IMG/VR virus record: IMGVR_UViG_3300042924_004294
Coordinates: 1 to 63,025 of that record
Reading direction: 5' to 3' (one strand)
DNA length: 63,025 bases
DNA from: a virus
Part shown: positions 1-63,025 of the stretch, in pieces
Layout of the letters: every line of letters begins with the position of its first letter
How positions within the stretch are numbered: the stretch's first letter is position 1
The notes under the pieces: generated by a model
Database searches by the model: none
Seen by the model: only the letters and a program-made list of their open reading frames with translations
What the model was told of the DNA's origin: nothing
Program-made: the position numbers and the translations under genes

Positions 1-1811
1 TTTGGCAAAGATTAGGTAGAGTTTTTGGACCTAATTCAACAATTGACCAACAATCACCCGTTTTTAAATTCGATAAAAAAGAATTATTAAAAACACCAAA
101 CAAACAAGAATTTGAAAAAGAAAAACTACAAGCTCAACAGACCATGTATATTGGTCAGCAATGGCAAAAAGTAGAAAGTAATCTTTATCAACAGGCGGTT
201 TATTATGAACCAACAAGAATGGCATCATATTATGATTATGAATCCATGGAATATACCCCCGAAATTTCAGCAGCATTAGACATTTATGCTGAAGAGTCGA
301 CAACACCTGATAAAGACGGGCACATTTTACAAATTTATTCTGAATCAAAAAGAATTAAATCAGTTTTGACCGATTTATTTAATAACAAATTGGATATTAA
401 TACAAACTTACCAATGTGGATTAGAAACACTTGTAAGTTTGGTGATAATTTTGTTTATTTAAAATTAGACCCCGAAAGAGGAGTTGTAGGTTGTCAACAA
501 TTACCTAATATCCAAATAGAAAGATTAGAAAAAGGAATGAAATTCCAACCTGAAAAATATTCAGCAGAAATTGAAAATGACGCTCTTAAATTCACATGGA
601 AAGAAAAAAACATGGAATTTAACACATGGGAGATAGGTCACTTTAGAATATTAGGTGATGATAGAAAATTACCATATGGTACATCAATGTTAGAAAAGGC
701 TCGTCGTATTTGGAAACAATTACTTTTATCTGAAGATGCGATGTTAATTTACCGAGTGTCAAGAGCACCTGAAAGACGGGTGTTTAAAGTATTTGTGGGT
801 AATATGGATGACAAAGATGTGGATGCTTACGTACAAAGAGTTGCTAATAAATTCAAAAGAGACCAAATTGTAGACCAAAAAACAGGAAATGTTGACATGA
901 GATTTAATCAAATGGCAGTAGACCAAGATTATTTTATCCCTGTTAGAGACCCAGCAGCAACTAATCCTATTGAAACATTAGATGGGGCTAAAAACTTAGC
1001 AGAAATCGCGGATATTGAATATATCCAAAAGAAACTTGTTACAGCATTAAGAATCCCTAAAGCGTATTTAGGATTTGAAGAGGCAGTCGGTGATGGTAAA
1101 AATTTATCACTATTAGATATTAGATTTGCTAGAACAATTAATAGGATTCAAAAATCTATGATTGCAGAACTAAATAAAATTGCAATCATTCATTTGTTTC
1201 TTTTAGGGTTCGAAGATGAATTAACCAATTTCACACTTGGATTAACCAACCCATCAAAACAATCTGATTTATTAGGTATAGAATTATGGAAAGAAAAAAT
1301 AACATTATTTAAAGATGCGGTTGCACCAATTCAAGATAGTGTTGCCCCTGTATCGGCATCATGGGCCAAAAAACATATTCTTGGATTTTCTGATGATGAA
1401 ATTAGACTTGATTTACAACAACAAAGAATTGAAAGAGCCGTATCTGCAGAACTTGGTAAAACGGCGGAAGTTATTACTAAAACAGGTTTATTCGATACTC
1501 TCGATTCACTTTATGGTAAAAAAGATGAAGCAGCCGCAGGTGGAGCACCTGCCGAAGGTGGAGCAGCACCTGAAGGTGGAGGAATGCCACCTGAAGAAGG
1601 AGGAGCACCTCCTGAAGCTGGAGGTGGAGCACCACCACCACCACCACCCGCAGAAGGTGGGGCAGTAACTCCTGAAAATTTTAACAGAAATGATTTAAAT
1701 TTAATTTTGGAAAACACACTTTTTGATAGAGATAATACCTTAGATTTATCAAAAGGTAGATTATCTATCAATGAAATTGATGACAAAATAAATAAATTAT
1801 TAAACAAGTAA
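1..1811 (+). CDS. 20: Portal protein, T4 gp20-like (5' partial)
   Basis: Portal of the head vertex, through which DNA is packaged and to which the neck attaches. The frame is open from base 3, so the gene begins upstream of the window and the ATG at 144 is internal; at least 602 residues are visible (T4 gp20 has 524). The central part carries the usual myoviral portal features, with a DIEYIQKK stretch followed by a PKAYLGFEE segment. The C-terminus has an unusual low-complexity insert rich in Gly, Ala, Pro and Glu (bases about 1527-1668, including six consecutive prolines) before a short hydrophilic tail. It heads a T4-order head module (portal, core, protease, scaffold, capsid). Family is confident; the function of the Pro/Gly tail is unknown. 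Confidence 0.9.
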   Translation, partial: WQRLGRVFGPNSTIDQQSPVFKFDKKELLKTPNKQEFEKEKLQAQQTMYIGQQWQKVESNLYQQAVYYEPTRMASYYDYESMEYTPEISAALDIYAEESTTPDKDGHILQIYSESKRIKSVLTDLFNNKLDINTNLPMWIRNTCKFGDNFVYLKLDPERGVVGCQQLPNIQIERLEKGMKFQPEKYSAEIENDALKFTWKEKNMEFNTWEIGHFRILGDDRKLPYGTSMLEKARRIWKQLLLSEDAMLIYRVSRAPERRVFKVFVGNMDDKDVDAYVQRVANKFKRDQIVDQKTGNVDMRFNQMAVDQDYFIPVRDPAATNPIETLDGAKNLAEIADIEYIQKKLVTALRIPKAYLGFEEAVGDGKNLSLLDIRFARTINRIQKSMIAELNKIAIIHLFLLGFEDELTNFTLGLTNPSKQSDLLGIELWKEKITLFKDAVAPIQDSVAPVSASWAKKHILGFSDDEIRLDLQQQRIERAVSAELGKTAEVITKTGLFDTLDSLYGKKDEAAAGGAPAEGGAAPEGGGMPPEEGGAPPEAGGGAPPPPPPAEGGAVTPENFNRNDLNLILENTLFDRDNTLDLSKGRLSINEIDDKINKLLNK

Positions 1812-1820
1812 GTATTTATC
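1812..1820 (+). promoter_or_regulatory. TATTTAT motif upstream of 1834
   Basis: GTATTTATC lies just after the portal stop, with 14 nt between the heptamer (1813-1819) and the next ATG. It is one of about 20 coding-strand copies placed before genes in this window; candidate late promoter or start-proximal signal. Confidence 0.5.
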
Positions 1821-1833
1821 TAAAAAAATAGAT

Positions 1834-2571
1834 ATGGCAACTTTTGGTGAAATAAAAACTAAAATAGACGAAACTTTCATTAACTTATATGGTAAGGATG
1901 AGTTTAAATTTTTCAGCAATCAATTCAAAAAGATTGTTTTGGAAAATAAAGACATTGCGGAACTTTATTATATCTATAATGATTTGACAGAAAATAAAGG
2001 TATATCAGTAGACTTAGTTAATGACTATATTAATGAGTCTGTAGAGTACTCACAAATTTTGGTTGAAAATAATAATAAAGAATTAAGTAGAATTAATTCA
2101 TGGATTAATAGAATCAATTTACATGGGGATGTAAAAAATATTTACGAAACAATTGATAATGTGATTTATAACAATTCTATTAAAAATCTTGAAAATATTT
2201 TAGAATCAAAAAAACAAATATCTAAAACTTTATCTACACCTAAAAAAGAAGTAACCATCAAAGAATCTATCAACTTACCTTTAGAGACTATGTTGAAAGT
2301 TGCAAACTCAAAACTTAATGATGAAATTACTAATTTGTCAGAAAGTGAAAAAAATGATATTAAAGAAATAGTTTCTCTATCTAAAACTGAGTTAGAAAAT
2401 AGAATGGAAAACTTAAAGGAATGTATTATTGAAAACTTAAAAGTAAAAATAAACGAGTCTACTGAAAGTGATTTAAAAAATACAATTGAAAAAACTGTAA
2501 CCAAAATACAAAACTCACCTGTTGATTTTTACAATTACTATAAGTTAAGACAACTCCAAGAAGGTTTATAA
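1834..2571 (+). CDS. Candidate prohead core protein (245 aa)
   Basis: I do not recognise the family. It is a hydrophilic, Glu/Lys/Asn-rich, largely helical protein with likely coiled-coil stretches and no membrane segment. It sits between portal and protease, where T4 keeps the small prohead core genes 67 and 68, so a core or scaffold-associated role is the natural inference. An I-D-E triplet at residues 11-13 matches the L/I-x-E cleavage rule of T4 gp21 and is a possible processing site. The start follows a TATTTAT motif and an A-rich leader. Its TAA overlaps the ATG of the next gene (TAATG), suggesting coupled translation. Confidence 0.6.
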   Translation: MATFGEIKTKIDETFINLYGKDEFKFFSNQFKKIVLENKDIAELYYIYNDLTENKGISVDLVNDYINESVEYSQILVENNNKELSRINSWINRINLHGDVKNIYETIDNVIYNNSIKNLENILESKKQISKTLSTPKKEVTIKESINLPLETMLKVANSKLNDEITNLSESEKNDIKEIVSLSKTELENRMENLKECIIENLKVKINESTESDLKNTIEKTVTKIQNSPVDFYNYYKLRQLQEGL

Positions 2572-2819
2572 TGAAATTTTTTAAAAACATGATGGAGGGG
2601 GCAAACGGTGGCATATCCTCTAAAAGATTTATTGGTCTATTATGTACTTTTTCTTTAATAATATCTTTATTCGTTTCTTTATTTAGTTGTGGAAGATATG
2701 AGGCTCCTGAAATTTTAATAGAAACAATTGGATTATTAGCGTTTGGGACTTTAGGATTGACATCCGTAGATTTTTTTACCAACAAAAAAAAGGATAATAA
2801 AAATCAAGAAGAAAGTTGA
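2571..2819 (+). CDS. Small two-TM membrane protein, holin-like
   Basis: 82 residues: a short amphipathic N-terminus, two hydrophobic helices (about residues 20-40 and 48-65), then a strongly charged Lys/Asn/Glu tail. That architecture fits phage holins or other small inner-membrane proteins, but there is no endolysin next to it and the surroundings are head genes, so lysis is only one option. The ATG overlaps the previous stop (TAATG). The 3' end overlaps the convergent bS21 gene by 16 bp. An AT-rich hairpin (2801-2822) followed by a T-run lies in this overlap and may be a weak terminator. Confidence 0.6.
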   Translation: MKFFKNMMEGANGGISSKRFIGLLCTFSLIISLFVSLFSCGRYEAPEILIETIGLLAFGTLGLTSVDFFTNKKKDNKNQEES

Positions 2820-2995
2820 TTTTTAATTTTTTGTATATAAACCGCCTTTATTTTTTTCTTTCTCGACTTAACGGACTTTTTCTCAAATTCTTGTCTGTCT
2901 CTTAAATGCTCAAGTTGTTTTGTTTTGTATATCTTGAGTTTATATTGTTTTAATGCTTGCTCAATATTATTTTTTTTAACTTCGATAATAATCAT
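2804..2995 (-). CDS. rpsU: Phage-encoded ribosomal protein bS21
   Basis: A 63-residue basic protein with the layout of ribosomal protein bS21: a short N-terminal strand (MIIIEVKKN), an ALKQYKLK helix matching the family's 'ALKRFKR' segment, an LRDRQEFEKKS segment matching 'LR-RQ-F-KPS', then a basic RKKK helix. A YIQ segment near the end resembles Bacteroidota rather than proteobacterial bS21. In the ribosome bS21 binds the 30S platform near the anti-Shine-Dalgarno end of 16S rRNA. It is the only minus-strand gene in the head module and has its own upstream TATTTAT motif (3016-3022). The leader is A-rich with no Shine-Dalgarno sequence. Likely role: replacing or competing with host bS21. Family call good from motif layout; no alignment was run. 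Confidence 0.85.
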   Translation of the reverse strand: MIIIEVKKNNIEQALKQYKLKIYKTKQLEHLRDRQEFEKKSVKSRKKKIKAVYIQKIKNQLSS

Positions 2996-3015
2996 ATTTT
3001 TTTTCTTTTTTTAAA

Positions 3016-3022
3016 ATAAATA
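3016..3022 (-). promoter_or_regulatory. TATTTAT motif upstream of bS21
   Basis: Minus-strand TATATTTATTTT, with 20 nt between the heptamer and the bS21 ATG. Same motif and orientation as at other genes; candidate late promoter. Confidence 0.5.
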
Positions 3023-3040
3023 TACTAATTTTTTTATGTT

Positions 3041-3069
3041 TTGACAAATTCTTTTATAATTGTTATAAT
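3041..3069 (+). promoter_or_regulatory. Consensus sigma70-like promoter TTGACA-17-TATAAT
   Basis: TTGACA at 3041-3046, a 17-nt spacer, and TATAAT at 3064-3069, in the divergent gap between bS21 and the gene at 3100. This is a perfect E. coli-type hexamer pair; a second TATAAT (3055-3060) followed by TG partly resembles the Bacteroidota TAnnTTTG -7 element. The region is very AT-rich, so chance is possible. Confidence 0.45.
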
Positions 3070-3099
3070 TAAAAAAAATAAACCTCTTACATATGAAAA

Positions 3100-3549
3100 A
3101 TGAAGAAAGGAAAAACATCAAAATTAAACATTTTTGATGATGCAAAATGTCAGTACGGAACAGTCGATTCCAAAAATTTCAAATCAATTTATTTAATTTT
3201 ACAAACATGGGTCGAACCAAAAGATGATTACAGTAATTGGACATCAATTACAGGTAGTATAAAAAGACAAATTCTACACACACTATTAGAAGTTGTTGAC
3301 CACAAAATTTTTGAAAAGAAGTGTATAGTTGACTTAGATTTAAGAACAAGTGGGTTACAAAAAAACAAAAAAAGTTTTTTGAATTTAGAAATTACATTGT
3401 TTATTCACAACCAATCATACGATTTCAAATCAATTCTTTTAAGGTCAAAAATAAAAAATATTTTCCAATCAATATATGTGGATGACTTAAAAAATTCACT
3501 TTATTTCACATTAAGTAAAACTAAATCAGCACAAATAGAAGAAATATAA
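3100..3549 (+). CDS. Unknown 149-aa protein in head module
   Basis: No family recognised. Mixed alpha/beta composition with several hydrophobic strands, no signal peptide or membrane segment, and a Lys-rich N-terminus. It lies between the two-TM protein and the prohead protease, divergent from bS21. The ATG at 3100 was chosen because an ATG at 3093 opens only a 14-codon frame. It is the only plus-strand head-module gene preceded by a sigma70-like hexamer pair rather than TATTTAT, which may mean different timing. Confidence 0.6.
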   Translation: MKKGKTSKLNIFDDAKCQYGTVDSKNFKSIYLILQTWVEPKDDYSNWTSITGSIKRQILHTLLEVVDHKIFEKKCIVDLDLRTSGLQKNKKSFLNLEITLFIHNQSYDFKSILLRSKIKNIFQSIYVDDLKNSLYFTLSKTKSAQIEEI

Positions 3550-3556
3550 TATTTAT
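3550..3556 (+). promoter_or_regulatory. TATTTAT motif upstream of protease gene
   Basis: ATATTTATC with 13 nt between the heptamer and the protease ATG; directly follows the preceding stop codon. Candidate late promoter. Confidence 0.5.
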
Positions 3557-3569
3557 CAATAAAAATATT

Positions 3570-4280
3570 ATGAAAATTTTAGGACCAAAAGACACGGGTA
3601 AAGGGATTCTAGTTGAATGGGATGCTGGTATTATAAATCCAAATGAACCAAGAAACCAAAATTTGATTAGAGAATCTTATGGTCAGTTAGACCATTCTAA
3701 ACCGTTTGTTTTTTACGCAACACTTCAAAAATGGGGAGTTCCAAATAGAAACGGTAGAGTATATCCTGAAAAAATATTAAAAAGAGAAGCTGAAAAATAT
3801 CAAGATGTTATTAAAAAAGGAATGTCAATTTCTGAATTAAACCACCCTGAATCTTCTTTAGTAGATTTAGATAGGGTTTCTCATATTATAACTGAAACAT
3901 GGTGGGAAGGAAATGTATTGATGGGGAAAATTAAATTATTAACAAGTCCCGGTTTTCACGAAAGAGGAATTGTAACATCTAAGGGTGATGTTGCTGCGAA
4001 TCTTATGAGACAAGGAGTCACTATGGGAGTATCTTCTCGTGGGGTCGGGTCTTTAGTAAAAAAAGGAGACCAAAATGAGGTACAGGAGGATTTTGAATTA
4101 ATTTGTTTTGACCTTGTATCATCACCATCTACACCAGGAGCTTATCTTTATTTGAATGCTGAAGATAGACCAAGATATGAAGAAAAATTGGCAGAACATG
4201 ATAACGCTTCAGTTAGTGATAGTGGGTTAGAAAAATCTGTTGACTTAATGAAAAGATTGTCCGATTATTTAGGAAAGTAA
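3570..4280 (+). CDS. 21: Prohead protease, T4 gp21-like
   Basis: Serine protease that matures the prohead by cutting scaffold, capsid protein and internal proteins after L/I-x-E sites. Visible family motifs, in order: PNRNGRVYP near residue 55; the catalytic-His block SELNHPE near residue 90; and the catalytic-Ser block GVSSRGVGS near residue 155, followed by FDLVSSPSTPGA. At 236 residues it is close to T4 gp21 (212). It lies between the core-type genes and the scaffold, as in T4. Candidate substrates in this window are the scaffold, the major capsid protein (INE at 58-60) and four small proteins with cleavable basic N-termini. Confidence 0.92.
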   Translation: MKILGPKDTGKGILVEWDAGIINPNEPRNQNLIRESYGQLDHSKPFVFYATLQKWGVPNRNGRVYPEKILKREAEKYQDVIKKGMSISELNHPESSLVDLDRVSHIITETWWEGNVLMGKIKLLTSPGFHERGIVTSKGDVAANLMRQGVTMGVSSRGVGSLVKKGDQNEVQEDFELICFDLVSSPSTPGAYLYLNAEDRPRYEEKLAEHDNASVSDSGLEKSVDLMKRLSDYLGK

Positions 4281-4292
4281 AAAAATTAAATT

Positions 4293-4502
4293 ATGGACGA
4301 AAAGTATTTTGTAGCAAAAATCACAACTGATATGGTTGATGACAACACAGGTAAAATTAAAAAAATGAGAGAAGAAAAATTGGTTAAAGGTTTTTCACCA
4401 ACAGACGTTGAAGCTAAAGTAACTAAAGCTTATGAAAGTTACTCAATGGATTGGAGAATCACCGCAATCGTTGAAAGTAAAATTGACGAAGTTATTGAAT
4501 AA
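4293..4502 (+). CDS. DUF4494-like small protein
   Basis: 69 residues. The pattern of a short strand (YFVAKIT), a GKIKK turn, a 'KLVKGFSPTDVEAKVTKAY' helix and a closing ITAIVESKIDEVI segment resembles DUF4494, a family of small proteins common in Bacteroidota; this is from memory of the family pattern. Function unknown. It sits 12 nt after the protease gene with an A-rich leader, so it is probably in the same transcript, and it is followed by a strong terminator. Confidence 0.6.
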   Translation: MDEKYFVAKITTDMVDDNTGKIKKMREEKLVKGFSPTDVEAKVTKAYESYSMDWRITAIVESKIDEVIE

Positions 4503-4523
4503 AAAAATTCTTAACATTTTTAT

Positions 4524-4549
4524 AAAGGTCCCCAAAAGGGACCTTTTTT
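4524..4549 (+). terminator. Rho-independent terminator after 4502
   Basis: 9-bp stem (4524-4532 with 4538-4546; core GGTCCC/GGGACC), CAAAA loop, followed by a T-run. It closes the protease/DUF4494 transcript and separates it from the scaffold and capsid genes. Confidence 0.85.
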
Positions 4550-4599
4550 ATTTTTTAACGGTTTTTCATATAAAAAACAAACTTTTTGGAATATAGATA

Positions 4600-4606
4600 T
4601 ATTTAT
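4600..4606 (+). promoter_or_regulatory. TATTTAT motif upstream of scaffold gene
   Basis: ATATATTTATTATAA directly after the terminator, 35 nt before the scaffold ATG. Its place after a terminator and before the most highly expressed genes supports a promoter role. Confidence 0.5.
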
Positions 4607-4641
4607 TATAAAAATAAACGCAAAATTATATGCTTTTTTAA

Positions 4642-6078
4642 ATGAGTAACAGAAAATCAGAATCGTTAGTAGAGGAGGCTTTATTACAAATGAAGACCAT
4701 CGAAGAGGCGATTAGTGAAAATGCAAAAGGAATACTTGCTTCAACCATGAAACAAGAAATCGGCGAATTAGTAAGGGAATCTATAATGGGTTCTAAAAAA
4801 TCCTTAAAAGAACAGGCACAAGGTGGTGAACAACCACAACCACAAGGTTCAGAAGAAGAAGGAGAAGAAGTAGAAGTATCAGGTGAAGAGGAAGTGGAAT
4901 CACTACCAGCACCAAGTACTGATAATGGTATGGAAGGAGCTCCTGAAGGCCCAACTGAAGAACTACCTCCACTTGATATGACAAAATCACCAATGTCCGA
5001 CGTTATGAAAGTTTTCAAAGCGATGGGAGATGAAGATGGTTTTATCATTCAAAAAGATGGTAATTATGTTCACTTGAAAGACGGTAAAGCAAATACCGAA
5101 TATCTAATCAGTATGGAAGTTGACGAACCTGAAATGCCAACAGAACAACCTGTCGAAAACATGGCTGAAAATACAACATATGAGTTGGTTTTTGAAGACG
5201 ATTCGATGGCGAATGAAATGGACTATAACGAAGACATGAACATGGATGAAATGTATATGGATGAAATGGACTATAACGAAGGTATGGGTCATATGAACAT
5301 GGATGAAATGTATATGGATGAAATGGACTATAACGAAGATATGGGTCATATGAACATGGATGAAATGTATATGGATGAAATGGACTATAACGAAGATATG
5401 GGCATGGATGAAGAAGTTTATGAAATCGACCAAGAATCACTTGAAAATGTTGTTGAAGCGTTTAAAGCGAAAGGTAAAATTGGAAAACTTAAAACCAATA
5501 TTTATCCTTCAAAATTAAAACACGGTGTTACTGAAACAGACGAAGATGAAATTTCAGACGGATGGATGGATGAAGAGGAAGATGATGACGTTGAAGCAAC
5601 TGAAGCCGCTAGAACTTATGGAAATGGTTCTAAAAAAGGTAGAGGTTTAAGAAAGGGAATCACTCCAAACAGAAATTTAACGTTTGAATCTCGTGAATTG
5701 GAATCTTTAAGAGAAAAAAATGAAGAGTATAGAAAAGCATTAGACTTTTTTAGAAATAAATTAAATGAAGTTGCAATTTTCAATTCTAATTTGGCTTACG
5801 CTACTAGATTGTTTACAGAACACTCAACAACAAAACAAGAAAAAATCAACATCTTAAGAAGATTTGACACTGTTGAATCTTTGAAAGAATCAAAATCACT
5901 TTACAGAACAATCAAAGAAGAAATTGGTGAATCACCAAACTCTATGATGAACGAATCTATTGCACAAAAAGTTGTTAAAACTCCAAGTAATGGTTCATCA
6001 TCAAACTTGATTGAATCTAAAGCTTACGAAAATCCTCAATTTATGAGAATGAAGGATTTAATGAACAAAATAAAATAA
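4642..6078 (+). CDS. 22: Prohead scaffold/core protein, T4 gp22-like
   Basis: Forms the internal core on which the capsid shell assembles, then is digested by the prohead protease. The C-terminal third (about residues 345-475) has the gp22-type pattern: a long helix, then VAIFNSNLAYATRLF, STTKQEKINILRRFD and SKSLYRTIKEE segments. The N-terminal half is extremely acidic, with EEGEEVEVSGEEE and Pro/Gly-rich parts, and contains a Met/Asp/Glu/Tyr tandem repeat (5218-5415). At 478 residues it is much longer than T4 gp22 (269). L/I-x-E sites occur early (LVE at 9-11). It is directly followed by the major capsid gene, as in T4. Confidence 0.85.
   Translation: MSNRKSESLVEEALLQMKTIEEAISENAKGILASTMKQEIGELVRESIMGSKKSLKEQAQGGEQPQPQGSEEEGEEVEVSGEEEVESLPAPSTDNGMEGAPEGPTEELPPLDMTKSPMSDVMKVFKAMGDEDGFIIQKDGNYVHLKDGKANTEYLISMEVDEPEMPTEQPVENMAENTTYELVFEDDSMANEMDYNEDMNMDEMYMDEMDYNEGMGHMNMDEMYMDEMDYNEDMGHMNMDEMYMDEMDYNEDMGMDEEVYEIDQESLENVVEAFKAKGKIGKLKTNIYPSKLKHGVTETDEDEISDGWMDEEEDDDVEATEAARTYGNGSKKGRGLRKGITPNRNLTFESRELESLREKNEEYRKALDFFRNKLNEVAIFNSNLAYATRLFTEHSTTKQEKINILRRFDTVESLKESKSLYRTIKEEIGESPNSMMNESIAQKVVKTPSNGSSSNLIESKAYENPQFMRMKDLMNKIK
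5218..5415 (+). repeat. 57-nt tandem repeat inside scaffold gene
   Basis: In-frame tandem repeat coding for a 19-residue acidic Met-rich unit starting MDYNED. Starts at 5218 (a 48-nt copy lacking three codons), 5266, 5323 and a partial copy at 5380. Copies are nearly identical at the DNA level, which suggests recent slippage or unequal recombination. Confidence 0.95.
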
Positions 6079-6111
6079 AAAATAAAAATAAACTCTAAAA
6101 AAAATTAAAAA

Positions 6112-7992
6112 ATGGGAGCATTATTAGAATCAGGTCTTGTTGGTAACATCGGGTTAAAACACCTTAAAGTTATCAAAGAAGATACAATTAACAAATGGGA
6201 TAGATTAGGATTCCTAGACGGTCTTAAAGGACACATCAAAGAGAACATGGCACAGTTATATGAAAACCAAGCGTCTCACCTAATTAACGAAGCTGCGTCT
6301 TCAGATAGTTCAGGTTCTTTCGAAACTGTAGTTTTCCCTATCGTTAGACGTGTATTCTCTAAATTATTGGCTAATGATTTAGTATCGGTACAAGCAATGA
6401 ACTTACCTATCGGTAAATTGTTCTACTTTATCCCTAAAATCCAAGGATATTCTGGTGGTGTTATTACAAACACTGTAGGAGTTGTTTCAGGTGACCATTA
6501 TGCACCTATTGGTTCGCCAAGTAACCCGTCCACTAACACACAAGCTGGATACTCAACAGGAACTGGTGACTACAATTCAACGTACCAAAAAAATCTTTAT
6601 GATTTATTTTATGAAGGAGCAGAACCAGGATTAAATCCAGCAGGTTTGTTTGATTACTCAAAAGGTCAATTTGTGACTGTTACTGGTAGTACACCTACAG
6701 TTGCTTGGTCTGGCGGAGCATTAGTTGCTTCAGCTTACACTACAAACACTAACTTAGAATACAGAAAAATCTTAGTTGCTTTATCTGGATTTACAAATGC
6801 TGGTCTTGGAAAACTTATTGGTCCTGATGGTCAAGAAATTGATACAGAATCTTTTTTATCTAATCTTGTACTTTATACTGCCGACTCTACAGCGGCTTCA
6901 AACCTTGGTACATCTACTTTCACACCACTACTTTATAGAGTTGTTACTCAAAAGTACGGTCAAGGAATTGTAGGACCTACTTCAACTTTAACACAAGCAC
7001 CTTTCGGAAGTGGTTTTGCAAGTAACTCAGCAGGTAATGGTGGTTACTATGACAACGTTTGTTCTCAAACAGGATTTATCTACTTAGAAATCGACGCACA
7101 AGTACCTGTATGTGTTTCTTGTTCTAACGCAGCTACAATCGACGGATATTCAGGAGCAACTTTAACTGCATCTTCTTGGTCAGGAACTCAAGGTAACACA
7201 ATTATTAAAGCGGCTTGGAGACGTTACAAAGAATTAGAATTTGAAGACCAAATTGGTGAGGTTTCTTTTGACCTTGAGTCAGTTACTGTATCAGTTACAG
7301 AAAGAAAACTAAGAGCACAATGGTCTCCTGAATTAGCACAAGACGTTTCTGCATTCCATAACATTGATGCTGAGGCTGAATTAACAGCTTTATTATCTGA
7401 GCAAGTGGCAGCAGAGATTGACCGTGAAATTCTTCGTGACTTACGTAAAGGAGCGGCTTGGAACTTACGTTGGGATTACAACGGATGGAGAAGATTGTCT
7501 AACACAACTTCTTACACTCAAAAAGACTGGAACCAAACTTTGATTACAGCAATCAACCAATTGTCTGCACAAATCCACAAATCTACTTTGAGAGGTGGAG
7601 CGAACTGGATTGTTGTTTCTTCTGAGGTTTCTGCAATCTTTGATGACTTAGAATACTTCCACGTATCTAACGCATCTCCTGAGCAAGACCAATACAACAT
7701 GGGTATTGAAAGAGTTGGTACATTAGCAGGTCGTTACCAAGTATACCGTGACCCTTACTTCCCAGCAAACCAAGTATTGTTAGGACACAAAGGAACGTCA
7801 TTGTTAGATACAGGTTACGTTTACGCACCATATGTACCTCTACAATTAACACCTACAATGTACAACCCATTCAACTTTACACCTATCAAAGGTATTATGA
7901 CAAGATACGCTAAGAAAATGGTTAATAACCGTTTCTACGGACGTATCACAGTTGATGGAGTTCGTTCATTTGACTTAAACGAATTGAGATAA
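6112..7992 (+). CDS. 23: Major capsid protein, T4 gp23-like
   Basis: Main shell protein of the head, 626 residues (T4 gp23 has 521). The N-terminus is followed by an INE|A site at residues 58-61, almost exactly where T4 gp23 is cut (after residue 65), and by VVFPIVRRVFSKLLANDLVSVQAMN, here split as VVFPIVRRVFSKLL and ANDLVSVQAMN, the gp23-type core entry. The C-terminal half (ELEFEDQIGEVSFDLES, VSVTERKLRAQWSPELAQD) is typical of the fold. A Gly/Ser/Thr-rich central stretch (about 130-330) with a few Cys residues looks like a surface insertion. Codon use is richer in CGT and ACC-type codons than neighbours, fitting high expression. A strong terminator follows. Confidence 0.95.
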   Translation: MGALLESGLVGNIGLKHLKVIKEDTINKWDRLGFLDGLKGHIKENMAQLYENQASHLINEAASSDSSGSFETVVFPIVRRVFSKLLANDLVSVQAMNLPIGKLFYFIPKIQGYSGGVITNTVGVVSGDHYAPIGSPSNPSTNTQAGYSTGTGDYNSTYQKNLYDLFYEGAEPGLNPAGLFDYSKGQFVTVTGSTPTVAWSGGALVASAYTTNTNLEYRKILVALSGFTNAGLGKLIGPDGQEIDTESFLSNLVLYTADSTAASNLGTSTFTPLLYRVVTQKYGQGIVGPTSTLTQAPFGSGFASNSAGNGGYYDNVCSQTGFIYLEIDAQVPVCVSCSNAATIDGYSGATLTASSWSGTQGNTIIKAAWRRYKELEFEDQIGEVSFDLESVTVSVTERKLRAQWSPELAQDVSAFHNIDAEAELTALLSEQVAAEIDREILRDLRKGAAWNLRWDYNGWRRLSNTTSYTQKDWNQTLITAINQLSAQIHKSTLRGGANWIVVSSEVSAIFDDLEYFHVSNASPEQDQYNMGIERVGTLAGRYQVYRDPYFPANQVLLGHKGTSLLDTGYVYAPYVPLQLTPTMYNPFNFTPIKGIMTRYAKKMVNNRFYGRITVDGVRSFDLNELR

Positions 7993-8014
7993 TCAATTTA
8001 AAGGTTAATATAAG

Positions 8015-8045
8015 AAAAAGGTCAGATTTATCTGACCTTTTTTTA
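8015..8045 (+). terminator. Rho-independent terminator after capsid gene
   Basis: 12-bp stem (8015-8026 with 8031-8042; core GGTCAGA/TCTGACC), TTTA loop, T-run. Ends the scaffold-capsid transcript. Confidence 0.9.
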
Positions 8046-8054
8046 TTAAACAAA

Positions 8055-8061
8055 TATTTAT
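8055..8061 (+). promoter_or_regulatory. TATTTAT motif upstream of 8066
   Basis: AATATTTATT after the capsid terminator, only 4 nt before the ATG. If it is a -10-type element the transcript would be essentially leaderless. Confidence 0.5.
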
Positions 8062-8065
8062 TAAT

Positions 8066-8779
8066 ATGATTAAAAAAATTGTAAAGAAAATATTATTAGA
8101 GGCCAGTACAAGTAGATATGGTGGTTATTACAATGGCCCTCTTACAATGGGTGAAATGGATTGGGATGATGATGAACTTGGCCCATTTACTAAAAAAGTA
8201 TCTAAATATTACAATGCCGACTTAGAATATGATAGTTACGACGGTTCTATGGAGTCAAATAAAAATAAAGTTAAAAGATTACAACAAAAATCAAAAAAAA
8301 TAAGTAAATATAATAAAACACACAAACACCTTAGTGATGAAGAAGGTGGGCCAATCAATCCTACACCAGGTAGAAATAAAAAAATAGTACCTATTAAAGA
8401 ATGGGTAGAATTAGATAAAATTACACTTAATGAAGATTTGGCTGTATGGTTTGGTAAAAAGAAAAAACCAAAAGGTTCATCTCAACCAAAAGGCCCATGG
8501 GTAAATATTTGTAGAAAAGTTGACGGTAAACACCCCCCTTGTGGTAGACCTGATACAAATAAAGGAGCATACCCAAAATGTAGAGCATCTGGAGTTGCAG
8601 GTAAAATGAGTGATTCAGAAAAAAGAGCGGCTTGTCAACAAAAAAGAAAGGCGGAGTCCAAAGACACACAAACAGGTAAAGGTCAAAAACCTATTATGAC
8701 TTCATACAAACCAAAAAAGAAAAGGACCCAAAATGAGTCCTTAGATATTATTATTAATCGTATATTGAATAGTATTTAA
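8066..8779 (+). CDS. Candidate capsid-packaged internal protein, basic, Cys-containing
   Basis: 237 residues. The first 13 residues form a basic amphipathic helix ending in L-L-E|A at 10-13, like the capsid-targeting sequences of T4 internal proteins cut by gp21. A strongly basic C-terminal domain (about residues 130-205) starts with WFGKKKKPKG, then has PWVNICRKVDGKHPPCGRP and YPKCRASGVAGKMSDSEKRAACQQKRKAE, with four evenly spaced Cys. That block recurs in many phage proteins and I believe it has a DUF name (possibly DUF6321), which I cannot check. It follows the capsid gene and converges on a second protein of similar style. Likely role: DNA-binding protein inside the head; inferred. Confidence 0.65.
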   Translation: MIKKIVKKILLEASTSRYGGYYNGPLTMGEMDWDDDELGPFTKKVSKYYNADLEYDSYDGSMESNKNKVKRLQQKSKKISKYNKTHKHLSDEEGGPINPTPGRNKKIVPIKEWVELDKITLNEDLAVWFGKKKKPKGSSQPKGPWVNICRKVDGKHPPCGRPDTNKGAYPKCRASGVAGKMSDSEKRAACQQKRKAESKDTQTGKGQKPIMTSYKPKKKRTQNESLDIIINRILNSI

Positions 8780-9243
8780 CAATAAGGTGGTGAACACCTT
8801 TTTTTACCGTCTAACCCTTTTACTTTACCTTTACATACTTGTATTGCGTGGCCATTTGCGTAAGCTGAGGGGTACACGTCATACTTTGCCTTTGCAGATG
8901 CTTTACCACGGGCACATAATTTAGTTCCAGTTTTTTTTCTACCTTCTGACATCATTATATCTTCGTTGTCAAAATTCATAGACATGTTCATATTATCTTT
9001 TTTAGTTTCATTCATTAAAAAGTCAAATACTTGGTCCATGTTATTTTTTGCTTCAGCAATATGGTCTTGAGCCCAATCGTGACCATTTTCTAAAATGTTT
9101 TCTATCATAGAATGGTCCATCTCTAACAACATATCACATTGTCTTCTCATTTGTTGTAAATTAGAAAAGAACATATATCTTGAAGAATTTTCTTCTTGTG
9201 TCTCTCTAATTACTTTTTTAATAATATAATCTAAATTTTTCAT
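8776..9243 (-). CDS. Candidate capsid-packaged protein with PSAYANGHAIQVCKG motif
   Basis: 155 residues. The N-terminus is basic and amphipathic and ends in I-R-E|T at 12-15, a gp21-type site. The middle is helical and acidic, Met/Asp-rich. The C-terminus (about 105-155) is basic and Cys-containing with TKLCARGKASAKAKYDVYP, SAYANGHAIQVCKGK and a final CSPPYC; this block is widespread in T4-like phage proteins. It converges with the 8066 gene, with which it overlaps by 4 bp. It lies downstream of 9248-9430 without its own TATTTAT motif, so it may be cotranscribed. Function is inferred from layout only. Confidence 0.65.
   Translation of the reverse strand: MKNLDYIIKKVIRETQEENSSRYMFFSNLQQMRRQCDMLLEMDHSMIENILENGHDWAQDHIAEAKNNMDQVFDFLMNETKKDNMNMSMNFDNEDIMMSEGRKKTGTKLCARGKASAKAKYDVYPSAYANGHAIQVCKGKVKGLDGKKRCSPPYC
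8784..8805 (+). terminator. Terminator inside convergent gene end
   Basis: AAGGTG/CACCTT stem (8784-8789 with 8795-8800), 5-nt loop, T-run 8799-8805. It ends the plus-strand transcript of 8066-8779 while lying inside the coding 3' end of the minus-strand gene 8776-9243. Confidence 0.65.
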
Positions 9244-9247
9244 TTTT

Positions 9248-9430
9248 TTAAGAATTTAATCCGTTAAATCCACCAATAGTCACCATATTTAACTGAACAA
9301 CAGTTCCTCCTGTAAAATCACCATAATTGGGGTGTGGTGGAGTAACAACAACAACAGAACTTCCTGTTCCTCCTGTTGTACATATATATTCACATATTGT
9401 GACTTCGGTATTTGCGCTTGTAGTTGCCAT
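9248..9430 (-). CDS. Small Thr/Gly-rich virion-type protein (60 aa)
   Basis: 60 residues, mostly beta-prone: Thr, Gly, Val and Ser rich, two Cys in the N-terminal half, ending in a QLNMVTIGGFNGLNS tail. No family recognised. It is supported as a gene by a TATTTAT motif 8 nt upstream, an A-rich leader and its place at the end of a minus-strand virion cluster. A small decoration or connector protein is possible but unproven. Confidence 0.6.
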   Translation of the reverse strand: MATTSANTEVTICEYICTTGGTGSSVVVVTPPHPNYGDFTGGTVVQLNMVTIGGFNGLNS

Positions 9431-9438
9431 TTTATTTT

Positions 9439-9445
9439 ATAAATA
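9439..9445 (-). promoter_or_regulatory. TATTTAT motif upstream of 9430
   Basis: Minus-strand TATATTTATAAAATAAA, 8 nt before the ATG of the 60-residue gene. Confidence 0.5.
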
Positions 9446-9450
9446 TACGT

Positions 9451-10932
9451 TTATTTTTTATTTACAATTTGAAACTGTAATTCTCTTTTATAAGTATCAA
9501 CATTTCTATCACTTACAACTTTAATATCAACAAAATATTCATTTGGTATTTTATCTGTGGTGTCAAAGATAAAATAAAAACCGTCAGGGACTTCATTTAC
9601 TCTTGTCCAATCTTGTACTTGAACTTCAGTACTTGCACCTTCTCTTACATAAATTCTATAATATGCCTCTACTGTTGTTAGTGGTGTGTTTGTTGAATAT
9701 GCTTGTTTTATAATTACGTTGACTTTTCTTATGTCAGTATTTAATACTTTTTCGTTTTGTCTAATTCCGTTAAATTCAAAACCATATATTTTCGGTTGTT
9801 GAGTGACAGAACCTATTTGGAAGTTTCCATTTTTAGCCAATAATGCAAATTCTAAAGTCACATTAGAAATTGACGTAGAACTTACTGACAATCCTTTCCA
9901 AACATCATAATATAAACAAGGTATTGTTGATGCTGTTAAATTGTTTACTGAACACTTGTAAACTCCTTTAGTCACTTGACAAGTGGATAAACCTGTAAAT
10001 CCTGATACGGCAACACCATTTAAATCAAATATATCAACTGTTGGTAAATTATCTAAATTAACAGCATTTCCATTTTCATACACATACAAATACAATTCAT
10101 TATTATTACCTGAATAAAATTTGTTTCTATCATCAATAATTAAATCGTTATAATTAGTTTCTAAAAATGGTTCATAAAAAGTTTGAGTGTGAGGGGAGAA
10201 AAACCCTACTGAATAATTTTCAGTTAAACCACTAATATTTTCAACATCAGGATAAAATGCAATTCCCCATCCTGTGACACCAGTTAATGTGCCATTTAAA
10301 ATGTTATTTATTTCATTTGTCATGTTAAATTCAATATCTTCATTACCAAATTCAAAATGTTGTGTTGCTACGATTGTTAATGCCGAATAATTTAATCCCG
10401 ATAATGAACCAATTTTTGAGTTGGTATTATCATATATACCATTAACACTCCAACCACTTACCGTTGTTGTTTCAAACCAATTGGACGCTCTTTGTGAATA
10501 TGACCTATCATTTAAGTTTGTTACTTGATAATCATAGTAATCGTATCCAACACCGCTGTCCCAATTTTGAGGAACACCCGTGTTTCCTAAAGTTTTTGGT
10601 ATTCTAAATAGAACTAAATCGAAAGATGTTGCTCTTCTTCTTCCTTGTGATGTAGTTGAATTTAAAAGACTTTCATCAAAATATGATGTATTTGTCATTC
10701 TTAAAGTGTGAGTAAAATTTGTTCCACATCCTGAAGTGATAATTTTATCTGAAATTCTTGACTGTAAATCTGTTAAATCTAAGTCAAAAATATATCTACT
10801 AAACCCTATTGGCGCATTAAAATTATCAACACGACCGTAGAACAACTCAACAATAGGGTTTCTACCTGTGTTGGTGTAACTATTTTGTATTAGAGTATTA
10901 CTTTTATCGAAATATGACCTGTAAATTGACAT
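9451..10932 (-). CDS. Unknown virion structural protein (493 aa)
   Basis: No family recognised with confidence. Beta-rich and Asn/Thr/Tyr-rich throughout. The N-terminal half has an SRYIFDLDLTDLQ segment and repeated strand-turn patterns like those of phage fibre or wall-associated beta domains; the C-terminal half (about 280-490) looks like one or two Ig-like domains. Four Cys are scattered in the chain. It has its own TATTTAT motif and lies next to the baseplate hub candidate, so a baseplate or tail-fibre-base location is likely. Confidence 0.65.
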   Translation of the reverse strand: MSIYRSYFDKSNTLIQNSYTNTGRNPIVELFYGRVDNFNAPIGFSRYIFDLDLTDLQSRISDKIITSGCGTNFTHTLRMTNTSYFDESLLNSTTSQGRRRATSFDLVLFRIPKTLGNTGVPQNWDSGVGYDYYDYQVTNLNDRSYSQRASNWFETTTVSGWSVNGIYDNTNSKIGSLSGLNYSALTIVATQHFEFGNEDIEFNMTNEINNILNGTLTGVTGWGIAFYPDVENISGLTENYSVGFFSPHTQTFYEPFLETNYNDLIIDDRNKFYSGNNNELYLYVYENGNAVNLDNLPTVDIFDLNGVAVSGFTGLSTCQVTKGVYKCSVNNLTASTIPCLYYDVWKGLSVSSTSISNVTLEFALLAKNGNFQIGSVTQQPKIYGFEFNGIRQNEKVLNTDIRKVNVIIKQAYSTNTPLTTVEAYYRIYVREGASTEVQVQDWTRVNEVPDGFYFIFDTTDKIPNEYFVDIKVVSDRNVDTYKRELQFQIVNKK

Positions 10933-10947
10933 TAAACTATTTTATAT

Positions 10948-10954
10948 ATAAATA
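10948..10954 (-). promoter_or_regulatory. TATTTAT motif upstream of 10932
   Basis: Minus-strand CTATTTATATATAAAATAG, 15 nt before the ATG of the 493-residue gene; it sits just before the stop of the upstream gene. Confidence 0.5.
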
Positions 10955-10955
10955 G

Positions 10956-12545
10956 TTAGTTAATCCGAATATTACTATTTAAAACTTTTTGATATGCTTC
11001 TAACATTTTTTTAGTCAATTCATCTATACTTGTACCGTCATAAGAAACTCCCGATGGTGGTAATAACGGGTACGGGTGTACGTGACTAACTAAAAACCCA
11101 ACGATTGATTCTAAAAGTTCCAACAGTTCTTCTCCTCTAACCATTGATGAGGTTTTAGGTTCTATTTCATCAAAAACTTGTTCAGGACTAATCCCTCCAA
11201 CAGAACCTGATAAAGTAATTTTACCCTGTGAATTTTGTGAATTATGTGAAAGTAAATATAACTGAGATGCCCCAATCAACCCAACAGTATTATCTATTTC
11301 TTCAGTATCAATTGGTGTGAAAACTTCTCTTGATGGTAAAAATGGTAATTCAGGACTAACCTTTCTGTCTAATACCAAACCATAACCAGGACTAATATCT
11401 GTTGTAGTTATTAATACTTTTGATAATAACTGATTCATATTTGTAAAATCGGTTATGTTATTTTGGTCGGGTAGTGATTTTATAATATTTCTAATTCTTT
11501 TTGAGGGTCTATAATAAAAAGGAAATTGTAGTTCGTTACTTGAATTATTATTTGAACCTACATTAGCGTTAGTTGGTATATTTGATATTAAAATACTTGG
11601 ATTATCTTTTAGTGCTACAACTTGGTCTGAAACAAACTTCGCAAAATCATCAATACCTAATGGTGAATCAATTTTTATAATTCTTACTTTAGATAAAGTT
11701 GTTCCTGTTATTTCAGTGTCCCACTCAAATTGGTTTGTTTTTGTCGCCTTAGATTCTCTATCAGGTAGTTGATAGATTGTTACATCTCCTTGAAAAACTT
11801 GTGGAGCACTTTCAGGGTTATAAACATCATACTCTAAAAGATATTTTATTTGTTGTTCATTTCTTTGTAATCTAATATAAGACTTGGGTGTACCATATTT
11901 TAATTTACTTGTAAATTTTGATAATTGAACAAAGGCTCTATTATCATCATAATCCGGTATTTCACCCGTTTTAAATGGTTTATGTTTTCCGGCTCTTAAT
12001 AATAAATCATTATTTTTTATTATCATATCAGAAGTTCCTCTTCCATTAATTGATATATCTTCAGGTTCAGGAAATACACCAAGATTATTATTATTCGGGT
12101 ATGTTTTAGAATACGGGTCTTTAATATTTGGTAAATTTACTCTTGAGTTAGAATTACCCATATCAGTGTGGGTTCTAAAAGACCTATAGTCTTCATTAAA
12201 AATTGTGGTTGGTGATGAGTATGGTGCAAGAATATAAAATCTATTTTTACCTTTAGTTAGTTTATTATTAAAGTAAATAATCATAACCGCCTCATCTACT
12301 TTTGGAACTTGATTAACAAAATAAGGTAAAAAAGGTAAAAATATAAAAGGGTCTTTTTCACCCCAAGGACCATTCAAAGTACTTTTACTATTTTCGTCAA
12401 ACCCTTGTTTTGCCCCTTCCATTGCTTGAATATTTTCTTGTATGGGTTTACATCGTATTCTTCCAAGCATTAATGGGTCTTGGTTGTCAACACAGACACC
12501 AAAAAATATTATCTGACTATCCTGTAGAGGGTCGTTTTCAGGCAT
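10956..12545 (-). CDS. Baseplate hub OB-fold protein, gp5/VgrG-like
   Basis: 529 residues. The N-terminus has the OB-fold signature of hub spike proteins: FFGVCVDNQDPLMLGRIRC, then WGEKDPFIFLPFLPYF and VPKVDEAVMIIYF, as in the N-terminal domain of T4 gp5. There is no lysozyme domain and no obvious beta-helix repeat, so it is a hub subunit without cell-wall activity. The C-terminus contains VSHVHPYP-type His/Pro turns and ends in a helix. It overlaps the next upstream gene by one base, in a minus-strand cluster with other virion genes. Confidence 0.7.
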   Translation of the reverse strand: MPENDPLQDSQIIFFGVCVDNQDPLMLGRIRCKPIQENIQAMEGAKQGFDENSKSTLNGPWGEKDPFIFLPFLPYFVNQVPKVDEAVMIIYFNNKLTKGKNRFYILAPYSSPTTIFNEDYRSFRTHTDMGNSNSRVNLPNIKDPYSKTYPNNNNLGVFPEPEDISINGRGTSDMIIKNNDLLLRAGKHKPFKTGEIPDYDDNRAFVQLSKFTSKLKYGTPKSYIRLQRNEQQIKYLLEYDVYNPESAPQVFQGDVTIYQLPDRESKATKTNQFEWDTEITGTTLSKVRIIKIDSPLGIDDFAKFVSDQVVALKDNPSILISNIPTNANVGSNNNSSNELQFPFYYRPSKRIRNIIKSLPDQNNITDFTNMNQLLSKVLITTTDISPGYGLVLDRKVSPELPFLPSREVFTPIDTEEIDNTVGLIGASQLYLLSHNSQNSQGKITLSGSVGGISPEQVFDEIEPKTSSMVRGEELLELLESIVGFLVSHVHPYPLLPPSGVSYDGTSIDELTKKMLEAYQKVLNSNIRIN

Positions 12546-12766
12546 TATATATTATTTGTTCTTTTGTTTATTTCTTCTAAAATTTTGTTATAACTTTCTT
12601 CAGTTGTGTCTAAATGATGTGTTAATTTGAGTATTAAATCCTTGGTTTTTTCAAAATCTTGATATAGAAATCCCAAAACCTCAATTAATTCTTTATTGGG
12701 TCTTTTTTTATACTCAGATAAAACTTCCAAAACTTTTTCGGATGATATTTTAATATGATTTTCCAA
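12545..12766 (-). CDS. Small helical protein (73 aa)
   Basis: 73 residues, almost entirely helical and charged, with a heptad-like pattern; no motif or family recognised. It overlaps the 662-residue gene upstream by 17 bp and abuts the hub gene downstream, so it is translated from the same message. It could be an assembly chaperone or minor baseplate part. Confidence 0.55.
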   Translation of the reverse strand: MENHIKISSEKVLEVLSEYKKRPNKELIEVLGFLYQDFEKTKDLILKLTHHLDTTEESYNKILEEINKRTNNI

Positions 12767-14738
12767 CTCCTTTTGATGGTAATGTAATACCTGCCGGTGT
12801 CATAGTCAATGGCGGAATAAAAATTTCCGTTTTCCCATTTTCCGCTTGTTCTTGATTCATACCCTTGACCATAGACATCATGGACATATTCATAAAGTTA
12901 GGTCCGCCATCAGGAGCACCACCTGTGGGTAGACCTTGTTTTTGTAGGTTCTCAATTACATTAGAAAATGCCCTAGTATCAGAAACCCCACCTAATAGTG
13001 ATGACCCTGCCAATATAAACTGAGGTAGTCCTAAACTTAATTGTGAAAGACCTAAATTTAAAAGTTTCAATATTTCGTCTATAACACTTTTACAATTTCT
13101 AAAATCTACAACGGCCTGACCAATAACTAATAAAATGTATACTATTGATGCATACATACTAATTTGTTTATTTTTTGCTTCTTTAACGACCTCCAATAAA
13201 ATTGTTTCTACCAACACTTTAATTTGTTTTTTTAGTATATTGAATAATTCCTCAACAAAAATAGCTGTAATTTTTTTCATAAAATTTAAAATAAACTTTT
13301 TGAAAGTTTTCATGAAGTTTGTTAAATCATCAAACAAGTCGTCTAATTTTTCTGATATTTCATTTTTTATCGCTTTAACCATTATTAAAAAACCTAACAT
13401 AACTTTAGGTGATAATATTGTTTTTAAAATCATTCTTGGAAGACCTAAGATGATATTACTTTGAAGTGATGCTAATAAGTTTAAATCTAAACCAAGACCC
13501 GGAATTAAAGATTTCCATTTTGGGTCATTTGCAATATCTTCTAATGACTTTTCAAATTTTTCTATTTTAGAATTATTTGAGTTTTCATTAATAATTTCAT
13601 CTTGAGATTTTCTATCGGCTAAAACATCTATTGGTAGTTTAATTCCTCCACAATCTTCAAACTCAACAACCCCATCAACAGTATTATTAACTTTTTGTTC
13701 AATAACCATTAATTCTTGGTTTGTAACATCAAAAAAAGAATCATCTATTTCATCTATGTCACTAAGTTTTGATGTTCCTGCAACATCAATTTTTTTGTTT
13801 GGGTCTTCGCAAATTCCCATGATTCTTTTTAAAACAGTCATGAATTTGCTCTGTTCTTTTAATTCATCACTACTTAAACCAGCGGAAAAATCAAAAGAAC
13901 CTGTAAGTAAATTTTTTAAGTTTACTGATAAATTATCAAAAGGCATAATGTCTATACTTGTATAATAATCTTGTAAAAAATCAGTAACTGACGTTCTATT
14001 ATTAGCTTGATTATTCAAGGTCACTTTGAAAAAATCACCAGTAACTTGTAAATTGTTTGGGCCTAAATAATTTTGTACGTATTGTATATCAAAAATTTGG
14101 GATTGTGACGCCCCTTGATATGTTTGACCATTACCTCCCGTATTATCTTGTGAAAAGGATTGTGATGGGTTTTGTAATCTTTTATAAAGTTGTTGATTCA
14201 TTGCATATGGAAATGAACCATTATTTGTAGTATTTTTTTCGTATTGATATTTGAAATCTTCGTCATCAGGTGAATTTTTTAATATTTTAAATAAATCCAC
14301 TTGATTAACTTTTATATAAATTGGTTGGTTAGCAACGCTACCATATGACTGTTCTTCAGAACACCCAATCGTTGAAACTATTTCACTTACTAACGTTTCT
14401 TGTATTTTTGATTTTGTGTTTGTTGCGGCTTGTAAAAAAACGTTAGTTAAAAGTTTTAAAGATGACCCACCACCACTTGGTAAAGTTGATTTGAATAACT
14501 CTAAAAGTTGTTCTAATTGACTTTTTATTTCATTTTTTATTTGATTTTTTTTGTCTTGACCACCTTTTTTTAAATCATTGATTGATTTTTGAACTTCGCT
14601 TTTTTTCTTATCGGTACTAGCCTTTGTTTTTTCTTTTTGTTGTTTTAAATCGTCTTCCTTACTTTGTTTTACAGTTTGGTAAGCACTAATTTTACTTTTA
14701 GCTTGTGAATAACCTTGATTGATGTCTAAATTTGCCAT
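12750..14738 (-). CDS. Large coiled-coil/hydrophobic virion protein (662 aa)
   Basis: No family recognised. The first 80 residues are a Lys/Gln/Ser-rich coiled coil. The middle is mixed; residues about 400-580 include long hydrophobic helices (around LGLPRMILKTILSPKVMLGFL and YASIVYILLVIGQAVV) like those of tail hub or tape-measure proteins; the C-terminus is Gly/Pro/Met-rich. Located between a small coiled-coil protein and the OB-fold hub protein, it is probably a baseplate or hub component. A second, more typical tape measure exists at 56401. Confidence 0.6.
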   Translation of the reverse strand: MANLDINQGYSQAKSKISAYQTVKQSKEDDLKQQKEKTKASTDKKKSEVQKSINDLKKGGQDKKNQIKNEIKSQLEQLLELFKSTLPSGGGSSLKLLTNVFLQAATNTKSKIQETLVSEIVSTIGCSEEQSYGSVANQPIYIKVNQVDLFKILKNSPDDEDFKYQYEKNTTNNGSFPYAMNQQLYKRLQNPSQSFSQDNTGGNGQTYQGASQSQIFDIQYVQNYLGPNNLQVTGDFFKVTLNNQANNRTSVTDFLQDYYTSIDIMPFDNLSVNLKNLLTGSFDFSAGLSSDELKEQSKFMTVLKRIMGICEDPNKKIDVAGTSKLSDIDEIDDSFFDVTNQELMVIEQKVNNTVDGVVEFEDCGGIKLPIDVLADRKSQDEIINENSNNSKIEKFEKSLEDIANDPKWKSLIPGLGLDLNLLASLQSNIILGLPRMILKTILSPKVMLGFLIMVKAIKNEISEKLDDLFDDLTNFMKTFKKFILNFMKKITAIFVEELFNILKKQIKVLVETILLEVVKEAKNKQISMYASIVYILLVIGQAVVDFRNCKSVIDEILKLLNLGLSQLSLGLPQFILAGSSLLGGVSDTRAFSNVIENLQKQGLPTGGAPDGGPNFMNMSMMSMVKGMNQEQAENGKTEIFIPPLTMTPAGITLPSKGVGKSY

Positions 14739-15112
14739 TATTTTTCAAGTGTAAAATTATTGTCGTTATTTTGACTAATGTCTTTTTGAATTAAACTTTG
14801 AAGAACTGTTTCATCCATATCAGACAATGAAAAATTTTCTTCTTTAGAACTGTTAGATTTTTCCCAAATTGTAGATTGAAGTTTAGAAAGACTCAACTTT
14901 TTTTCAATAGTGTCGTTGATGATTTTTTGTTGTTCTTTTATAACAGGACCAATAACAGTCATGTCTTCAGCATCTTTAAGAAGAGCTAACATTTTATTTT
15001 GAATCCTAATGGCCGTTGACCTTTGTTCAACTAATTCGTTGTATATCTCTTGCATTAAACCTAGTACTGAATCTTTGTTTAACGCAATTTCTTTTTTTCT
15101 CTTTCTATCCAT
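14738..15112 (-). CDS. Helical protein of baseplate cluster (124 aa)
   Basis: Hydrophilic, helical, with a basic N-terminus (MDRKRKKEIALNK) and a coiled-coil stretch near 20-90. Not recognised. I place the start at the ATG at 15112; a TTG at 15118 would lie inside the TATTTAT motif. The TAA/ATG junction with the next gene is overlapping (14738), suggesting translational coupling to the 662-residue protein. Probably a virion or assembly protein. Confidence 0.6.
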   Translation of the reverse strand: MDRKRKKEIALNKDSVLGLMQEIYNELVEQRSTAIRIQNKMLALLKDAEDMTVIGPVIKEQQKIINDTIEKKLSLSKLQSTIWEKSNSSKEENFSLSDMDETVLQSLIQKDISQNNDNNFTLEK

Positions 15113-15117
15113 ACTCA

Positions 15118-15124
15118 ATAAATA
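15118..15124 (-). promoter_or_regulatory. TATTTAT motif upstream of 15112
   Basis: Minus-strand CTATTTATT, 5 nt before the ATG at 15112 and 8 nt downstream of the sigma-factor stop. It would restart transcription of the baseplate cluster after the long upstream block. Confidence 0.5.
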
Positions 15125-15132
15125 GATAAATT

Positions 15133-15876
15133 TTAATTATTATTTATTCTTCTAATAGTATTCAAATAAAGAATTTTATATTTTTTTAGATATGTTCTTA
15201 TTTCTTTTGTTGATAAATTTGTCATTTCTCGAAGTGAAAGTAAAACTATATTTTTATTAAACTTATTGTTGTCATTTCCAATAAAAATATTACCATAATT
15301 TTCAAATAATTCAATCAAGGCATTTCCAAGTTTAAATTCTCCATCTGCCATTGATGTATTTTTAACGTGGTCTTTTAAGTCTTTTAAAAATATATCTATT
15401 ATTTTTTCAGCATCAATTTTTTCAAACTCTAAATAATAAACCATGTCAGGTCTGTTCTCCAATACTTGTGAAATATCTTCATAAGACACTTTTCTATTTG
15501 TTTCTTTTTGGTCTTTTTGTATTTGACCCATCAAATAGTTCTTACAAATCGTACCAAAATAAGAATATGCTTTTTTGTTTTTGGCTGGTTTAAATTTATC
15601 AACCTTTGTCATTAAAAAAGAATGTGTATCAGTATGTAAATCTCGATACTCCATATCTTTTCTATAAAGTTTGTAGCGTCTTATGATTGATTCAATCATC
15701 TTATCTAACGGTTCTTTAAGAAATTTATTATAAATCTCTTCTTTTTCTATTTGAGTTTCGGCGGTGATATAATCTTTCACCGCCTCTTCCTCTCTCACAT
15801 CAAAATAATTTTTACTTTTTTTTTCTGTCTTTTTCTTTTCGTCTAAATGTTCAGGGTTTGACTCCTCTAAAAACAT
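15133..15876 (-). CDS. 55: Late-transcription sigma factor, T4 gp55-like
   Basis: 247 residues. It matches the gp55 family of minimal sigma factors, which direct host RNA polymerase to late promoters. The key block lies at about residues 27-135: FDVREEEAVKDYI, KPLDKMIESIIRRYKLYRKDM, LHTDTHSFLMTKVDKFKP and AYSYFGTICKNYLMGQIQKDQK, covering sigma region 2. The C-terminal part is helical and may hold the clamp-binding region. It is longer than T4 gp55 (185). It closes the glycan gene block: its ATG overlaps the stop of the upstream glycosyltransferase. It is the obvious partner for the TATTTAT motif before many genes here. Confidence 0.9.
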   Translation of the reverse strand: MFLEESNPEHLDEKKKTEKKSKNYFDVREEEAVKDYITAETQIEKEEIYNKFLKEPLDKMIESIIRRYKLYRKDMEYRDLHTDTHSFLMTKVDKFKPAKNKKAYSYFGTICKNYLMGQIQKDQKETNRKVSYEDISQVLENRPDMVYYLEFEKIDAEKIIDIFLKDLKDHVKNTSMADGEFKLGNALIELFENYGNIFIGNDNNKFNKNIVLLSLREMTNLSTKEIRTYLKKYKILYLNTIRRINNN

Positions 15877-16688
15877 TATACATTTTGTGGTTCGTATTTT
15901 ATGTTCCTATCGGTTGTAAAAAAATGTTCTTTTTTTGCCGACTCAATCCAAAAAGAAACCTCATCATCTGTAATCTTACTTTCCCCATTTTTATAATTCC
16001 AAAATATAGAACCTGGTCTTAAATTCATGTGTTTATAACCAATTCTTGGAATTGTCATAATTTTAACAGAATTGTAAGTTAATCTTAATAAGAACTCATA
16101 CACAAAAGTTAATTTCATACTTGATTTAAACCCGCCGTTTTCTTCATAAACTGACTTTTTAATAACAATTCCACTTGATTGAAAATTTTGATAATTTAAA
16201 AGTGTATCATTATTTAAGTAACCAACTTCTGAGTTCATACTTACCGCAAATGTTGCTTCATTTGTAAACCCAACAAAAACTCCTTTTTCATCAGTATCAA
16301 CAACAATAGGTAAAAATGCATCAACTTCAGAATAGGCTTTGTTATACCTATCGAAATTTTTAAACCAAATTGTAGAATATTCATCATCAAATTCTAAAAT
16401 AGAAATCCAAGTACTTTTAGCGTGTTTTACACCAATATTTACTTGAGAAGAAAAATCAAATTCATTTTGATTTTCTACCATAGTAACTGTTAAACCACTA
16501 AAGTCGTAATTATCTAATTTATTTTTTAATAACTCTTCACCCGAATGAACAATTACTAATTCATTAATAGGTTTGGTTTGTGTTTGAATGGATGTAATGG
16601 CTCTGTTGAATAAATCTTCAAACATGATATTATTTGCCGAATCAATTGGTAGAATTACCGATACATCTAATTTTTCTAAGTTTTCCAT
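15876..16688 (-). CDS. Glycosyltransferase, GT-A fold (family 2-like)
   Basis: 270 residues. Pattern of a family 2-like transferase: VSVILPIDSANN, SIQTQTKPINELVIVHSG, and an EFDDEYS segment near residue 98 in place of the usual DxD metal-binding site. A NEATFAVSMNSE region and a basic C-terminus follow. It probably transfers a sugar from a nucleotide donor in the cytoplasm. Acceptor unknown. It overlaps the sigma gene by one base and is 4 nt from the next transferase, so all are in one operon. Confidence 0.75.
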   Translation of the reverse strand: MENLEKLDVSVILPIDSANNIMFEDLFNRAITSIQTQTKPINELVIVHSGEELLKNKLDNYDFSGLTVTMVENQNEFDFSSQVNIGVKHAKSTWISILEFDDEYSTIWFKNFDRYNKAYSEVDAFLPIVVDTDEKGVFVGFTNEATFAVSMNSEVGYLNNDTLLNYQNFQSSGIVIKKSVYEENGGFKSSMKLTFVYEFLLRLTYNSVKIMTIPRIGYKHMNLRPGSIFWNYKNGESKITDDEVSFWIESAKKEHFFTTDRNIKYEPQNV

Positions 16689-16692
16689 AATA

Positions 16693-17757
16693 TTATTTTT
16701 CTTCAGTTATTTTTAATTTTTCTAATTGTTGGCTAAACATTTCTTTTCTCACGTTAAAATAATCAACAAACAAAGATTCAATTTTATTATCAAATGATTC
16801 TTTATTTTGATACTTTTCACCTGTTTCAGACATTTTAGTATACAACTCTTCGTTGATGTTGTCTTCTAACCAATTTTGTGCAAAATTTGCTAAAACGTCG
16901 ATAATTTCGTTAAAAGAATATGTCCAAATACCGTTATTTTCATTCATCCAATCAGGTTTTAAATTAGGAACCACACCAATTACTGGAGTGTTTGAAATCA
17001 TACTTTCGATTGGGAATGTACCAAACCCTGACTCTCTATCAACCCAAACTGAAACAAAAGATTCTTTTAAAAATTTTGAAAAGTCTGTTTGACTAATGTT
17101 TTTCATATCTCTAAAAGTAAACCAACGATACTGAGGATATTTCAAATAAAAACTTTTGATAATTTTTGCAGTGTCTCTTGGTTCTCTACAGTGAATAGAA
17201 ACAATTGGTTTTGATGGTTTGTCTTTTTTACTGAACACTTCAGAGATAAGTGGTTCAACAACGTCAACACTTACATTTTTAAAAACTGATTTAATATATT
17301 CTTTTTGAAATTCAGAAGTACTAATACTTTTCAAAAACCCATAATTAGCCCATGATATACCTGGAGGTAAAGTTTCTAACATGTAATCATATGCTTGACA
17401 CAACACCAATTTACCACATGGATAATTTTTAAGTTGTTCCATAACGTGTGCATACAATTCAGGAATAACAACAAAATCTTCAGGAGAAATAGGAAGGTTC
17501 TGACCCTCAATTGCGATATGCTCCATTTCCATGTATTCTTTTCCTAACCAATCACCAACACCTTGGTAATCTTTTGTTTCGTGAATCATTTTCACGTTAA
17601 ATCCTTTGTTTAACAAGGACATAGCCATTTGATAAATGTAAGAAACACCGGCCTTTGGGTTTCCTTTTGTGTCTTGAACTAAAAAATAAATTCTTGCGGT
17701 TTTATTTCCAAGTTTTTCAACTGACGTTTCAATTTTTTTAATTTTGTCTAATTCCAT
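16693..17757 (-). CDS. Glycosyltransferase, GT-B fold (family 4-like)
   Basis: 354 residues. N-terminal Rossmann-like half with GVSYIYQMAMSLLNKGFNVKMIH and a C-terminal half with SIHCREPRDTAKIIKSFY, then FVSVWVDRESGFGTFPIESMI and TPVIGVVPN, the acidic donor-binding region of GT4-type enzymes. No membrane segment. It resembles transferase-like proteins found in T4-type phages; donor and acceptor unknown. It sits in the tightly packed minus-strand glycan block. Confidence 0.75.
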   Translation of the reverse strand: MELDKIKKIETSVEKLGNKTARIYFLVQDTKGNPKAGVSYIYQMAMSLLNKGFNVKMIHETKDYQGVGDWLGKEYMEMEHIAIEGQNLPISPEDFVVIPELYAHVMEQLKNYPCGKLVLCQAYDYMLETLPPGISWANYGFLKSISTSEFQKEYIKSVFKNVSVDVVEPLISEVFSKKDKPSKPIVSIHCREPRDTAKIIKSFYLKYPQYRWFTFRDMKNISQTDFSKFLKESFVSVWVDRESGFGTFPIESMISNTPVIGVVPNLKPDWMNENNGIWTYSFNEIIDVLANFAQNWLEDNINEELYTKMSETGEKYQNKESFDNKIESLFVDYFNVRKEMFSQQLEKLKITEEK

Positions 17758-17761
17758 TTTA

Positions 17762-18046
17762 TTATAACTTTTTTATTATGTTGTTTATTAGTAAAGTATT
17801 GAATGCGAATTTAAAAGGGATTGATAAATTTTTGGCACTATGTATACCTAAATTTTCATCAAGCTCTTCTCTTTCGGATAATATAACATCTACTAAATTT
17901 TTATATACTTCCCATTTTGAAACACTTATGTGTGGTTCAATTTGACCGTCAACTTCGGTTGATTCTAAAGTTGGGTTGGCAATTGCAATTTTATTTTCTA
18001 TCTCCTGTACGTCGATATAATATCTTTCACCTAAAAATTCTAACAT
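17762..18046 (-). CDS. Conserved T4-like phage protein of unknown function (94 aa)
   Basis: Starts MLEFLGERYYIDVQEIE and ends in an LSIPFKFAFNTLLINNIIKKL segment; I recall similar short proteins in T4-like phages but know no function. The start is placed at 18046, giving a 7-bp overlap with the gene upstream; an ATG at 18067 would make a 28-bp overlap. Helical, no membrane segment. Confidence 0.6.
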   Translation of the reverse strand: MLEFLGERYYIDVQEIENKIAIANPTLESTEVDGQIEPHISVSKWEVYKNLVDVILSEREELDENLGIHSAKNLSIPFKFAFNTLLINNIIKKL

Positions 18047-18687
18047 ATTCCTAATTTTTGTAAACATTCATCTAATTCTTTAAGTGAACCGATTTCGTGT
18101 TCAGATTTATTTGTTTTGTTGTACTGAGTATTAAACTTTATAACAACTTTATTTTCTGGATGGTCTTCAATTAAACTTGGATTCGCACTAACTAATACGT
18201 CGACCTCATCCCAAATTGAGTTTTTAGTGGTGTCTGAATAAAATTTAATTTTTTCAATTTGACAACCAAACTTTGATAAAAAAAATAATGTGGCCGGTTT
18301 AGATTTACCAATTTCATCAGATATAATTACAATATCATTTGTACTTCGATATTTTAAATAAATGTCATTTAAGGTATGAAATGTGTGCATCTCTGAAGAT
18401 TCAGCATGACCAAATATTTGCATCGCAAATTCTTGATATAAAAACTCATAAAGTTCATCATCAGACTTAAACTTAAAATGGTTTAATAAATTAAGGCTGT
18501 CAATATTACCTAACACCTCGTATTCAAACTCTTCTTCCTGTATAATTGATTCAGTATTACCTGATTCATCCAAAATATAAGTTTTTTCTGTTGAGTTGTT
18601 TTCAATCAAAAACTTTTCATAAGTTTGTTGAATTTTACCCAAGGTATTTCTTAATACACCATTAACCTCAATTCCTATTTTCTTCAT
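18040..18687 (-). CDS. HAD-like protein with degenerate active site
   Basis: 215 residues. The start IGIEVNGVLRNT matches the HAD phosphatase motif I (IDxDGVLRDT) but both catalytic Asp are replaced (Glu and Asn). A later VIISDEIGKSKPATLFFLSKFG segment matches the motif II/III region, and DVLVSANPSLI the motif IV region. The fold is therefore likely kept while phosphatase chemistry is probably lost. It overlaps phoH by 20 bp. Role unknown: a binding or regulatory remnant is possible. Confidence 0.6.
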   Translation of the reverse strand: MKKIGIEVNGVLRNTLGKIQQTYEKFLIENNSTEKTYILDESGNTESIIQEEEFEYEVLGNIDSLNLLNHFKFKSDDELYEFLYQEFAMQIFGHAESSEMHTFHTLNDIYLKYRSTNDIVIISDEIGKSKPATLFFLSKFGCQIEKIKFYSDTTKNSIWDEVDVLVSANPSLIEDHPENKVVIKFNTQYNKTNKSEHEIGSLKELDECLQKLGIC

Positions 18688-19402
18688 CGTATCTTTCTAA
18701 AATTTTACCAATTAATGGGTTTCTTACGTTTTTTGCATTTCTAAAATCATAAATTCCAATATCGTTCACATTTTGAAATCTTTGAAGAGCGTCGTATAGT
18801 CCTGATTGTTTTTTATCTTTATATCTGTCGGTTTGTTCTAAGTCACCAGATATGAAAAATTTACTATTAAAACCGATTCTTGTCAATAGTAATTTAATTT
18901 GATTTGGAGTTGCATTTTGAGCTTCCTCAAATATTAAAATAGAATTATCAATATTCATACCCCTCATATATGCTAAAGCAAAAACTTCAATTATTTCGGC
19001 CTCTTTTAGTTTTTCTCTGGCATCCTTACCAATAATTTTGTTTAATAAATAATAAGATGGAAAAATATAAGGGTCTAATTTCTCTTCTAAATTACCTGGT
19101 AAAGAACCCAATTTTTCTTCAGCCTCAACTGCGGGTCTTACAATTATTATTTTTTCATATGAGTTCGATGGGTCAATTAATAAATCGACAGCCGCTTTCA
19201 TAGAAATGTAACTTTTACCAACACCCGCAGGTCCTGAACAGATTGTAATTTGATTACTTAATAAAATATCGTAGTAGTCTTTTTGATTATCAGATAAAAA
19301 TTTACTTTTTTGTTTTCTTTTGATTGTTGCATTTATAAAATCTTTTTTTGAAAATGTTTGTGGAATTACAGTCTCTTCTGTTGTTATTTTTTTTCTTGTC
19401 AT
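18668..19402 (-). CDS. phoH: PhoH-like ATPase
   Basis: 244 residues. P-loop GPAGVGKS at about 57-64, then IIIVRPAVEAEEKLGSLPGN and the Walker B-like ILIFEEAQNAT, where Glu replaces the usual Asp, followed by ISGDLEQTDR. This is the standard PhoH signature; PhoH is common in phages and has been linked to RNA metabolism and phosphate stress, but its phage role is not settled. It lies between the GDP-fucose synthase gene and the degenerate HAD gene in the same operon. Confidence 0.9.
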   Translation of the reverse strand: MTRKKITTEETVIPQTFSKKDFINATIKRKQKSKFLSDNQKDYYDILLSNQITICSGPAGVGKSYISMKAAVDLLIDPSNSYEKIIIVRPAVEAEEKLGSLPGNLEEKLDPYIFPSYYLLNKIIGKDAREKLKEAEIIEVFALAYMRGMNIDNSILIFEEAQNATPNQIKLLLTRIGFNSKFFISGDLEQTDRYKDKKQSGLYDALQRFQNVNDIGIYDFRNAKNVRNPLIGKILERYDEENRN

Positions 19403-19406
19403 TTGG

Positions 19407-20318
19407 TTATTTTCTTACAACATTATAGTAATTTTCAAAATATTCAATAGTTTCTTTTAATCCATCAAAGAGGTTTGTAAAATTAAAGTCAGGTAAATAA
19501 CTTTTAATTTTGGAGTTGTCTGAAGGTTTTCTATATTGTCCGTCAGGTTTTGTTGTATCAAACTTAACTTCACCTTTAAAATTCATAATTTCAACTATTA
19601 TACCCACAACTTCTTTTATTGAAATCTCGTCCGAGGTAGAAAGTATTATTGGTTCGTTTTCGTCATAGTTAAAAAGAACCCACTCGGTTAATTTAGCAAC
19701 ATCTCTACTAAAAATAAACTCTCTTAGTGGATTCCCACTACCCCAAATAGTTAGTGGTGTTTTATGTTCTCTTGCTAAATAACATTTATGAATTAGTGAA
19801 GGAATTACGTGACCATTTTTGATGTCATAATTATCGTTTGGGCCATAAATATTAGTAGGTATAACTGATTTATAATTTAAACCGTATTGTTCTTTATATG
19901 CGCGTATTTGGACATCAACCATACGTTTTGCGTAAGCGTAAGCGTCATTTGAAAAATGAGGTGGACCCATGTGTATTTTTTTTTCAGTTAATGGGTATTC
20001 CGTACTATCAGGAAAAATACATGTTGACAAAAAAGATACTAAATTTTTAACACCACTAATTCTTGCCGATTCAATCACATTTGTATTTATCATAATATTT
20101 TCATAAAAAAATTCTCCCTTGTGATTTATATTACTACCCAATCCTCCCACTCTACCTGCGGTGTGAATTACACTTTCAAACCTTTTCAACATTAAACGAT
20201 TCGCGTCATCCGTATTTTTGAGATTATATTCTTTGGACGTTGGCTTATAATATTTTTCACCAACAAACTCAGAACCCACTAAACCATTACCACCTGTAAC
20301 TAATATCTTACTTATCAT
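19407..20318 (-). CDS. fcl: GDP-L-fucose synthase
   Basis: 303 residues, short-chain dehydrogenase/reductase fold. It converts GDP-4-keto-6-deoxy-mannose to GDP-L-fucose by epimerisation and NADPH reduction. Signs: nucleotide-binding VTGGNGLVGSEF at the N-terminus, AGRVGG after the second strand, STCIFPD with the catalytic Ser, and the YAYAKRM (YxxxK) motif. C-terminal REFIFSRDVA matches the family's 'REFLYVDD' substrate region. It overlaps the GDP-mannose dehydratase gene by 11 bp, so the two consecutive steps are encoded together. Confidence 0.9.
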   Translation of the reverse strand: MISKILVTGGNGLVGSEFVGEKYYKPTSKEYNLKNTDDANRLMLKRFESVIHTAGRVGGLGSNINHKGEFFYENIMINTNVIESARISGVKNLVSFLSTCIFPDSTEYPLTEKKIHMGPPHFSNDAYAYAKRMVDVQIRAYKEQYGLNYKSVIPTNIYGPNDNYDIKNGHVIPSLIHKCYLAREHKTPLTIWGSGNPLREFIFSRDVAKLTEWVLFNYDENEPIILSTSDEISIKEVVGIIVEIMNFKGEVKFDTTKPDGQYRKPSDNSKIKSYLPDFNFTNLFDGLKETIEYFENYYNVVRK

Positions 20319-21291
20319 AATAATTTAACCAGTATTGAATCATTTCATCTAACATTGACTCGAATGTGTATTCAGGTTCCCAATTTATTTTTGACTTCAT
20401 TTTGGATGAATCTCCTTTTAAATTATGTAATTCTTCCGGTCTAAAATTTTTCTCATCTACCACAACATAATCTTTGTAATTTAAATTAAGTTTTGAAAAA
20501 GTGTATTCGCACAAGTCTTTTACAGAATGTGATACTCCTGTGGCGCATACATAATCGTCTGGTGTTTCTGTTTGTAGCATTAACCACATAGCCCTTACAT
20601 AATCTTTAGCATGCCCCCAATCTCTACTGGCTTGTAAATTACCTAAACTTAATTTATTTTGTAAACCAAGTTTAATTCTTACGGCACCCTTTACCACTTT
20701 ATTAGTTACAAAATTAGTTCCTCGTCTTGGTGATTCGTGATTAAAAAGTATGCCGTTCCATATTTTCATGTTATATGAATTTCTATAATTTCTACATATA
20801 TTATAAGAAAATACTTTTGCACAACCATAAGGTGAAACGGGGTTCATAGGGGTCGTTTCTCTTTGGAACCCGTCTTTGTCTACCATATTACCAAACATTT
20901 CAGAAGATGATGCTTGATAAATTTTTGAATGTGGTGACACCATTCTGACCGCTTCTAATAAATTTAAAGTCCCTAAACCAGTTGTGTTTGTTGTGTATAT
21001 TGGTTGGTCAAAACTAACTCGAACATGTGATTGAGCAGCTAAGTTATAAATTTCGTCAGGTTGGACTTTTTGAATAATATTTACCAAAGAAGCCATATCT
21101 GTTAAATCACCGTACTCCAAATTTATAATTTTATTTTCCCTCAAGTGTTCAATTCTTGATGATTGTGTTTCTGGTACTGAATTTCTTTTTACCATCCCCC
21201 ATACTTCATAACTTTTATCTAATAAAAATTCAGTCAAATATGAACCATCTTGACCATTTATACCTGTTATTAAAACTTTTTTTTTATACAT
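20308..21291 (-). CDS. gmd: GDP-mannose 4,6-dehydratase
   Basis: 327 residues. First committed step to GDP-L-fucose and related deoxy sugars: GDP-mannose to GDP-4-keto-6-deoxy-mannose. Diagnostic motifs: ITGINGQDGSYLTEFLL, NLAAQSHVRVSFDQP, ASSSEMFG and the catalytic YGCAK, then GILFNHESPRRG and SRDWGHAKDYV. Length matches bacterial Gmd. It overlaps the epimerase upstream by 8 bp and the fucose synthase downstream by 11 bp. Confidence 0.95.
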   Translation of the reverse strand: MYKKKVLITGINGQDGSYLTEFLLDKSYEVWGMVKRNSVPETQSSRIEHLRENKIINLEYGDLTDMASLVNIIQKVQPDEIYNLAAQSHVRVSFDQPIYTTNTTGLGTLNLLEAVRMVSPHSKIYQASSSEMFGNMVDKDGFQRETTPMNPVSPYGCAKVFSYNICRNYRNSYNMKIWNGILFNHESPRRGTNFVTNKVVKGAVRIKLGLQNKLSLGNLQASRDWGHAKDYVRAMWLMLQTETPDDYVCATGVSHSVKDLCEYTFSKLNLNYKDYVVVDEKNFRPEELHNLKGDSSKMKSKINWEPEYTFESMLDEMIQYWLNYYDK

Positions 21292-22291
21292 TTTTAATTT
21301 TTATTTGATTATCAATCCAGTGTAAGGTTTTTTCTAAACCATATTTAAGTGGTTTAGAAACCTTCCACCCAACGGTTTTTTCATAAAGACTGTTGTCGGA
21401 TGTCCTACCTCTAACACCTATAGGACATTTGAATCCATATTTTTTAATAAATTCATCACCAAAAATATTTTTAATTTTTATATCCTTACCTGAGATGTTA
21501 ATTGCCATTTGTGCTAATTCATTTATTGTAACTTTTTCTTCAGAACCAATATTAACCGGGTTTGTAAAATTACTTTCCATAAGTTTAAAAACCGCCTCTA
21601 AACACTCATCAATGTAAAGAAATGAACGTGTTTGTTGACCGTCACCCCATACCTCAATTTGGTCACCATTTTTTGATTCACAAACCTTTCTACACATAGC
21701 CGCGGGAGCCTTTTCTTTACCCCCAACCCACGTACCAAAAGGACCGAAAATATTGTGAAATCTGGCGATTCTAACATCTAACCCATAGTTTCTATTGAAT
21801 GCTAAATATAACCTCTCACTAAATAATTTTTCCCACCCATATTCGGAATCTGGATTTGCGGGATACGCTGAAGATTCTTCGCAATTTGGGGTTAATGGGT
21901 CTAATTGGTTGTGTTCGGGGTACATACAAGCTGAAGAAGAATAAAAAACTTTTTTAACTTGTTTTTTAACACACTCATGAACTACATTTAAATTAATTAA
22001 TGCCGAATTATGCATAACATTCGCATCATTTTCTCCTGTAAAAATATATCCCGCACCACCCATATCTGCTGCCAATTGATAAACTTCATCAACTCCTTCT
22101 TCAATAACTAATTGGACAACGTTAGGGTCTCTTAAGTCACCTAAAACAAATTCATTACATATTTCTTCGTGTTTGAAATATTCGTGTTTTTTTATATCAC
22201 ATATTCTAACATGATTACCTTTTTCTTTTAAACTTTTGGCTAAATGTCCACCTATGAATCCACCGCCACCTAAAACTACAATTTTTTTCAT
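21284..22291 (-). CDS. NAD-dependent epimerase, GDP-mannose 3,5-epimerase-like
   Basis: 335 residues, extended SDR fold: GGGGFIGGHLAKSL, YQLAADMGGAGY, FYSSSACMYPE and catalytic YGWEK. Close to the plant GDP-mannose 3,5-epimerase pattern through ADMGG, SSACMYPE, RFHNIFGPFGTWVGGKEKAPAA (here split) and VWGDGQQTRSF. That enzyme makes GDP-L-galactose (and L-gulose) from GDP-mannose. Substrate is inferred from motifs; another GDP- or UDP-sugar is possible. It would share GDP-mannose with the next gene, gmd. Confidence 0.8.
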   Translation of the reverse strand: MKKIVVLGGGGFIGGHLAKSLKEKGNHVRICDIKKHEYFKHEEICNEFVLGDLRDPNVVQLVIEEGVDEVYQLAADMGGAGYIFTGENDANVMHNSALINLNVVHECVKKQVKKVFYSSSACMYPEHNQLDPLTPNCEESSAYPANPDSEYGWEKLFSERLYLAFNRNYGLDVRIARFHNIFGPFGTWVGGKEKAPAAMCRKVCESKNGDQIEVWGDGQQTRSFLYIDECLEAVFKLMESNFTNPVNIGSEEKVTINELAQMAINISGKDIKIKNIFGDEFIKKYGFKCPIGVRGRTSDNSLYEKTVGWKVSKPLKYGLEKTLHWIDNQIKIKNV

Positions 22292-22295
22292 TTTT

Positions 22296-23201
22296 TTATC
22301 TACCTATATTGTTTATTAATACGTCGAAAATTTTATAATTTAAATCTTTATTAATAGAAAGTGCTCCTAAAAACATATTACTAGCACCTCCTAAAACAAA
22401 ATGGCTTTTACTAGCCGCTATGACATCTATTATACAATCTTCGGTTTCACGTATAAATGATTCATCACTCATACTTATATTCCTACCCCCATCCCAATCA
22501 GTTTTATAATCATTAACTCTATGTCTATTCTCAAAATAAATTAAATTATTTCCATATTTTTCTTTAAGAATTTCCACAACAGGTAATAATTGTGTTATTA
22601 ACAATAATTTATCAAAATTTTTCATTTTATCATCAATCTCTTCAAAAATTTTTTCATACGAAAAATCACCAACATAATGGTCTGAATACCTAATCATAGC
22701 ACATAAAATTCTATGATTATTTCTAAAAAATGGGTCGACTTCTACATTGATTCTTTTTTTTAAGTTTGGTGATAAATCTAACCTTTCCCACTGTTTATTA
22801 AATTCAGACCTAATTTTTTTAATTTCTGAATCGTCAAAATATTGTTTTACATCACAACCCCTACCCTCATATTTAATTAAATGTTCTGGATAATTTTTTA
22901 TAATGTTTTTAATTTCATAAGGGTATTGCTCAACATATTTAGAGTTATATGGGTATAAACCAACATTTTTAATATTAAAAAACATATCAAAAATGTTTTC
23001 ACTTGTTTGTGAAAAATTAATTAAATTTAAATCTGAAGTACCATAATTTAATAAAGTGTTACCTGAAACCTTTGTTTTATTTCTAAAATCAAAAAATAAG
23101 TTTATTGTATCTCTATTTTTTTCTTGTACGCACATCCAAGAAATGTACTTCAATATTGTACTGAAAGTTCCCGCCGCATTTGAAATAATTAAATTATACA
23201 T
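22296..23201 (-). CDS. Putative glycosyltransferase-like protein (301 aa)
   Basis: Not firmly recognised. It begins YNLIISNAAGTFSTILKYISW, like sugar-processing proteins that start with a Gly/Ala-rich loop, and has a late ASKSHFVLGGASNMFLGALSI segment resembling the donor-binding end of fucosyltransferase-type GT-B enzymes. No membrane segment. It overlaps the methyltransferase gene upstream by 8 bp in the glycan block, which supports a carbohydrate role. Confidence 0.5.
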   Translation of the reverse strand: MYNLIISNAAGTFSTILKYISWMCVQEKNRDTINLFFDFRNKTKVSGNTLLNYGTSDLNLINFSQTSENIFDMFFNIKNVGLYPYNSKYVEQYPYEIKNIIKNYPEHLIKYEGRGCDVKQYFDDSEIKKIRSEFNKQWERLDLSPNLKKRINVEVDPFFRNNHRILCAMIRYSDHYVGDFSYEKIFEEIDDKMKNFDKLLLITQLLPVVEILKEKYGNNLIYFENRHRVNDYKTDWDGGRNISMSDESFIRETEDCIIDVIAASKSHFVLGGASNMFLGALSINKDLNYKIFDVLINNIGR

Positions 23202-23910
23202 AACTACAATATAAATCTTCTCCGCTTAAAAATTTAAAATAATTATACCCAATACTTTCTAATAGGGTTTTAAGTTTATCTTCTTCAACACCACACTGAG
23301 ACATGTTAAGTTTTTGATACTCAATTACTAAGTCTGGTTTGTGTTTTTGTAAAGTATTAAAACCACCAAGTAAAACAAAATATTCAAATCCTTCTGTATC
23401 TATTTTTATAAAGTCAATTTTTTTTAATTTTTTTTCCAATACAAAAGTATCTAATTTTTTACATTGTATTTTTTCTTTTACAACCCCAAATTCGTTTTTA
23501 AATCTTAATGCTTTTTCTCCCATGGTAGACATACCACAAGCAATCATATTTTCTGGCCTGTAAATATAACTTTCACCATCCTCATTACACAAAGCGAAGT
23601 TATATGTGTTGGCATTTTTTATATCATTTAACAAAATATTACTATTTAGTGTGTCGTATACAGGTTTTAATGGTTCAAAACAATACGTTTCAATATCGGA
23701 TTTAAAAAGGTAAAAAAAAATAAATTGGCCAGTATTAGAACCAATATCAAAAATTACTTTATGATTTTTTTCTTCAATAATTTTCATACACTCTTCAAGA
23801 AAAAGAGGGTCGTTAGTACCATCTTTACCCCAAGAACCCCCATATTCAAAACTTCTATTATCTAAAAGGACTTCTTTACCTCTTATCAATTCTTTTTGTG
23901 ATGTATTCAT
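23194..23910 (-). CDS. FkbM-family methyltransferase
   Basis: 238 residues. SAM-binding FDIGSNTGQFIFFYL near residue 53, then TYCFEPLKPVYDTL and the FkbM-type IDFIKIDTEGFEYFVLLG segment. Such enzymes O-methylate sugars in surface glycans. It overlaps nadE by 4 bp. The target here is probably a glycan made by the neighbouring transferases; not certain. Confidence 0.8.
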   Translation of the reverse strand: MNTSQKELIRGKEVLLDNRSFEYGGSWGKDGTNDPLFLEECMKIIEEKNHKVIFDIGSNTGQFIFFYLFKSDIETYCFEPLKPVYDTLNSNILLNDIKNANTYNFALCNEDGESYIYRPENMIACGMSTMGEKALRFKNEFGVVKEKIQCKKLDTFVLEKKLKKIDFIKIDTEGFEYFVLLGGFNTLQKHKPDLVIEYQKLNMSQCGVEEDKLKTLLESIGYNYFKFLSGEDLYCSYV

Positions 23911-24647
23911 TTTTTAAAAATTGGTATAGTAGTCATTTTATGGGCGTTCATTTTATTGAATTTTTTATATATTTGAAGTACATCAATTTCTTTTTCGGTG
24001 AGGTCGCTCAAATTTCCATCAAAAGACATTGCCCATTCCAACTCTGAATAAGTTGCCCCAATTTGTTGTTCATCGGTTCTATCGTCGTCCCAAAGACCAT
24101 CGGTGGGCTCCGCTTGAATTATTTCTTCTATAATTCCTAAATTTGATGCTAATTCCCTTACTTCAGTTTTTGTTAAATCTGCTATTGGTGATATATCAAC
24201 TCCTCCGTCCCCATATTTAGTAAAAAAACCAATACCAAAATCCTCAACTTTGTTTCCTGTACCCACAACTATTCCATTATTTAATGATGATATGTGATAT
24301 AATGTAACCATACGTAATCTTGATTTTGAATTAGCTGAAGAAAGATTGTGATAAGAGTCAAATTTTTTCTCAAACATACTAAAAACATCAGACATATCAA
24401 TTTCTATTGAAATTACATTATTAAAATTACTTTTCAACCATTCAATATGTTTTTTTGCTAAATTTAGTTGAGATTCATTTTGAAATATTGGTATACTAAC
24501 CACAATTGTTTTTTTATTTGACATAGCACATAACGTAGAGGTCAAAGCCGAATCTATACCACCACTAACACCAACAATTAAACTACTTAAGTTTGTGTTG
24601 TCTAAATAGTTAGTAATCCAAGAAGATATTTTTTTTTCTAATTCCAT
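23907..24647 (-). CDS. nadE: NAD+ synthetase, ammonia-dependent
   Basis: 246 residues. Converts deamido-NAD to NAD with ATP and ammonia. PP-loop VSGGIDSAL near residues 27-35; then GTGNKVEDFGIGFFTKYGDGG, here read as GTGNKVEDFGIG and FFTKYGDGG, ISPIADLTKTEVRELA, and AEPTDGLWDDDRTDEQQIG, all NadE hallmarks. No glutaminase domain. It sits inside the glycan operon, overlapping its neighbours by 4 and 10 bp. Roles could be NAD supply for the many NAD(P)-dependent sugar enzymes beside it or countering host NAD depletion; both are inference. Confidence 0.9.
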   Translation of the reverse strand: MELEKKISSWITNYLDNTNLSSLIVGVSGGIDSALTSTLCAMSNKKTIVVSIPIFQNESQLNLAKKHIEWLKSNFNNVISIEIDMSDVFSMFEKKFDSYHNLSSANSKSRLRMVTLYHISSLNNGIVVGTGNKVEDFGIGFFTKYGDGGVDISPIADLTKTEVRELASNLGIIEEIIQAEPTDGLWDDDRTDEQQIGATYSELEWAMSFDGNLSDLTEKEIDVLQIYKKFNKMNAHKMTTIPIFKK

Positions 24648-25726
24648 TTTAAAAAGTTATATAATTTATTATTGTCATCAACCCCAACGTTAAACGACAT
24701 ACATTGTTTTTTTTTAATGTCTTGAATTTTTTTTACAAAGTTTATTTTATTTTGTTTATCGTCTAATAAAACCAAATTTGTATTACAGTAGTAAGTTGAT
24801 AAATCTATAGGTGATGTTGAAGTACTAATAAAGTTTTCAGAATTATCTATTACAGTCAAAAACAATTTGGTGTCAAAAAAAGAGACCATATCTAAATAAT
24901 GGACATATTCACTTTCAATTTTAGGAAAAGAACAAAGGTCATTTATCACCAAAATTTCTAGTTTATTATTTATATGGTAATTTATCACATCGTTATAAAA
25001 TGAATGGTCAACAAATCCATATCCTTTTTTACCGTCAGTTGCGTTTTTACCAACTAAAAAATCATTTATATTGTTGGATGAATAATCTCTACTTTTCCAT
25101 GAGTTCTTAACAAAAAAGGTATTGTATTTTTTTATGTTTAAGTGAGATTTTTTATTAAATGTCGGATTCCATGTTTCAATCTCCCACCCTAAAGTATTTG
25201 TTGAATACCATTTATTCATACCTAAATTCCATTCCCCGTCTTTACCGGAACCATAACAGTACCCTGGTTTAAGAATAAATAGGTCATTTTCCCACGCCTT
25301 CTCTTTTCCTATTGGGAAAATTATGTTTCTAAATTCATATTTGCTTATTACGGACCAATATTGGTCTTCATCAAAATTTCTAACAGTAAACCAAAAGGCA
25401 ACTCCCCTATCTTTAAACTTTAAAAAATTATTTAATAACAGGTCAGTCTCATTATTATCCTTGTATGCTTTAGAGGTGTCTATAAAATTTTCTAAAACAA
25501 TAAGATAATCAACATGAGGTTCATAAAAAACTTCGTGACCTGGAAAACATAGACCTATTTTTTTTCCTTTAGTTTGATTTATGAATGGTAAAAACAATTC
25601 ATTAAATAAAATTGGATAAAACCCATATTCTAACCAAACATAATTTATTAAGTTAAGTTCTTTGGTTTGTAAAGATGTTAGATATGTATCTAACTCAGAT
25701 AAACTTTTTATATTTTTTATTATCAT
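24638..25726 (-). CDS. Unknown protein of glycan cluster (362 aa)
   Basis: No family recognised. Mixed alpha/beta with many aromatic residues; segments like KIGLCFPGHEVFYEP, DYLIVLENF and LEILVINDLCSFPKIESEY suggest a Rossmann-like fold. The start is placed at 25726, where the ATG overlaps the upstream stop by 4 bases (ATGA); an upstream ATG at 25774 would overlap the neighbour by 52 bp. It lies between nadE and methyltransferase genes in the operon and may be a transferase. Confidence 0.5.
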   Translation of the reverse strand: MIIKNIKSLSELDTYLTSLQTKELNLINYVWLEYGFYPILFNELFLPFINQTKGKKIGLCFPGHEVFYEPHVDYLIVLENFIDTSKAYKDNNETDLLLNNFLKFKDRGVAFWFTVRNFDEDQYWSVISKYEFRNIIFPIGKEKAWENDLFILKPGYCYGSGKDGEWNLGMNKWYSTNTLGWEIETWNPTFNKKSHLNIKKYNTFFVKNSWKSRDYSSNNINDFLVGKNATDGKKGYGFVDHSFYNDVINYHINNKLEILVINDLCSFPKIESEYVHYLDMVSFFDTKLFLTVIDNSENFISTSTSPIDLSTYYCNTNLVLLDDKQNKINFVKKIQDIKKKQCMSFNVGVDDNNKLYNFLKWN

Positions 25727-26448
25727 AAATTTTTTATATAATCGTAATCTATGTCCAACATTGGTGTATCGCAACCATTAGCCCAAGGAGAATACCAAGG
25801 TATATCTTCGGATTTAAGTACAGGTAATGTGTTTAAATCCTTTCTAATAAAAATCATATTTAATCTGTTCATCCCAACTAAATCATAATTTTTATATTCA
25901 CCTAACAAATAAAGTGCTGGTGGGGTCGCACCATAATAATTTATATTATTTGTGTGCACATAGTTTTTGTCATATCTAACGATTGAACAATTATTGTGGT
26001 TAGCGTTATACTCCATTATGACTACTTTAGGGGAAAAATCCTTTAATGAATGCCATACCCACCAATCAATCCCGTCAATGTCTATTGATAAAAAATCAAA
26101 ATCTTTAGGACAATTATTTTTATTTAAAATATAATCTAAACTATTATCCTTTTCTGTCGATAGCAATGTATTAATACAGGTAATCCCCATATTTTGGAAG
26201 TTTTCAACCGCCTGATTATGTTTTTCCTCGTTTGACTCAATACATATTCCTTTAAACCCAAAGTCCCTAATTAGTCTATATGTGTTACTTAAATAAACAC
26301 CGTCCCAAGACCCGACATCAACAAAAAACCCTTTGTTTATGCTATTTACAGATTCTAACGCTTCTCTAATCATACCATCCTCATAGTATTGAGAATATAT
26401 TTTTTCAGAATATTTTTTTAATCCAAAATTTGTTTTTTCGTCTATCAT
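25723..26448 (-). CDS. FkbM-like methyltransferase
   Basis: 241 residues. SAM-binding FFVDVGSWDGVYLSNTYRL, then GFKGICIESNEEKHNQA, and DFDFLSIDIDGIDWWVW, where the FkbM-type 'IDxEG' is replaced by IDIDG. Start at 26448 leaves one base after the upstream stop; an ATG at 26487 would overlap by 38 bp. Likely O-methylates a sugar in the phage-made glycan. Confidence 0.7.
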   Translation of the reverse strand: MIDEKTNFGLKKYSEKIYSQYYEDGMIREALESVNSINKGFFVDVGSWDGVYLSNTYRLIRDFGFKGICIESNEEKHNQAVENFQNMGITCINTLLSTEKDNSLDYILNKNNCPKDFDFLSIDIDGIDWWVWHSLKDFSPKVVIMEYNANHNNCSIVRYDKNYVHTNNINYYGATPPALYLLGEYKNYDLVGMNRLNMIFIRKDLNTLPVLKSEDIPWYSPWANGCDTPMLDIDYDYIKNL

Positions 26449-26449
26449 A

Positions 26450-27112
26450 TTACTCGGTTGTTGAATAAAAACTACCTCTCTCTTCAAAAAAAATAGTTTC
26501 GTTTTTTATGTTATTTTTTTTAATTAATAAGTTTGGTATAATAAAAATTTTACCAACCCCACCTATATTTCCATTTCTTATTGGTAAATTTCTTTGAGTT
26601 TTGTTCAAAAAGTAATATTGAAATCCATCATAACAATTTTCAATATTATTTTTAATGTAATCATAGTTACATACATTGTCATTATATGTATCAAATTGAA
26701 AATCTCTATTTGGGACATAAAAGTCGTCAATAACAATTATCGCCCTATTAAAATAATTTTTTGATATTGCGTCAATTTCATCTTTTAATGGCCAATAATT
26801 GTCCCAGTGAGCATCTAAATAAAATAAAATTACTTCTTTATCTTTACCAATTTCTAAAAGGTTGTCATTTAAAAAATTTGTAGATGAGTTTAAAATAAGA
26901 TTTAAATTATTTTTTTCGATACACGTATCTTTTGTTTTTGTGTAATAATTTTCACTTATTTCGATACCGTAAACATCTTTAAAATTTTCACAGAAAAATT
27001 TAGTGGTTTCTCCAATATAAGTACCTGTTTCTATAACCGTTTCTACATTGAATAATTTTTTTAATTTTAAAATTTCATTTTCAACTTGGGGGTCTGAATT
27101 AAATGCTGACAT
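26450..27112 (-). CDS. Class I SAM-dependent methyltransferase-like protein
   Basis: 220 residues. An ETGTYIGETTKFFCENF loop near residue 32 fits SAM binding; YGIEISENYY gives the acidic residue after the second strand; VILFYLDAHWDNYWPLKDEID resembles methyltransferases of sugar and cephalosporin hydroxylase-like families. It adjoins UDP-glucose dehydrogenase and a second methyltransferase. The substrate cannot be told. Confidence 0.6.
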   Translation of the reverse strand: MSAFNSDPQVENEILKLKKLFNVETVIETGTYIGETTKFFCENFKDVYGIEISENYYTKTKDTCIEKNNLNLILNSSTNFLNDNLLEIGKDKEVILFYLDAHWDNYWPLKDEIDAISKNYFNRAIIVIDDFYVPNRDFQFDTYNDNVCNYDYIKNNIENCYDGFQYYFLNKTQRNLPIRNGNIGGVGKIFIIPNLLIKKNNIKNETIFFEERGSFYSTTE

Positions 27113-27113
27113 A

Positions 27114-28193
27114 TTATAATATATTTTTTATTTGTTCGATTACTTCTTCTCTGTCGTCAGATACTACAACATTATATCCCATATTTTTTAAACTTAAAGC
27201 AAATTTAAGTTGTTGGGACTCTTCAATTAAGGTACTTTCTTTTTTATATGTAACGTATGGTATTACAACTTTTTTAGTCATATCGGGATTGTTTTTAACA
27301 AAATTTTGAATTTGATATTCTAAATGTTTTTCATTCATTATGTCCGTAGATTTTGAAATTACTGCGTCAATACCAACTTCTTCTGCACATTTAGATAATG
27401 CGCGATTATCTCTCGGGAAACAAGGTCCTCCAAAACCAAATCCAGGTTTAAGGTATTTATTTCCAATTCTACTATCTGAACCAACGGCATTCAAAATAAC
27501 ATTAGGATTACAATTCATCCTTTCAGATATGTCACCTATCATGTTTGCAAAACTTATTTTAGTTGTGAGAAAACAGTTAACTGACAATTTTGTTAATTCA
27601 GATTCTGTTCTTGACATGCGATTTATTATTGGGTTAGAATCACACATTACTTTATATATGTGTTCAATTGTATCTCCTGCCGTTTTGTCTGACTCACCTA
27701 TTAACACACTATCACAATTTAATTGGTCCATAATAATACTACCTTGAGCAATAAATTCTGGATTATAAGACACAAAATAATTTAAATCTGACAATCTTTT
27801 TTGGATTGTGTCACAGTATCCTGGAAAAGTTGTTGAATTTATAATTAAATCTTTACGGGTATTTTGTTTTCCGATTTTAATTAACTCATCAACTATATTA
27901 TCTATTTGGGTGTGGTCGTATTTCCATTCTGGTGTTGATGGGGTTTTTACTACAACAAATATTACATCATTTTTTAATGCTAATTCAAGAGAAGTTGTAA
28001 AAAAAATATTTTTTGAACTTTGTAAAAATTCATTAACGTATGGTTCTGTACTTTTAAAACTTTTATTATTTAATGAACTCACATATGACTCAGAAACGTC
28101 AACCCCTACTATATTAAATCCTTTTCTTTCTAAATTTAACGATAAACATAAACCTAATTTACCGACACCTATAATTGATATATTATTTTTCAT
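27114..28193 (-). CDS. ugd: UDP-glucose/GDP-mannose 6-dehydrogenase
   Basis: 359 residues. NAD-dependent oxidation of a nucleotide sugar to the uronic acid. NAD-binding IIGVGKLGLCLSLNLERKGF at the N-terminus, VVVKTPSTPEW, and the catalytic-Cys loop GFGFGGPCFPRD near 255. UDP-glucose is the likeliest substrate, GDP-mannose is possible. It would give UDP-glucuronate for the transferases in the same operon. Confidence 0.85.
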   Translation of the reverse strand: MKNNISIIGVGKLGLCLSLNLERKGFNIVGVDVSESYVSSLNNKSFKSTEPYVNEFLQSSKNIFFTTSLELALKNDVIFVVVKTPSTPEWKYDHTQIDNIVDELIKIGKQNTRKDLIINSTTFPGYCDTIQKRLSDLNYFVSYNPEFIAQGSIIMDQLNCDSVLIGESDKTAGDTIEHIYKVMCDSNPIINRMSRTESELTKLSVNCFLTTKISFANMIGDISERMNCNPNVILNAVGSDSRIGNKYLKPGFGFGGPCFPRDNRALSKCAEEVGIDAVISKSTDIMNEKHLEYQIQNFVKNNPDMTKKVVIPYVTYKKESTLIEESQQLKFALSLKNMGYNVVVSDDREEVIEQIKNIL

Positions 28194-28202
28194 GTTATAA
28201 AC

Positions 28203-28964
28203 TTAAATTATATTACCATAATTGTCAACTAAAAAAGTTGATGAGTACCAAGAATGAAAAAAATTGTTACGTGAATAGACATATTTATTTTGACCATAAA
28301 GATGAGAAACCCAACTAAAAGAACTATTCGAAGTTACTAATATTTCACTTGTAATTAAATGATATAATGTTGTTACTATATCACCATTCAAATGTGTTTT
28401 TGCATTAAATTTTTTTTCAAATATTTCAAAATCTTCATCTTTACCTTGAGAAAAAATATGAACATCTAAATTTTTTCCGTGAATCCTATGTATGTTTGTA
28501 ATTAAATTTATAAAATAATTTTTTTTATTTTCTGAATAATATTCCCTGTTATAATCAAAACAAACATCTTGAGGATTAATATTCCTTATATGTACGGATA
28601 AAGTTTTTTTATTTTTATCAAAATAATTTATTCCTGTGTATTTTATTTTTTCAAATAACTCAGGAATATATTTTTGTTTTATAGAATTTTCAGACTCACC
28701 CCAATTTTTTAATAGATATGATGGCTCAATATAGTTTGTCCCAACTTCCCCTTCTGATGGGATATTAAAAAAATCATTTAGTTTTTTATTAAAATTTTCT
28801 TTTTCCTCTCCAACATATTGGTAATGTGATATGTTCTGTAAACCAGGGAAAAACATTTTCTTATTATTGACCCTACAATACGCATATAAGTGAAGTTGTG
28901 ACTGTAAAATTGAACCTAAACCTTCTTCGTCATTACCGTCATATCTTGTGTAATAGTATTCCAT
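28203..28964 (-). CDS. Fucosyltransferase-like protein (GT11-related)
   Basis: 253 residues. Contains LSVHIRNINPQD, a variant of the HxRRxD donor-site motif of alpha-1,2/1,6-fucosyltransferases, and late LVTSNSSFSWVSHLYG, matching the NSTFSWW block of the neighbouring GT11 enzyme. It lacks the N-terminal GGLGNQ; it starts DEEGLGSILQSQLHLYAY, a related loop. Divergent paralogue of the next gene; donor probably GDP-fucose. Confidence 0.65.
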   Translation of the reverse strand: MEYYYTRYDGNDEEGLGSILQSQLHLYAYCRVNNKKMFFPGLQNISHYQYVGEEKENFNKKLNDFFNIPSEGEVGTNYIEPSYLLKNWGESENSIKQKYIPELFEKIKYTGINYFDKNKKTLSVHIRNINPQDVCFDYNREYYSENKKNYFINLITNIHRIHGKNLDVHIFSQGKDEDFEIFEKKFNAKTHLNGDIVTTLYHLITSEILVTSNSSFSWVSHLYGQNKYVYSRNNFFHSWYSSTFLVDNYGNII

Positions 28965-28967
28965 ATG

Positions 28968-29780
28968 TTATTCTAAAAAACCATTTTTATAAGACACATC
29001 AATAATTTTCCAATAATCTTCGTATATGTCTTTGTAATTTTTAGGACCTCTTGGGCCAAACCAAATTGAAGGTGCTAATATTTTTTTATTTGGGTTTTTA
29101 TTTAAAAACGATGACCACCAAGAAAAAGTTGAGTTTACTATTATGTTGTGATTACAAAGAGACATTAACCACATTTCTTCATAATCCTCAAGGTTTTCGA
29201 TAAACGTAGAATTTTTTAATTTAATGTTATTTTTTACCCATTCTTTATCATCTCCAAAAATAAAAACATGTTTGTATTCCCCAACAACATTTAACGATTT
29301 TTCAATATATTTTTCGTTTGCAATAGGGTGAATATCTAAATTAAAAAAACAATCCCCCCTACGTGTGTGTATGGATAAAGTATTATCTTGTTTTAATTGC
29401 GGATATTTATCATACATATTATTTATAAAGTCTTCAGTCGGAGAAAAAATATTTCTAATTTGTTCATCATACCCCAAAAAGTTTTTACTACTTTGGAAAT
29501 ACCCTTCAAAGACTGTACTATTAGTTTTTGGATTTACTTCAGAATATTCCCAAGGACCTTCAACGACTTTTTCAAATCCATCAATAGACTCAACAAATTT
29601 TAAATTTATAAAAACGTTATTAATATAGTTTGAAGTTTGTCTACCTTGCATTGGTGTCCATGATTTAGGTACAAAAACTACTTCTCTATTGTGTTTTATT
29701 CCTTGTGCCAATGCGTGAGCCGCTTGAAATAATTGATTACCTAAACCACCCATTAAATTACACGAGATTAAATTATTCAT
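28968..29780 (-). CDS. Alpha-1,2-fucosyltransferase, GT11
   Basis: 270 residues. All GT11 landmarks: NLMGGLGNQLFQAAHALA at the N-terminus, SIHTRRGDCF (HxRRxD) near residue 140, and NSTFSWWSSFLN near 215. It transfers L-fucose from GDP-L-fucose to a galactose-type acceptor. gmd and fcl, which make the donor, are in the same operon about 8 kb downstream, so the pathway is complete from GDP-mannose. The acceptor is unknown. Confidence 0.9.
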   Translation of the reverse strand: MNNLISCNLMGGLGNQLFQAAHALAQGIKHNREVVFVPKSWTPMQGRQTSNYINNVFINLKFVESIDGFEKVVEGPWEYSEVNPKTNSTVFEGYFQSSKNFLGYDEQIRNIFSPTEDFINNMYDKYPQLKQDNTLSIHTRRGDCFFNLDIHPIANEKYIEKSLNVVGEYKHVFIFGDDKEWVKNNIKLKNSTFIENLEDYEEMWLMSLCNHNIIVNSTFSWWSSFLNKNPNKKILAPSIWFGPRGPKNYKDIYEDYWKIIDVSYKNGFLE

Positions 29781-30514
29781 TTAACTAACTTATTTAATTT
29801 TTGTTTATTTCTAACCATGTTCGATACTTTTATTTGTTCAAGATTGGAACCGCTAGCACTACCTTGTTTGTGGTCATTATATGGGTTTTCTTCATTATAA
29901 ACTAATAGTATGTCGGGTATAAATTCATAATGATTTTCACCCGACATTTCAACCATAGGGAATGAGTATGCAACATCGGCCCCTGATTTAAAATAATTTT
30001 TATTTTCATCTAAAAACATTTCTTCATCTATACTTCTCCATAGATGTGCTTTCCAAGTTCTTAAATGGGAAAAAACAAATAAGTCACGTCTTATTGTGTT
30101 AGGATTCGCCTTTGCCGAAAACCCCATCCTTCCATCAGAATATATAAAACTACCGTTAGTAATCCAAAGATTTTTGTTTTTAGAATATCTATCAAAAACT
30201 TTTTGTAAAACTAATTCATTATAAAACCAATCATCACCATCCAACTCGACAATAATATCTTCATCATCAATTAATGATTCATCCATCAATAAGTCATCTA
30301 AATTTTTTAATTTGAACTTTTTTTCGGTGTTTTTGATATAAACAAATCTTTCATCACCCTCTATTAATTTTTCTATAATTTGATTTGTATTGTCATTAGA
30401 CATATCATCAATTAAATACATTTTAAAGTCCCGATAAGTTTGAGATTTAACCGAATTAATACATTTTTCAATGTAGTTTTCAACATTCCAAAAACAACTT
30501 ACAACTTTAATCAT
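29777..30514 (-). CDS. Glycosyltransferase family 2
   Basis: 245 residues. Classic GT-A start VVSCFWNVENYIEKCINSV, then SQTYRDFKMYLIDDMSNDNT, and the metal-binding VELDGDDWFY near 92. No membrane anchor. Overlaps the fucosyltransferase by 4 bp and the bifunctional transferase by 8 bp. Confidence 0.85.
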   Translation of the reverse strand: MIKVVSCFWNVENYIEKCINSVKSQTYRDFKMYLIDDMSNDNTNQIIEKLIEGDERFVYIKNTEKKFKLKNLDDLLMDESLIDDEDIIVELDGDDWFYNELVLQKVFDRYSKNKNLWITNGSFIYSDGRMGFSAKANPNTIRRDLFVFSHLRTWKAHLWRSIDEEMFLDENKNYFKSGADVAYSFPMVEMSGENHYEFIPDILLVYNEENPYNDHKQGSASGSNLEQIKVSNMVRNKQKLNKLVK

Positions 30515-32147
30515 TTAAAACTTTAATATATTCTTCCTTTATTTTTTTTGCCACTTCAATTGAGTCGAACTTACTAACATCTGTCGGTGGAATATGTAAT
30601 TTTTTATCTAAAATATAACCACTACTTTCAATATTGTAAATCCATCCGGGTTTATTACACATCCAACCTTCAATAGTTGTTCTCCCCAAAAGAATGCCTG
30701 CAGTTTCAGAACAGTTTTTAACATGCTGTTCAACTTTACTTGTTGCGTTAAAATGTTTTACGTGTGGATTTTTTAATAAATCATCCAAGTAATTTGATTT
30801 ATTTTCACCAACTAACCATAATTCTTTATTAATTTCAGAGGAGTATGTTACTAAATCTCTTATTGTATTTTCTCTTAAATAATCAATTGTCCCAACAAAC
30901 AAAACATAATTATCATCTTTAATATTGTTTGAATTGAATCTTTTTGTATCGATTGGATTATAAATTACTTCAGTATTATTTTTATCAACATTAAATTTTT
31001 CTACTATGTGGTTTTGTATTTCAGGACGAATGCAAATATATTTTTTAATTGAATCGTGAATAATTGGATTTTCTAATTCTATAACCTCAGAATGTATTGT
31101 TGATACTTTATCAATGTTTGGATACATCTGACACATTTGATTTGAAACGGGAGTGTGTTGAGTATGTATTATATCATAATTAACATCACCAATTTTATAC
31201 ATTACATTTGGTTGTGTTGGTTGAAACCCTTGTGGTGTGTTAAATCCCCACTTCCCATCTCCCATTTTGTAACCAGGAGCATCTTGAAATGAAACAATTT
31301 TAATTCCTTGTTGTTTTGCTAATTGAGATAAGGGTCCATTAATGTCTGAAAGTACCGTAACGTCACAATTTAATTTTTTTAATCCTCTTGCTAATTCATA
31401 AACATACATTTCTGAACCTGTAAAAGTTTTAAAAAATAAACAAGATAATAATACCTTTAAAGGTGATTCTAATGTTAGATTTCTTTTTATTTTAACGGGT
31501 AAAACATCTTTATATTTTTCTGCAAACTCTTCTCTATTTTTTTCCCATTGTTCATTAGTCATACCAATCGATTTATGTGTGACTCTAACATCATACATAA
31601 CACCTATTTTAACATCTTCTAAATAATTTCTAAAAGAAAAATCTACATCGTAAAAGTGAAACCCTTTAACTTCTTCGTTAAAGTTGTGTTTAATATTTTT
31701 TTTATTAATTGCTATAAATAACCCATCCACCAACAACACGTCATCCAACTGATTACCTTTGCTTGGTGAATATTTTGACTCCCATTTTTTTCCTTCATGT
31801 TCATGATTAACAATTCCTTTAAGTTTTGAAAAATCTTCCCACCATTTACCAGATGAAGGTAATGATGTTGAACCTGCAACTCCAAGAATGCCGTAGTCAG
31901 AATTTCTTTTAAAATAATTTAAAACTTTTGACGCCCAATTTTTACTGTCAAAATAAATGTCGTCATGCATCAATACAACAATGTCATTAGTGGAGTCATT
32001 TAAAATTTTATTGTAAGCCTCACTAAGAGAATATACACCATTGTTTTCAATTGGTATTATTTCCAATTTACTTACTCCTGATGTTTTTTTTAACATCGAG
32101 ACAAAATTGTCATCTATTTTTCTTGTTGAAAATCCTACTGTAATCAT
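30507..32147 (-). CDS. Bifunctional glycosyltransferase (GT-A + GT-B fusion)
   Basis: 546 residues in two parts. The N-terminal part (1-220) is GT-A-like: ITVGFSTRKID, AYNKILNDSTNDIVVLMHDDIYFD with a DD metal site, and a KGFHFYDVDFSFRN segment. The C-terminal part (about 225-546) is GT4-like: FTGSEMYVYELARGLKKL, YDIIHTQHTPVS, VIYNPIDTKRF and ILLGRTTIEGWMCNKPGW. One chain may thus add two sugars. It overlaps dUTPase by 4 bp. Confidence 0.8.
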   Translation of the reverse strand: MITVGFSTRKIDDNFVSMLKKTSGVSKLEIIPIENNGVYSLSEAYNKILNDSTNDIVVLMHDDIYFDSKNWASKVLNYFKRNSDYGILGVAGSTSLPSSGKWWEDFSKLKGIVNHEHEGKKWESKYSPSKGNQLDDVLLVDGLFIAINKKNIKHNFNEEVKGFHFYDVDFSFRNYLEDVKIGVMYDVRVTHKSIGMTNEQWEKNREEFAEKYKDVLPVKIKRNLTLESPLKVLLSCLFFKTFTGSEMYVYELARGLKKLNCDVTVLSDINGPLSQLAKQQGIKIVSFQDAPGYKMGDGKWGFNTPQGFQPTQPNVMYKIGDVNYDIIHTQHTPVSNQMCQMYPNIDKVSTIHSEVIELENPIIHDSIKKYICIRPEIQNHIVEKFNVDKNNTEVIYNPIDTKRFNSNNIKDDNYVLFVGTIDYLRENTIRDLVTYSSEINKELWLVGENKSNYLDDLLKNPHVKHFNATSKVEQHVKNCSETAGILLGRTTIEGWMCNKPGWIYNIESSGYILDKKLHIPPTDVSKFDSIEVAKKIKEEYIKVLND

Positions 32148-32746
32148 GATAAGCCTGTTGAACCAAATCCATTATCATTTCGGTCTTTTGAACCTAAATT
32201 TGAAATTTGTGTTAAATTAACCCATTTGCCATTAACAACAGGACAAAGAACCGCTTGAGCAATTTTTTGACCCTTTTCAATTTTAACTTTTTCTGTTGTT
32301 GTGTTAAATAAAATAACTTGTATTTCACCTAAGTATCCACTATCAACCGTGCCAGGTGAATTTAAAACAAATAATCCTTGATTTAACGCTAAGCCACTTT
32401 TAGACCTTACTTGTATTTCATAACCATCAGGAATGTCAAATTTTAAACCTGTGGGTATTAAAACTCTTGAGTTTGGAAAAATCCATTTTTCTTCCGAGGC
32501 TCTTAAATCAAATCCCGAATCACCTTTATATGCGTATTCAGGATTTTGATTTTCACTATTATTTACAAAATTTAAATTAACTTCTGATGTAAATTGACCT
32601 TCAAAATGTTGATTGATTTCATCAACATTAAGTCCCATGGATTTCAACATACTTTCAGGGTTTGTCATGTCAACATTACCAAATTGAGATTGAAGCTCCT
32701 TTAAAGCTTTCATGCTATTTTTTAAATCTTTTATATTTTCAAACAT
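32144..32746 (-). CDS. dut: dUTPase with N-terminal extension
   Basis: 200 residues. Hydrolyses dUTP to dUMP, keeping uracil out of DNA. All five motifs: GDSGFDLRA 75-83, RSKSGLA 114-120, GTVDSGYLGEI 132-142, GQKIAQAVLCPV 159-170 and RNDNGFGSTG 189-198. An extra N-terminus of about 60 residues, helical with Met-rich MTNPESMLKSMG, is not part of the trimeric dUTPase fold and has unknown purpose. It overlaps its neighbours by 4 bp and 1 bp. Confidence 0.93.
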   Translation of the reverse strand: MFENIKDLKNSMKALKELQSQFGNVDMTNPESMLKSMGLNVDEINQHFEGQFTSEVNLNFVNNSENQNPEYAYKGDSGFDLRASEEKWIFPNSRVLIPTGLKFDIPDGYEIQVRSKSGLALNQGLFVLNSPGTVDSGYLGEIQVILFNTTTEKVKIEKGQKIAQAVLCPVVNGKWVNLTQISNLGSKDRNDNGFGSTGLS

Positions 32747-33474
32747 TATTTTAAACTTTTTAATTTTTTTATTGATTCAATCAAAACATCAACATCTTTT
32801 TCACAATATTTTGCAATTTCATCAAGTCTATTCTGATTCCAATATGCCTGATGAACCATACCTCCATTTATTTCACCATCTTTTGGTGTTGGAATATCTA
32901 AACAAGAACACATTAAATCTAAAGAACCAATTGAACTATACGAACCATATTGCCAAATTTCTTTGGTATCAATCGCTTTCACTTCCCACGGTTTAGTGTC
33001 GTATGACGGGAGTATTTTTGATGGCATAATATTGTTAATAATCATACGTTTTGCCAACATAGGGATGTCAAAGTTTTTTAAATTATGACCACACAAATAA
33101 AAATCTAATTTGTGACAACGGTCTAATAAATTTCTAACTTCCAACAATAAATCCTCTTCGCTGTCATTTTTAAAAGTTTGTTTTTTTACTTCACCGTTTT
33201 CTAAAACAAATGCCATTGATACACAAACAATTTTAGCAAACTCTGGAACAAGTGCCGCTCTTGAAGAATAAACATCATTCATTTTTTGAAGTTCTTCTTC
33301 AAGACCATTTGTCTCAACGTCATCTTCAGGAAATCGTTTTAAAAACCAATCAAAGTATTTAACAAATTGTTCTGCAATTTTAGGATGATTTTCTTGACAA
33401 GTCCGCCAATCCTTACATATACCAACAGTTTCAATGTCGATAAATAAAATTTTGTTAATAGGTATGTTTATCAT
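32746..33474 (-). CDS. DnaQ-like 3'-5' exonuclease
   Basis: 242 residues. Exo I FIDIETVG, Exo II CGHNLKNFDIPML and Exo III YCEKDVDVL give the DEDD pattern of the polymerase-exonuclease superfamily. It resembles stand-alone predicted exonucleases related to PolB domains. It is possibly a proofreading, repair or degradation nuclease; the DNA polymerase at 41251 has its own exonuclease domain. It overlaps the glycosyltransferase upstream by 4 bp. Confidence 0.85.
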   Translation of the reverse strand: MINIPINKILFIDIETVGICKDWRTCQENHPKIAEQFVKYFDWFLKRFPEDDVETNGLEEELQKMNDVYSSRAALVPEFAKIVCVSMAFVLENGEVKKQTFKNDSEEDLLLEVRNLLDRCHKLDFYLCGHNLKNFDIPMLAKRMIINNIMPSKILPSYDTKPWEVKAIDTKEIWQYGSYSSIGSLDLMCSCLDIPTPKDGEINGGMVHQAYWNQNRLDEIAKYCEKDVDVLIESIKKLKSLK

Positions 33475-34652
33475 TTTATTAAAGATTTATAAAGTTCTGC
33501 TCTATTTTTTGTAACCACATTTAAATCATATGTGTCTTTTACCGTTTCATATAATCGTTGACCCAAGTCATAAGCAAAGTTAGGATTATCAATTAATTTT
33601 TTCATGTTTTTAGCCCAATCACTATGATTTTTTACTTCATCAACTAAAAGTGCGTTTCCGTCAGAGAATTGACCATTTTTTAATGCGTGTTTTAAATCAA
33701 TAGTGTAGGGACCAACATTTGAAGCAATAATTGCTTTTTTGTAAAAACCAGCTTCAATAACTTTTAATTGCGACTTAACTCGGTTAAAGATATGATTCAC
33801 AATCGGTGATAATGAAACATCAAATAATCTATAATTTGAAGCGTAACTTGTAACAGGTTTTGTCCAAACTCGATTGTAAAAAGGTTCAGACTCCATAATA
33901 TATTCAGAATCCTCAAATTTTTTCAGGTATTCAAGATGTTGGGGAGAAACTAACTTATAATTATCAGTAAAAATTTCTTCATAACGTGCCCATACGGTTT
34001 CTTCTGGCCTTATCGGTCTTTGTTTTTGTTCACCTGTTTCTTTATTAATTTCAGTAACACTTCCTCTTGTATCAAAACCACATAGATACAATGAAAATTT
34101 GTCATGACTATCTTTTAATTTATTTGTTACACCGTTTAATAATTTTAAATCATGTAAGTGAGAAGAACCACCCAACCATCCAAAACGAAGTTTATCTGAC
34201 GGTTTTGTTTCATATTTAAATTGAGGTTCTTTTGGATTAATTGCGTTTGGAAGAACGTATACGTTTTTATTAATTTTAGATATTTCTGATGCAAATAAAG
34301 ATGTTGTTGTTGTGACGTGTGCAGCAACTTTTAGATTTGCAACTATCTTTTCATTTATTTTGTTCTGTATGATTAGTTGATGGATTGGGTGTTCTTTAGT
34401 TGGCAACCAATAGTCGTCCAAATCCATAATTGTAATTACACCAATAGAATTTAATGTTTGAATTAACTTATTCGCTTGGTCAAAATCTTGACCAATTGAC
34501 CTATGGAAATGGACAATGTCATATTGTTTCCAATAGTTATAATCATTAATTTTTGGGTCGTAATCTATATCTACGTGAAATTCATCTGAGTGATTATTTT
34601 GTAACATTACGTGGGGGTCTACAGACCTAAATTTTCCTTTAAATTCAGCCAA
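33471..34652 (-). CDS. GT-B glycosyltransferase lacking an ATG start
   Basis: About 393 residues from a TTG at 34652. FRSVDPHVMLQ, YDIVHFHRSIGQDF, VITIMDLDDYW and VYVLPNAINPKEPQF are typical of phage GT4-like enzymes, and the late FDVSLSPIV and KVIEAGFYKKAII complete the donor site. No ATG or GTG precedes the TTG in frame; the frame stays open 25 codons further, through the long hairpin at 34649-34713, up to a stop at 34728. So the gene is either TTG-started, 5'-altered by insertion of the homing endonuclease gene, or expressed by an unusual route. Function inferred; 5' end uncertain. Confidence 0.75.
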   Translation of the reverse strand: MAEFKGKFRSVDPHVMLQNNHSDEFHVDIDYDPKINDYNYWKQYDIVHFHRSIGQDFDQANKLIQTLNSIGVITIMDLDDYWLPTKEHPIHQLIIQNKINEKIVANLKVAAHVTTTTSLFASEISKINKNVYVLPNAINPKEPQFKYETKPSDKLRFGWLGGSSHLHDLKLLNGVTNKLKDSHDKFSLYLCGFDTRGSVTEINKETGEQKQRPIRPEETVWARYEEIFTDNYKLVSPQHLEYLKKFEDSEYIMESEPFYNRVWTKPVTSYASNYRLFDVSLSPIVNHIFNRVKSQLKVIEAGFYKKAIIASNVGPYTIDLKHALKNGQFSDGNALLVDEVKNHSDWAKNMKKLIDNPNFAYDLGQRLYETVKDTYDLNVVTKNRAELYKSLIK

Positions 34653-34713
34653 CTCCAGTACGGTCGCTAGGGACGCATAGAACCCTAATTTTTTTGCGAA
34701 CGTCTGGAGTTGG
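34649..34713 (-). other. Long compound hairpin at homing endonuclease/glycosyltransferase junction
   Basis: Perfect 10-bp inverted repeat (34649-34658 with 34704-34713, CCAACTCCAG/CTGGAGTTGG). Inside it, 34660-34667 pairs with 34696-34703 with one mismatch, and TAGGG/CCCTA pairs 34668-34672 with 34683-34687. It contains the HEG stop codon and the TTG of the next gene and is much richer in G+C than the surroundings. Confidence 0.8.
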
Positions 34714-35632
34714 ATTGCTCTCTTGATTCATGTTTTTTTATTAAGTTATTTATTATTTGTGGGTTTGATTTCAATTCAGACTCCCACACCACTTCAAAAA
34801 AATAACCATTACTTTTTATTAAGTCAATTTTATTATTATCATATTCCCATAATTCTTGTGCGGTTTTTTTCTTTACTTGGTGATAATAACTTGCGTCGTA
34901 TTTTTTGGGGTTACAATGCCAATAATCTCCATTATATTCAATAATTAAATTTAATTTAGGTATGTATATGTCACATATTTTTGTGTCAATTTTTAATGAA
35001 TGTTTTACTTGGTAACCCATATTTTTTATTTCTTTTAATATTTCTTTTTCTTTTTTTGACCTATTAATTGATTTTATTTTTCCCATCCTTCTAGTGTTTT
35101 TCATAGTTTCTGAAAACATTTTTCTAACATGTTCCATTTCACCATTATTCCACTTTTGTTTTAAATTATCGTGAGCTCTTTTTTTATTGTCAGGATTTGA
35201 CATTCCATTTTCAAAACCTTTTGCCTTCCCCTTTCTACTTTTTGAAATTTTATTTTTTGTTTTTTCATCGTGTTTTTTTCCGTAAAACGGATTTCCTTTA
35301 CCTATTTGTTTTTTTAATGAACAATTTTTACAATCACAATTTTTGTCAATTTTAACAAAGTGATTTCTACAGGCAATAATTTTATTTTTTGATTTAGTTT
35401 GAATTATTTCCTTACATGTTGGGCAAATTCTTTCAACAACATAATACTCGTTGATTAATTTATAATTCAAACTTTTACATCTGTCTTTTTTTCTTATTAC
35501 ATCGTGTTTTTTTAAAATACTGAGTATTTTTGGTTTGGAGACTTTAAATTCTGTTGCAACAATTGAACTACTTTTACCATTAAGATATTGTTTAACTACT
35601 TCTTCTTCGTCTAATTGAATTTTTTTTCCCAT
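34685..35632 (-). CDS. Free-standing homing endonuclease (NUMOD3 + VSR-like)
   Basis: 315 residues. N-terminal HTH-like segment (VVKQYLNGKSSSIVATEFKVS), Cys pairs (CPTC, CDCKNC) that may bind zinc, a NUMOD3-type NPFYGKKHDEKTKNKISKSRKGK (split as NPFYGKKHDEKT and NKISKSRKGK) at 114-136, and a C-terminal VSR/EDxHD nuclease: CDIYIPKLNLIIEYNGDYWH at about 220-239 with Asp, Glu, Asp and His. Such genes are mobile and insert near conserved phage genes. It has its own TATTTAT motif and a hairpin over its stop. It heads the glycan operon. Confidence 0.85.
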   Translation of the reverse strand: MGKKIQLDEEEVVKQYLNGKSSSIVATEFKVSKPKILSILKKHDVIRKKDRCKSLNYKLINEYYVVERICPTCKEIIQTKSKNKIIACRNHFVKIDKNCDCKNCSLKKQIGKGNPFYGKKHDEKTKNKISKSRKGKAKGFENGMSNPDNKKRAHDNLKQKWNNGEMEHVRKMFSETMKNTRRMGKIKSINRSKKEKEILKEIKNMGYQVKHSLKIDTKICDIYIPKLNLIIEYNGDYWHCNPKKYDASYYHQVKKKTAQELWEYDNNKIDLIKSNGYFFEVVWESELKSNPQIINNLIKKHESREQSNSRRSQKN

Positions 35633-35638
35633 AATATG

Positions 35639-35645
35639 ATAAATA
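35639..35645 (-). promoter_or_regulatory. TATTTAT motif upstream of homing endonuclease
   Basis: Minus-strand CTATTTATC, 6 nt before the ATG. It lies after a terminator and is the only such motif I saw at the head of the whole 15-35 kb minus-strand block. Confidence 0.5.
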
Positions 35646-35670
35646 GTCCCGACCTATCAAAAGGTAATAA

Positions 35671-35700
35671 AATAAAAAATCCACCTAAAATAGGTGGATT
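35671..35700 (-). terminator. Minus-strand terminator after 35724
   Basis: 9-bp stem AATCCACCT/AGGTGGATT (35678-35686 with 35692-35700), loop AAAAT, T-run on the minus strand. Ends the small-protein cluster before the homing endonuclease gene. Confidence 0.85.
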
Positions 35701-35723
35701 GCATTTTTTGATTTTGTTTAAAG

Positions 35724-36359
35724 TTATTTTACCTTTTGAATTTTTGTAACTCTACCTAAAAATATGTGTTTACCAACCTTAAATTGTATTGATTCGTTTG
35801 CATCTTCAGATGATTCACTAATAACTCCAGCGTCTTGTAATTCTTCTCTAATAACATCTCTTACAACATCTCTTACCACATCTCTAATCATTGTTTTCAT
35901 TTCATTCATGTTGAATTGTGATTGTGTGTTTTGAGTTGTTGTTTTGGTGTTTGATTTTGGTAATGATTCGGATGGTTGTGAGTTTTTATTTTCCATCTTC
36001 ATTAGTCTTTGAGCCCCTTCGATTATATCATCAGATATAGATGCACTTGACATAGTATTAGGTTGTACTATAGGTCTTTCAATCATTAATTTTTTAATTT
36101 CATCTGGTAATTTTGAATTTAAAATTTTTGATTCTTCAATCGGTTTTGTTGGGTCATAATTTGATTTTTGACTTGTCGATGGGCTTTCAGACAAAAATTC
36201 TTGAGGTAAGTTATACGTTGCTTGAGGAGTATTAAAACTCTCTAACATTGGTGCTGCATTAATATTTTGTGGAATTTCACCTCTTTTTATTGTGCTCTGT
36301 CTGTCCATAATTTTTTTGGACACGGCCAATCTTTGCATTAATTCTTCTGCTGATGACAT
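35724..36359 (-). CDS. Unknown hydrophilic protein with repeated VVRD helix (211 aa)
   Basis: No family recognised. Long disordered-looking Ser/Asn/Pro-rich N-terminus; near residue 160 a VVRDVVRDVIREEL stretch likely forms a short amphipathic or coiled helix; the C-terminus FKVGKHIFLGRVTKIQKVK is a small beta unit. A pattern of this kind is common for head core or assembly proteins, but context gives no proof. Follows the WYL-like gene by 13 nt and is ended by a strong terminator. Confidence 0.6.
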   Translation of the reverse strand: MSSAEELMQRLAVSKKIMDRQSTIKRGEIPQNINAAPMLESFNTPQATYNLPQEFLSESPSTSQKSNYDPTKPIEESKILNSKLPDEIKKLMIERPIVQPNTMSSASISDDIIEGAQRLMKMENKNSQPSESLPKSNTKTTTQNTQSQFNMNEMKTMIRDVVRDVVRDVIREELQDAGVISESSEDANESIQFKVGKHIFLGRVTKIQKVK

Positions 36360-36372
36360 ATTTTTTTATTTT

Positions 36373-36762
36373 TTATTCATTATCAAATTTAGCGTTAAGT
36401 AAAACTCTAATCATTGATTTATCACCTTGTGGATTATAGTTAGGTCTAACTTCATCAAACTTATCAAAGGAGGGTTTATATGTAAAGATTTTATCTACTC
36501 TAAATAATCTCCAACCTGGTAAAACATTACCTTTATTTTGTGCACTGTAGGAAGCACCTTCTCTTTCCCACGCTCTTAAAACCATATTATCTCTTTTTGA
36601 AAATCCTAAACACACAGGTTCTATTGTTCTATATCCTTTACCTCCATTATCATCACCATCATAATAAATTGTCACCACGTTTCTTTTTTTAATAGAATCC
36701 GTCATGTCAGAAATTGCAGCAATTTCTGTAATCAATTCACTAAGATTGTTGACTAATTTCAT
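36373..36762 (-). CDS. WYL-like domain protein
   Basis: 129 residues. The pattern VVTIYYDGDD, GYRTIEPVCLGFSKRDNMVLRAW, PGWRLFRVDKIFTY matches the WYL ligand-binding domain, here without the usual N-terminal HTH. WYL domains bind nucleic acids or ligands and appear in phage defence regulation and in phages; the role here is open. It overlaps the gene upstream by 4 bp. Confidence 0.65.
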   Translation of the reverse strand: MKLVNNLSELITEIAAISDMTDSIKKRNVVTIYYDGDDNGGKGYRTIEPVCLGFSKRDNMVLRAWEREGASYSAQNKGNVLPGWRLFRVDKIFTYKPSFDKFDEVRPNYNPQGDKSMIRVLLNAKFDNE

Positions 36763-37052
36763 TGTGGAACGTAATAAGGATTTTTTTCTGAAAATTTATT
36801 ACTTTTCAAATCGTCTTTTCTTTCAAATCTATCAAGTGCTGTTCCTGCATTTTGATTGTATATATCTAAATCTCCACCAGTACCTCTACCTTTACCATCA
36901 CCATCAGCTAATGCTGCGGGATTAACACTTGAATAGGGATTAACTTCCTTGAAATCATTACGAGCGAACATTTTTCTTCTTTGTTCTTCGGCAATTTTTG
37001 ACAACGTGTTGTCAGGTTGCGAAAAATCTAATTTATCTGATTGAACTGCCAT
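36759..37052 (-). CDS. Small Asn/Asp-rich protein (97 aa)
   Basis: No family recognised. Hydrophilic with few hydrophobic residues, mostly likely disordered (NPYSSVNPAALADGDGKGRG), ending in NPYYVPQ. Overlaps both neighbours (4 bp, 1 base), so it is coupled in a four- to five-gene operon. It may be a virion or assembly factor. Confidence 0.55.
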   Translation of the reverse strand: MAVQSDKLDFSQPDNTLSKIAEEQRRKMFARNDFKEVNPYSSVNPAALADGDGKGRGTGGDLDIYNQNAGTALDRFERKDDLKSNKFSEKNPYYVPQ

Positions 37053-37516
37053 TACAATATTTTTTTAATTAAATAGTTTATTTTTTTAACTTCTTCTTTT
37101 ATTGACGTATCAAATTTATTTGAACCTTTTTCATGTCTTTTACTTGGTATTAAATTAATACCATTTTTTTCATGAGTGTCGTTAAATTGGTTTTGCATTC
37201 CCGTATCACTTTTAACTTTTTTTCCACCCTCAACACTGTTTCTCCATGTTTTTAAAACCTCATCACACCAAGATTTCATTCTATCGCCACCGTTTAAAAT
37301 AAAAGGGGCATCTTTTTTATTTCCGTTGTAACCATCAAACCAATTTTTTATTCTTTTTATTTGTTGGTAGGTTGCAACTTTTTTTTCACGCAATTCTTTA
37401 TTTCTGTTATACCCTTCGGTCCCTTCGTCACCATCTGTCGAACTAAAACATTGTTCTAAATGTTTTAACAATGTATCGGGTACAACCGCCTTTCTATCGT
37501 ATAATGAACTATTCAT
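37052..37516 (-). CDS. Conserved-looking phage protein (154 aa)
   Basis: Contains TYQQIKRIKNWFDGYNGNKKDAPFILNGG and a WCDEVLKTWRNSV helix, split here as TYQQIKRIKNWFDGY and DAPFILNGG; I recall similar segments in other large myophage proteins but no function. Basic C-terminus. Overlaps its upstream gene by 8 bp. Confidence 0.55.
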   Translation of the reverse strand: MNSSLYDRKAVVPDTLLKHLEQCFSSTDGDEGTEGYNRNKELREKKVATYQQIKRIKNWFDGYNGNKKDAPFILNGGDRMKSWCDEVLKTWRNSVEGGKKVKSDTGMQNQFNDTHEKNGINLIPSKRHEKGSNKFDTSIKEEVKKINYLIKKIL

Positions 37517-38225
37517 CTTTTAACATATAAATTAATTCTTGAAGAGAAATGTTATTGTCATTTGCCATTTTTTTAAGGGCTCTTACATTTTTTTTAATTA
37601 AATCACCAATAACACCATCGTCAGATTTTCTTGATTTGTCTAATAAAATTTCCTCATCTAATTCCAATTCTTTTAGTATTTCTCTATCTATAAAACCTTT
37701 TTTCTTTTTTATTTGTGGGGGTGTTTTTTTATCTAATCCTTTTTTCTTTCCTTGGTCTAGTGTTCTTACTTTTGCGTTTTGTGGTTTTAACTTTAATTCT
37801 TTTTTGAAAAATTTCTCAGTTTCTTCTGCATCCATAAATTTTGTGTCTTCAAAACCAAAAGCCTTCGACATGTCAATTTCTTTTACGTGACCTTCACCAT
37901 AATAACCATACCAACCCCTTAAAAGTGGGTCTCTTGGGTTTTTACTCATAGAAACAATTTTATCTGTGGTTGTCGGATTGTTTTTTGTCCCTGTTGTTGC
38001 TGGATTCAAAATAGGTATAGAAGATGAGTTCCAAGTTCCATCATCATCTACCAATTCTGTAACCTCACCTTCTGAGTTTTTTGTTTTTTTTGTGAAGATT
38101 TCATGACTCTTACAGGGCATAAAAATCTTCTTACCTTTTTCTGTATGTTGGTGTGAACCTGTACATCCTAAAGTCTTAGCAACTCTTTCTGCTCTTTCTT
38201 TTGTAGAATATTTATAAGTTTTCAT
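37509..38225 (-). CDS. Cys/His-motif protein (238 aa)
   Basis: The N-terminus (about 8-46) holds KERAERVAKTLGCTGSHQH and MPCKSHE: a C-x3-H-x-H ... C-x2-H set that could bind zinc; similar segments occur in several T4-like phage proteins. The rest is charged, with Lys-rich runs and a helical C-terminus. Function unknown. Its TATTTAT motif makes it the first gene of the small-protein operon, divergent from the adhesin candidate at 38275. Confidence 0.6.
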   Translation of the reverse strand: MKTYKYSTKERAERVAKTLGCTGSHQHTEKGKKIFMPCKSHEIFTKKTKNSEGEVTELVDDDGTWNSSSIPILNPATTGTKNNPTTTDKIVSMSKNPRDPLLRGWYGYYGEGHVKEIDMSKAFGFEDTKFMDAEETEKFFKKELKLKPQNAKVRTLDQGKKKGLDKKTPPQIKKKKGFIDREILKELELDEEILLDKSRKSDDGVIGDLIKKNVRALKKMANDNNISLQELIYMLKDE

Positions 38226-38239
38226 TTAATACTTTTTAT

Positions 38240-38246
38240 ATAAATA
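38240..38246 (-). promoter_or_regulatory. TATTTAT motif upstream of 38225
   Basis: Minus-strand GATATTTATATAA, 14 nt before the ATG; paired with an opposing copy at 38260-38266. Confidence 0.5.
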
Positions 38247-38259
38247 TCTTCTGTTAAAG

Positions 38260-38266
38260 TATTTAT
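38260..38266 (+). promoter_or_regulatory. TATTTAT motif upstream of 38275
   Basis: GTATTTATT, 8 nt before the ATG of the adhesin candidate. Two divergent genes each having a copy on their own coding strand shows the motif is directional. Confidence 0.5.
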
Positions 38267-38274
38267 TAATAAAA

Positions 38275-40788
38275 ATGCCAAGTCAAAGTATTAATTCATA
38301 TTTTACACCAAAATATTCCCAAAAATTAAATTTTGCGGACTATTTCGATTTTACACTTGTCGGAGATGAAAAAGACTACGATGAAGAGGTGGTATTTTCT
38401 AACGAACTAATTGCGTATGATGACGGAAATAGACTTCCAATTTTATTTGATTTAGGGGATTCCAACACTTGTCCTCAAATACCAATGTCGTTTGACACCT
38501 TTTATAGTGGTGCTACTTTAGTTAGTAAAAATTATTACAACCCTAATAATGTTGATTTAGATTGTATCTCGGCATTTACGGGAACTTGTGATGTTGGATT
38601 AGTTGGAACCGATAATGGTTTATTTACTTCGTTGACAGGTCAAACACTTTATTACACTATGGGGGTTAGAAATGATTATAAGTTTAACCCAATATACTAC
38701 GACAGAAGAATGAAAATGCATATGGTTACGGGGTATACCAATCCACCAAATGTTGTTTTTTCAGGTAGACCAAAACAATCTATGTATAATATTGTATCTA
38801 AAAGTGACCCAACAATTGGTTACTATCAAGAATTATATGGTGGTTTCTATCAAGGATTTTATAAACTTTTTGGTTATGATTATGAAGTTTTTCCTGAGCG
38901 TGTAAATAAAGGTTGGACCATGGAGACGGTTATAAAACCAAGAAACTTAGATGAATATATTATCAATACATCAACTGAAGAGTATCTGAATACAAAATAC
39001 CCGAGTAATGCTGGTACTTTTTTCTATTTTGGTACAAGAGCCGAAAACAAATTTTATCATTTTGCAAGTGGAAGTCCTGAATCTGATTCAGGATACACAA
39101 GGGCAACCACAGGTTTAACATCATTACAAAGTTGTAAATGTTCTGATACTGGTGTAACAAACGCTAACTGTGTCACACTTTACCCACAAAGTGCAACAAC
39201 CGCAGTTCACCAAATAGGTTGTGGATGTGGAGCATGTACAGAACAAATACCAGTTCCACCATTAGACCCTAAATTTGATGTGTTGTCAAACGCATTATCA
39301 ATTAGATTTAGTGGTTGTCCTTTAAATCCAAGTTTATGTATCAAATACATTAAAATAACAGGAGATTGTGTCACAACAGGTGTTTGTGAAACTACTGGTG
39401 TTACTTTTCAAACAGGGTACACCATAACCGAAGTCTGTACACCACCAATATATGATGTATGTGATTATGTTTGTGGTACAATAACTGAAGACAGATGGGT
39501 AATGGTTACGGCAGTTTTTGAAAGATATACAACAATAGAAGAGTGTGATTTATTAAATCTTGGCGGTTTAGGGGATATAAGAGAAGTGACTTATCAATCT
39601 ATTTTAAACGGGACTGCATATAATTTGATTATGCCACCTGAAACACATTCTGGTGACACAAAAGAAAATAAAGTTTATAGAATTGTTTTTGACCATAAAT
39701 GGTTTGATGATACTTGGTATAGATTAGGAAGACTCAAATTATATATTAACGGTTACTTATTCACCATAATTGAAAACTTTGAAGAAATAATTCCAAGGGA
39801 ATTAAATTGCGAAAAAGAAAAACAAATCGGCGTACCGTTTAACATTTCTTGGGGTGGAGGTAGTCAAGGATTACATGACAATTTAATTTTTTCCGCCGAT
39901 ACGTTATTAACAGGACCATATATACAAGACCCTGAATTATTTCCAAATGAAATATTGTCAGCAACAACTTTAAGTGGTTTAACCACAAATATACTTGTTG
40001 AACAAAATTTTGGGGGTTCATTTATGGGGGGTATATCGCAGTTTAGAATGTATACTGAACCTTTTGCAAGTCCTCAAGTGCAACACAATTTTAGAATTTT
40101 AAAAGATAAATTTGATTTGTTTGATTATTGGTGTCCTGATTGTTTGACTCCTGCACCGACACCTACACCAACTCCGACACCTACCCCTACTCCAACTCCG
40201 ACACCTACCCCAACACCTACCCCTACTCCGACACCCGCAAATATACTTGCAGTGGCAATACCGTGTTTAGGCGAATCTGAAGCGGAAGTTATTTCAATAC
40301 CTCCACAATATCAAAATCTTGACAACTACTATGTTGTTGGCGGAACAAATGGTCAATGTTATATCGTTACAAGTCCATCTGCAGGACCTCAAACCGTGAC
40401 ATGGAACGGTCAAGTTTATGGTCAAAACGGAGATTGCTCGTTATGTCCTCCTGTACCGACACCAGTACCTTGTTTAACAACACACCCGTACTTATCTTCA
40501 TATTTAAGTTTTTCTACCAATCAATATGGTAATTTTTCAAATAGTTATTCGTTGGCTTGTAGTTCGTTGTTGTGTTTATCTGCTGGAACATGTAGTACCA
40601 ATGGAGCAATTGAATCTATGTACATTGATACTCCACAAATTCAAGTTGGTACGGTGTTCTATGGTGGACCTACAACATGTAATTACTATGGTATGACAGG
40701 ATTTTATGTTGCACAAAACGGTGCAAACTACGTATTATTAAGTATTTCGAATGGTGTTGTTACTCAAGTATTAAATAATTGTTCATAA
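38275..40788 (+). CDS. Candidate tail adhesin with lectin-like domain and Pro-Thr linker
   Basis: 837 residues. The central part (about 210-600) has GWTMETVIKPRNL and RLKLYINGYLFTIIENFEE plus FNISWGGGSQGL, typical of concanavalin/LamG-like beta-sandwich domains that bind glycans. Many Cys in the middle (CKCSD, CGCGACTE) suggest disulfides or metal sites. A (Pro-Thr)n linker (40150-40236) joins a C-terminal Cys-rich Gly/Ser/Tyr domain. Layout fits a virion surface or receptor-binding protein. It has its own TATTTAT motif and is next to a small beta protein and DNA polymerase, not to the main tail genes. Confidence 0.65.
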   Translation: MPSQSINSYFTPKYSQKLNFADYFDFTLVGDEKDYDEEVVFSNELIAYDDGNRLPILFDLGDSNTCPQIPMSFDTFYSGATLVSKNYYNPNNVDLDCISAFTGTCDVGLVGTDNGLFTSLTGQTLYYTMGVRNDYKFNPIYYDRRMKMHMVTGYTNPPNVVFSGRPKQSMYNIVSKSDPTIGYYQELYGGFYQGFYKLFGYDYEVFPERVNKGWTMETVIKPRNLDEYIINTSTEEYLNTKYPSNAGTFFYFGTRAENKFYHFASGSPESDSGYTRATTGLTSLQSCKCSDTGVTNANCVTLYPQSATTAVHQIGCGCGACTEQIPVPPLDPKFDVLSNALSIRFSGCPLNPSLCIKYIKITGDCVTTGVCETTGVTFQTGYTITEVCTPPIYDVCDYVCGTITEDRWVMVTAVFERYTTIEECDLLNLGGLGDIREVTYQSILNGTAYNLIMPPETHSGDTKENKVYRIVFDHKWFDDTWYRLGRLKLYINGYLFTIIENFEEIIPRELNCEKEKQIGVPFNISWGGGSQGLHDNLIFSADTLLTGPYIQDPELFPNEILSATTLSGLTTNILVEQNFGGSFMGGISQFRMYTEPFASPQVQHNFRILKDKFDLFDYWCPDCLTPAPTPTPTPTPTPTPTPTPTPTPTPTPTPANILAVAIPCLGESEAEVISIPPQYQNLDNYYVVGGTNGQCYIVTSPSAGPQTVTWNGQVYGQNGDCSLCPPVPTPVPCLTTHPYLSSYLSFSTNQYGNFSNSYSLACSSLLCLSAGTCSTNGAIESMYIDTPQIQVGTVFYGGPTTCNYYGMTGFYVAQNGANYVLLSISNGVVTQVLNNCS
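40150..40236 (+). repeat. Pro-Thr dipeptide linker repeat
   Basis: About 14 Pro-Thr units in frame within the adhesin gene; codons vary (CCT, CCA, CCC, CCG with ACA, ACT, ACC), so the repeat is kept by selection on protein rather than by recent slippage. Confidence 0.9.
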
Positions 40789-40806
40789 ACCACATAAGAA
40801 GAAAAA

Positions 40807-41160
40807 ATGGAATTTTTTATAAATCAAAACTCTACATTACCAATTTTGAAAATGGAACCAGTCGTGGACGGTAGAAGTGACTCTTATAAAAATATTATAG
40901 AAATTTTAGATAATGCAATTATTCGTTTTTCAATGAAAGACGAAAAGAATGGAATACAAAAAATATTTATGAACCAAGCTTATATTGTCGAGAAATTAAA
41001 AAATAACCCTGATAGTCCAACTGAATATTATTTATACTACAAATGGACCGCGAACGATACAAAAATAAAAGGTAGATTTATAGGTGAATTTTCAGTAGTT
41101 TTACAAAATGGAGAATTGATTTCACCAATTAGAGAAAATCTTTATATAAACATTGTTTGA
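40807..41160 (+). CDS. Small Ig-like/BppU-like beta protein (117 aa)
   Basis: Strand-rich. The pattern ILDNAIIRFSMKDEKNGIQKI, then YYLYYKWTANDTKIKGRFIGEFSVV, resembles the N-terminal Ig-like domain of phage upper baseplate proteins (BppU-type); weak. It follows the adhesin gene by 18 nt and precedes DNA polymerase. It may attach the adhesin to the virion. Confidence 0.5.
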   Translation: MEFFINQNSTLPILKMEPVVDGRSDSYKNIIEILDNAIIRFSMKDEKNGIQKIFMNQAYIVEKLKNNPDSPTEYYLYYKWTANDTKIKGRFIGEFSVVLQNGELISPIRENLYINIV

Positions 41161-41181
41161 CATTAAGACAAGACATTTTTA

Positions 41182-41188
41182 TATTTAT
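41182..41188 (+). promoter_or_regulatory. TATTTAT motif upstream of DNA polymerase
   Basis: TATATTTATT, 62 nt before the ATG; the remaining leader is A-rich without an SD. The largest distance of this motif in the window. Confidence 0.35.
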
Positions 41189-41250
41189 TAAAAAAGGGAA
41201 ACCACAACATAGTTTGTGAGAATAATAACCCAAAATTAAAAATATAAAAT

Positions 41251-44079
41251 ATGGTTCCACAAGAAGAAATTGAACGCTTTTTATTAGGCGAAGACGACGA
41301 AAAATATATTGTATCACTCGAATACGATTACAAATCATCTAAAATATATAAGGTAATTCAAGACCCTGTTAAGGGTAAATTATTACGTCCCGATACATTT
41401 ATTCCATTTGCTTGGGTTGGTGACTTAAAGGGTAAAAACTTTTACAAGAACGACAAGCACGCACAAAAACGTGCGATGAGTGAAAATGGTATTATTATAG
41501 AAAAACTTGATACTCACGATGACGAACGTTTAGAAAACGGACTGAAGTATTTAGTTAAAACAACCAAGTCATATTCTAATCTTGTAAATTTCTTTAAGGG
41601 TGGTGGATTAGACCCATGGGGTAGAGACAACACAGACTCAATTCAAATATTATCACCCGTAGAACAATACTTAATTCAAAAAAGTAAAAGACTTTTTAAA
41701 GGTTTTGATGAATACGATGAAATCCATAGGTTTGTATTCGATATTGAGACCACAGGTCTTGACCCTAAAACAAGTAAGATATTCTTGATAGGGATGAAAG
41801 ACAATCGTGGTTTTTTAAAATTATTATCAGCACAAAATGAAGATGAAGAACGACAAATGATTGTCGACTTCTTTAAAACTATCGATGAGTTAAAACCATC
41901 TTTGATTGGGGGTTACAACTCAGCATTCTTTGACTTCCCATTTATTTTAAAAAGAGCCGAAATATTAAAAGTTAATATTAAAAAAATCTGCAAGACCTTA
42001 CATCCTGATTATACACTAAAACAAAAAGATGGTATTTTAAAGTTGGCAAACGAAATGGAACCTTATGTTCAAACTCAAATGTGGGGTTATAATATTGTGG
42101 ATATTGCACATGCAGTTCGTAGAGCACAAGCAATCAACTCAGACATTAAGAGTTGGTCTTTGAAGTATATTACCAAATTTATTGAAGCAGAAAAACCAAA
42201 TCGTGTTTACGTTGAGGGGGATAAGATTGGTAAAATTTATTTTGATAATCTTGAATATTGGATGAACAAAGAAAATGGAGCTTACAAAAAAGTTGGGTTT
42301 GATTCAAAAATAGATGAAATCTGTAAAAGAAGAGATGATGTTTATAAATTAGTTACGGGTTCAAAAATTATTGAGGACTATTTGGACGATGACCTTTATG
42401 AAACGATGATAGTTGATGAACAGTTTAATCAAGCAAACTTCTTATTGTCTAAACTTGTACCAACAACATATGAAAGACTTTCAACTATGGGAACTGCGAC
42501 ATTATGGAAAATGATTATGGCCGCATGGTCATATAAACATAATTTAGCATTACCAAGAAAATTAGAAAAAAGAAAATTTACAGGAGGTCTTTCTCGTTTG
42601 GTACAGGTTGGGTTCTCTAAAAACGTATTGAAACTTGACTACTCTTCACTATATCCATCTATTCAGTTGGTTCACGATGTGTTCCCTAAGTGTGATGTGA
42701 CAGGAGCAATGAAAAGTATGTTAAAGTATTTCCGCGATACTCGTATTAAATACAAGAACTTAGCAAGTGAATATAAATCTATTGACCCAAAACTTGCAAT
42801 TTCTTACGACAGAAAACAATTACCAATTAAAATCTTTATCAACGCATTCTTTGGTTCATTATCAGCACCACAAGTTTTTCCGTGGGGTGATATTGATATG
42901 GGTGAACAGATTACTTGTACAGGTAGACAATACCTACGTCAAATGATTATGTTCTTTATGAAAAGAGGTTATGTTCCTCTTGTAATGGATACGGATGGTG
43001 TAAACTTCGAAACACCACAAGATAGAGAAGAGTATAAGTATATTGGAAAGGGGTTGAACGGATTGGTTAAAGAAGGTAAGGAATATATTGGAGCAGAAGC
43101 GGATGTTGCAGAATACAATGATTTATTTTTACGAGGTGAAATGGGATTGGATATTGACGGTGTTTGGCCATCAACAATTAATGTGGCTCGTAAAAACTAT
43201 GCACTTCTTACAGATAAGGGTAAAGTAAAACTTACAGGAAATAGTATTAAATCTAAAAAACTTCAAACATATGTTGCTGAATTTTTGGATAAGGGGCTTA
43301 GAATGTTGTTAGACGGTAAGGGTGGTGAGTTTTTAGATTTTTACTATGAATATGTGGACAAACTTTATAATAGAGAAATTCCTTTGGCAAAAATTGCAAA
43401 CAAAGCTCGGGTAAAACAATCAATAGACGATTACAAAGTTCACATTACTAAAACTACAAAGGCAGGGAATATGATGTCCCGTCAGGCGCATATGGAACTT
43501 TTGATTAAAGAAGGTAAAAATCCAGGTCTTGGTGATACTATCTTCTATGTTAATAATGGTGAGAAAAAATCACATGGAGACGTTCAAAAGAAAAAAGATG
43601 AATTGGTTTTGAATTGTTATATGATTGATGAACGTGATATTGAAATGAATCCTGATTTATTGGGTGAGTATAATGTTCCAAGATATTTGGCAGCATTTAA
43701 CAAAAGAATCGAACCATTACTTGTTGTTTATAGACCTGAAATCAGAGAAGACATTTTAATTGAAGACCCAAAAGATAGACCTATCTTTACTAAGTCTCAA
43801 ACTGAATTAGTACGTGGTTACCCCATGAAAGAAACTCATCAAGATACATTAGAGGAAGTATTAACATTATCTGACATGGAATTAACGTTTTGGAAAAACG
43901 TAGGTATTGACCCTTACTATATGTATTTAGATGGTACTGTTGATTTAGTGGATGTTGATTGGGTTAAAAATAACAAAAAGTTAATGGAAGAATTTGTCGT
44001 ACAACAAAAGAAGGTGGATATTGATGAATACTTTGAATTTGATGTGGATGGGGATTTAATGGCTCTTAGTTTCGACTAA
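41251..44079 (+). CDS. 43: DNA polymerase family B, T4 gp43-like
   Basis: Replicative polymerase with proofreading, 942 residues (T4 gp43 has 898). Exonuclease: Exo I FDIETTGLD near 163, Exo II GYNSAFFDFPF near 222. Polymerase: motif A KLDYSSLYPS near 460, motif B QLPIKIFINAFFGSLS near 523, motif C MDTDGVNFE near 579. The C-terminus ends in an acidic tail with hydrophobic residues, where the clamp would bind. A terminator overlaps its stop codon. No intein or intron is seen. Confidence 0.96.
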   Translation: MVPQEEIERFLLGEDDEKYIVSLEYDYKSSKIYKVIQDPVKGKLLRPDTFIPFAWVGDLKGKNFYKNDKHAQKRAMSENGIIIEKLDTHDDERLENGLKYLVKTTKSYSNLVNFFKGGGLDPWGRDNTDSIQILSPVEQYLIQKSKRLFKGFDEYDEIHRFVFDIETTGLDPKTSKIFLIGMKDNRGFLKLLSAQNEDEERQMIVDFFKTIDELKPSLIGGYNSAFFDFPFILKRAEILKVNIKKICKTLHPDYTLKQKDGILKLANEMEPYVQTQMWGYNIVDIAHAVRRAQAINSDIKSWSLKYITKFIEAEKPNRVYVEGDKIGKIYFDNLEYWMNKENGAYKKVGFDSKIDEICKRRDDVYKLVTGSKIIEDYLDDDLYETMIVDEQFNQANFLLSKLVPTTYERLSTMGTATLWKMIMAAWSYKHNLALPRKLEKRKFTGGLSRLVQVGFSKNVLKLDYSSLYPSIQLVHDVFPKCDVTGAMKSMLKYFRDTRIKYKNLASEYKSIDPKLAISYDRKQLPIKIFINAFFGSLSAPQVFPWGDIDMGEQITCTGRQYLRQMIMFFMKRGYVPLVMDTDGVNFETPQDREEYKYIGKGLNGLVKEGKEYIGAEADVAEYNDLFLRGEMGLDIDGVWPSTINVARKNYALLTDKGKVKLTGNSIKSKKLQTYVAEFLDKGLRMLLDGKGGEFLDFYYEYVDKLYNREIPLAKIANKARVKQSIDDYKVHITKTTKAGNMMSRQAHMELLIKEGKNPGLGDTIFYVNNGEKKSHGDVQKKKDELVLNCYMIDERDIEMNPDLLGEYNVPRYLAAFNKRIEPLLVVYRPEIREDILIEDPKDRPIFTKSQTELVRGYPMKETHQDTLEEVLTLSDMELTFWKNVGIDPYYMYLDGTVDLVDVDWVKNNKKLMEEFVVQQKKVDIDEYFEFDVDGDLMALSFD

Positions 44080-44088
44080 GAGTTTTTT
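44063..44088 (+). terminator. Terminator overlapping DNA polymerase stop
   Basis: CTCTTAG/CTAAGAG stem (44063-44069 with 44076-44082), loop TTTCGA, T-run 44083-44088. It spans the polymerase stop and the last codons of the convergent gene, so one sequence serves both coding and termination. Confidence 0.8.
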
Positions 44089-44408
44089 AATCCGTCTGAA
44101 GATAATATATACCAGTAATTTCCGACTTTTTTAAACTCAACGCACGAACCTTTAGTTAATTCAACTTCTTCATATTGTTCATCAATTAATGAGTCTCCCT
44201 TTACTAAAACATTCGTCATAGATTTTACAACAACGTGGTCGGTGTTTGATGAATTTAACAAAAGTTCACAATTTTCAACACCCGAAACGATAATGACGTA
44301 TTCACCATCGGTTTCATAGTAAGAGTTAGAAACTATTGCAGAATCTGATGTTTCAACTCTATTACCATTAATTATTCTAATTGAAGGAATAGATTTAAAT
44401 ACTGACAT
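44076..44408 (-). CDS. Small beta-rich virion-type protein (110 aa)
   Basis: Beta-strand pattern with SVFKSIPSIRIINGNRVET at the N-terminus, VIIVSGVENCELLL, and a final VGNYWYILSSDGLKNS typical of short phage structural domains. No family named. It lies 7 nt after the gp13-like neck gene in the same direction, so it is probably a head or neck component such as a decoration or connector. Confidence 0.55.
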   Translation of the reverse strand: MSVFKSIPSIRIINGNRVETSDSAIVSNSYYETDGEYVIIVSGVENCELLLNSSNTDHVVVKSMTNVLVKGDSLIDEQYEEVELTKGSCVEFKKVGNYWYILSSDGLKNS

Positions 44409-44415
44409 AAAAAAA

Positions 44416-45537
44416 TTATATGATATTATAAGGACTTGTAAATGCTCTAAATTTCAAGGCTTTGTTCAAGTTTTCGGCTTGTAAAGCTTTTTGCTCCATT
44501 TGTTTTTCAGGTCTTAATCTTTCAAGTCTTGCTTTCAATTCTTCCCACAACGTTGCCTTTTCATCTTTAGCTTCAGTATTCAAACTTTGCCACTCTAAGG
44601 TTAATTCACTATCGGGAGTTTTCAAACTACCACTATACTTACCTCTTACTTTTGCCAAAGTTTCTTTACAATACGCAGTAAACCATCTTCTAACCCAAGT
44701 TTTTGCTGGCGAGTTTAATTCGTCCCATCTCATTTCATCAATTGGAACATCAGAAGGAAGTCTAACAACGTCAGGATTTTTTGCTAAACAATCATCTCTA
44801 TCAAAAGTATCATAATACCAATACCATACTTTGTATTTTTGATAAGCAATATTTCCAAAATCAAATTTTCCTCCAGGTACATTCATTAAATGTAATGCCT
44901 TTTTTCCTTCAGGAAGTGCTGTAATTCTATAAGTTAAATCACCTGTTATAATTCTTCTTTTCATTTGAATGTCAGCCATTCTAAGTAAAATATCAAAGGC
45001 TGGTGTAATAAAATAATTTCCTGTTGTTCCCATTTGAGAAAATCCTGCTCCACCACCTAAACCAATACCACCAAATCCACCAAAACCTCCCATAAACGGG
45101 TCAAAATATGCTGCGTCTAATTCAGAACGAGAAAACCATAATATTTCATTAACTTCGCGACCTGCAGGTATTTCATATATTTGTTGATTAGCAACTAAAT
45201 CGATATAATCTTTTTTCAATACATAATCACCACCAGCTTGTAATCCCACAATTTTTGAATATGCGTAAGTATATTGAGTTTCCCAATCCATACTTCTTGT
45301 AGTAAAGGCTCTTGTTAGTGATTGCTCATCTAAATTCAAACCATTCAAAGAAGACCATTGAGCCTCAATCAACCAATCGTTTACATGTTGTGCGTAATCC
45401 TGAATAGATAATTCTAATAATGAATCCATCATTTCGTCTTCTAATTCAACACTACGAATAGGGGCACCTAAAAGATTTTTTATTCTTTTATATAATTTAC
45501 TTCTTTCAGGTTCGGTGATAATTACAGTAGTTGCCAT
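44416..45537 (-). CDS. 13: Neck protein, T4 gp13-like
   Basis: 373 residues (T4 gp13 has 309). Neck proteins gp13 and gp14 close the head and join it to the tail. The pattern includes a DYAQHVNDWLIEAQW helix, YDTFDRDDCL, then PAKTWVRRWFTAYCKETLAKVRGKY and WQSLNTEAKDEKATLWEELKARLERL (each split here from longer runs), matching gp13-type neck proteins of T4-like phages. A Gly/Phe-rich insert near 150 is unusual. It has its own TATTTAT motif. A gp14 candidate is at 48479. Confidence 0.7.
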   Translation of the reverse strand: MATTVIITEPERSKLYKRIKNLLGAPIRSVELEDEMMDSLLELSIQDYAQHVNDWLIEAQWSSLNGLNLDEQSLTRAFTTRSMDWETQYTYAYSKIVGLQAGGDYVLKKDYIDLVANQQIYEIPAGREVNEILWFSRSELDAAYFDPFMGGFGGFGGIGLGGGAGFSQMGTTGNYFITPAFDILLRMADIQMKRRIITGDLTYRITALPEGKKALHLMNVPGGKFDFGNIAYQKYKVWYWYYDTFDRDDCLAKNPDVVRLPSDVPIDEMRWDELNSPAKTWVRRWFTAYCKETLAKVRGKYSGSLKTPDSELTLEWQSLNTEAKDEKATLWEELKARLERLRPEKQMEQKALQAENLNKALKFRAFTSPYNII

Positions 45538-45550
45538 AAGTTTTTATTAT

Positions 45551-45557
45551 ATAAATA
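45551..45557 (-). promoter_or_regulatory. TATTTAT motif upstream of neck gene
   Basis: Minus-strand TATATTTATATAA, 13 nt before the ATG. Confidence 0.5.
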
Positions 45558-45561
45558 TAAT

Positions 45562-46647
45562 TTAGTTGTTAAGTTTAGACTGAGTAGAATACAAATCATT
45601 AACAAATCCCCAATTAACCACTTTCCAAAAATTAGATACGTACTTGTCTCTTAGATTTTTGTATTTTAAATAATAAGCGTGTTCCCAAACGTCAAGACCT
45701 AACAAGGGGTAACCTCTTTCTTCTTGATTATCCATTAGGGGATTGTCTTGATTTGCGGTGGTTACAATTTTTAATCTATTTTTATCTGTAAGAATCAACC
45801 AAACCCAACCTGAACCAAAACGAGATTTGGCGGCGTCTTCAAATTCTGTTTTAAATTTTTCAAATGAACCGAAAGTCTTTTCTATTTTACTTTTGATAGG
45901 GTCGTCTAACTTTTGTTTTTTAGGTGACATCATTTTCCAAAATAGTGCGTGGTTGAATGCACCACCACCATTATTTCTAACTATCGTATTGAAACTTGAA
46001 ATGTCAGATATAATTTGTTCTAAGTCTAAATCTTTACCACTTATTTTTTCTAATTCTTTATTCAATTTATCAACATAACCTTTGTAATGTTTGTTGTAGT
46101 GAGTTTTCATTGTTTCACTATCAATAAAAACTTCTAAAGAATCATATTCGTAAGGTAGTTTATCTACGCTTATTTTTTTTATCTCATTTATTAATGATTG
46201 TTTTTCTAAAGATTCTATTTGTAACAAAGATTCTATTCTTTCAATTCTTTCTGTGAAAGGTTTATAAATAACTTTTTCTATTTTTTTATTACCTTTTTCG
46301 AATTTTTTTATTTCTTCAGACGCTTGAGAACTGGCTTCATTTTCATTTTTACCGCCAATGTTTTTACCTTTTTTTCTATTTAGAACCGTTCTTTGGTGTT
46401 CGTGGGACCACTCATGGGCCAATGTTCTCATCACATCACGGTTTAATCTATCTTTAACTAATATTTTTAATTTATGTTTGTCTGTTCTTGACCCTGTGGT
46501 CATTTTACCCGTTCTGTTATTTTGAAACAAGATGGTTATGTCATTTTCTAAAGGATAATTTTTTTTCAACTGAGAAATAAATTTGTTAATTAATTCTTTA
46601 TCCTCCTTTGTTGGTTCAACATCTATATATTTAATATTCACGGTCAT
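45562..46647 (-). CDS. HEXXH metallopeptidase-Fe/Mn superoxide dismutase fusion
   Basis: 361 residues in two domains. Residues 1-120: zincin-like, LAHEWSHEHQ with HEXXH at 78-82 and a downstream NENEASSQA segment that could give the third ligand. Residues 160-355: Fe/Mn superoxide dismutase, converting superoxide to peroxide and oxygen; ligands His183 (THYNKHYKGYV), His233 (FNHALFW), Asp319 and His323 (GLDVWEHAYY) all present. Gly229 and Gln300 (TANQDNPLM) are Mn-type residues. A coiled linker lies between. Both active sites look intact. It sits between neck and helicase genes with its own TATTTAT motif. A virion role is possible but unproven. Confidence 0.85.
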   Translation of the reverse strand: MTVNIKYIDVEPTKEDKELINKFISQLKKNYPLENDITILFQNNRTGKMTTGSRTDKHKLKILVKDRLNRDVMRTLAHEWSHEHQRTVLNRKKGKNIGGKNENEASSQASEEIKKFEKGNKKIEKVIYKPFTERIERIESLLQIESLEKQSLINEIKKISVDKLPYEYDSLEVFIDSETMKTHYNKHYKGYVDKLNKELEKISGKDLDLEQIISDISSFNTIVRNNGGGAFNHALFWKMMSPKKQKLDDPIKSKIEKTFGSFEKFKTEFEDAAKSRFGSGWVWLILTDKNRLKIVTTANQDNPLMDNQEERGYPLLGLDVWEHAYYLKYKNLRDKYVSNFWKVVNWGFVNDLYSTQSKLNN

Positions 46648-46652
46648 GATAT

Positions 46653-46659
46653 ATAAATA
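46653..46659 (-). promoter_or_regulatory. TATTTAT motif upstream of SOD fusion
   Basis: Minus-strand GATATTTATATATC, 5 nt before the ATG. Confidence 0.5.
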
Positions 46660-48423
46660 TCATCGATTGCTAGAAATTAAATTTAACATTTCTTCTATTG
46701 TGGATGCATCATCAAACATATCGTCACCCATTACTGTTGAGATAATTTTCTTTTTCCTATTTAATATGTCGTAAATTGCACCTTCTATTGTATTTTCGAA
46801 AAGAGGATAATAAACTGATGTTGAATTTTTTTGACCAATTCTATGTGACCTATCCTCTGCTTGTGAGTGTTCAGCGGGGACAAAAGATAAATCATTCATA
46901 ATTACAGCTTCCGCCGAGGTTAAAGTAATCCCCACACCAGCAGCCTTTAAGTTTCCAACAAATACTTTGATTTTATCGTTTGTTTGAAATTCATCAACCG
47001 AATTTTGTCTGTGGAACTTAGAACAACTACCATCTAAATAAACCGCAGATTTACCAAAGTGGTTATAGATTTGATTTAATGTATCTGTAAAGTTTGTAAA
47101 TATAATAACTTTTTTACCTTGTTCTATAATGTTTTCTGCTAACTCGATTGTGTTATTAATTTTTTCTTGTGCGATTACTTTTCTTACTTTCATTAGTTTA
47201 CCAAACTTAATTGTAAGTGAAGATGACTCTTCAGGGTTTTGGTCATACCAATCAAAATATTCACCCATTAATTCTTCGTAGTCTTTTGATTTGAGTCTTA
47301 AATAAACAGGTGTGATAATTTTTTCAGGTAAATCCAAAACTTCTTCTTTTAACCTTCTTAGAATATGTGTTGAGGTTCTTTCTCTTAATTCGTCAAGATT
47401 AGATGCTCCTGTAACGTTCCATACCTTTCTTTTCCCAACACTAAATTGAAATCCATTACAATATCTTTTAGCGTAAGCCATCCAATTCATTGCCACGGGA
47501 CTATCAACAAGGTTTAATAAATTATAATAATTCATAGGTCGAGAGGTCATAGGTGTTCCTGATAATAACCAAACTCTATTTGATTTACTTGCTATGTCGT
47601 TTGCTATTTTTGTTCTTTGTGCTTGTGGATTAGAAATCATATGTGCTTCATCCATGATTACTAAATCAAAATTAATTTTCATAATTTCTGACTTATCCTT
47701 TTCTTTAATGTCGTGGAAATTTTTTAAAATGTCGTAGTTCACAATAACAAAATCATGGTCGTCTGAAAATTTCTTACCTTCTGCAATATAAACAGACCTA
47801 TCTGAATAATTTGCAATCTCTCTTTGCCAATTTATTTTTAAAGATGCGGGACACACGATTAAAACTTTTTTAGCTCCAGTTTCTAACGCTGCAATGATGG
47901 TTGATGTGGTTTTTCCTAATCCCATGTCATCAGCCAGAATAAACTTTTTGTTTCTTACAAGTTTTTCAATGGCCTCTTTTTGATGCTCCATAGGTGGTCT
48001 ATGGGTATACTTGTTGTAATCAATTGAAATGTTTTTAACTTCATTATCTTTTAGTAACGCTGATTTTGGCATCCAAAAGTCATGTAAAGTTTCACCTGAA
48101 AAGATTTTACCCCAAATATGATATGATTTATCCTTTTCGACCAACAACTTTTCAACATATATTTCAGAAGGTTCTTTGGTATACATTTTATCTTCCATTA
48201 GTTTTTTACCAAAATATGAATCAAGTTTGACCCATTTTTTTGCAACTTTTGGTTGTGTTGTGTTATAATTATTGATATAATCCGCCTGCGGTCTTGTAGG
48301 TACGAAAGACTTACTGTTCTCTTTTTTGTGTTTTAAATTAAGGATATAGTTATTTGACCCTTCGTAATCATCTAATATTAAAAGGGCTTTTGATTCGGGT
48401 GTTTTAGGCACAAAATCTTCCAT
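46660..48423 (-). CDS. SNF2-family DNA helicase/translocase
   Basis: 587 residues. Motif I DDMGLGKT 165-172, Ia LIVCPASLKINWQ, II DEAH 258-261, III LLSGTPMTSRP, then IIFTNFTDTL, AAGVGITLTSAE and VI QAEDRSHRIGQ. Resembles SMARCAL1-like remodelling helicases. In T4 related work is done by UvsW (branch migration, R-loop removal), so a role in recombination or replication restart is likely. An N-terminal region of about 140 residues precedes the helicase core. It has no TATTTAT motif and is divergent from the gene at 48479. Confidence 0.9.
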   Translation of the reverse strand: MEDFVPKTPESKALLILDDYEGSNNYILNLKHKKENSKSFVPTRPQADYINNYNTTQPKVAKKWVKLDSYFGKKLMEDKMYTKEPSEIYVEKLLVEKDKSYHIWGKIFSGETLHDFWMPKSALLKDNEVKNISIDYNKYTHRPPMEHQKEAIEKLVRNKKFILADDMGLGKTTSTIIAALETGAKKVLIVCPASLKINWQREIANYSDRSVYIAEGKKFSDDHDFVIVNYDILKNFHDIKEKDKSEIMKINFDLVIMDEAHMISNPQAQRTKIANDIASKSNRVWLLSGTPMTSRPMNYYNLLNLVDSPVAMNWMAYAKRYCNGFQFSVGKRKVWNVTGASNLDELRERTSTHILRRLKEEVLDLPEKIITPVYLRLKSKDYEELMGEYFDWYDQNPEESSSLTIKFGKLMKVRKVIAQEKINNTIELAENIIEQGKKVIIFTNFTDTLNQIYNHFGKSAVYLDGSCSKFHRQNSVDEFQTNDKIKVFVGNLKAAGVGITLTSAEAVIMNDLSFVPAEHSQAEDRSHRIGQKNSTSVYYPLFENTIEGAIYDILNRKKKIISTVMGDDMFDDASTIEEMLNLISSNR

Positions 48424-48467
48424 AGTATATTAAAATATAATAAAATTCAAGAAAAAATCAATCAAAG

Positions 48468-48474
48468 TATTTAT
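48468..48474 (+). promoter_or_regulatory. TATTTAT motif upstream of 48479
   Basis: AGTATTTATAGG, 4 nt before the ATG; the transcript would be leaderless or nearly so if this is a -10 element. Confidence 0.5.
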
Positions 48475-48478
48475 AGGT

Positions 48479-48994
48479 ATGACACAACCTAAAGTTCCAA
48501 TAACAAGATTAAATAAGTTTTTTGCGGAAGAAGACTTCAATTTAGATATAAAAATGGGAAGAGAATGGTTAGAGGGGGATATGAACTTCACTTTAGTTTT
48601 ATATAAAGTTGATAGACAGAAAACCAACAACGACGATGTGTATGGCGAAGCATTAAAAGGTGGGATACAATTTTTACCACCAATAGAATTTAAAGGTTTG
48701 GTTAAAATAGAGGCCCCTGCAAACCAAGACTATGGCTCAACAAAATTAGAACAGTTAGAGCCGGGTAATTTAACTGTTAGCGTTTATCAAGATTATTTAG
48801 ATGATTTAGAAATTGATATAGAATATGGTGATTATATTGGGTATTATGAAACAGAAAGTAGAGTTAGATATTATAGTGTGGTAAATGATGGTAGGGTGTT
48901 TACTGACAATAAACATACCTATGCTGGTTATAAAAGATTTTATAGAACAATTCTTGCAACCCCTGTCACCAATAATGAATTTGAAGGAATTTAA
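48479..48994 (+). CDS. 14: Neck protein candidate, T4 gp14-like
   Basis: 171 residues. Pattern FTLVLYKVDRQKTNNDDVYGE, then GGIQFLPPIEFKGLVKIE, LEPGNLTVSVYQ and IEYGDYIGYYE; I recall similar segments in gp14-like neck proteins of T4-type phages. It is the first gene of the plus-strand tail module, upstream of a 410-residue protein and the sheath, with a TATTTAT motif 4 nt before its start. Family call moderate. Confidence 0.6.
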   Translation: MTQPKVPITRLNKFFAEEDFNLDIKMGREWLEGDMNFTLVLYKVDRQKTNNDDVYGEALKGGIQFLPPIEFKGLVKIEAPANQDYGSTKLEQLEPGNLTVSVYQDYLDDLEIDIEYGDYIGYYETESRVRYYSVVNDGRVFTDNKHTYAGYKRFYRTILATPVTNNEFEGI

Positions 48995-49001
48995 TTAAAT
49001 T

Positions 49002-50234
49002 ATGGCTTTTCCAAAACAAGTAAAAAAACATTTACCTTTGATTCCACAAAAGTTTGGAGTGGAAAGAAGAGAAGAAATGCTCGAGGACATAACAAGACAT
49101 GGAACGTTTTTACCAAAAGGGGTATTACATGCCGATTTGGACAGGGGGTTTTTAGATTTTGTCAAAGACAAATTGGAATTAGTTGTTGATGAAAAAAAAG
49201 TACCGTTGATTGATAGAATCATAACCAATCAAAATTGGATGCAATTTACACAAACATGGAATTTTCAAGATTTAGATAAAAATATATCATTACCTTTTTT
49301 AGCAATTGTAAGAACACCTGAAGTTAAACCAGGAAAATATGTTGGCGGTAAATTTAATGTCCCTGAAAAACTTAGAATTAATTATTTTACAGTACCAACA
49401 TGGGATGGACAAAGAAAAGGCGCTGATGTCTATAAAGTTCCACAACCTGTTGCCGTTGATATTGTTTACAATTTAAAGTTGTTTTGTAATCGAATGAGAG
49501 AAAACAACGAGTTTAACAAAATTGTTATGCAAACATTTGCATCCGCTCAATCCTATACTCAAATAAATGGACACTATATGCCAATAATGATGGAAGAAGT
49601 GTCCGATGAGTCAGTAAAAGATTTAGAAAAAAGAAAATACTACATTATAAATTATAAGTTGACACTACAAGGGTTTTTATTAGATGAAGAAGATTTTCAA
49701 GTTTCTCCCGCAATATCAAGATATATGACGATGTTTGAAGTAGATACAAAAATTAAAACTAGACGAGTTGAAATTGAACCTCCACGACCCGACAACTTTG
49801 ATTTTGATTTTACTTTTCTGTCGGGAGTAACACAATTATCTGAAGTTTTTAGATATACCGCGGATTTGAAAGTTGTTGAACTACAAAATTTATCAAGTTG
49901 TTATAATTTTAATTATACCGCAACCACAAACAACACTTTAAATTTTGTAACATGTAATAGTGGACCATCAATTATATCAGGAATAACAAGTGGTAATACA
50001 GGTACAGTTTGTGTTCAAGGAGGCACTTTCCCTGTATTTTCAAACCCAACAGGTGCAACAACAAATTCAACAACATCTTGTGGTAGTGCATTTTCTGTTT
50101 ATATAAATGGTCTTTACATAGGTGATGATTTGGATGTGATTCAAGTTAATGATGGAGACTCTCTATTAATAAAGGCATATAAAGGTTTAATTACTCAAAC
50201 ATCGGTAATTAAAACTGTCGCCTATTTTGTTTAA
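49002..50234 (+). CDS. Virion protein upstream of tail sheath (410 aa)
   Basis: Not firmly recognised. The N-terminal 280 residues are alpha/beta with VKKHLPLIPQKFGVERREEML, LADLDRG-type segments and MQFTQTWNFQDLD; the C-terminal 130 residues are a Cys/Thr/Gly-rich beta domain. Position between gp14-like and sheath genes suits a tail completion or sheath terminator (gp3/gp15-type) protein. It follows the previous gene by 7 nt and ends in a 4-bp overlap with the convergent RHH gene. Confidence 0.6.
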   Translation: MAFPKQVKKHLPLIPQKFGVERREEMLEDITRHGTFLPKGVLHADLDRGFLDFVKDKLELVVDEKKVPLIDRIITNQNWMQFTQTWNFQDLDKNISLPFLAIVRTPEVKPGKYVGGKFNVPEKLRINYFTVPTWDGQRKGADVYKVPQPVAVDIVYNLKLFCNRMRENNEFNKIVMQTFASAQSYTQINGHYMPIMMEEVSDESVKDLEKRKYYIINYKLTLQGFLLDEEDFQVSPAISRYMTMFEVDTKIKTRRVEIEPPRPDNFDFDFTFLSGVTQLSEVFRYTADLKVVELQNLSSCYNFNYTATTNNTLNFVTCNSGPSIISGITSGNTGTVCVQGGTFPVFSNPTGATTNSTTSCGSAFSVYINGLYIGDDLDVIQVNDGDSLLIKAYKGLITQTSVIKTVAYFV

Positions 50235-50389
50235 TCTTCACCGTATATATCTTTAGGTTTACTACAAGTTTTAATTATCAAATTTTCTAAAAACTTATAC
50301 AGTTTCAAACCATTTTTTTCACAGTAAGTTTTTAATACTGAATGAGCGTCATCAGATATTTTAATGTTTTTAATTTTTTTATTTTTCAT
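50231..50389 (-). CDS. Small ribbon-helix-helix DNA-binding protein (52 aa)
   Basis: IKNIKISDDAHSVLKTYCEKNGLKLYKFLENLII fits the RHH fold: a basic strand, helix 1, a GLKL turn and helix 2 (split here as IKNIKISDDAHSVLKTYC and GLKLYKFLENLII). Such proteins are often dimeric repressors. I start it at 50389, the ATG just downstream of a hairpin; an earlier ATG at 50476 would put the hairpin inside the coding region and adds an unrelated N-terminus. It is the only minus-strand gene in the tail module, convergent with 49002 and divergent from the sheath. Confidence 0.6.
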   Translation of the reverse strand: MKNKKIKNIKISDDAHSVLKTYCEKNGLKLYKFLENLIIKTCSKPKDIYGED

Positions 50390-50404
50390 AATAATTTTAG
50401 GTGA

Positions 50405-50431
50405 GAAAAAAGGCAGAATTTTGTCTGCCTT
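50405..50431 (-). terminator. Terminator-like hairpin in leader of RHH gene
   Basis: AAGGCAGA/TCTGCCTT (50410-50417 with 50424-50431), 6-nt loop, and on the minus strand a T-run follows. It lies between the TATTTAT motif and the RHH start, so minus-strand transcription would meet it before the gene. Possible attenuator; on the plus strand the T-run is missing. Confidence 0.55.
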
Positions 50432-50436
50432 ATCAG

Positions 50437-50443
50437 ATAAATA
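50437..50443 (-). promoter_or_regulatory. TATTTAT motif upstream of RHH gene
   Basis: Minus-strand TATATTTATCTG just upstream of the terminator-like hairpin, 47 nt before the RHH ATG. Confidence 0.4.
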
Positions 50444-50478
50444 TATTATTGTCAATAGTTTTTTGCAAAAATTCAATG

Positions 50479-50485
50479 TATTTAT
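50479..50485 (+). promoter_or_regulatory. TATTTAT motif upstream of tail sheath
   Basis: ATGTATTTATATATAAA, 34 nt before the sheath ATG. With the opposing copy at 50437-50443 it forms a divergent control region between RHH and sheath genes. Confidence 0.5.
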
Positions 50486-50519
50486 ATATAAAACATAAAA
50501 AGCTAAAACATAATTTAAA

Positions 50520-53500
50520 ATGGCATCTAGTAATAAGGTTTTCGTCTCACCTGGTGTTTACACTTCAGAAAGAGATTTAACTTTTGTTGCACAAAGCGTT
50601 GGTGTAACAACTTTAGGTATTGTCGGTGAAACCATTCAAGGTCCCGCATTTGAACCTATTTTCATAACAAACTTTGACGAATATCAAGTTTATTTTGGGG
50701 GAACAAGTCCTGAAAAATTTGTAAATACACAAATACCAAAATATGAAGCGTCATATATTGCAAAGGCTTACTTAAGTCAATCAAATCAATTATTTGTAAC
50801 AAGAATACTTGGATTATCGGGTTATGATGCCGGTCCATCTTGGTCAGTTGTTACTATTGCAAACCCAAATCCTGCAACAATAGCGGCAACAGGAAATACA
50901 ACAGGTATTACATTAAACTTTACAGGAACTACAGGTACTAGTGGAAATATTACAATTACATCTGTTCCATCACAATTAAGTGCTGATTTTTACAGCACAT
51001 ACACGTCTTATAACGGAGGAACTTCCACATTAAATGCAGATTTTCAAAACTTTATTTCTACTAACGTTAATAGATTTAGTTTAAGTGCGTCTACCTCAGC
51101 AACAACTGCGATTTATTGGGGTACTTTAAGTGCGAATACACTAACTTACGTGTCAGGGTCTTCAGTGAATACTGTAACCGCAACTTCTGAAACCTTTGGA
51201 GTTGATAATGTTAATTTATCTTTAACAAATCTTTCAGCAGATACGAATGATACATGGTACTATGCATTATTTGACTATAACAAAATTCAAAGTGTTGGCT
51301 CATATTATGGATACGGATTAGGTGCTTCAATCGGAGCGATGTCATCTCTCGGTGGTGGTGTGTTCTCAGGTAGATGTAATATTGGTATGACATTCTATTC
51401 AGGTTCACCTTATAGTGAATGGGATGATTTAGTTGTATCAACACTACGTTCAAGAGGTCTTACCACATATTCTTCAACACAACACGGACCACAATATTGG
51501 GTTACGGGTACAAGTGACGTTCAAATGGTATGTACTGGTACATATTCAGCAGTTACAAGTGACCCATACTCAACTTTTGTAATATCAGGTATTACATATG
51601 ATTCTGAAACATTTAGTTTTGAAACTTCAATGTTGTCTACAAATTCCAACTACATGTCAAGTTTATTTGGTAAATCAAACTTTGCGAAAGATAGAAACGA
51701 AGTTCCAATTTTTGTTGAGGAAATTTATCCAAGTTTATTAAATTCAGGTTATAACAATAGTAAAATTAGAGGTTTATACTGTGATTTAATTGCATTGGAC
51801 AGTGCTGAATCGTTAGATACTGAAACTATTGGTTTCTATTTAGAACAATATCAAACACCTAAAACTCCTTACTTAGTGTCTGAACTAAGAGGTAATTTGG
51901 TTTATAAGTTATTTAGATTTGTATTAATTTCCGATGGTAATGCAGCTAATAGACTTGTAAAAATATCAATAGGTAATATATCTTTTACAAACAATACTTT
52001 TGACGTTTTTGTTAGAGACTTTTATGATACTGACGATAAGGTTAGAGTAATAGAAAGTTTTACAAACTGTTCATTAGACCCTACACAAAATAATTTTATA
52101 GCAAATAAAATTGGTACTTCTAATGGTGAATATCAAGTAAAATCCAAATACTTAATGATTGAAATGGCTGATGAGGCACCAACAGATGCGCTACCTTGTG
52201 GATTTGAGGGTTATATTATGAGAGAATACTCAAATGCGACACCTCCATTTATTGTATACAAAACAAGATATTTAACGGCAGGACAGCAAATAGACAATCC
52301 TCCTTTTGGTTCTGCAAACAATGGTAATAATATTAGAACTTCATCAGGTGAAAATGTTAGAAAAGCATACTTGGGTATTTCTAATATTACAGGTGTTGAT
52401 TATGATTTCTTTGAATACAAAGGTAAACAACTTCCTACAAATATCGCAACTGACACTACAGGTCCTGATTGGGGTTATGTTACTAAAGGTTTCCATATGG
52501 ATAGTGGAGCAACTATTGTAACTATTTCTAATGCTTATGTTACTTCAGGTCAGTCAGCATTTGAGGTAGGTGCCGGTTCATTCTCGAGCGAACCTTTAGA
52601 TAATGATAATCCTTATTACTACCTAAATACAAGAAAATATACCGTATATGCTTACGGCGGATTTGACGGTTGGGACATTTATAGAGCGTCTAGAACAAAC
52701 GCAGATACATTCGCGTTAGGTCAGACAGGTTACAAACAAGGAGCGGCAGCTTCCGCAACATATCCTACCGCATCTGGTTGGGGAGCGTTCAAACAAATTT
52801 CAGGACCAAACCAAGAAACTTGGGCGAACACTGACTACTACGCTTACAAATGGGGTCAATCAACTTTTTCAAATCCTGAATCTACAAATATAAATGTGTT
52901 TGTTACTCCAGGTATTGACTATGTAAACAACAGTAACTTAGTGGAAGATGCAATTAATTTGATTGAAGAAGATAGGGCAGATTCAATTTACATCTGTACT
53001 ACACCTGACTTTAACTTGTTTTTACCTTCTTATCAAAATATAGAAGAAGGGTTAATTTACCCTCAACAGGCGGTTGACAATTTAGAGACTACGGGTATAG
53101 ACTCTAACTACACAGCAACTTACTACCCTTGGGTATTAACAAGGGATAGTGTTAATAACACACAAATTTATCTTCCCCCTACGGCTGAAGTTACTAAAAA
53201 CTTAGCATTAACAGACAACATTGCATTCCCTTGGTTCGCATCAGCGGGTTACACAAGAGGTCTTGTAAATGCAATTAGAGCGAGACGTAAGTTGACACAA
53301 GAAGATAGAGATACATTATATAAAGGTAGAATCAACCCAATTGCGACTTTCAATGATGTTGGTACAGTAATTTGGGGTAATAAAACTCTACAAATTAGAG
53401 AATCTGCACTTGACAGAATCAATGTTAGAAGATTATTACTACAAGCTCGTAAGTTAATTTCAGCAGTGGCAATTAGATTGTTATTTGAACAAAATGATGA

Positions 53501-53723
53501 CAAAGTAAGACAAGACTTCTTAGATTCAGTAAATCCAATTTTGGATTCAATTAGAAGAGACCGAGGTTTGATTGACTTTAGAGTTACAGTTTCAAATACA
53601 CCTGAAGATTTAGACTCAAACACTCTTACAGGTAAGATTTTCTTGAAACCGACAAGAGCGTTAGAATACATTGACATCGAGTTTGTTATTACACCAACGG
53701 GAGCATCATTTGACAACGTATAA
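50520..53723 (+). CDS. 18: Tail sheath protein, T4 gp18-like
   Basis: Contractile sheath subunit, 1067 residues against 659 for T4 gp18. The N-terminus FVSPGVYTSERDLTFVAQSV and the C-terminus are typical: SAGYTRGLVNAIRARRKL, NDVGTVIWGNKTLQ, NVRRLLLQARKLI and PTRALEYIDIEFVITPTG. The middle has long Ser/Thr/Gly/Tyr-rich inserts (about residues 120-400) that would lie on the outer surface. A terminator follows the stop. Confidence 0.95.
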   Translation: MASSNKVFVSPGVYTSERDLTFVAQSVGVTTLGIVGETIQGPAFEPIFITNFDEYQVYFGGTSPEKFVNTQIPKYEASYIAKAYLSQSNQLFVTRILGLSGYDAGPSWSVVTIANPNPATIAATGNTTGITLNFTGTTGTSGNITITSVPSQLSADFYSTYTSYNGGTSTLNADFQNFISTNVNRFSLSASTSATTAIYWGTLSANTLTYVSGSSVNTVTATSETFGVDNVNLSLTNLSADTNDTWYYALFDYNKIQSVGSYYGYGLGASIGAMSSLGGGVFSGRCNIGMTFYSGSPYSEWDDLVVSTLRSRGLTTYSSTQHGPQYWVTGTSDVQMVCTGTYSAVTSDPYSTFVISGITYDSETFSFETSMLSTNSNYMSSLFGKSNFAKDRNEVPIFVEEIYPSLLNSGYNNSKIRGLYCDLIALDSAESLDTETIGFYLEQYQTPKTPYLVSELRGNLVYKLFRFVLISDGNAANRLVKISIGNISFTNNTFDVFVRDFYDTDDKVRVIESFTNCSLDPTQNNFIANKIGTSNGEYQVKSKYLMIEMADEAPTDALPCGFEGYIMREYSNATPPFIVYKTRYLTAGQQIDNPPFGSANNGNNIRTSSGENVRKAYLGISNITGVDYDFFEYKGKQLPTNIATDTTGPDWGYVTKGFHMDSGATIVTISNAYVTSGQSAFEVGAGSFSSEPLDNDNPYYYLNTRKYTVYAYGGFDGWDIYRASRTNADTFALGQTGYKQGAAASATYPTASGWGAFKQISGPNQETWANTDYYAYKWGQSTFSNPESTNINVFVTPGIDYVNNSNLVEDAINLIEEDRADSIYICTTPDFNLFLPSYQNIEEGLIYPQQAVDNLETTGIDSNYTATYYPWVLTRDSVNNTQIYLPPTAEVTKNLALTDNIAFPWFASAGYTRGLVNAIRARRKLTQEDRDTLYKGRINPIATFNDVGTVIWGNKTLQIRESALDRINVRRLLLQARKLISAVAIRLLFEQNDDKVRQDFLDSVNPILDSIRRDRGLIDFRVTVSNTPEDLDSNTLTGKIFLKPTRALEYIDIEFVITPTGASFDNV

Positions 53724-53728
53724 TAAAT

Positions 53729-53755
53729 GTGGGGGGTCACTCCCCCACTTATTTT
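53729..53755 (+). terminator. Rho-independent terminator after tail sheath
   Basis: GTGGGGG/CCCCCAC stem (53729-53735 with 53742-53748), 6-nt loop, then T-rich TTATTTTT. G+C-rich against an AT-rich background. Confidence 0.8.
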
Positions 53756-53770
53756 TAAAATATAAATAAA

Positions 53771-53908
53771 ATGAAAATTAAAAAGAAAGTTATTAAAGAG
53801 TCAGTTGGAATCAAAGATTGGTCGGACAAAACTTATTCCACAAAAAAACAAAATGTAGTTTTAACTGAATCTCAGTTAGAAAAACTTTTAGAAAAACTTC
53901 AAAAATAA
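53771..53908 (+). CDS. Short candidate capsid-targeted peptide (45 aa)
   Basis: 45 residues, just after the sheath terminator. The N-terminus MKIKKKVIKESVG is basic and contains I-K-E|S at 8-11, like the gp21-type sites of other small proteins here. The rest is helical (TESQLEKLLEKLQK). Its stop overlaps the ATG of the next gene (TAATG). Upstream is TATAAATAAA, the T4-type late motif in the orientation opposite to the usual one here. May be a small packaged peptide or a leader for the next gene. Confidence 0.6.
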   Translation: MKIKKKVIKESVGIKDWSDKTYSTKKQNVVLTESQLEKLLEKLQK

Positions 53909-54798
53909 TGGATATTAAAGGGTATGTTAGAAAATTTGTTCAACAAAGATTGAACGAAGGATTTGATGATGTTGGTAGACCTGACTTAAAATATTATGCA
54001 TTTGATTGGGATGACAATATTTTATTCATGCCAACTTCTATTTTGGTTATGGATGAAGACGAAAACGAAATACCCATGTCAACAGAAGACTTTGCAGAGT
54101 ACAGAGAAAAAATTGGTTTTGAACCATTTACGTATAAAGGTAAAAAAATTGTTGCATTTTCTATCGGAGCATTTAAAAACTTCAAGGAGTTTGGAAACAA
54201 AAGATTTATTATTGATTCTATGGTTGCAAAACCTGGTCCTTCTTGGTCTGATTTTGTGGAGTGTATAAATGGTGGGTCAGTTTTTTCTATAATTACCGCT
54301 AGAGGTCATAGTCCTGAAACATTAAGAGAGGCCGTTTACAACTTAGTAATGAGTAATAAAAACGGAATAAACTCAAGAGAATTAGCTAGTAATCTATACA
54401 AGTATCGAGAAATAGGAAACAAAGTTAAAACGGATACTACTGTTAAAGCATTGTCACCATCAGAACTTAATGACTATTTGGACTTATGTAAATTTGAACC
54501 CGTGTCCTTTAAAAAGGGGAACGCCTCTAACCCTGAACAAGCAAAATTTGATGCATTAAAACAATTTATATCTTATTGTAAGAGTTTGGCTAGTGAATTA
54601 AAAATTCGTTACGGGGTCGAGGGTAGTCCTATGTTTAAAAATGATGTTGAATTTAATTCAAGTTGGGAACCTTATATTGGTTTTTCAGATGACGATTTAA
54701 GAAATGTTGAAAAAATTAAAGAATTATTATCTAGTGAGTATGAAGAATTACCTTTAAACTTATATTTAACAAAAGGAGGAAATAAAGTTAAATACTAG
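53908..54798 (+). CDS. HAD-like protein with capsid-targeting-like N-terminus
   Basis: 296 residues. The N-terminal 17 residues form a basic helix ending in L-N-E|G at 15-18, a possible prohead-protease site. The body is HAD-like: YYAFDWDDNILFMPT (motif I DxD variant), VFSIITARGHSPETLREAV (motif II), and a later Lys-containing region. Likely a phosphatase or nucleotidase-type enzyme, perhaps carried in the head. It is translated with the 45-residue gene and lies between sheath and tube genes. Confidence 0.7.
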   Translation: MDIKGYVRKFVQQRLNEGFDDVGRPDLKYYAFDWDDNILFMPTSILVMDEDENEIPMSTEDFAEYREKIGFEPFTYKGKKIVAFSIGAFKNFKEFGNKRFIIDSMVAKPGPSWSDFVECINGGSVFSIITARGHSPETLREAVYNLVMSNKNGINSRELASNLYKYREIGNKVKTDTTVKALSPSELNDYLDLCKFEPVSFKKGNASNPEQAKFDALKQFISYCKSLASELKIRYGVEGSPMFKNDVEFNSSWEPYIGFSDDDLRNVEKIKELLSSEYEELPLNLYLTKGGNKVKY

Positions 54799-54859
54799 TT
54801 TCTAGTTATAGAATAAATTTAAAATAATTGAAAGTAAATACAAAAAATAATTTAGTAAG

Positions 54860-54866
54860 TATTTAT
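54860..54866 (+). promoter_or_regulatory. TATTTAT motif upstream of tail tube
   Basis: AGTATTTATAGT, 35 nt before the tube ATG. Confidence 0.5.
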
Positions 54867-54901
54867 AGTAAAATAAAATAAAAATTAAAAAATAAGAAAA
54901 C

Positions 54902-55390
54902 ATGGCTGATTTATTAATGAGAATGCCGTTTCAGTACGAACCAAAAAAGAAAAATAGGTTTATACTAACATTTGACTCTAGTTTGGGTATTAATTCATGG
55001 TATGTTGAAAAAGCGTCAAGACCGTCAATTAAAATCGATACAAAAGAAATTAAATTTTTGAATACTGAAACTTATGTTGCAGGGTCTTTTGCGTGGGAGA
55101 CTATTTCTGTAACCTTAAGAGACCCGATTGGTCCATCGGCAGCTCAGGCGGTAATGGAGTGGGTTCGTTTACATGCTGAATCAGTAACAGGTCGTATGGG
55201 TTATGCTGCTGGTTACAAAAAAGATGTGAACTTAGAAATGTTAGACCCAACAGGAGTGGCGGTTGAAAAGTGGATATTACAAAATTGTAGTATAACGGAA
55301 GCAAAATTTAATGAGGTCGGGTATGATGGTTCAGACCTTATGACTGTAGACATGACTTTGAGACCGGATAGATGTATATTAGTTTACTAA
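54902..55390 (+). CDS. 19: Tail tube protein, T4 gp19-like
   Basis: 162 residues (T4 gp19 has 163). Forms the inner tail tube. NRFILTFDSSLGINSWYVEKASRPS, FAWETISVTLRDPIGPSAAQAVMEW and DLMTVDMTLRPDRCIL (shortened runs) are typical of the family. A strong terminator follows. Confidence 0.95.
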   Translation: MADLLMRMPFQYEPKKKNRFILTFDSSLGINSWYVEKASRPSIKIDTKEIKFLNTETYVAGSFAWETISVTLRDPIGPSAAQAVMEWVRLHAESVTGRMGYAAGYKKDVNLEMLDPTGVAVEKWILQNCSITEAKFNEVGYDGSDLMTVDMTLRPDRCILVY

Positions 55391-55414
55391 AATTTTAAAA
55401 ATAAAATTATAATT

Positions 55415-55441
55415 AATCCCGTCATTAGATGGGATTTTTTA
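55415..55441 (+). terminator. Rho-independent terminator after tail tube
   Basis: 9-bp stem AATCCCGTC/GATGGGATT (55415-55423 with 55428-55436, one G-T pair), ATTA loop, T-run. It overlaps an in-frame upstream ATG (55429) of the next gene and so argues against that start. Confidence 0.85.
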
Positions 55442-55482
55442 TTTACAATAATTTTATTCAAAATATTTTTAAAATAAAAACT

Positions 55483-56235
55483 ATGGACGAATCAGCAAAA
55501 TACGGGCAAATGGATTTTAGTTTGCCACATGACGTAATAAAATTACCATCACAAGGTATATTTTACAAACCAAAAAAAGAAACTATTAAAGTGGGGTTTT
55601 TAACCGCACAAGATGAAAATATTTTGATGTCACAAAATAACGATAAAGAAGGGATTATTTATTCATTACTTAGACAAAAAATATATGAACCTGGATTTAA
55701 CATTAATGATATGTTGGATTGTGACGTTCAAGCAGTTTTAATTTTTTTAAGAAACACATCTTTTGGTCCTGAATATAACTTCACAGTTACTGACCCAAGA
55801 ACAAACAAAACATTTGAAACAACAGTTCTTTTAGATGAGTTGGATTACAAACCGATTGAAGAAAAACCTGATTTTGAAGGGTTATTCTCATATGTACTAC
55901 CAAAATCAAAAAAAGAAGTTAAGTTTAGACTGATGACGATTGGAGACCAAAAAGAGTTGGACAAATTTAATTCTCAATATCCGGCCGGCATGACCGTTCC
56001 TATTGCAACCAAAAGATTAGAAAAACAAATTGTAGAAATTGATGGTACTAAAGACCCACTTCAAATTGTAAAGTTTATTAATCAAATGCCTATATCAGAT
56101 GCAAAAGACTTTAGAAGATTTGCATATAAATGTGAACCAAAAATCGATTTACAAAAAGTAATTCAAACCCCGTCTGGAGAAAAAGTGACTATTGATGTTA
56201 CTTTTGGGGTGGAGTTTTTTCGCCCTTTCTTCTGA
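55483..56235 (+). CDS. Baseplate hub/tail assembly protein, gp26-like
   Basis: 250 residues starting at MDESAKYG. Resembles T4 gp26-type baseplate hub assembly proteins: VIKLPSQGIFYKPKKETIKVGFLTAQDE near residues 16-45 (split: VIKLPSQGIFYKPKKET), QAVLIFLRNTSFGPEY and a C-terminal beta part. In most long-tailed phages the gene just before the tape measure is a tail assembly chaperone with programmed frameshifting; here a +1 slip at 56215-56223 would extend the protein (see next entries). An ATG at 55429 is rejected as it lies in the terminator. Confidence 0.7.
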   Translation: MDESAKYGQMDFSLPHDVIKLPSQGIFYKPKKETIKVGFLTAQDENILMSQNNDKEGIIYSLLRQKIYEPGFNINDMLDCDVQAVLIFLRNTSFGPEYNFTVTDPRTNKTFETTVLLDELDYKPIEEKPDFEGLFSYVLPKSKKEVKFRLMTIGDQKELDKFNSQYPAGMTVPIATKRLEKQIVEIDGTKDPLQIVKFINQMPISDAKDFRRFAYKCEPKIDLQKVIQTPSGEKVTIDVTFGVEFFRPFF

Positions 56236-56380
56236 TTATCAAAAACATCTATTAGACGAAATATATTATTTGGTCAAGTTCGCAAGATTTTCTTATCGAG
56301 ACATTATGAGTATGCCAACATATGAAAGAAAGTTCTTCATTAATAAGTTGATTGAAGAAAATAAAAAACAACAAGAATAA
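56195..56380 (+). CDS. Overlapping small tail protein, possible frameshift partner (61 aa)
   Basis: Frame +1 to 55483. The conserved-looking part, HLLDEIYYLVKFARFSYRDI and MSMPTYERKFFINKLIEE, resembles short helical proteins encoded after gp26-like genes in other T4-type phages. Its own ATG at 56195 lies in a hydrophobic, probably meaningless N-terminus, which suggests that the real product is made by +1 frameshifting from the preceding gene near 56220. A fused product would have about 298 residues. Confidence 0.6.
   Translation: MLLLGWSFFALSSDYQKHLLDEIYYLVKFARFSYRDIMSMPTYERKFFINKLIEENKKQQE
56215..56223 (+). other. Candidate +1 frameshift site TTT TTT CGC
   Basis: Zero frame reads TTT TTT CGC then stops four codons on. 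A +1 slip of tRNA-Phe from TTT to TTC joins the 246 codons upstream to 52 codons of the +1 frame. CGC is a seldom-used Arg codon here, which could cause the pause. Confidence 0.5.
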
Positions 56381-56387
56381 TATTTAT
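56381..56387 (+). promoter_or_regulatory. TATTTAT motif upstream of tape measure
   Basis: AATATTTATC directly after the previous stop, 13 nt before the ATG. Confidence 0.5.
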
Positions 56388-56400
56388 CAAATAAAACTAT

Positions 56401-58419
56401 ATGATGTTTTTAGGATATACTGACCCTTTTGCTGGTGGGGCCGATTCTCAGGGTACATTTTCATATTTAGCCGATATTAAAAAAGCAACAGTAGAGGCGT
56501 TTTCAGTAAAAAGAATTGAAGACTATTTTTTAACGGTTGAAGCAAAGGCAAAAGACTTAAATAAGTCACTAACCACTGGTCTTTATGAGTATGCGGAAAT
56601 ATATAGAAAAACAATTTCTGATGTTTATTTAGAAAATATTGAGTTGGGGTTTGCATTTGACGACTCGTCTAAATTAATTTCATCAATGGCCTCTGAAATG
56701 AAAAGGATGGTCCCTTTTACCCAAGCAAACGCCACAAACGCATTAGTTTTAGGTAAAGTAATTGGGGAAACTCCTGAAGAAGTTGCTAAGTTAATTGGTC
56801 AAATGACAGCATATGGTAACAGTCAAAAAAAGTCTATAGATGTATTAAACAAAGCCACAATGACCGCAAGGGCTTTTGGTTTAGATGCTAAAACATTAAC
56901 CAAAACTGTGTCTGATAATATCCAAAAGGCTCAAATATACGGGTTTAAAAATGGTGTTGAAGGTTTAACAAAAATGGCCGCTCAAGCTCAAAGGGTTGGA
57001 TTTGATATAAAACATGCTCAAACGCTTTCTGAAGGGATTTTAGAAGGGGGACTTGAAGATGCGGTAAAAAGGTCTTCTGAATTACAAGCTTTAGGAGGTA
57101 ATATAGGTGCGTTAGGTGACCCGGGTCAGTTATATCGTATGGCAATGTATGATATTGAAGGACTTCAGGACGAATTAATTAAAGCGTCCTCTTCTGCGGT
57201 AGATTTTAATGAAACTACAGGAGATTTTAAAATTGGTGGTGAAGAAATGCTTAGACTTAGACAACAAGCAAAAATATTAGGTTTAACTTATGAAGAAGTT
57301 GCAAAAGGAGCAATCAACGCCAGAAAAGAACAAGAAATTGGGGCTAGAGTTGGTGGTTTATCCAAGTTAACTGAAGACCAAAGAAGTTTAGTTGCAAGTT
57401 TAGCAGAAATTGGACCTGGAGGAAAAGTAACTTTAGATATACCAGGGTTTGGAAATATAGCAGATTTAGAAGCGGCATTAAAAAGTGACCCTAATGCATT
57501 GGCAGGAGCTTTAGCCAAATATCAAGATGATATGAATAAGACACCTGCTCAAATACAGACGGAGATGAAAGACATTGCTTTACAAACTCAAAGTATTCAA
57601 CAACAAATGAGTAATACTCTTATTTCTATTCAACAACAAGGTATTAAAACGTTAGAAAATCAAGGATTAGGTAATACAGTTTTAACCGCATTAAAAAATC
57701 AAACGGGATTACCTGGAACAGATACTGAATCTACTTTTACTGAATTGAAAAATAAAATAACTAGTGAGTTGGGAACTGTAACAAACGAACTTACTATTTT
57801 TTATAACGGACTTAAAACTCTTACAAATAATGTTTTAACTATATCAGTGTCACTAGCGGGATTTGCGGCAACATCATTAGAGAATGTTTATACATCTCTT
57901 GGTGGTTTCACAGCAACCACCGAACCGGCAACCCCAGTACCTCAACAATCTGACGCATTTGTACCTGCAGGTGGTAGAAAAATGGTTTCGGGCTCTTTTG
58001 GGCAATTTTTGGGCGACACAAAAGATGATATATTACTTTCTCCTGGAATAGGAGATTTTTTTAACAAATATAATGAATCTGAAAATATTTTAAAATCAAT
58101 TGGAGGTCCCAAATCGGGAGGAGATTTATCTTTATTATATAAAAACGCAGCTGCTCAACCATCACAAAATTTAGTCGACTTATTAACAAAGTCTTCTTCA
58201 TTTTCACCAACTAAAACAGAAATAATTCAAAAAGTAGAAATCGGAGGTAAAACTGAACTTACTTTGAACATTAACACAAATATACCACAAAATCTAATAA
58301 ACGAAGTTTTGAATACCGCTCAATTGAAAGAAACAATTATGACTACAGTTAATACTAGATTAAGTGCTGAATATTCAGATAAATTATCAAATGCATTTAT
58401 TACTCAAAAAAGAGGATAA
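56401..58419 (+). CDS. Tape-measure-like tail protein (gp29 analogue)
   Basis: 672 residues (T4 gp29 has 590). Helical, Ala/Gly/Lys-rich with ANATNALVLGKVIGETPEEVAKLIGQM and LGLTYEEVAKGAI-type repeats usual for tape measures, plus a hydrophobic stretch near 460-485 (NNVLTISVSLAGFAATSL). Sets tail length and occupies the tube. It follows the assembly gene pair, as in most long-tailed phages. ATG at 56401 or 56404 are both possible. No lysozyme or peptidase motif seen. Confidence 0.7.
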   Translation: MMFLGYTDPFAGGADSQGTFSYLADIKKATVEAFSVKRIEDYFLTVEAKAKDLNKSLTTGLYEYAEIYRKTISDVYLENIELGFAFDDSSKLISSMASEMKRMVPFTQANATNALVLGKVIGETPEEVAKLIGQMTAYGNSQKKSIDVLNKATMTARAFGLDAKTLTKTVSDNIQKAQIYGFKNGVEGLTKMAAQAQRVGFDIKHAQTLSEGILEGGLEDAVKRSSELQALGGNIGALGDPGQLYRMAMYDIEGLQDELIKASSSAVDFNETTGDFKIGGEEMLRLRQQAKILGLTYEEVAKGAINARKEQEIGARVGGLSKLTEDQRSLVASLAEIGPGGKVTLDIPGFGNIADLEAALKSDPNALAGALAKYQDDMNKTPAQIQTEMKDIALQTQSIQQQMSNTLISIQQQGIKTLENQGLGNTVLTALKNQTGLPGTDTESTFTELKNKITSELGTVTNELTIFYNGLKTLTNNVLTISVSLAGFAATSLENVYTSLGGFTATTEPATPVPQQSDAFVPAGGRKMVSGSFGQFLGDTKDDILLSPGIGDFFNKYNESENILKSIGGPKSGGDLSLLYKNAAAQPSQNLVDLLTKSSSFSPTKTEIIQKVEIGGKTELTLNINTNIPQNLINEVLNTAQLKETIMTTVNTRLSAEYSDKLSNAFITQKRG

Positions 58420-58434
58420 AAATTAAAAAATGTC

Positions 58435-58441
58435 TATTTAT
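58435..58441 (+). promoter_or_regulatory. TATTTAT motif upstream of giant protein
   Basis: TCTATTTATAAAATAAAC, 15 nt before the ATG at 58457. Confidence 0.5.
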
Positions 58442-58456
58442 AAAATAAACAAATAA

Positions 58457-61400
58457 ATGGATAGTCCACTTTCATTTAACTCTTCTGAAAACTTTAGAAA
58501 AAGATTATTAACGCGAAATCTTAAACCATATCGTGTTGACGGTACATCTTTTGGTGAATCCTTCCAAAATAAAGAATTTCAAATTGTAGATTATTCAGTA
58601 AAAGACTCTGAAGAAATTTCTAAAATTGGTGACATACAAGAAAAAGATTTATATAAACAAAATAAATATGGTCCTGATAATAGTAACTCTACCTATGGGG
58701 ACATGGTCAATATTAACGTTAATCTTAATGTTGAAACTAATTTTGGTTTATATGGTTTTAAAAACTCCATTAACTCTAAGTTAGAAAAAATTGGAGACGG
58801 ACAAGAAAAATTATTGTATGTTAATAACATTTACGGACCAACAGAATTTGATACATCATATGGTAATACCATAGAAATTAACAAAAATTTACAAACAGAA
58901 ACAAATAAAGGTAAATATGGCTACCCTTTAACTGTTGGAAGTGATTTAGAAAAAATTGGTGATACAAAAGAAAAAGAATTAATTGTAACAAACCTTTATA
59001 AACCACTTAACACAAATAACCGTGGTTTTGGTGATACTGTATGGTACATTAATAATAATCAAACAATTCAATCAAGAGGAGAGGGTGAATATAGTATCTC
59101 GGACACAATAAATAGTTTTTTAGATAGTATAGGAAACCAACAAGAAATTTTATCTAAAGTAAGAAATGCATATAAAAATTCTGCAATTAATGGTTTTGGT
59201 ACGCCTGTTTATTCAATTAATGATTTAAAACCTTTTGTAACAAATGGACAAGGTGAATATACTATCGCCGATACAATCAACAGTTTTTTAAATTCTATTG
59301 GTAATCAACAAGAAATTGCGTTAAAAGTATTAAACGTTTATAAAAATACTAGTAATAATGGTTTTGGAACACCTGTTTATAGTATTCAAAATAACCAAGT
59401 TATTCAAACTGTAGGTGCGGGAGAGTACAATATTTCTGATACTGTAAACAATAGATTAGAAACAAACGGTAATGATAGGGAAGTTATTTTAAGAGTTTTA
59501 AATAAATATACACCTGATGCGTCTACCCCTGGGTACGGAGCGACAAAATATTCAATTAATAACATATTATCTTTGGGTTCAAATGAAGGTGAATATGGTT
59601 TCCCTGATACGATAAATAGCGAATTAGAACAAGATGGTGAACAAAATAGAAATACCTTATACCCATTAAACCAATATGGTCCTGGTGGTGGTTTTTTAGA
59701 TACGGTATTCCCATTTATTAATAAGCAAACAAAATCTAACGAAAAAGAATATGACTTTACAGACACAATTAATAGTGAGTTAGAAATTAAAGGTGAAACC
59801 GATAGACCCATATTATTTGCCATAAATCAATATGGACCTGAACAAGGACAATCACAAACTACTGTAGTTCCAAATTTAAATTTACAAACAAACGCCAACG
59901 AAGGTAATTATGGTTTTCCTGACACACTGGACAGTGAATTAGAAATTAAAGGTGAAAATGAAAGACCTTTTTTATTTAGTGTAAATCAATATAACCCTGA
60001 AAATCAACCAACAGATTCAGTAGACATCAATGTAAATTTGGGTAAATTGTCAAATGAAGGTGAATATGGTTTTCCCGATACTAAAGGTAGTGGATTAGAA
60101 GTTATTGGATTTCAAAAAGAACAAGAGGCATATGTTAGAAATAAATATGTAACAGGCGATGGGGACTATGATGTAATAACAATTGATGAAATTATACCAA
60201 CAAGTTATGGAAGTGCATATGCATATTCATTAACACCTTTAAATTTTATACCTTCAACCTATAGACCTATTAATATATTATTAAGCGACAACCCAAGAGG
60301 TTCTGATGGTACTTTGTCACAGGATTCCGCATTAGCGGGAATTGGTGCAAGACAATTAAAAAAAGAATATAAGTATAGAATTGCAAGTGAGTTGTTGTCT
60401 CAAACTTTAGGTAGAGTTAATGCTCTTGACTCATCGGTTGACCCCGATAGTGGTGAAATATCAGTAAAACCAAACCTTAACCCATTTGACGCAGCGGGAA
60501 TAATATCAGGAAATATTCCGTTATTAGCTAGAAATTATACAATTACATCACCTGAATCATTAGTTGGAAGAGCGTTGAATTTTACAGCTAAAATAGCAGG
60601 ATTATATTCACCGTATTCCATTATAGTTGGAGAATATTTTGACTACCCAAATAAACGTATGTTAAATAGACTTGTTGAAAACCCAGTTGAAGTTGTGACA
60701 AGTACTGTTATGGGAGCAATTAGAACAATAACAGGTCAAAAAAACAAAAGAGGGTCTGAACTTTTTTTAGCCAACACATCTAACGCAACAAGAAGTCTAT
60801 TGTTTGGGCAATTGTTTTATAATTTATATAGACCTGATTATAGAGGTCTAACTTTAAGAAGACCTTCTTTATTTGCCCCATCCCCTGAATTTTATGGTGG
60901 TGGTAATTCTGATGATATATTTTCTACTTTAATATCTCCAGTTAATGCTCAACCCCTAGACAGGAACGGAGAACCTAGTGGTGCACCTGTTTACTCAGTG
61001 GGTGAAATAGGAAAGTATTTTGAAGGTGAAGCGTTTCAAAATTATAAATTTGGTCTCAACACTAGAAATTATATAGATGGTACAACACCTTTAGCGGGTG
61101 GATTTACATGGTCTTCTAAAAAATCATATTTTAAAACGGGACAATTGGCAGGTCCTGAAGGAAAACAAAGATTTGGTGAAAGTAACGTATTTACAAAAAA
61201 TTATGAGTCGGCGTTCAAAGATACTGAGTCTTGGAAAATAGAAGAAAACAATGTATGGAGAGACGGTTCAATTTTAGACACAACTCAAAAAATTGTTGAT
61301 TCTGCAGACAGGTCAGGAATTAAAAAATTAGAACACGTTGGTACTGCGATAAATCAAATATCTAAAGTTTTTAATGATGGATATGTTGAAATGACAAAAG

Positions 61401-63025
61401 GTTCTCGAGTTATTAGATATACTTCAAAAAACTCAGTAGGTAGTACAGACAGTACAATAAAAGGATATGAATATTGTAGATTATTTACAAAAGATGTTCC
61501 TTTTACAAATTATTCACAACTACAAAAAACGGATGGTAATATTAGAAATTATACCTATTCAGTTTTAGATAATACATATAACCTTAATATCGCACCATTC
61601 AATGATAAAAATGGACAATCGTCAAATATTATTAATGGTCAGGTTAAAAAATATATGCTTTCGTTAGAAAATTTGGCTTGGAGAACATCAAACAAACCTG
61701 GATTTACCGTACAAGATTTACCGGCTTGCGAAAGAGGACCAAATGGAGGTAGAATTATGTGGTTTCCTCCGTATAACTTGACATTTGATGAATCTTCATC
61801 ACCAAAATTTGAACCAACAAATTTTATAGGTAGACCAGAACCAATATACACATATAATAATACCGATAGAGGTGGGTCAATATCTTTTGACATTGTAGTT
61901 GACCACCCTTCCATCTCAAACATTTTAGTGGACCAAGAATTAAAAGATATAAAACCTGAATCGGAATTAAAAAAAGTTATGGATTCATTTTTTGCTGGGT
62001 GTTTAAAATATGACATTTATACATTAGGTCAGAGATTCGCATCTTTAGCCCCACAAGATATTCAAACTGCAATTCAATTAATAAAATATCCTGAACAAGC
62101 AACAACCATAGTAAAAGAAACGCCTGACCCCGAACCCGTAAAAGAAGAAATTGTAAAAACAACACCACCAGAAACTGAAACAAAAATCTCAGACCCCAAG
62201 TTTCAAGAAATATTTTTGTTTTTTGAAAATGCTCAACCTAACGATTCAAGTAGTTCAACAACAAGTAAAGATTTTGAATATTGGTATAATGAATATGTGT
62301 CAAATAAAACATTATATGACACAACAAAACCACTTAATAAAGTTTTTAAATATAGTGACGCAAATAAAGTAGCTCTTAATACAACAACAACCCCTACTTT
62401 TTCATTAACTGAATACGTTGACACAAGAAAACAAACCCTTAGTGGATTTTTTGATAATATATTACAAGAGTTTAATGATTTAAAAGAGTTTTTAAGTGAA
62501 GTGTTTAAAGTTTTAGACTCAGGTGGAGAAGTCACTTTTGACTTATTGGCAACTGCCAGCTCAACAAATACCAGTGGTAATCAAAATTTGTCTGAAAGAA
62601 GAAACGATGCGGTTTTAAAGTTTATTGAAAAGTTTACAGTAAACAATAAAACTTTAAAATCATTTATAGATTCAGGAAAACTAAAAATAAGTGCTAAAGC
62701 AACAGGTTCAAGCGCCGCAATTCAAGACCCTAAATATTCACAAATTGATTGTACTAAGGCTTTTAAATCACAATACGAAGAAGGAATTTATTCTGTACAA
62801 GCAATGGCGTGTAGAAGAGTAAAAATTGAAAAAATTAAATACACACCAGGACCACCTGCAAAATCAGAAACCCCTCCTGCACAAGTAGAATCAGCGGCTC
62901 CAAACCCTACAGCCGCTGAAAGTACGGCACCGAAACCAACACCACAAAACCAAGTAATTGACAACTTTAAACAAACACCACAATATAAAGATTTGGCGAA
63001 AAAAATATTAAGAAGGTTACTTACA
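58457..63025 (+). CDS. Giant repeat-containing tail protein with OmpA-like segment (3' partial)
   Basis: Open from the ATG at 58457 to the window end: 1523 codons with no stop, so the gene continues beyond. Residues about 25-575 are ten or so imperfect repeats of about 48-55 residues with the pattern GEY-x4-DTINS-x-LE-x-IG-x-QE, then Asn-x-Tyr. The middle is alpha/beta. Near residues 1360-1395 GNQNLSERRNDAVLKFIEKF matches the OmpA-like peptidoglycan-binding signature (NxxLSxxRAxxV). The tail of the visible part is Pro/Ala-rich. It follows the tape measure; likely a baseplate or tail-tip protein. Its function is unknown. Confidence 0.75.
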   Translation, partial: MDSPLSFNSSENFRKRLLTRNLKPYRVDGTSFGESFQNKEFQIVDYSVKDSEEISKIGDIQEKDLYKQNKYGPDNSNSTYGDMVNINVNLNVETNFGLYGFKNSINSKLEKIGDGQEKLLYVNNIYGPTEFDTSYGNTIEINKNLQTETNKGKYGYPLTVGSDLEKIGDTKEKELIVTNLYKPLNTNNRGFGDTVWYINNNQTIQSRGEGEYSISDTINSFLDSIGNQQEILSKVRNAYKNSAINGFGTPVYSINDLKPFVTNGQGEYTIADTINSFLNSIGNQQEIALKVLNVYKNTSNNGFGTPVYSIQNNQVIQTVGAGEYNISDTVNNRLETNGNDREVILRVLNKYTPDASTPGYGATKYSINNILSLGSNEGEYGFPDTINSELEQDGEQNRNTLYPLNQYGPGGGFLDTVFPFINKQTKSNEKEYDFTDTINSELEIKGETDRPILFAINQYGPEQGQSQTTVVPNLNLQTNANEGNYGFPDTLDSELEIKGENERPFLFSVNQYNPENQPTDSVDINVNLGKLSNEGEYGFPDTKGSGLEVIGFQKEQEAYVRNKYVTGDGDYDVITIDEIIPTSYGSAYAYSLTPLNFIPSTYRPINILLSDNPRGSDGTLSQDSALAGIGARQLKKEYKYRIASELLSQTLGRVNALDSSVDPDSGEISVKPNLNPFDAAGIISGNIPLLARNYTITSPESLVGRALNFTAKIAGLYSPYSIIVGEYFDYPNKRMLNRLVENPVEVVTSTVMGAIRTITGQKNKRGSELFLANTSNATRSLLFGQLFYNLYRPDYRGLTLRRPSLFAPSPEFYGGGNSDDIFSTLISPVNAQPLDRNGEPSGAPVYSVGEIGKYFEGEAFQNYKFGLNTRNYIDGTTPLAGGFTWSSKKSYFKTGQLAGPEGKQRFGESNVFTKNYESAFKDTESWKIEENNVWRDGSILDTTQKIVDSADRSGIKKLEHVGTAINQISKVFNDGYVEMTKGSRVIRYTSKNSVGSTDSTIKGYEYCRLFTKDVPFTNYSQLQKTDGNIRNYTYSVLDNTYNLNIAPFNDKNGQSSNIINGQVKKYMLSLENLAWRTSNKPGFTVQDLPACERGPNGGRIMWFPPYNLTFDESSSPKFEPTNFIGRPEPIYTYNNTDRGGSISFDIVVDHPSISNILVDQELKDIKPESELKKVMDSFFAGCLKYDIYTLGQRFASLAPQDIQTAIQLIKYPEQATTIVKETPDPEPVKEEIVKTTPPETETKISDPKFQEIFLFFENAQPNDSSSSTTSKDFEYWYNEYVSNKTLYDTTKPLNKVFKYSDANKVALNTTTTPTFSLTEYVDTRKQTLSGFFDNILQEFNDLKEFLSEVFKVLDSGGEVTFDLLATASSTNTSGNQNLSERRNDAVLKFIEKFTVNNKTLKSFIDSGKLKISAKATGSSAAIQDPKYSQIDCTKAFKSQYEEGIYSVQAMACRRVKIEKIKYTPGPPAKSETPPAQVESAAPNPTAAESTAPKPTPQNQVIDNFKQTPQYKDLAKKILRRLLT
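58540..60180 (+). repeat. Tandem protein repeat region in giant tail protein
   Basis: About ten diverged repeats (SINSKLEKIGDGQE, TINSFLDSIGNQQE, TINSELEIKGETDR, TLDSELEIKGENER and others), period about 150 nt. Divergence is high at the DNA level, so this is an old duplication kept by selection. Confidence 0.85.

Follow-up and report, generated by a model that had tools for sequence, protein, structure and literature searches.

A mobile homing endonuclease cassette with a putative stop-hop module in a phage glycosyltransferase gene

How might a phage express a glycosyltransferase (GT) gene that adjoins a homing endonuclease gene (HEG) and appears to lack a conventional start codon? The question is raised by a 63,025-nt stretch of DNA, IMG/VR virus record IMGVR_UViG_3300042924_004294 (hereafter the window), in which the features of this locus lie on the minus strand. 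The original prediction held that a TTG within a long hairpin was the only usable start of the GT, that insertion of the mobile gene might have altered the 5′ end, and that the hairpin might couple or block translation or be an intron end or a bypass element. We consider it highly likely that the locus is a mobile HEG coupled to a programmed translational bypassing cassette, comparable to T4 mobA and gene 60 but using very short stop-hops, a reading in which the hop itself and its efficiency are what we infer.

Reading frames and hairpin at the joint

The HEG (34685-35632) encodes 315 amino acids, with an N-terminal HTH-like part, NUMOD3 motifs, and a C-terminal Vsr/DUF559-like nuclease domain. 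It matches Pfam NUMOD3 (E 6e-6), Pfam MTES_1575 (E 3e-4), and the PHROG 3339 homing endonuclease family (E 1e-12); the match to NCBIfam vsr (E 2e-4) falls under that model's curated cut-off. Its TAG stop (34687-34685) and the TTG (34652-34650) both lie inside a 65-nt hairpin (34649-34713), to which we ascribe a putative recoding role. The window contains two copies of CCAACTCCAG, one on the plus strand (34649-34658) and one on the minus strand (34704-34713), against a chance expectation of 0.05 occurrences; they pair without mismatch over 10 bp to form the outer stem of the hairpin (34713-34704 with 34658-34649). The 131 nt of the minus strand that include the hairpin fold at −35.8 kcal/mol (z = −4.2, with none of 200 shuffles equally good), and the hairpin ranks 9th of 6295 among 80-nt minus-strand windows, all better ones lying in a repeat-coding region at 1536-1685. 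Upstream of the TTG, the GT frame runs through 25 open codons, none of which is ATG or GTG. The perfect outer stem, the nested HEG stop, and the open frame devoid of ATG are all present as originally described. The strongest predicted fold in the window belongs to a G+C-rich stretch coding for Pro/Gly/Ala repeats (1511-1807); further repeat-coding regions, with MDEMYMDEMDYNEDM and (PT)n, lie at 5100-5440 and 38275-40788.

The missing N-terminus of the GT is found in another frame. ORF1 (34648-34731) runs from an ATG at 34731 for 28 codons (MNQESNPTPDVRKKIRVLCVPSDRTGVG) and overlaps the 3′ end of the HEG; it is homologous to MSKIKVLVLPSDRTGVG of uninterrupted GTs and bears an N-terminal extension of ~11 amino acids. 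It ends with GGC (Gly; 34648-34650), here termed the take-off codon, inside which the 3′ arm of the hairpin ends, and TGA follows directly (34645-34647). A 10-nt gap that includes the stop (TGAATTTAAA, 34638-34647) separates the take-off codon from a landing codon, GGA (Gly; 34635-34637), after which AAA TTT AGG continues the GT. ORF2, the rest of the gene (33471-34634; 387 codons plus stop; phrog_7162), is assigned a GT-B fold from the AlphaFold2 model and PDB matches of an intact relative (L003). When the pieces are joined at GGC/GGA, the resulting GVG|KFRS is identical to the native sequence in relatives that lack the endonuclease. The TTG (34650-34652) is out of frame with ORF1, where it straddles a Val and a Gly codon, and is almost certainly not the start; the N-terminus is encoded from the ATG at 34731. 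An alternative genetic code in the window was considered and rejected (gene stops are TAA 35, TGA 8, TAG 5).

Uninterrupted relatives, in which the original start was to be sought, begin MSKIKVLVLPSDRTGVGKFRSVDPHV, initiate at ATG (MSKIKVLV...), and have no hairpin. One of these, L003, which is ~96-97% identical to the window at the DNA level in shared parts, has an ATG start and no endonuclease; in a BLASTN comparison identity breaks at 35670 and returns exactly at 34637, in the landing codon. The two also share a terminator-like hairpin (35680-35699) of the upstream gene (35724-36359), and the cassette occupies the interval between that hairpin and the landing codon. The suggestion that the mobile gene changed the 5′ end of the GT is borne out by these comparisons. 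HEG-less relatives sharing both TTG and hairpin were not found among the relatives; those that retain the hairpin keep the stop-hop architecture rather than the TTG.

Homing endonucleases often reside in introns, and the two frames might be joined at the RNA level, with the hairpin at the end of an element that splices itself out or is excised in some other way. However, no Rfam intron match was obtained in the window, ORF1, which contains the ATG and encodes the GT N-terminus, is located 3′ of the HEG and only 2-10 nt from ORF2, and alleles without the HEG keep the same short gap. An intron is hardly credible under these circumstances, and of the roles first proposed for the hairpin it is the bypass element that fits a gap of just 10 nt.

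A family of split alleles

Related loci were collected from IMG/VR by tBLASTn-guided searching, followed by systematic parsing and two DNA-pattern scans; a split allele was defined by a stop exactly between GV(G/S) and (K/Y/F)(F/Y)RS. Environmental phage contigs yielded 42 distinct split alleles, as against ~155 distinct uninterrupted ones. INPHARED contained no cultured relative with a close GT or full-length HEG, and none was found in the genome contigs searched. The stop follows the last codon of ORF1 immediately in 42 of 42 alleles (TGA 24, TAA 18), a position that was itself a search criterion; a broader search turned up only one locus without such a stop. That locus (L194:1300-1360), which was left out of the count, encodes GVG followed by GCT TAA; a 41-nt gap, which contains a separate hairpin (CCCCCAC...GTGGGGG), leads to GGT AAA, and the locus represents a longer bypass or else a gene that is broken.

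Gap lengths among the 42 alleles are 2, 3, 4, 5, 6, 8, 9, and 10 nt, which covers all three frame relations. The forms are AGT-TG-AGC, where the landing codon overlaps the stop (2 nt); GGY-TRA-GGN (3 nt); AGC-TGAA-AGC, AGC-TGAT-AGC, and GGC-TGAA-GGT (4 nt); AGC-TGACA-AGC and AGC-TGAAA-AGT (5 nt); AGC-TGACTA-AGC (6 nt); GGT-TAACTAAA-GGT (8 nt); GGT-TAACAAAAC-GGT (9 nt); and GGC-TGAATTTAAA-GGA in the window (10 nt). Take-off and landing codons belong to the same box, GGY/GGN or AGY/AGY, in 41 of 42 alleles, and when matched codons are joined the native GVG|KFRS or GVS|YFRS is regained. The third bases differ in some alleles, the window included (GGC/GGA), and 7 of the 41 matched alleles land on GGA. 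The sole unmatched allele (L264:4960-4975, AGT-TAA-GGC) could reflect readthrough, sequencing error, or decay. A degenerate version of the 3-nt Gly pattern gave 33 matches in 2.9 million viral contigs, every one of them in this GT gene, with open frames to either side up to the limits of the stretch.

Since most alleles have an in-frame GGN-TRA-GGN, stop-codon readthrough, which would yield G-X-G-KFRS, or ordinary frameshifting might join the ORFs without a hop. Readthrough, however, accounts for gaps of 3, 6, or 9 nt only; it cannot join those of 2, 4, 5, 8, or 10 nt (the window, L002, L076, L079, L315, L259, L317, L321, L337, L362, and L430), and 8-10 nt is farther than a simple one- or two-base frameshift reaches. 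The gap classes that readthrough could and could not join have the same hairpin and matched codons, and we regard this explanation as quite unlikely.

Nor does the gene look like a casualty of the insertion. HEG insertions can damage genes, and if ORF1 were a stray peptide, ORF2 could be a pseudogene or encode a truncated protein begun at an internal start or at a TTG such as the window provides. Yet the GT in bypass alleles is under strong purifying selection, also where the HEG has decayed or gone: dN/dS for close bypass pairs is 0.044 (L409/L420), 0.048 (L001/L002, HEG decayed), 0.075 (L076/L079, no HEG), and 0.107 (L010/L025). Codon differences in ORF1 are likewise mostly synonymous (7.0 per pair, against 4.4 nonsynonymous). 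No TTG is available where the stop directly precedes the landing codon, and ATG is the start codon of 46 of the 48 main genes in the window. The AlphaFold2 model of L003 (pLDDT 81) is that of a GT-B enzyme close to GlgM/BshA/PimA; the joint is predicted to fall in the loop after beta-strand 1 of that fold, so that ORF2 by itself would lack beta 1. A second intact GT copy was found neither in the window record nor in ten other contigs (up to 158 kb). A broken or truncated GT is very unlikely on this evidence.

A long hairpin is also common to the split alleles. Minimum free energies (MFE) of the 80 nt before the take-off codon are −28.8 ± 2.4 kcal/mol in 32 distinct bypass alleles and −10.1 ± 3.7 kcal/mol in 155 uninterrupted ones, with no overlap, and a layered fold, comprising an outer stem that ends at the take-off codon and middle and apical stems, is common to 42 of 42. 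It is the structure of the hairpin rather than its sequence that is kept, because stem registers vary by lineage; for the same reason RNAalifold applied to all 40 sequences together returned no common structure, whereas subsets in a common register do show one. In a register-consistent subset covariation is 0.293 versus 0.146 in shuffled sequences (0 of 500 as high), and when the partner strand is slid along, 30-41% of positions pair, compared with 90% in the true register. At one stem pair all four Watson-Crick types occur, the wobble position in the Val codon that precedes the take-off codon pairing as C-G, A-U, U-A, or G-C. The 5′ arm lies in the N-terminal extension of ~10 residues that uninterrupted GTs lack.

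RNA hairpins often regulate phage HEGs (PMC2988022), and this one could serve the HEG or transcription, as a translational control or a terminator, rather than the GT. Against this, the hairpin is retained in alleles without the HEG (L076, L079, L315, L326, L337, L421, and L430) and absent from uninterrupted alleles even where an HEG lies upstream, and no U-tract follows it. In L357 (2910-3015), where the extension and an HEG remnant persist, the stop and gap have been lost and with them the hairpin, its 3′ arm being unpaired (MFE −12.6); this apparent reversion is a natural control. A function confined to the HEG or to transcription is highly improbable.

Mobility of the cassette

HEG-family sequence lies upstream of 35 of the 42 bypass alleles and 9 of 150 uninterrupted ones, a contrast inflated by those loci that came from searches with the HEG as query. 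About 25 of the 35 HEGs are near-complete, the others being frameshifted or fragments, and 7 bypass alleles have none. On the GT tree the bypass and uninterrupted states interleave, with 34 parsimony changes over 170 tips, as for a mobile insert. Near-identical GT pairs differ by presence or absence of the cassette at a fixed site; in L158 and L159, for example, the 97% upstream identity stops ~1030 nt short of the take-off codon in one member and 113 nt short of the junction in its partner.

Many HEG-bearing loci carry, ~1010-1025 nt before take-off, a left-end motif, CCTTTTGATNNNACNGG, that mimics the part of the GT coding sequence immediately preceding the joint. In the window this motif (CCTTTTGATAGGTCGGG, 35648-35664) resembles the GT coding site CCN-TCN-GAT-NNN-ACN-GG, and from this resemblance we propose that the homing site may have its left half here. 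We dropped the idea of a GT relic that is still translated; some copies contain an in-frame stop, and the motif is therefore conserved as DNA.

The nine uninterrupted alleles with HEG-family sequence upstream but no stop-hop count against the explanation we favor. In seven loci (L004, L073, L204, L247, L251, L257, and L266) an HEG of the same family lies directly upstream of an uninterrupted GT, its 3′ end adjoining or overlapping the ATG of the GT; this is a form of the element with no need of bypass.

The same GT gene has been entered by another kind of element. L268 (4960-7275) and L255 (4992-7298) also contain an in-frame, intein-like insert of ~380 amino acids, in which a LAGLIDADG domain was detected in these two, the ones tested; L259, L262, L321, L326, and L430 have an in-frame insert of ~380 amino acids as judged by length. 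Two different homing elements thus occupy one GT gene.

A proposed hop and its precedents

We propose that a homing endonuclease inserted into a phage GT gene and would have brought with it a rebuilt 5′ end, parted from the rest of the GT by a stop codon and a few nucleotides. Ribosomes very probably hop over that stop to make an intact GT. In the window, a ribosome that has translated 28 codons would stand on GGC while TGA occupies the A site; the peptidyl-tRNA-Gly would then release GGC, slide over the 10-nt gap, and re-pair at GGA, and translation would resume at AAA. The product would be exactly GVG-KFRS if the Gly-tRNA moved from GGC to GGA. The upstream hairpin could refold behind the ribosome and drive or bias the forward move, a position that agrees, by analogy, with the "motor" role of the gene 60 5′ stem-loop (PMC5009743, PMC11194080).

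The amino-acid match at the joint could stem from homology of the rebuilt 5′ end, and the feature that speaks for matching at the tRNA level is the codon bias of the few Ser-type alleles. These use AGY at take-off in 7 of 7 cases and at landing in 6 of 6, against TCN 20 : AGY 9 in uninterrupted Ser alleles, and L337 has AGC/AGT where its near-identical uninterrupted sister L336 has TCG. This preference suggests matching by tRNA and not just by amino acid.

The stop and gap would probably break up the rejoined homing site and so shield the rebuilt gene from the endonuclease that the cassette itself encodes; we think they may exist because the rebuilt 5′ end would otherwise recreate that site beside its right half. 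More broadly, we think it likely, with less assurance than we attach to bypassing in the window, that these alleles represent a widespread mobile cassette in which a Vsr-like HEG travels with a replacement gene start and a portable stop-hop module, forming the first natural stop-hop family, with Gly and Ser codons, gaps of 2-10 nt, and the stop and gap as an immunity device.

The closest precedent is T4 gene 60 and its endonuclease gene, which is mobA and not, as first written, mobE, a gene located between nrdA and nrdB (PMC2988022; PMC3014915). Both systems have (i) matched Gly take-off and landing codons, with a stop directly 3′ of take-off; (ii) a 5′ stem-loop behind the ribosome and a site in the 5′ part of the ORF; and (iii) a gene interrupted by an HEG, with relatives that lack the HEG also lacking the gap (PMC5009743, PMC11194080, PMC3014915). 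In this type of bypassing two ORFs encode one protein across an untranslated gap and translation can resume in any frame; the 42 split alleles, set against uninterrupted GTs, have this arrangement. The cassette would work like gene 60/mobA but lacks one of its features, the A-site stem-loop: gaps of 2-10 nt, compared with 50 in gene 60, are too short to hold a take-off stem-loop, the odd locus L194 excepted. Nor was a T4-like nascent-peptide motif, KKYK, identified in the alleles; ORF1, only 26-29 codons long, has a basic, partly conserved extension (NGREK, PDVRRK, PVGRK). The GT alleles differ further in that the 3′ arm of the hairpin reaches the take-off codon, Ser (AGY) variants exist, the gene encodes a GT and not a topoisomerase, there are dozens of alleles instead of one, and the nuclease domain is Vsr-like where that of MobA is HNH.

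Other systems offer partial parallels. Synthetic E. coli stop hops, in which matched codons flank a stop, follow the same logic as the 3-nt-gap alleles, but the latter are natural, conserved, and equipped with a dedicated upstream hairpin. The byp elements of Magnusiomyces capitatus mitochondria are likewise short inserts skipped in translation; unlike the GT alleles they are mitochondrial and apparently independent of mRNA context, and the codon match is not always kept (PMC5009743). Free-standing HEGs also interrupt conserved phage genes, as mobE of Aeh1 does nrdA (PMC2988022), whereas here one continuous polypeptide would be regained through a rebuilt 5′ end and a translational joint.

A 2010 review considered gene 60 bypassing apparently unique and asked whether other cases exist in T4-related phages (PMC3014915); a 2016 review knew of no natural in-frame stop hops and stated that counterparts over shorter distances had long been presumed (PMC5009743). 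The literature we searched, which covers few subscription papers, yielded no description of an HEG/stop-hop family of this kind. Efficient phage ribosome bypassing had rested on one gene, T4 60; to it may now be added at least 42 natural alleles that vary in gap, codon, and hairpin and are accompanied by uninterrupted sister controls. With this set, what the hairpin, the codon match, and the length of the gap each contribute can be examined comparatively and with simple reporters, and the findings favor the view that homing endonucleases give rise to bypassing.

A practical consequence is that gene callers split or mis-start such GT genes. Elsewhere in the window, the mechanical ORF list gives no start other than TTG for two neighboring overlapping minus-strand ORFs (24638-25774 and 25723-26487), which possibly involve frameshifts or other recoding.
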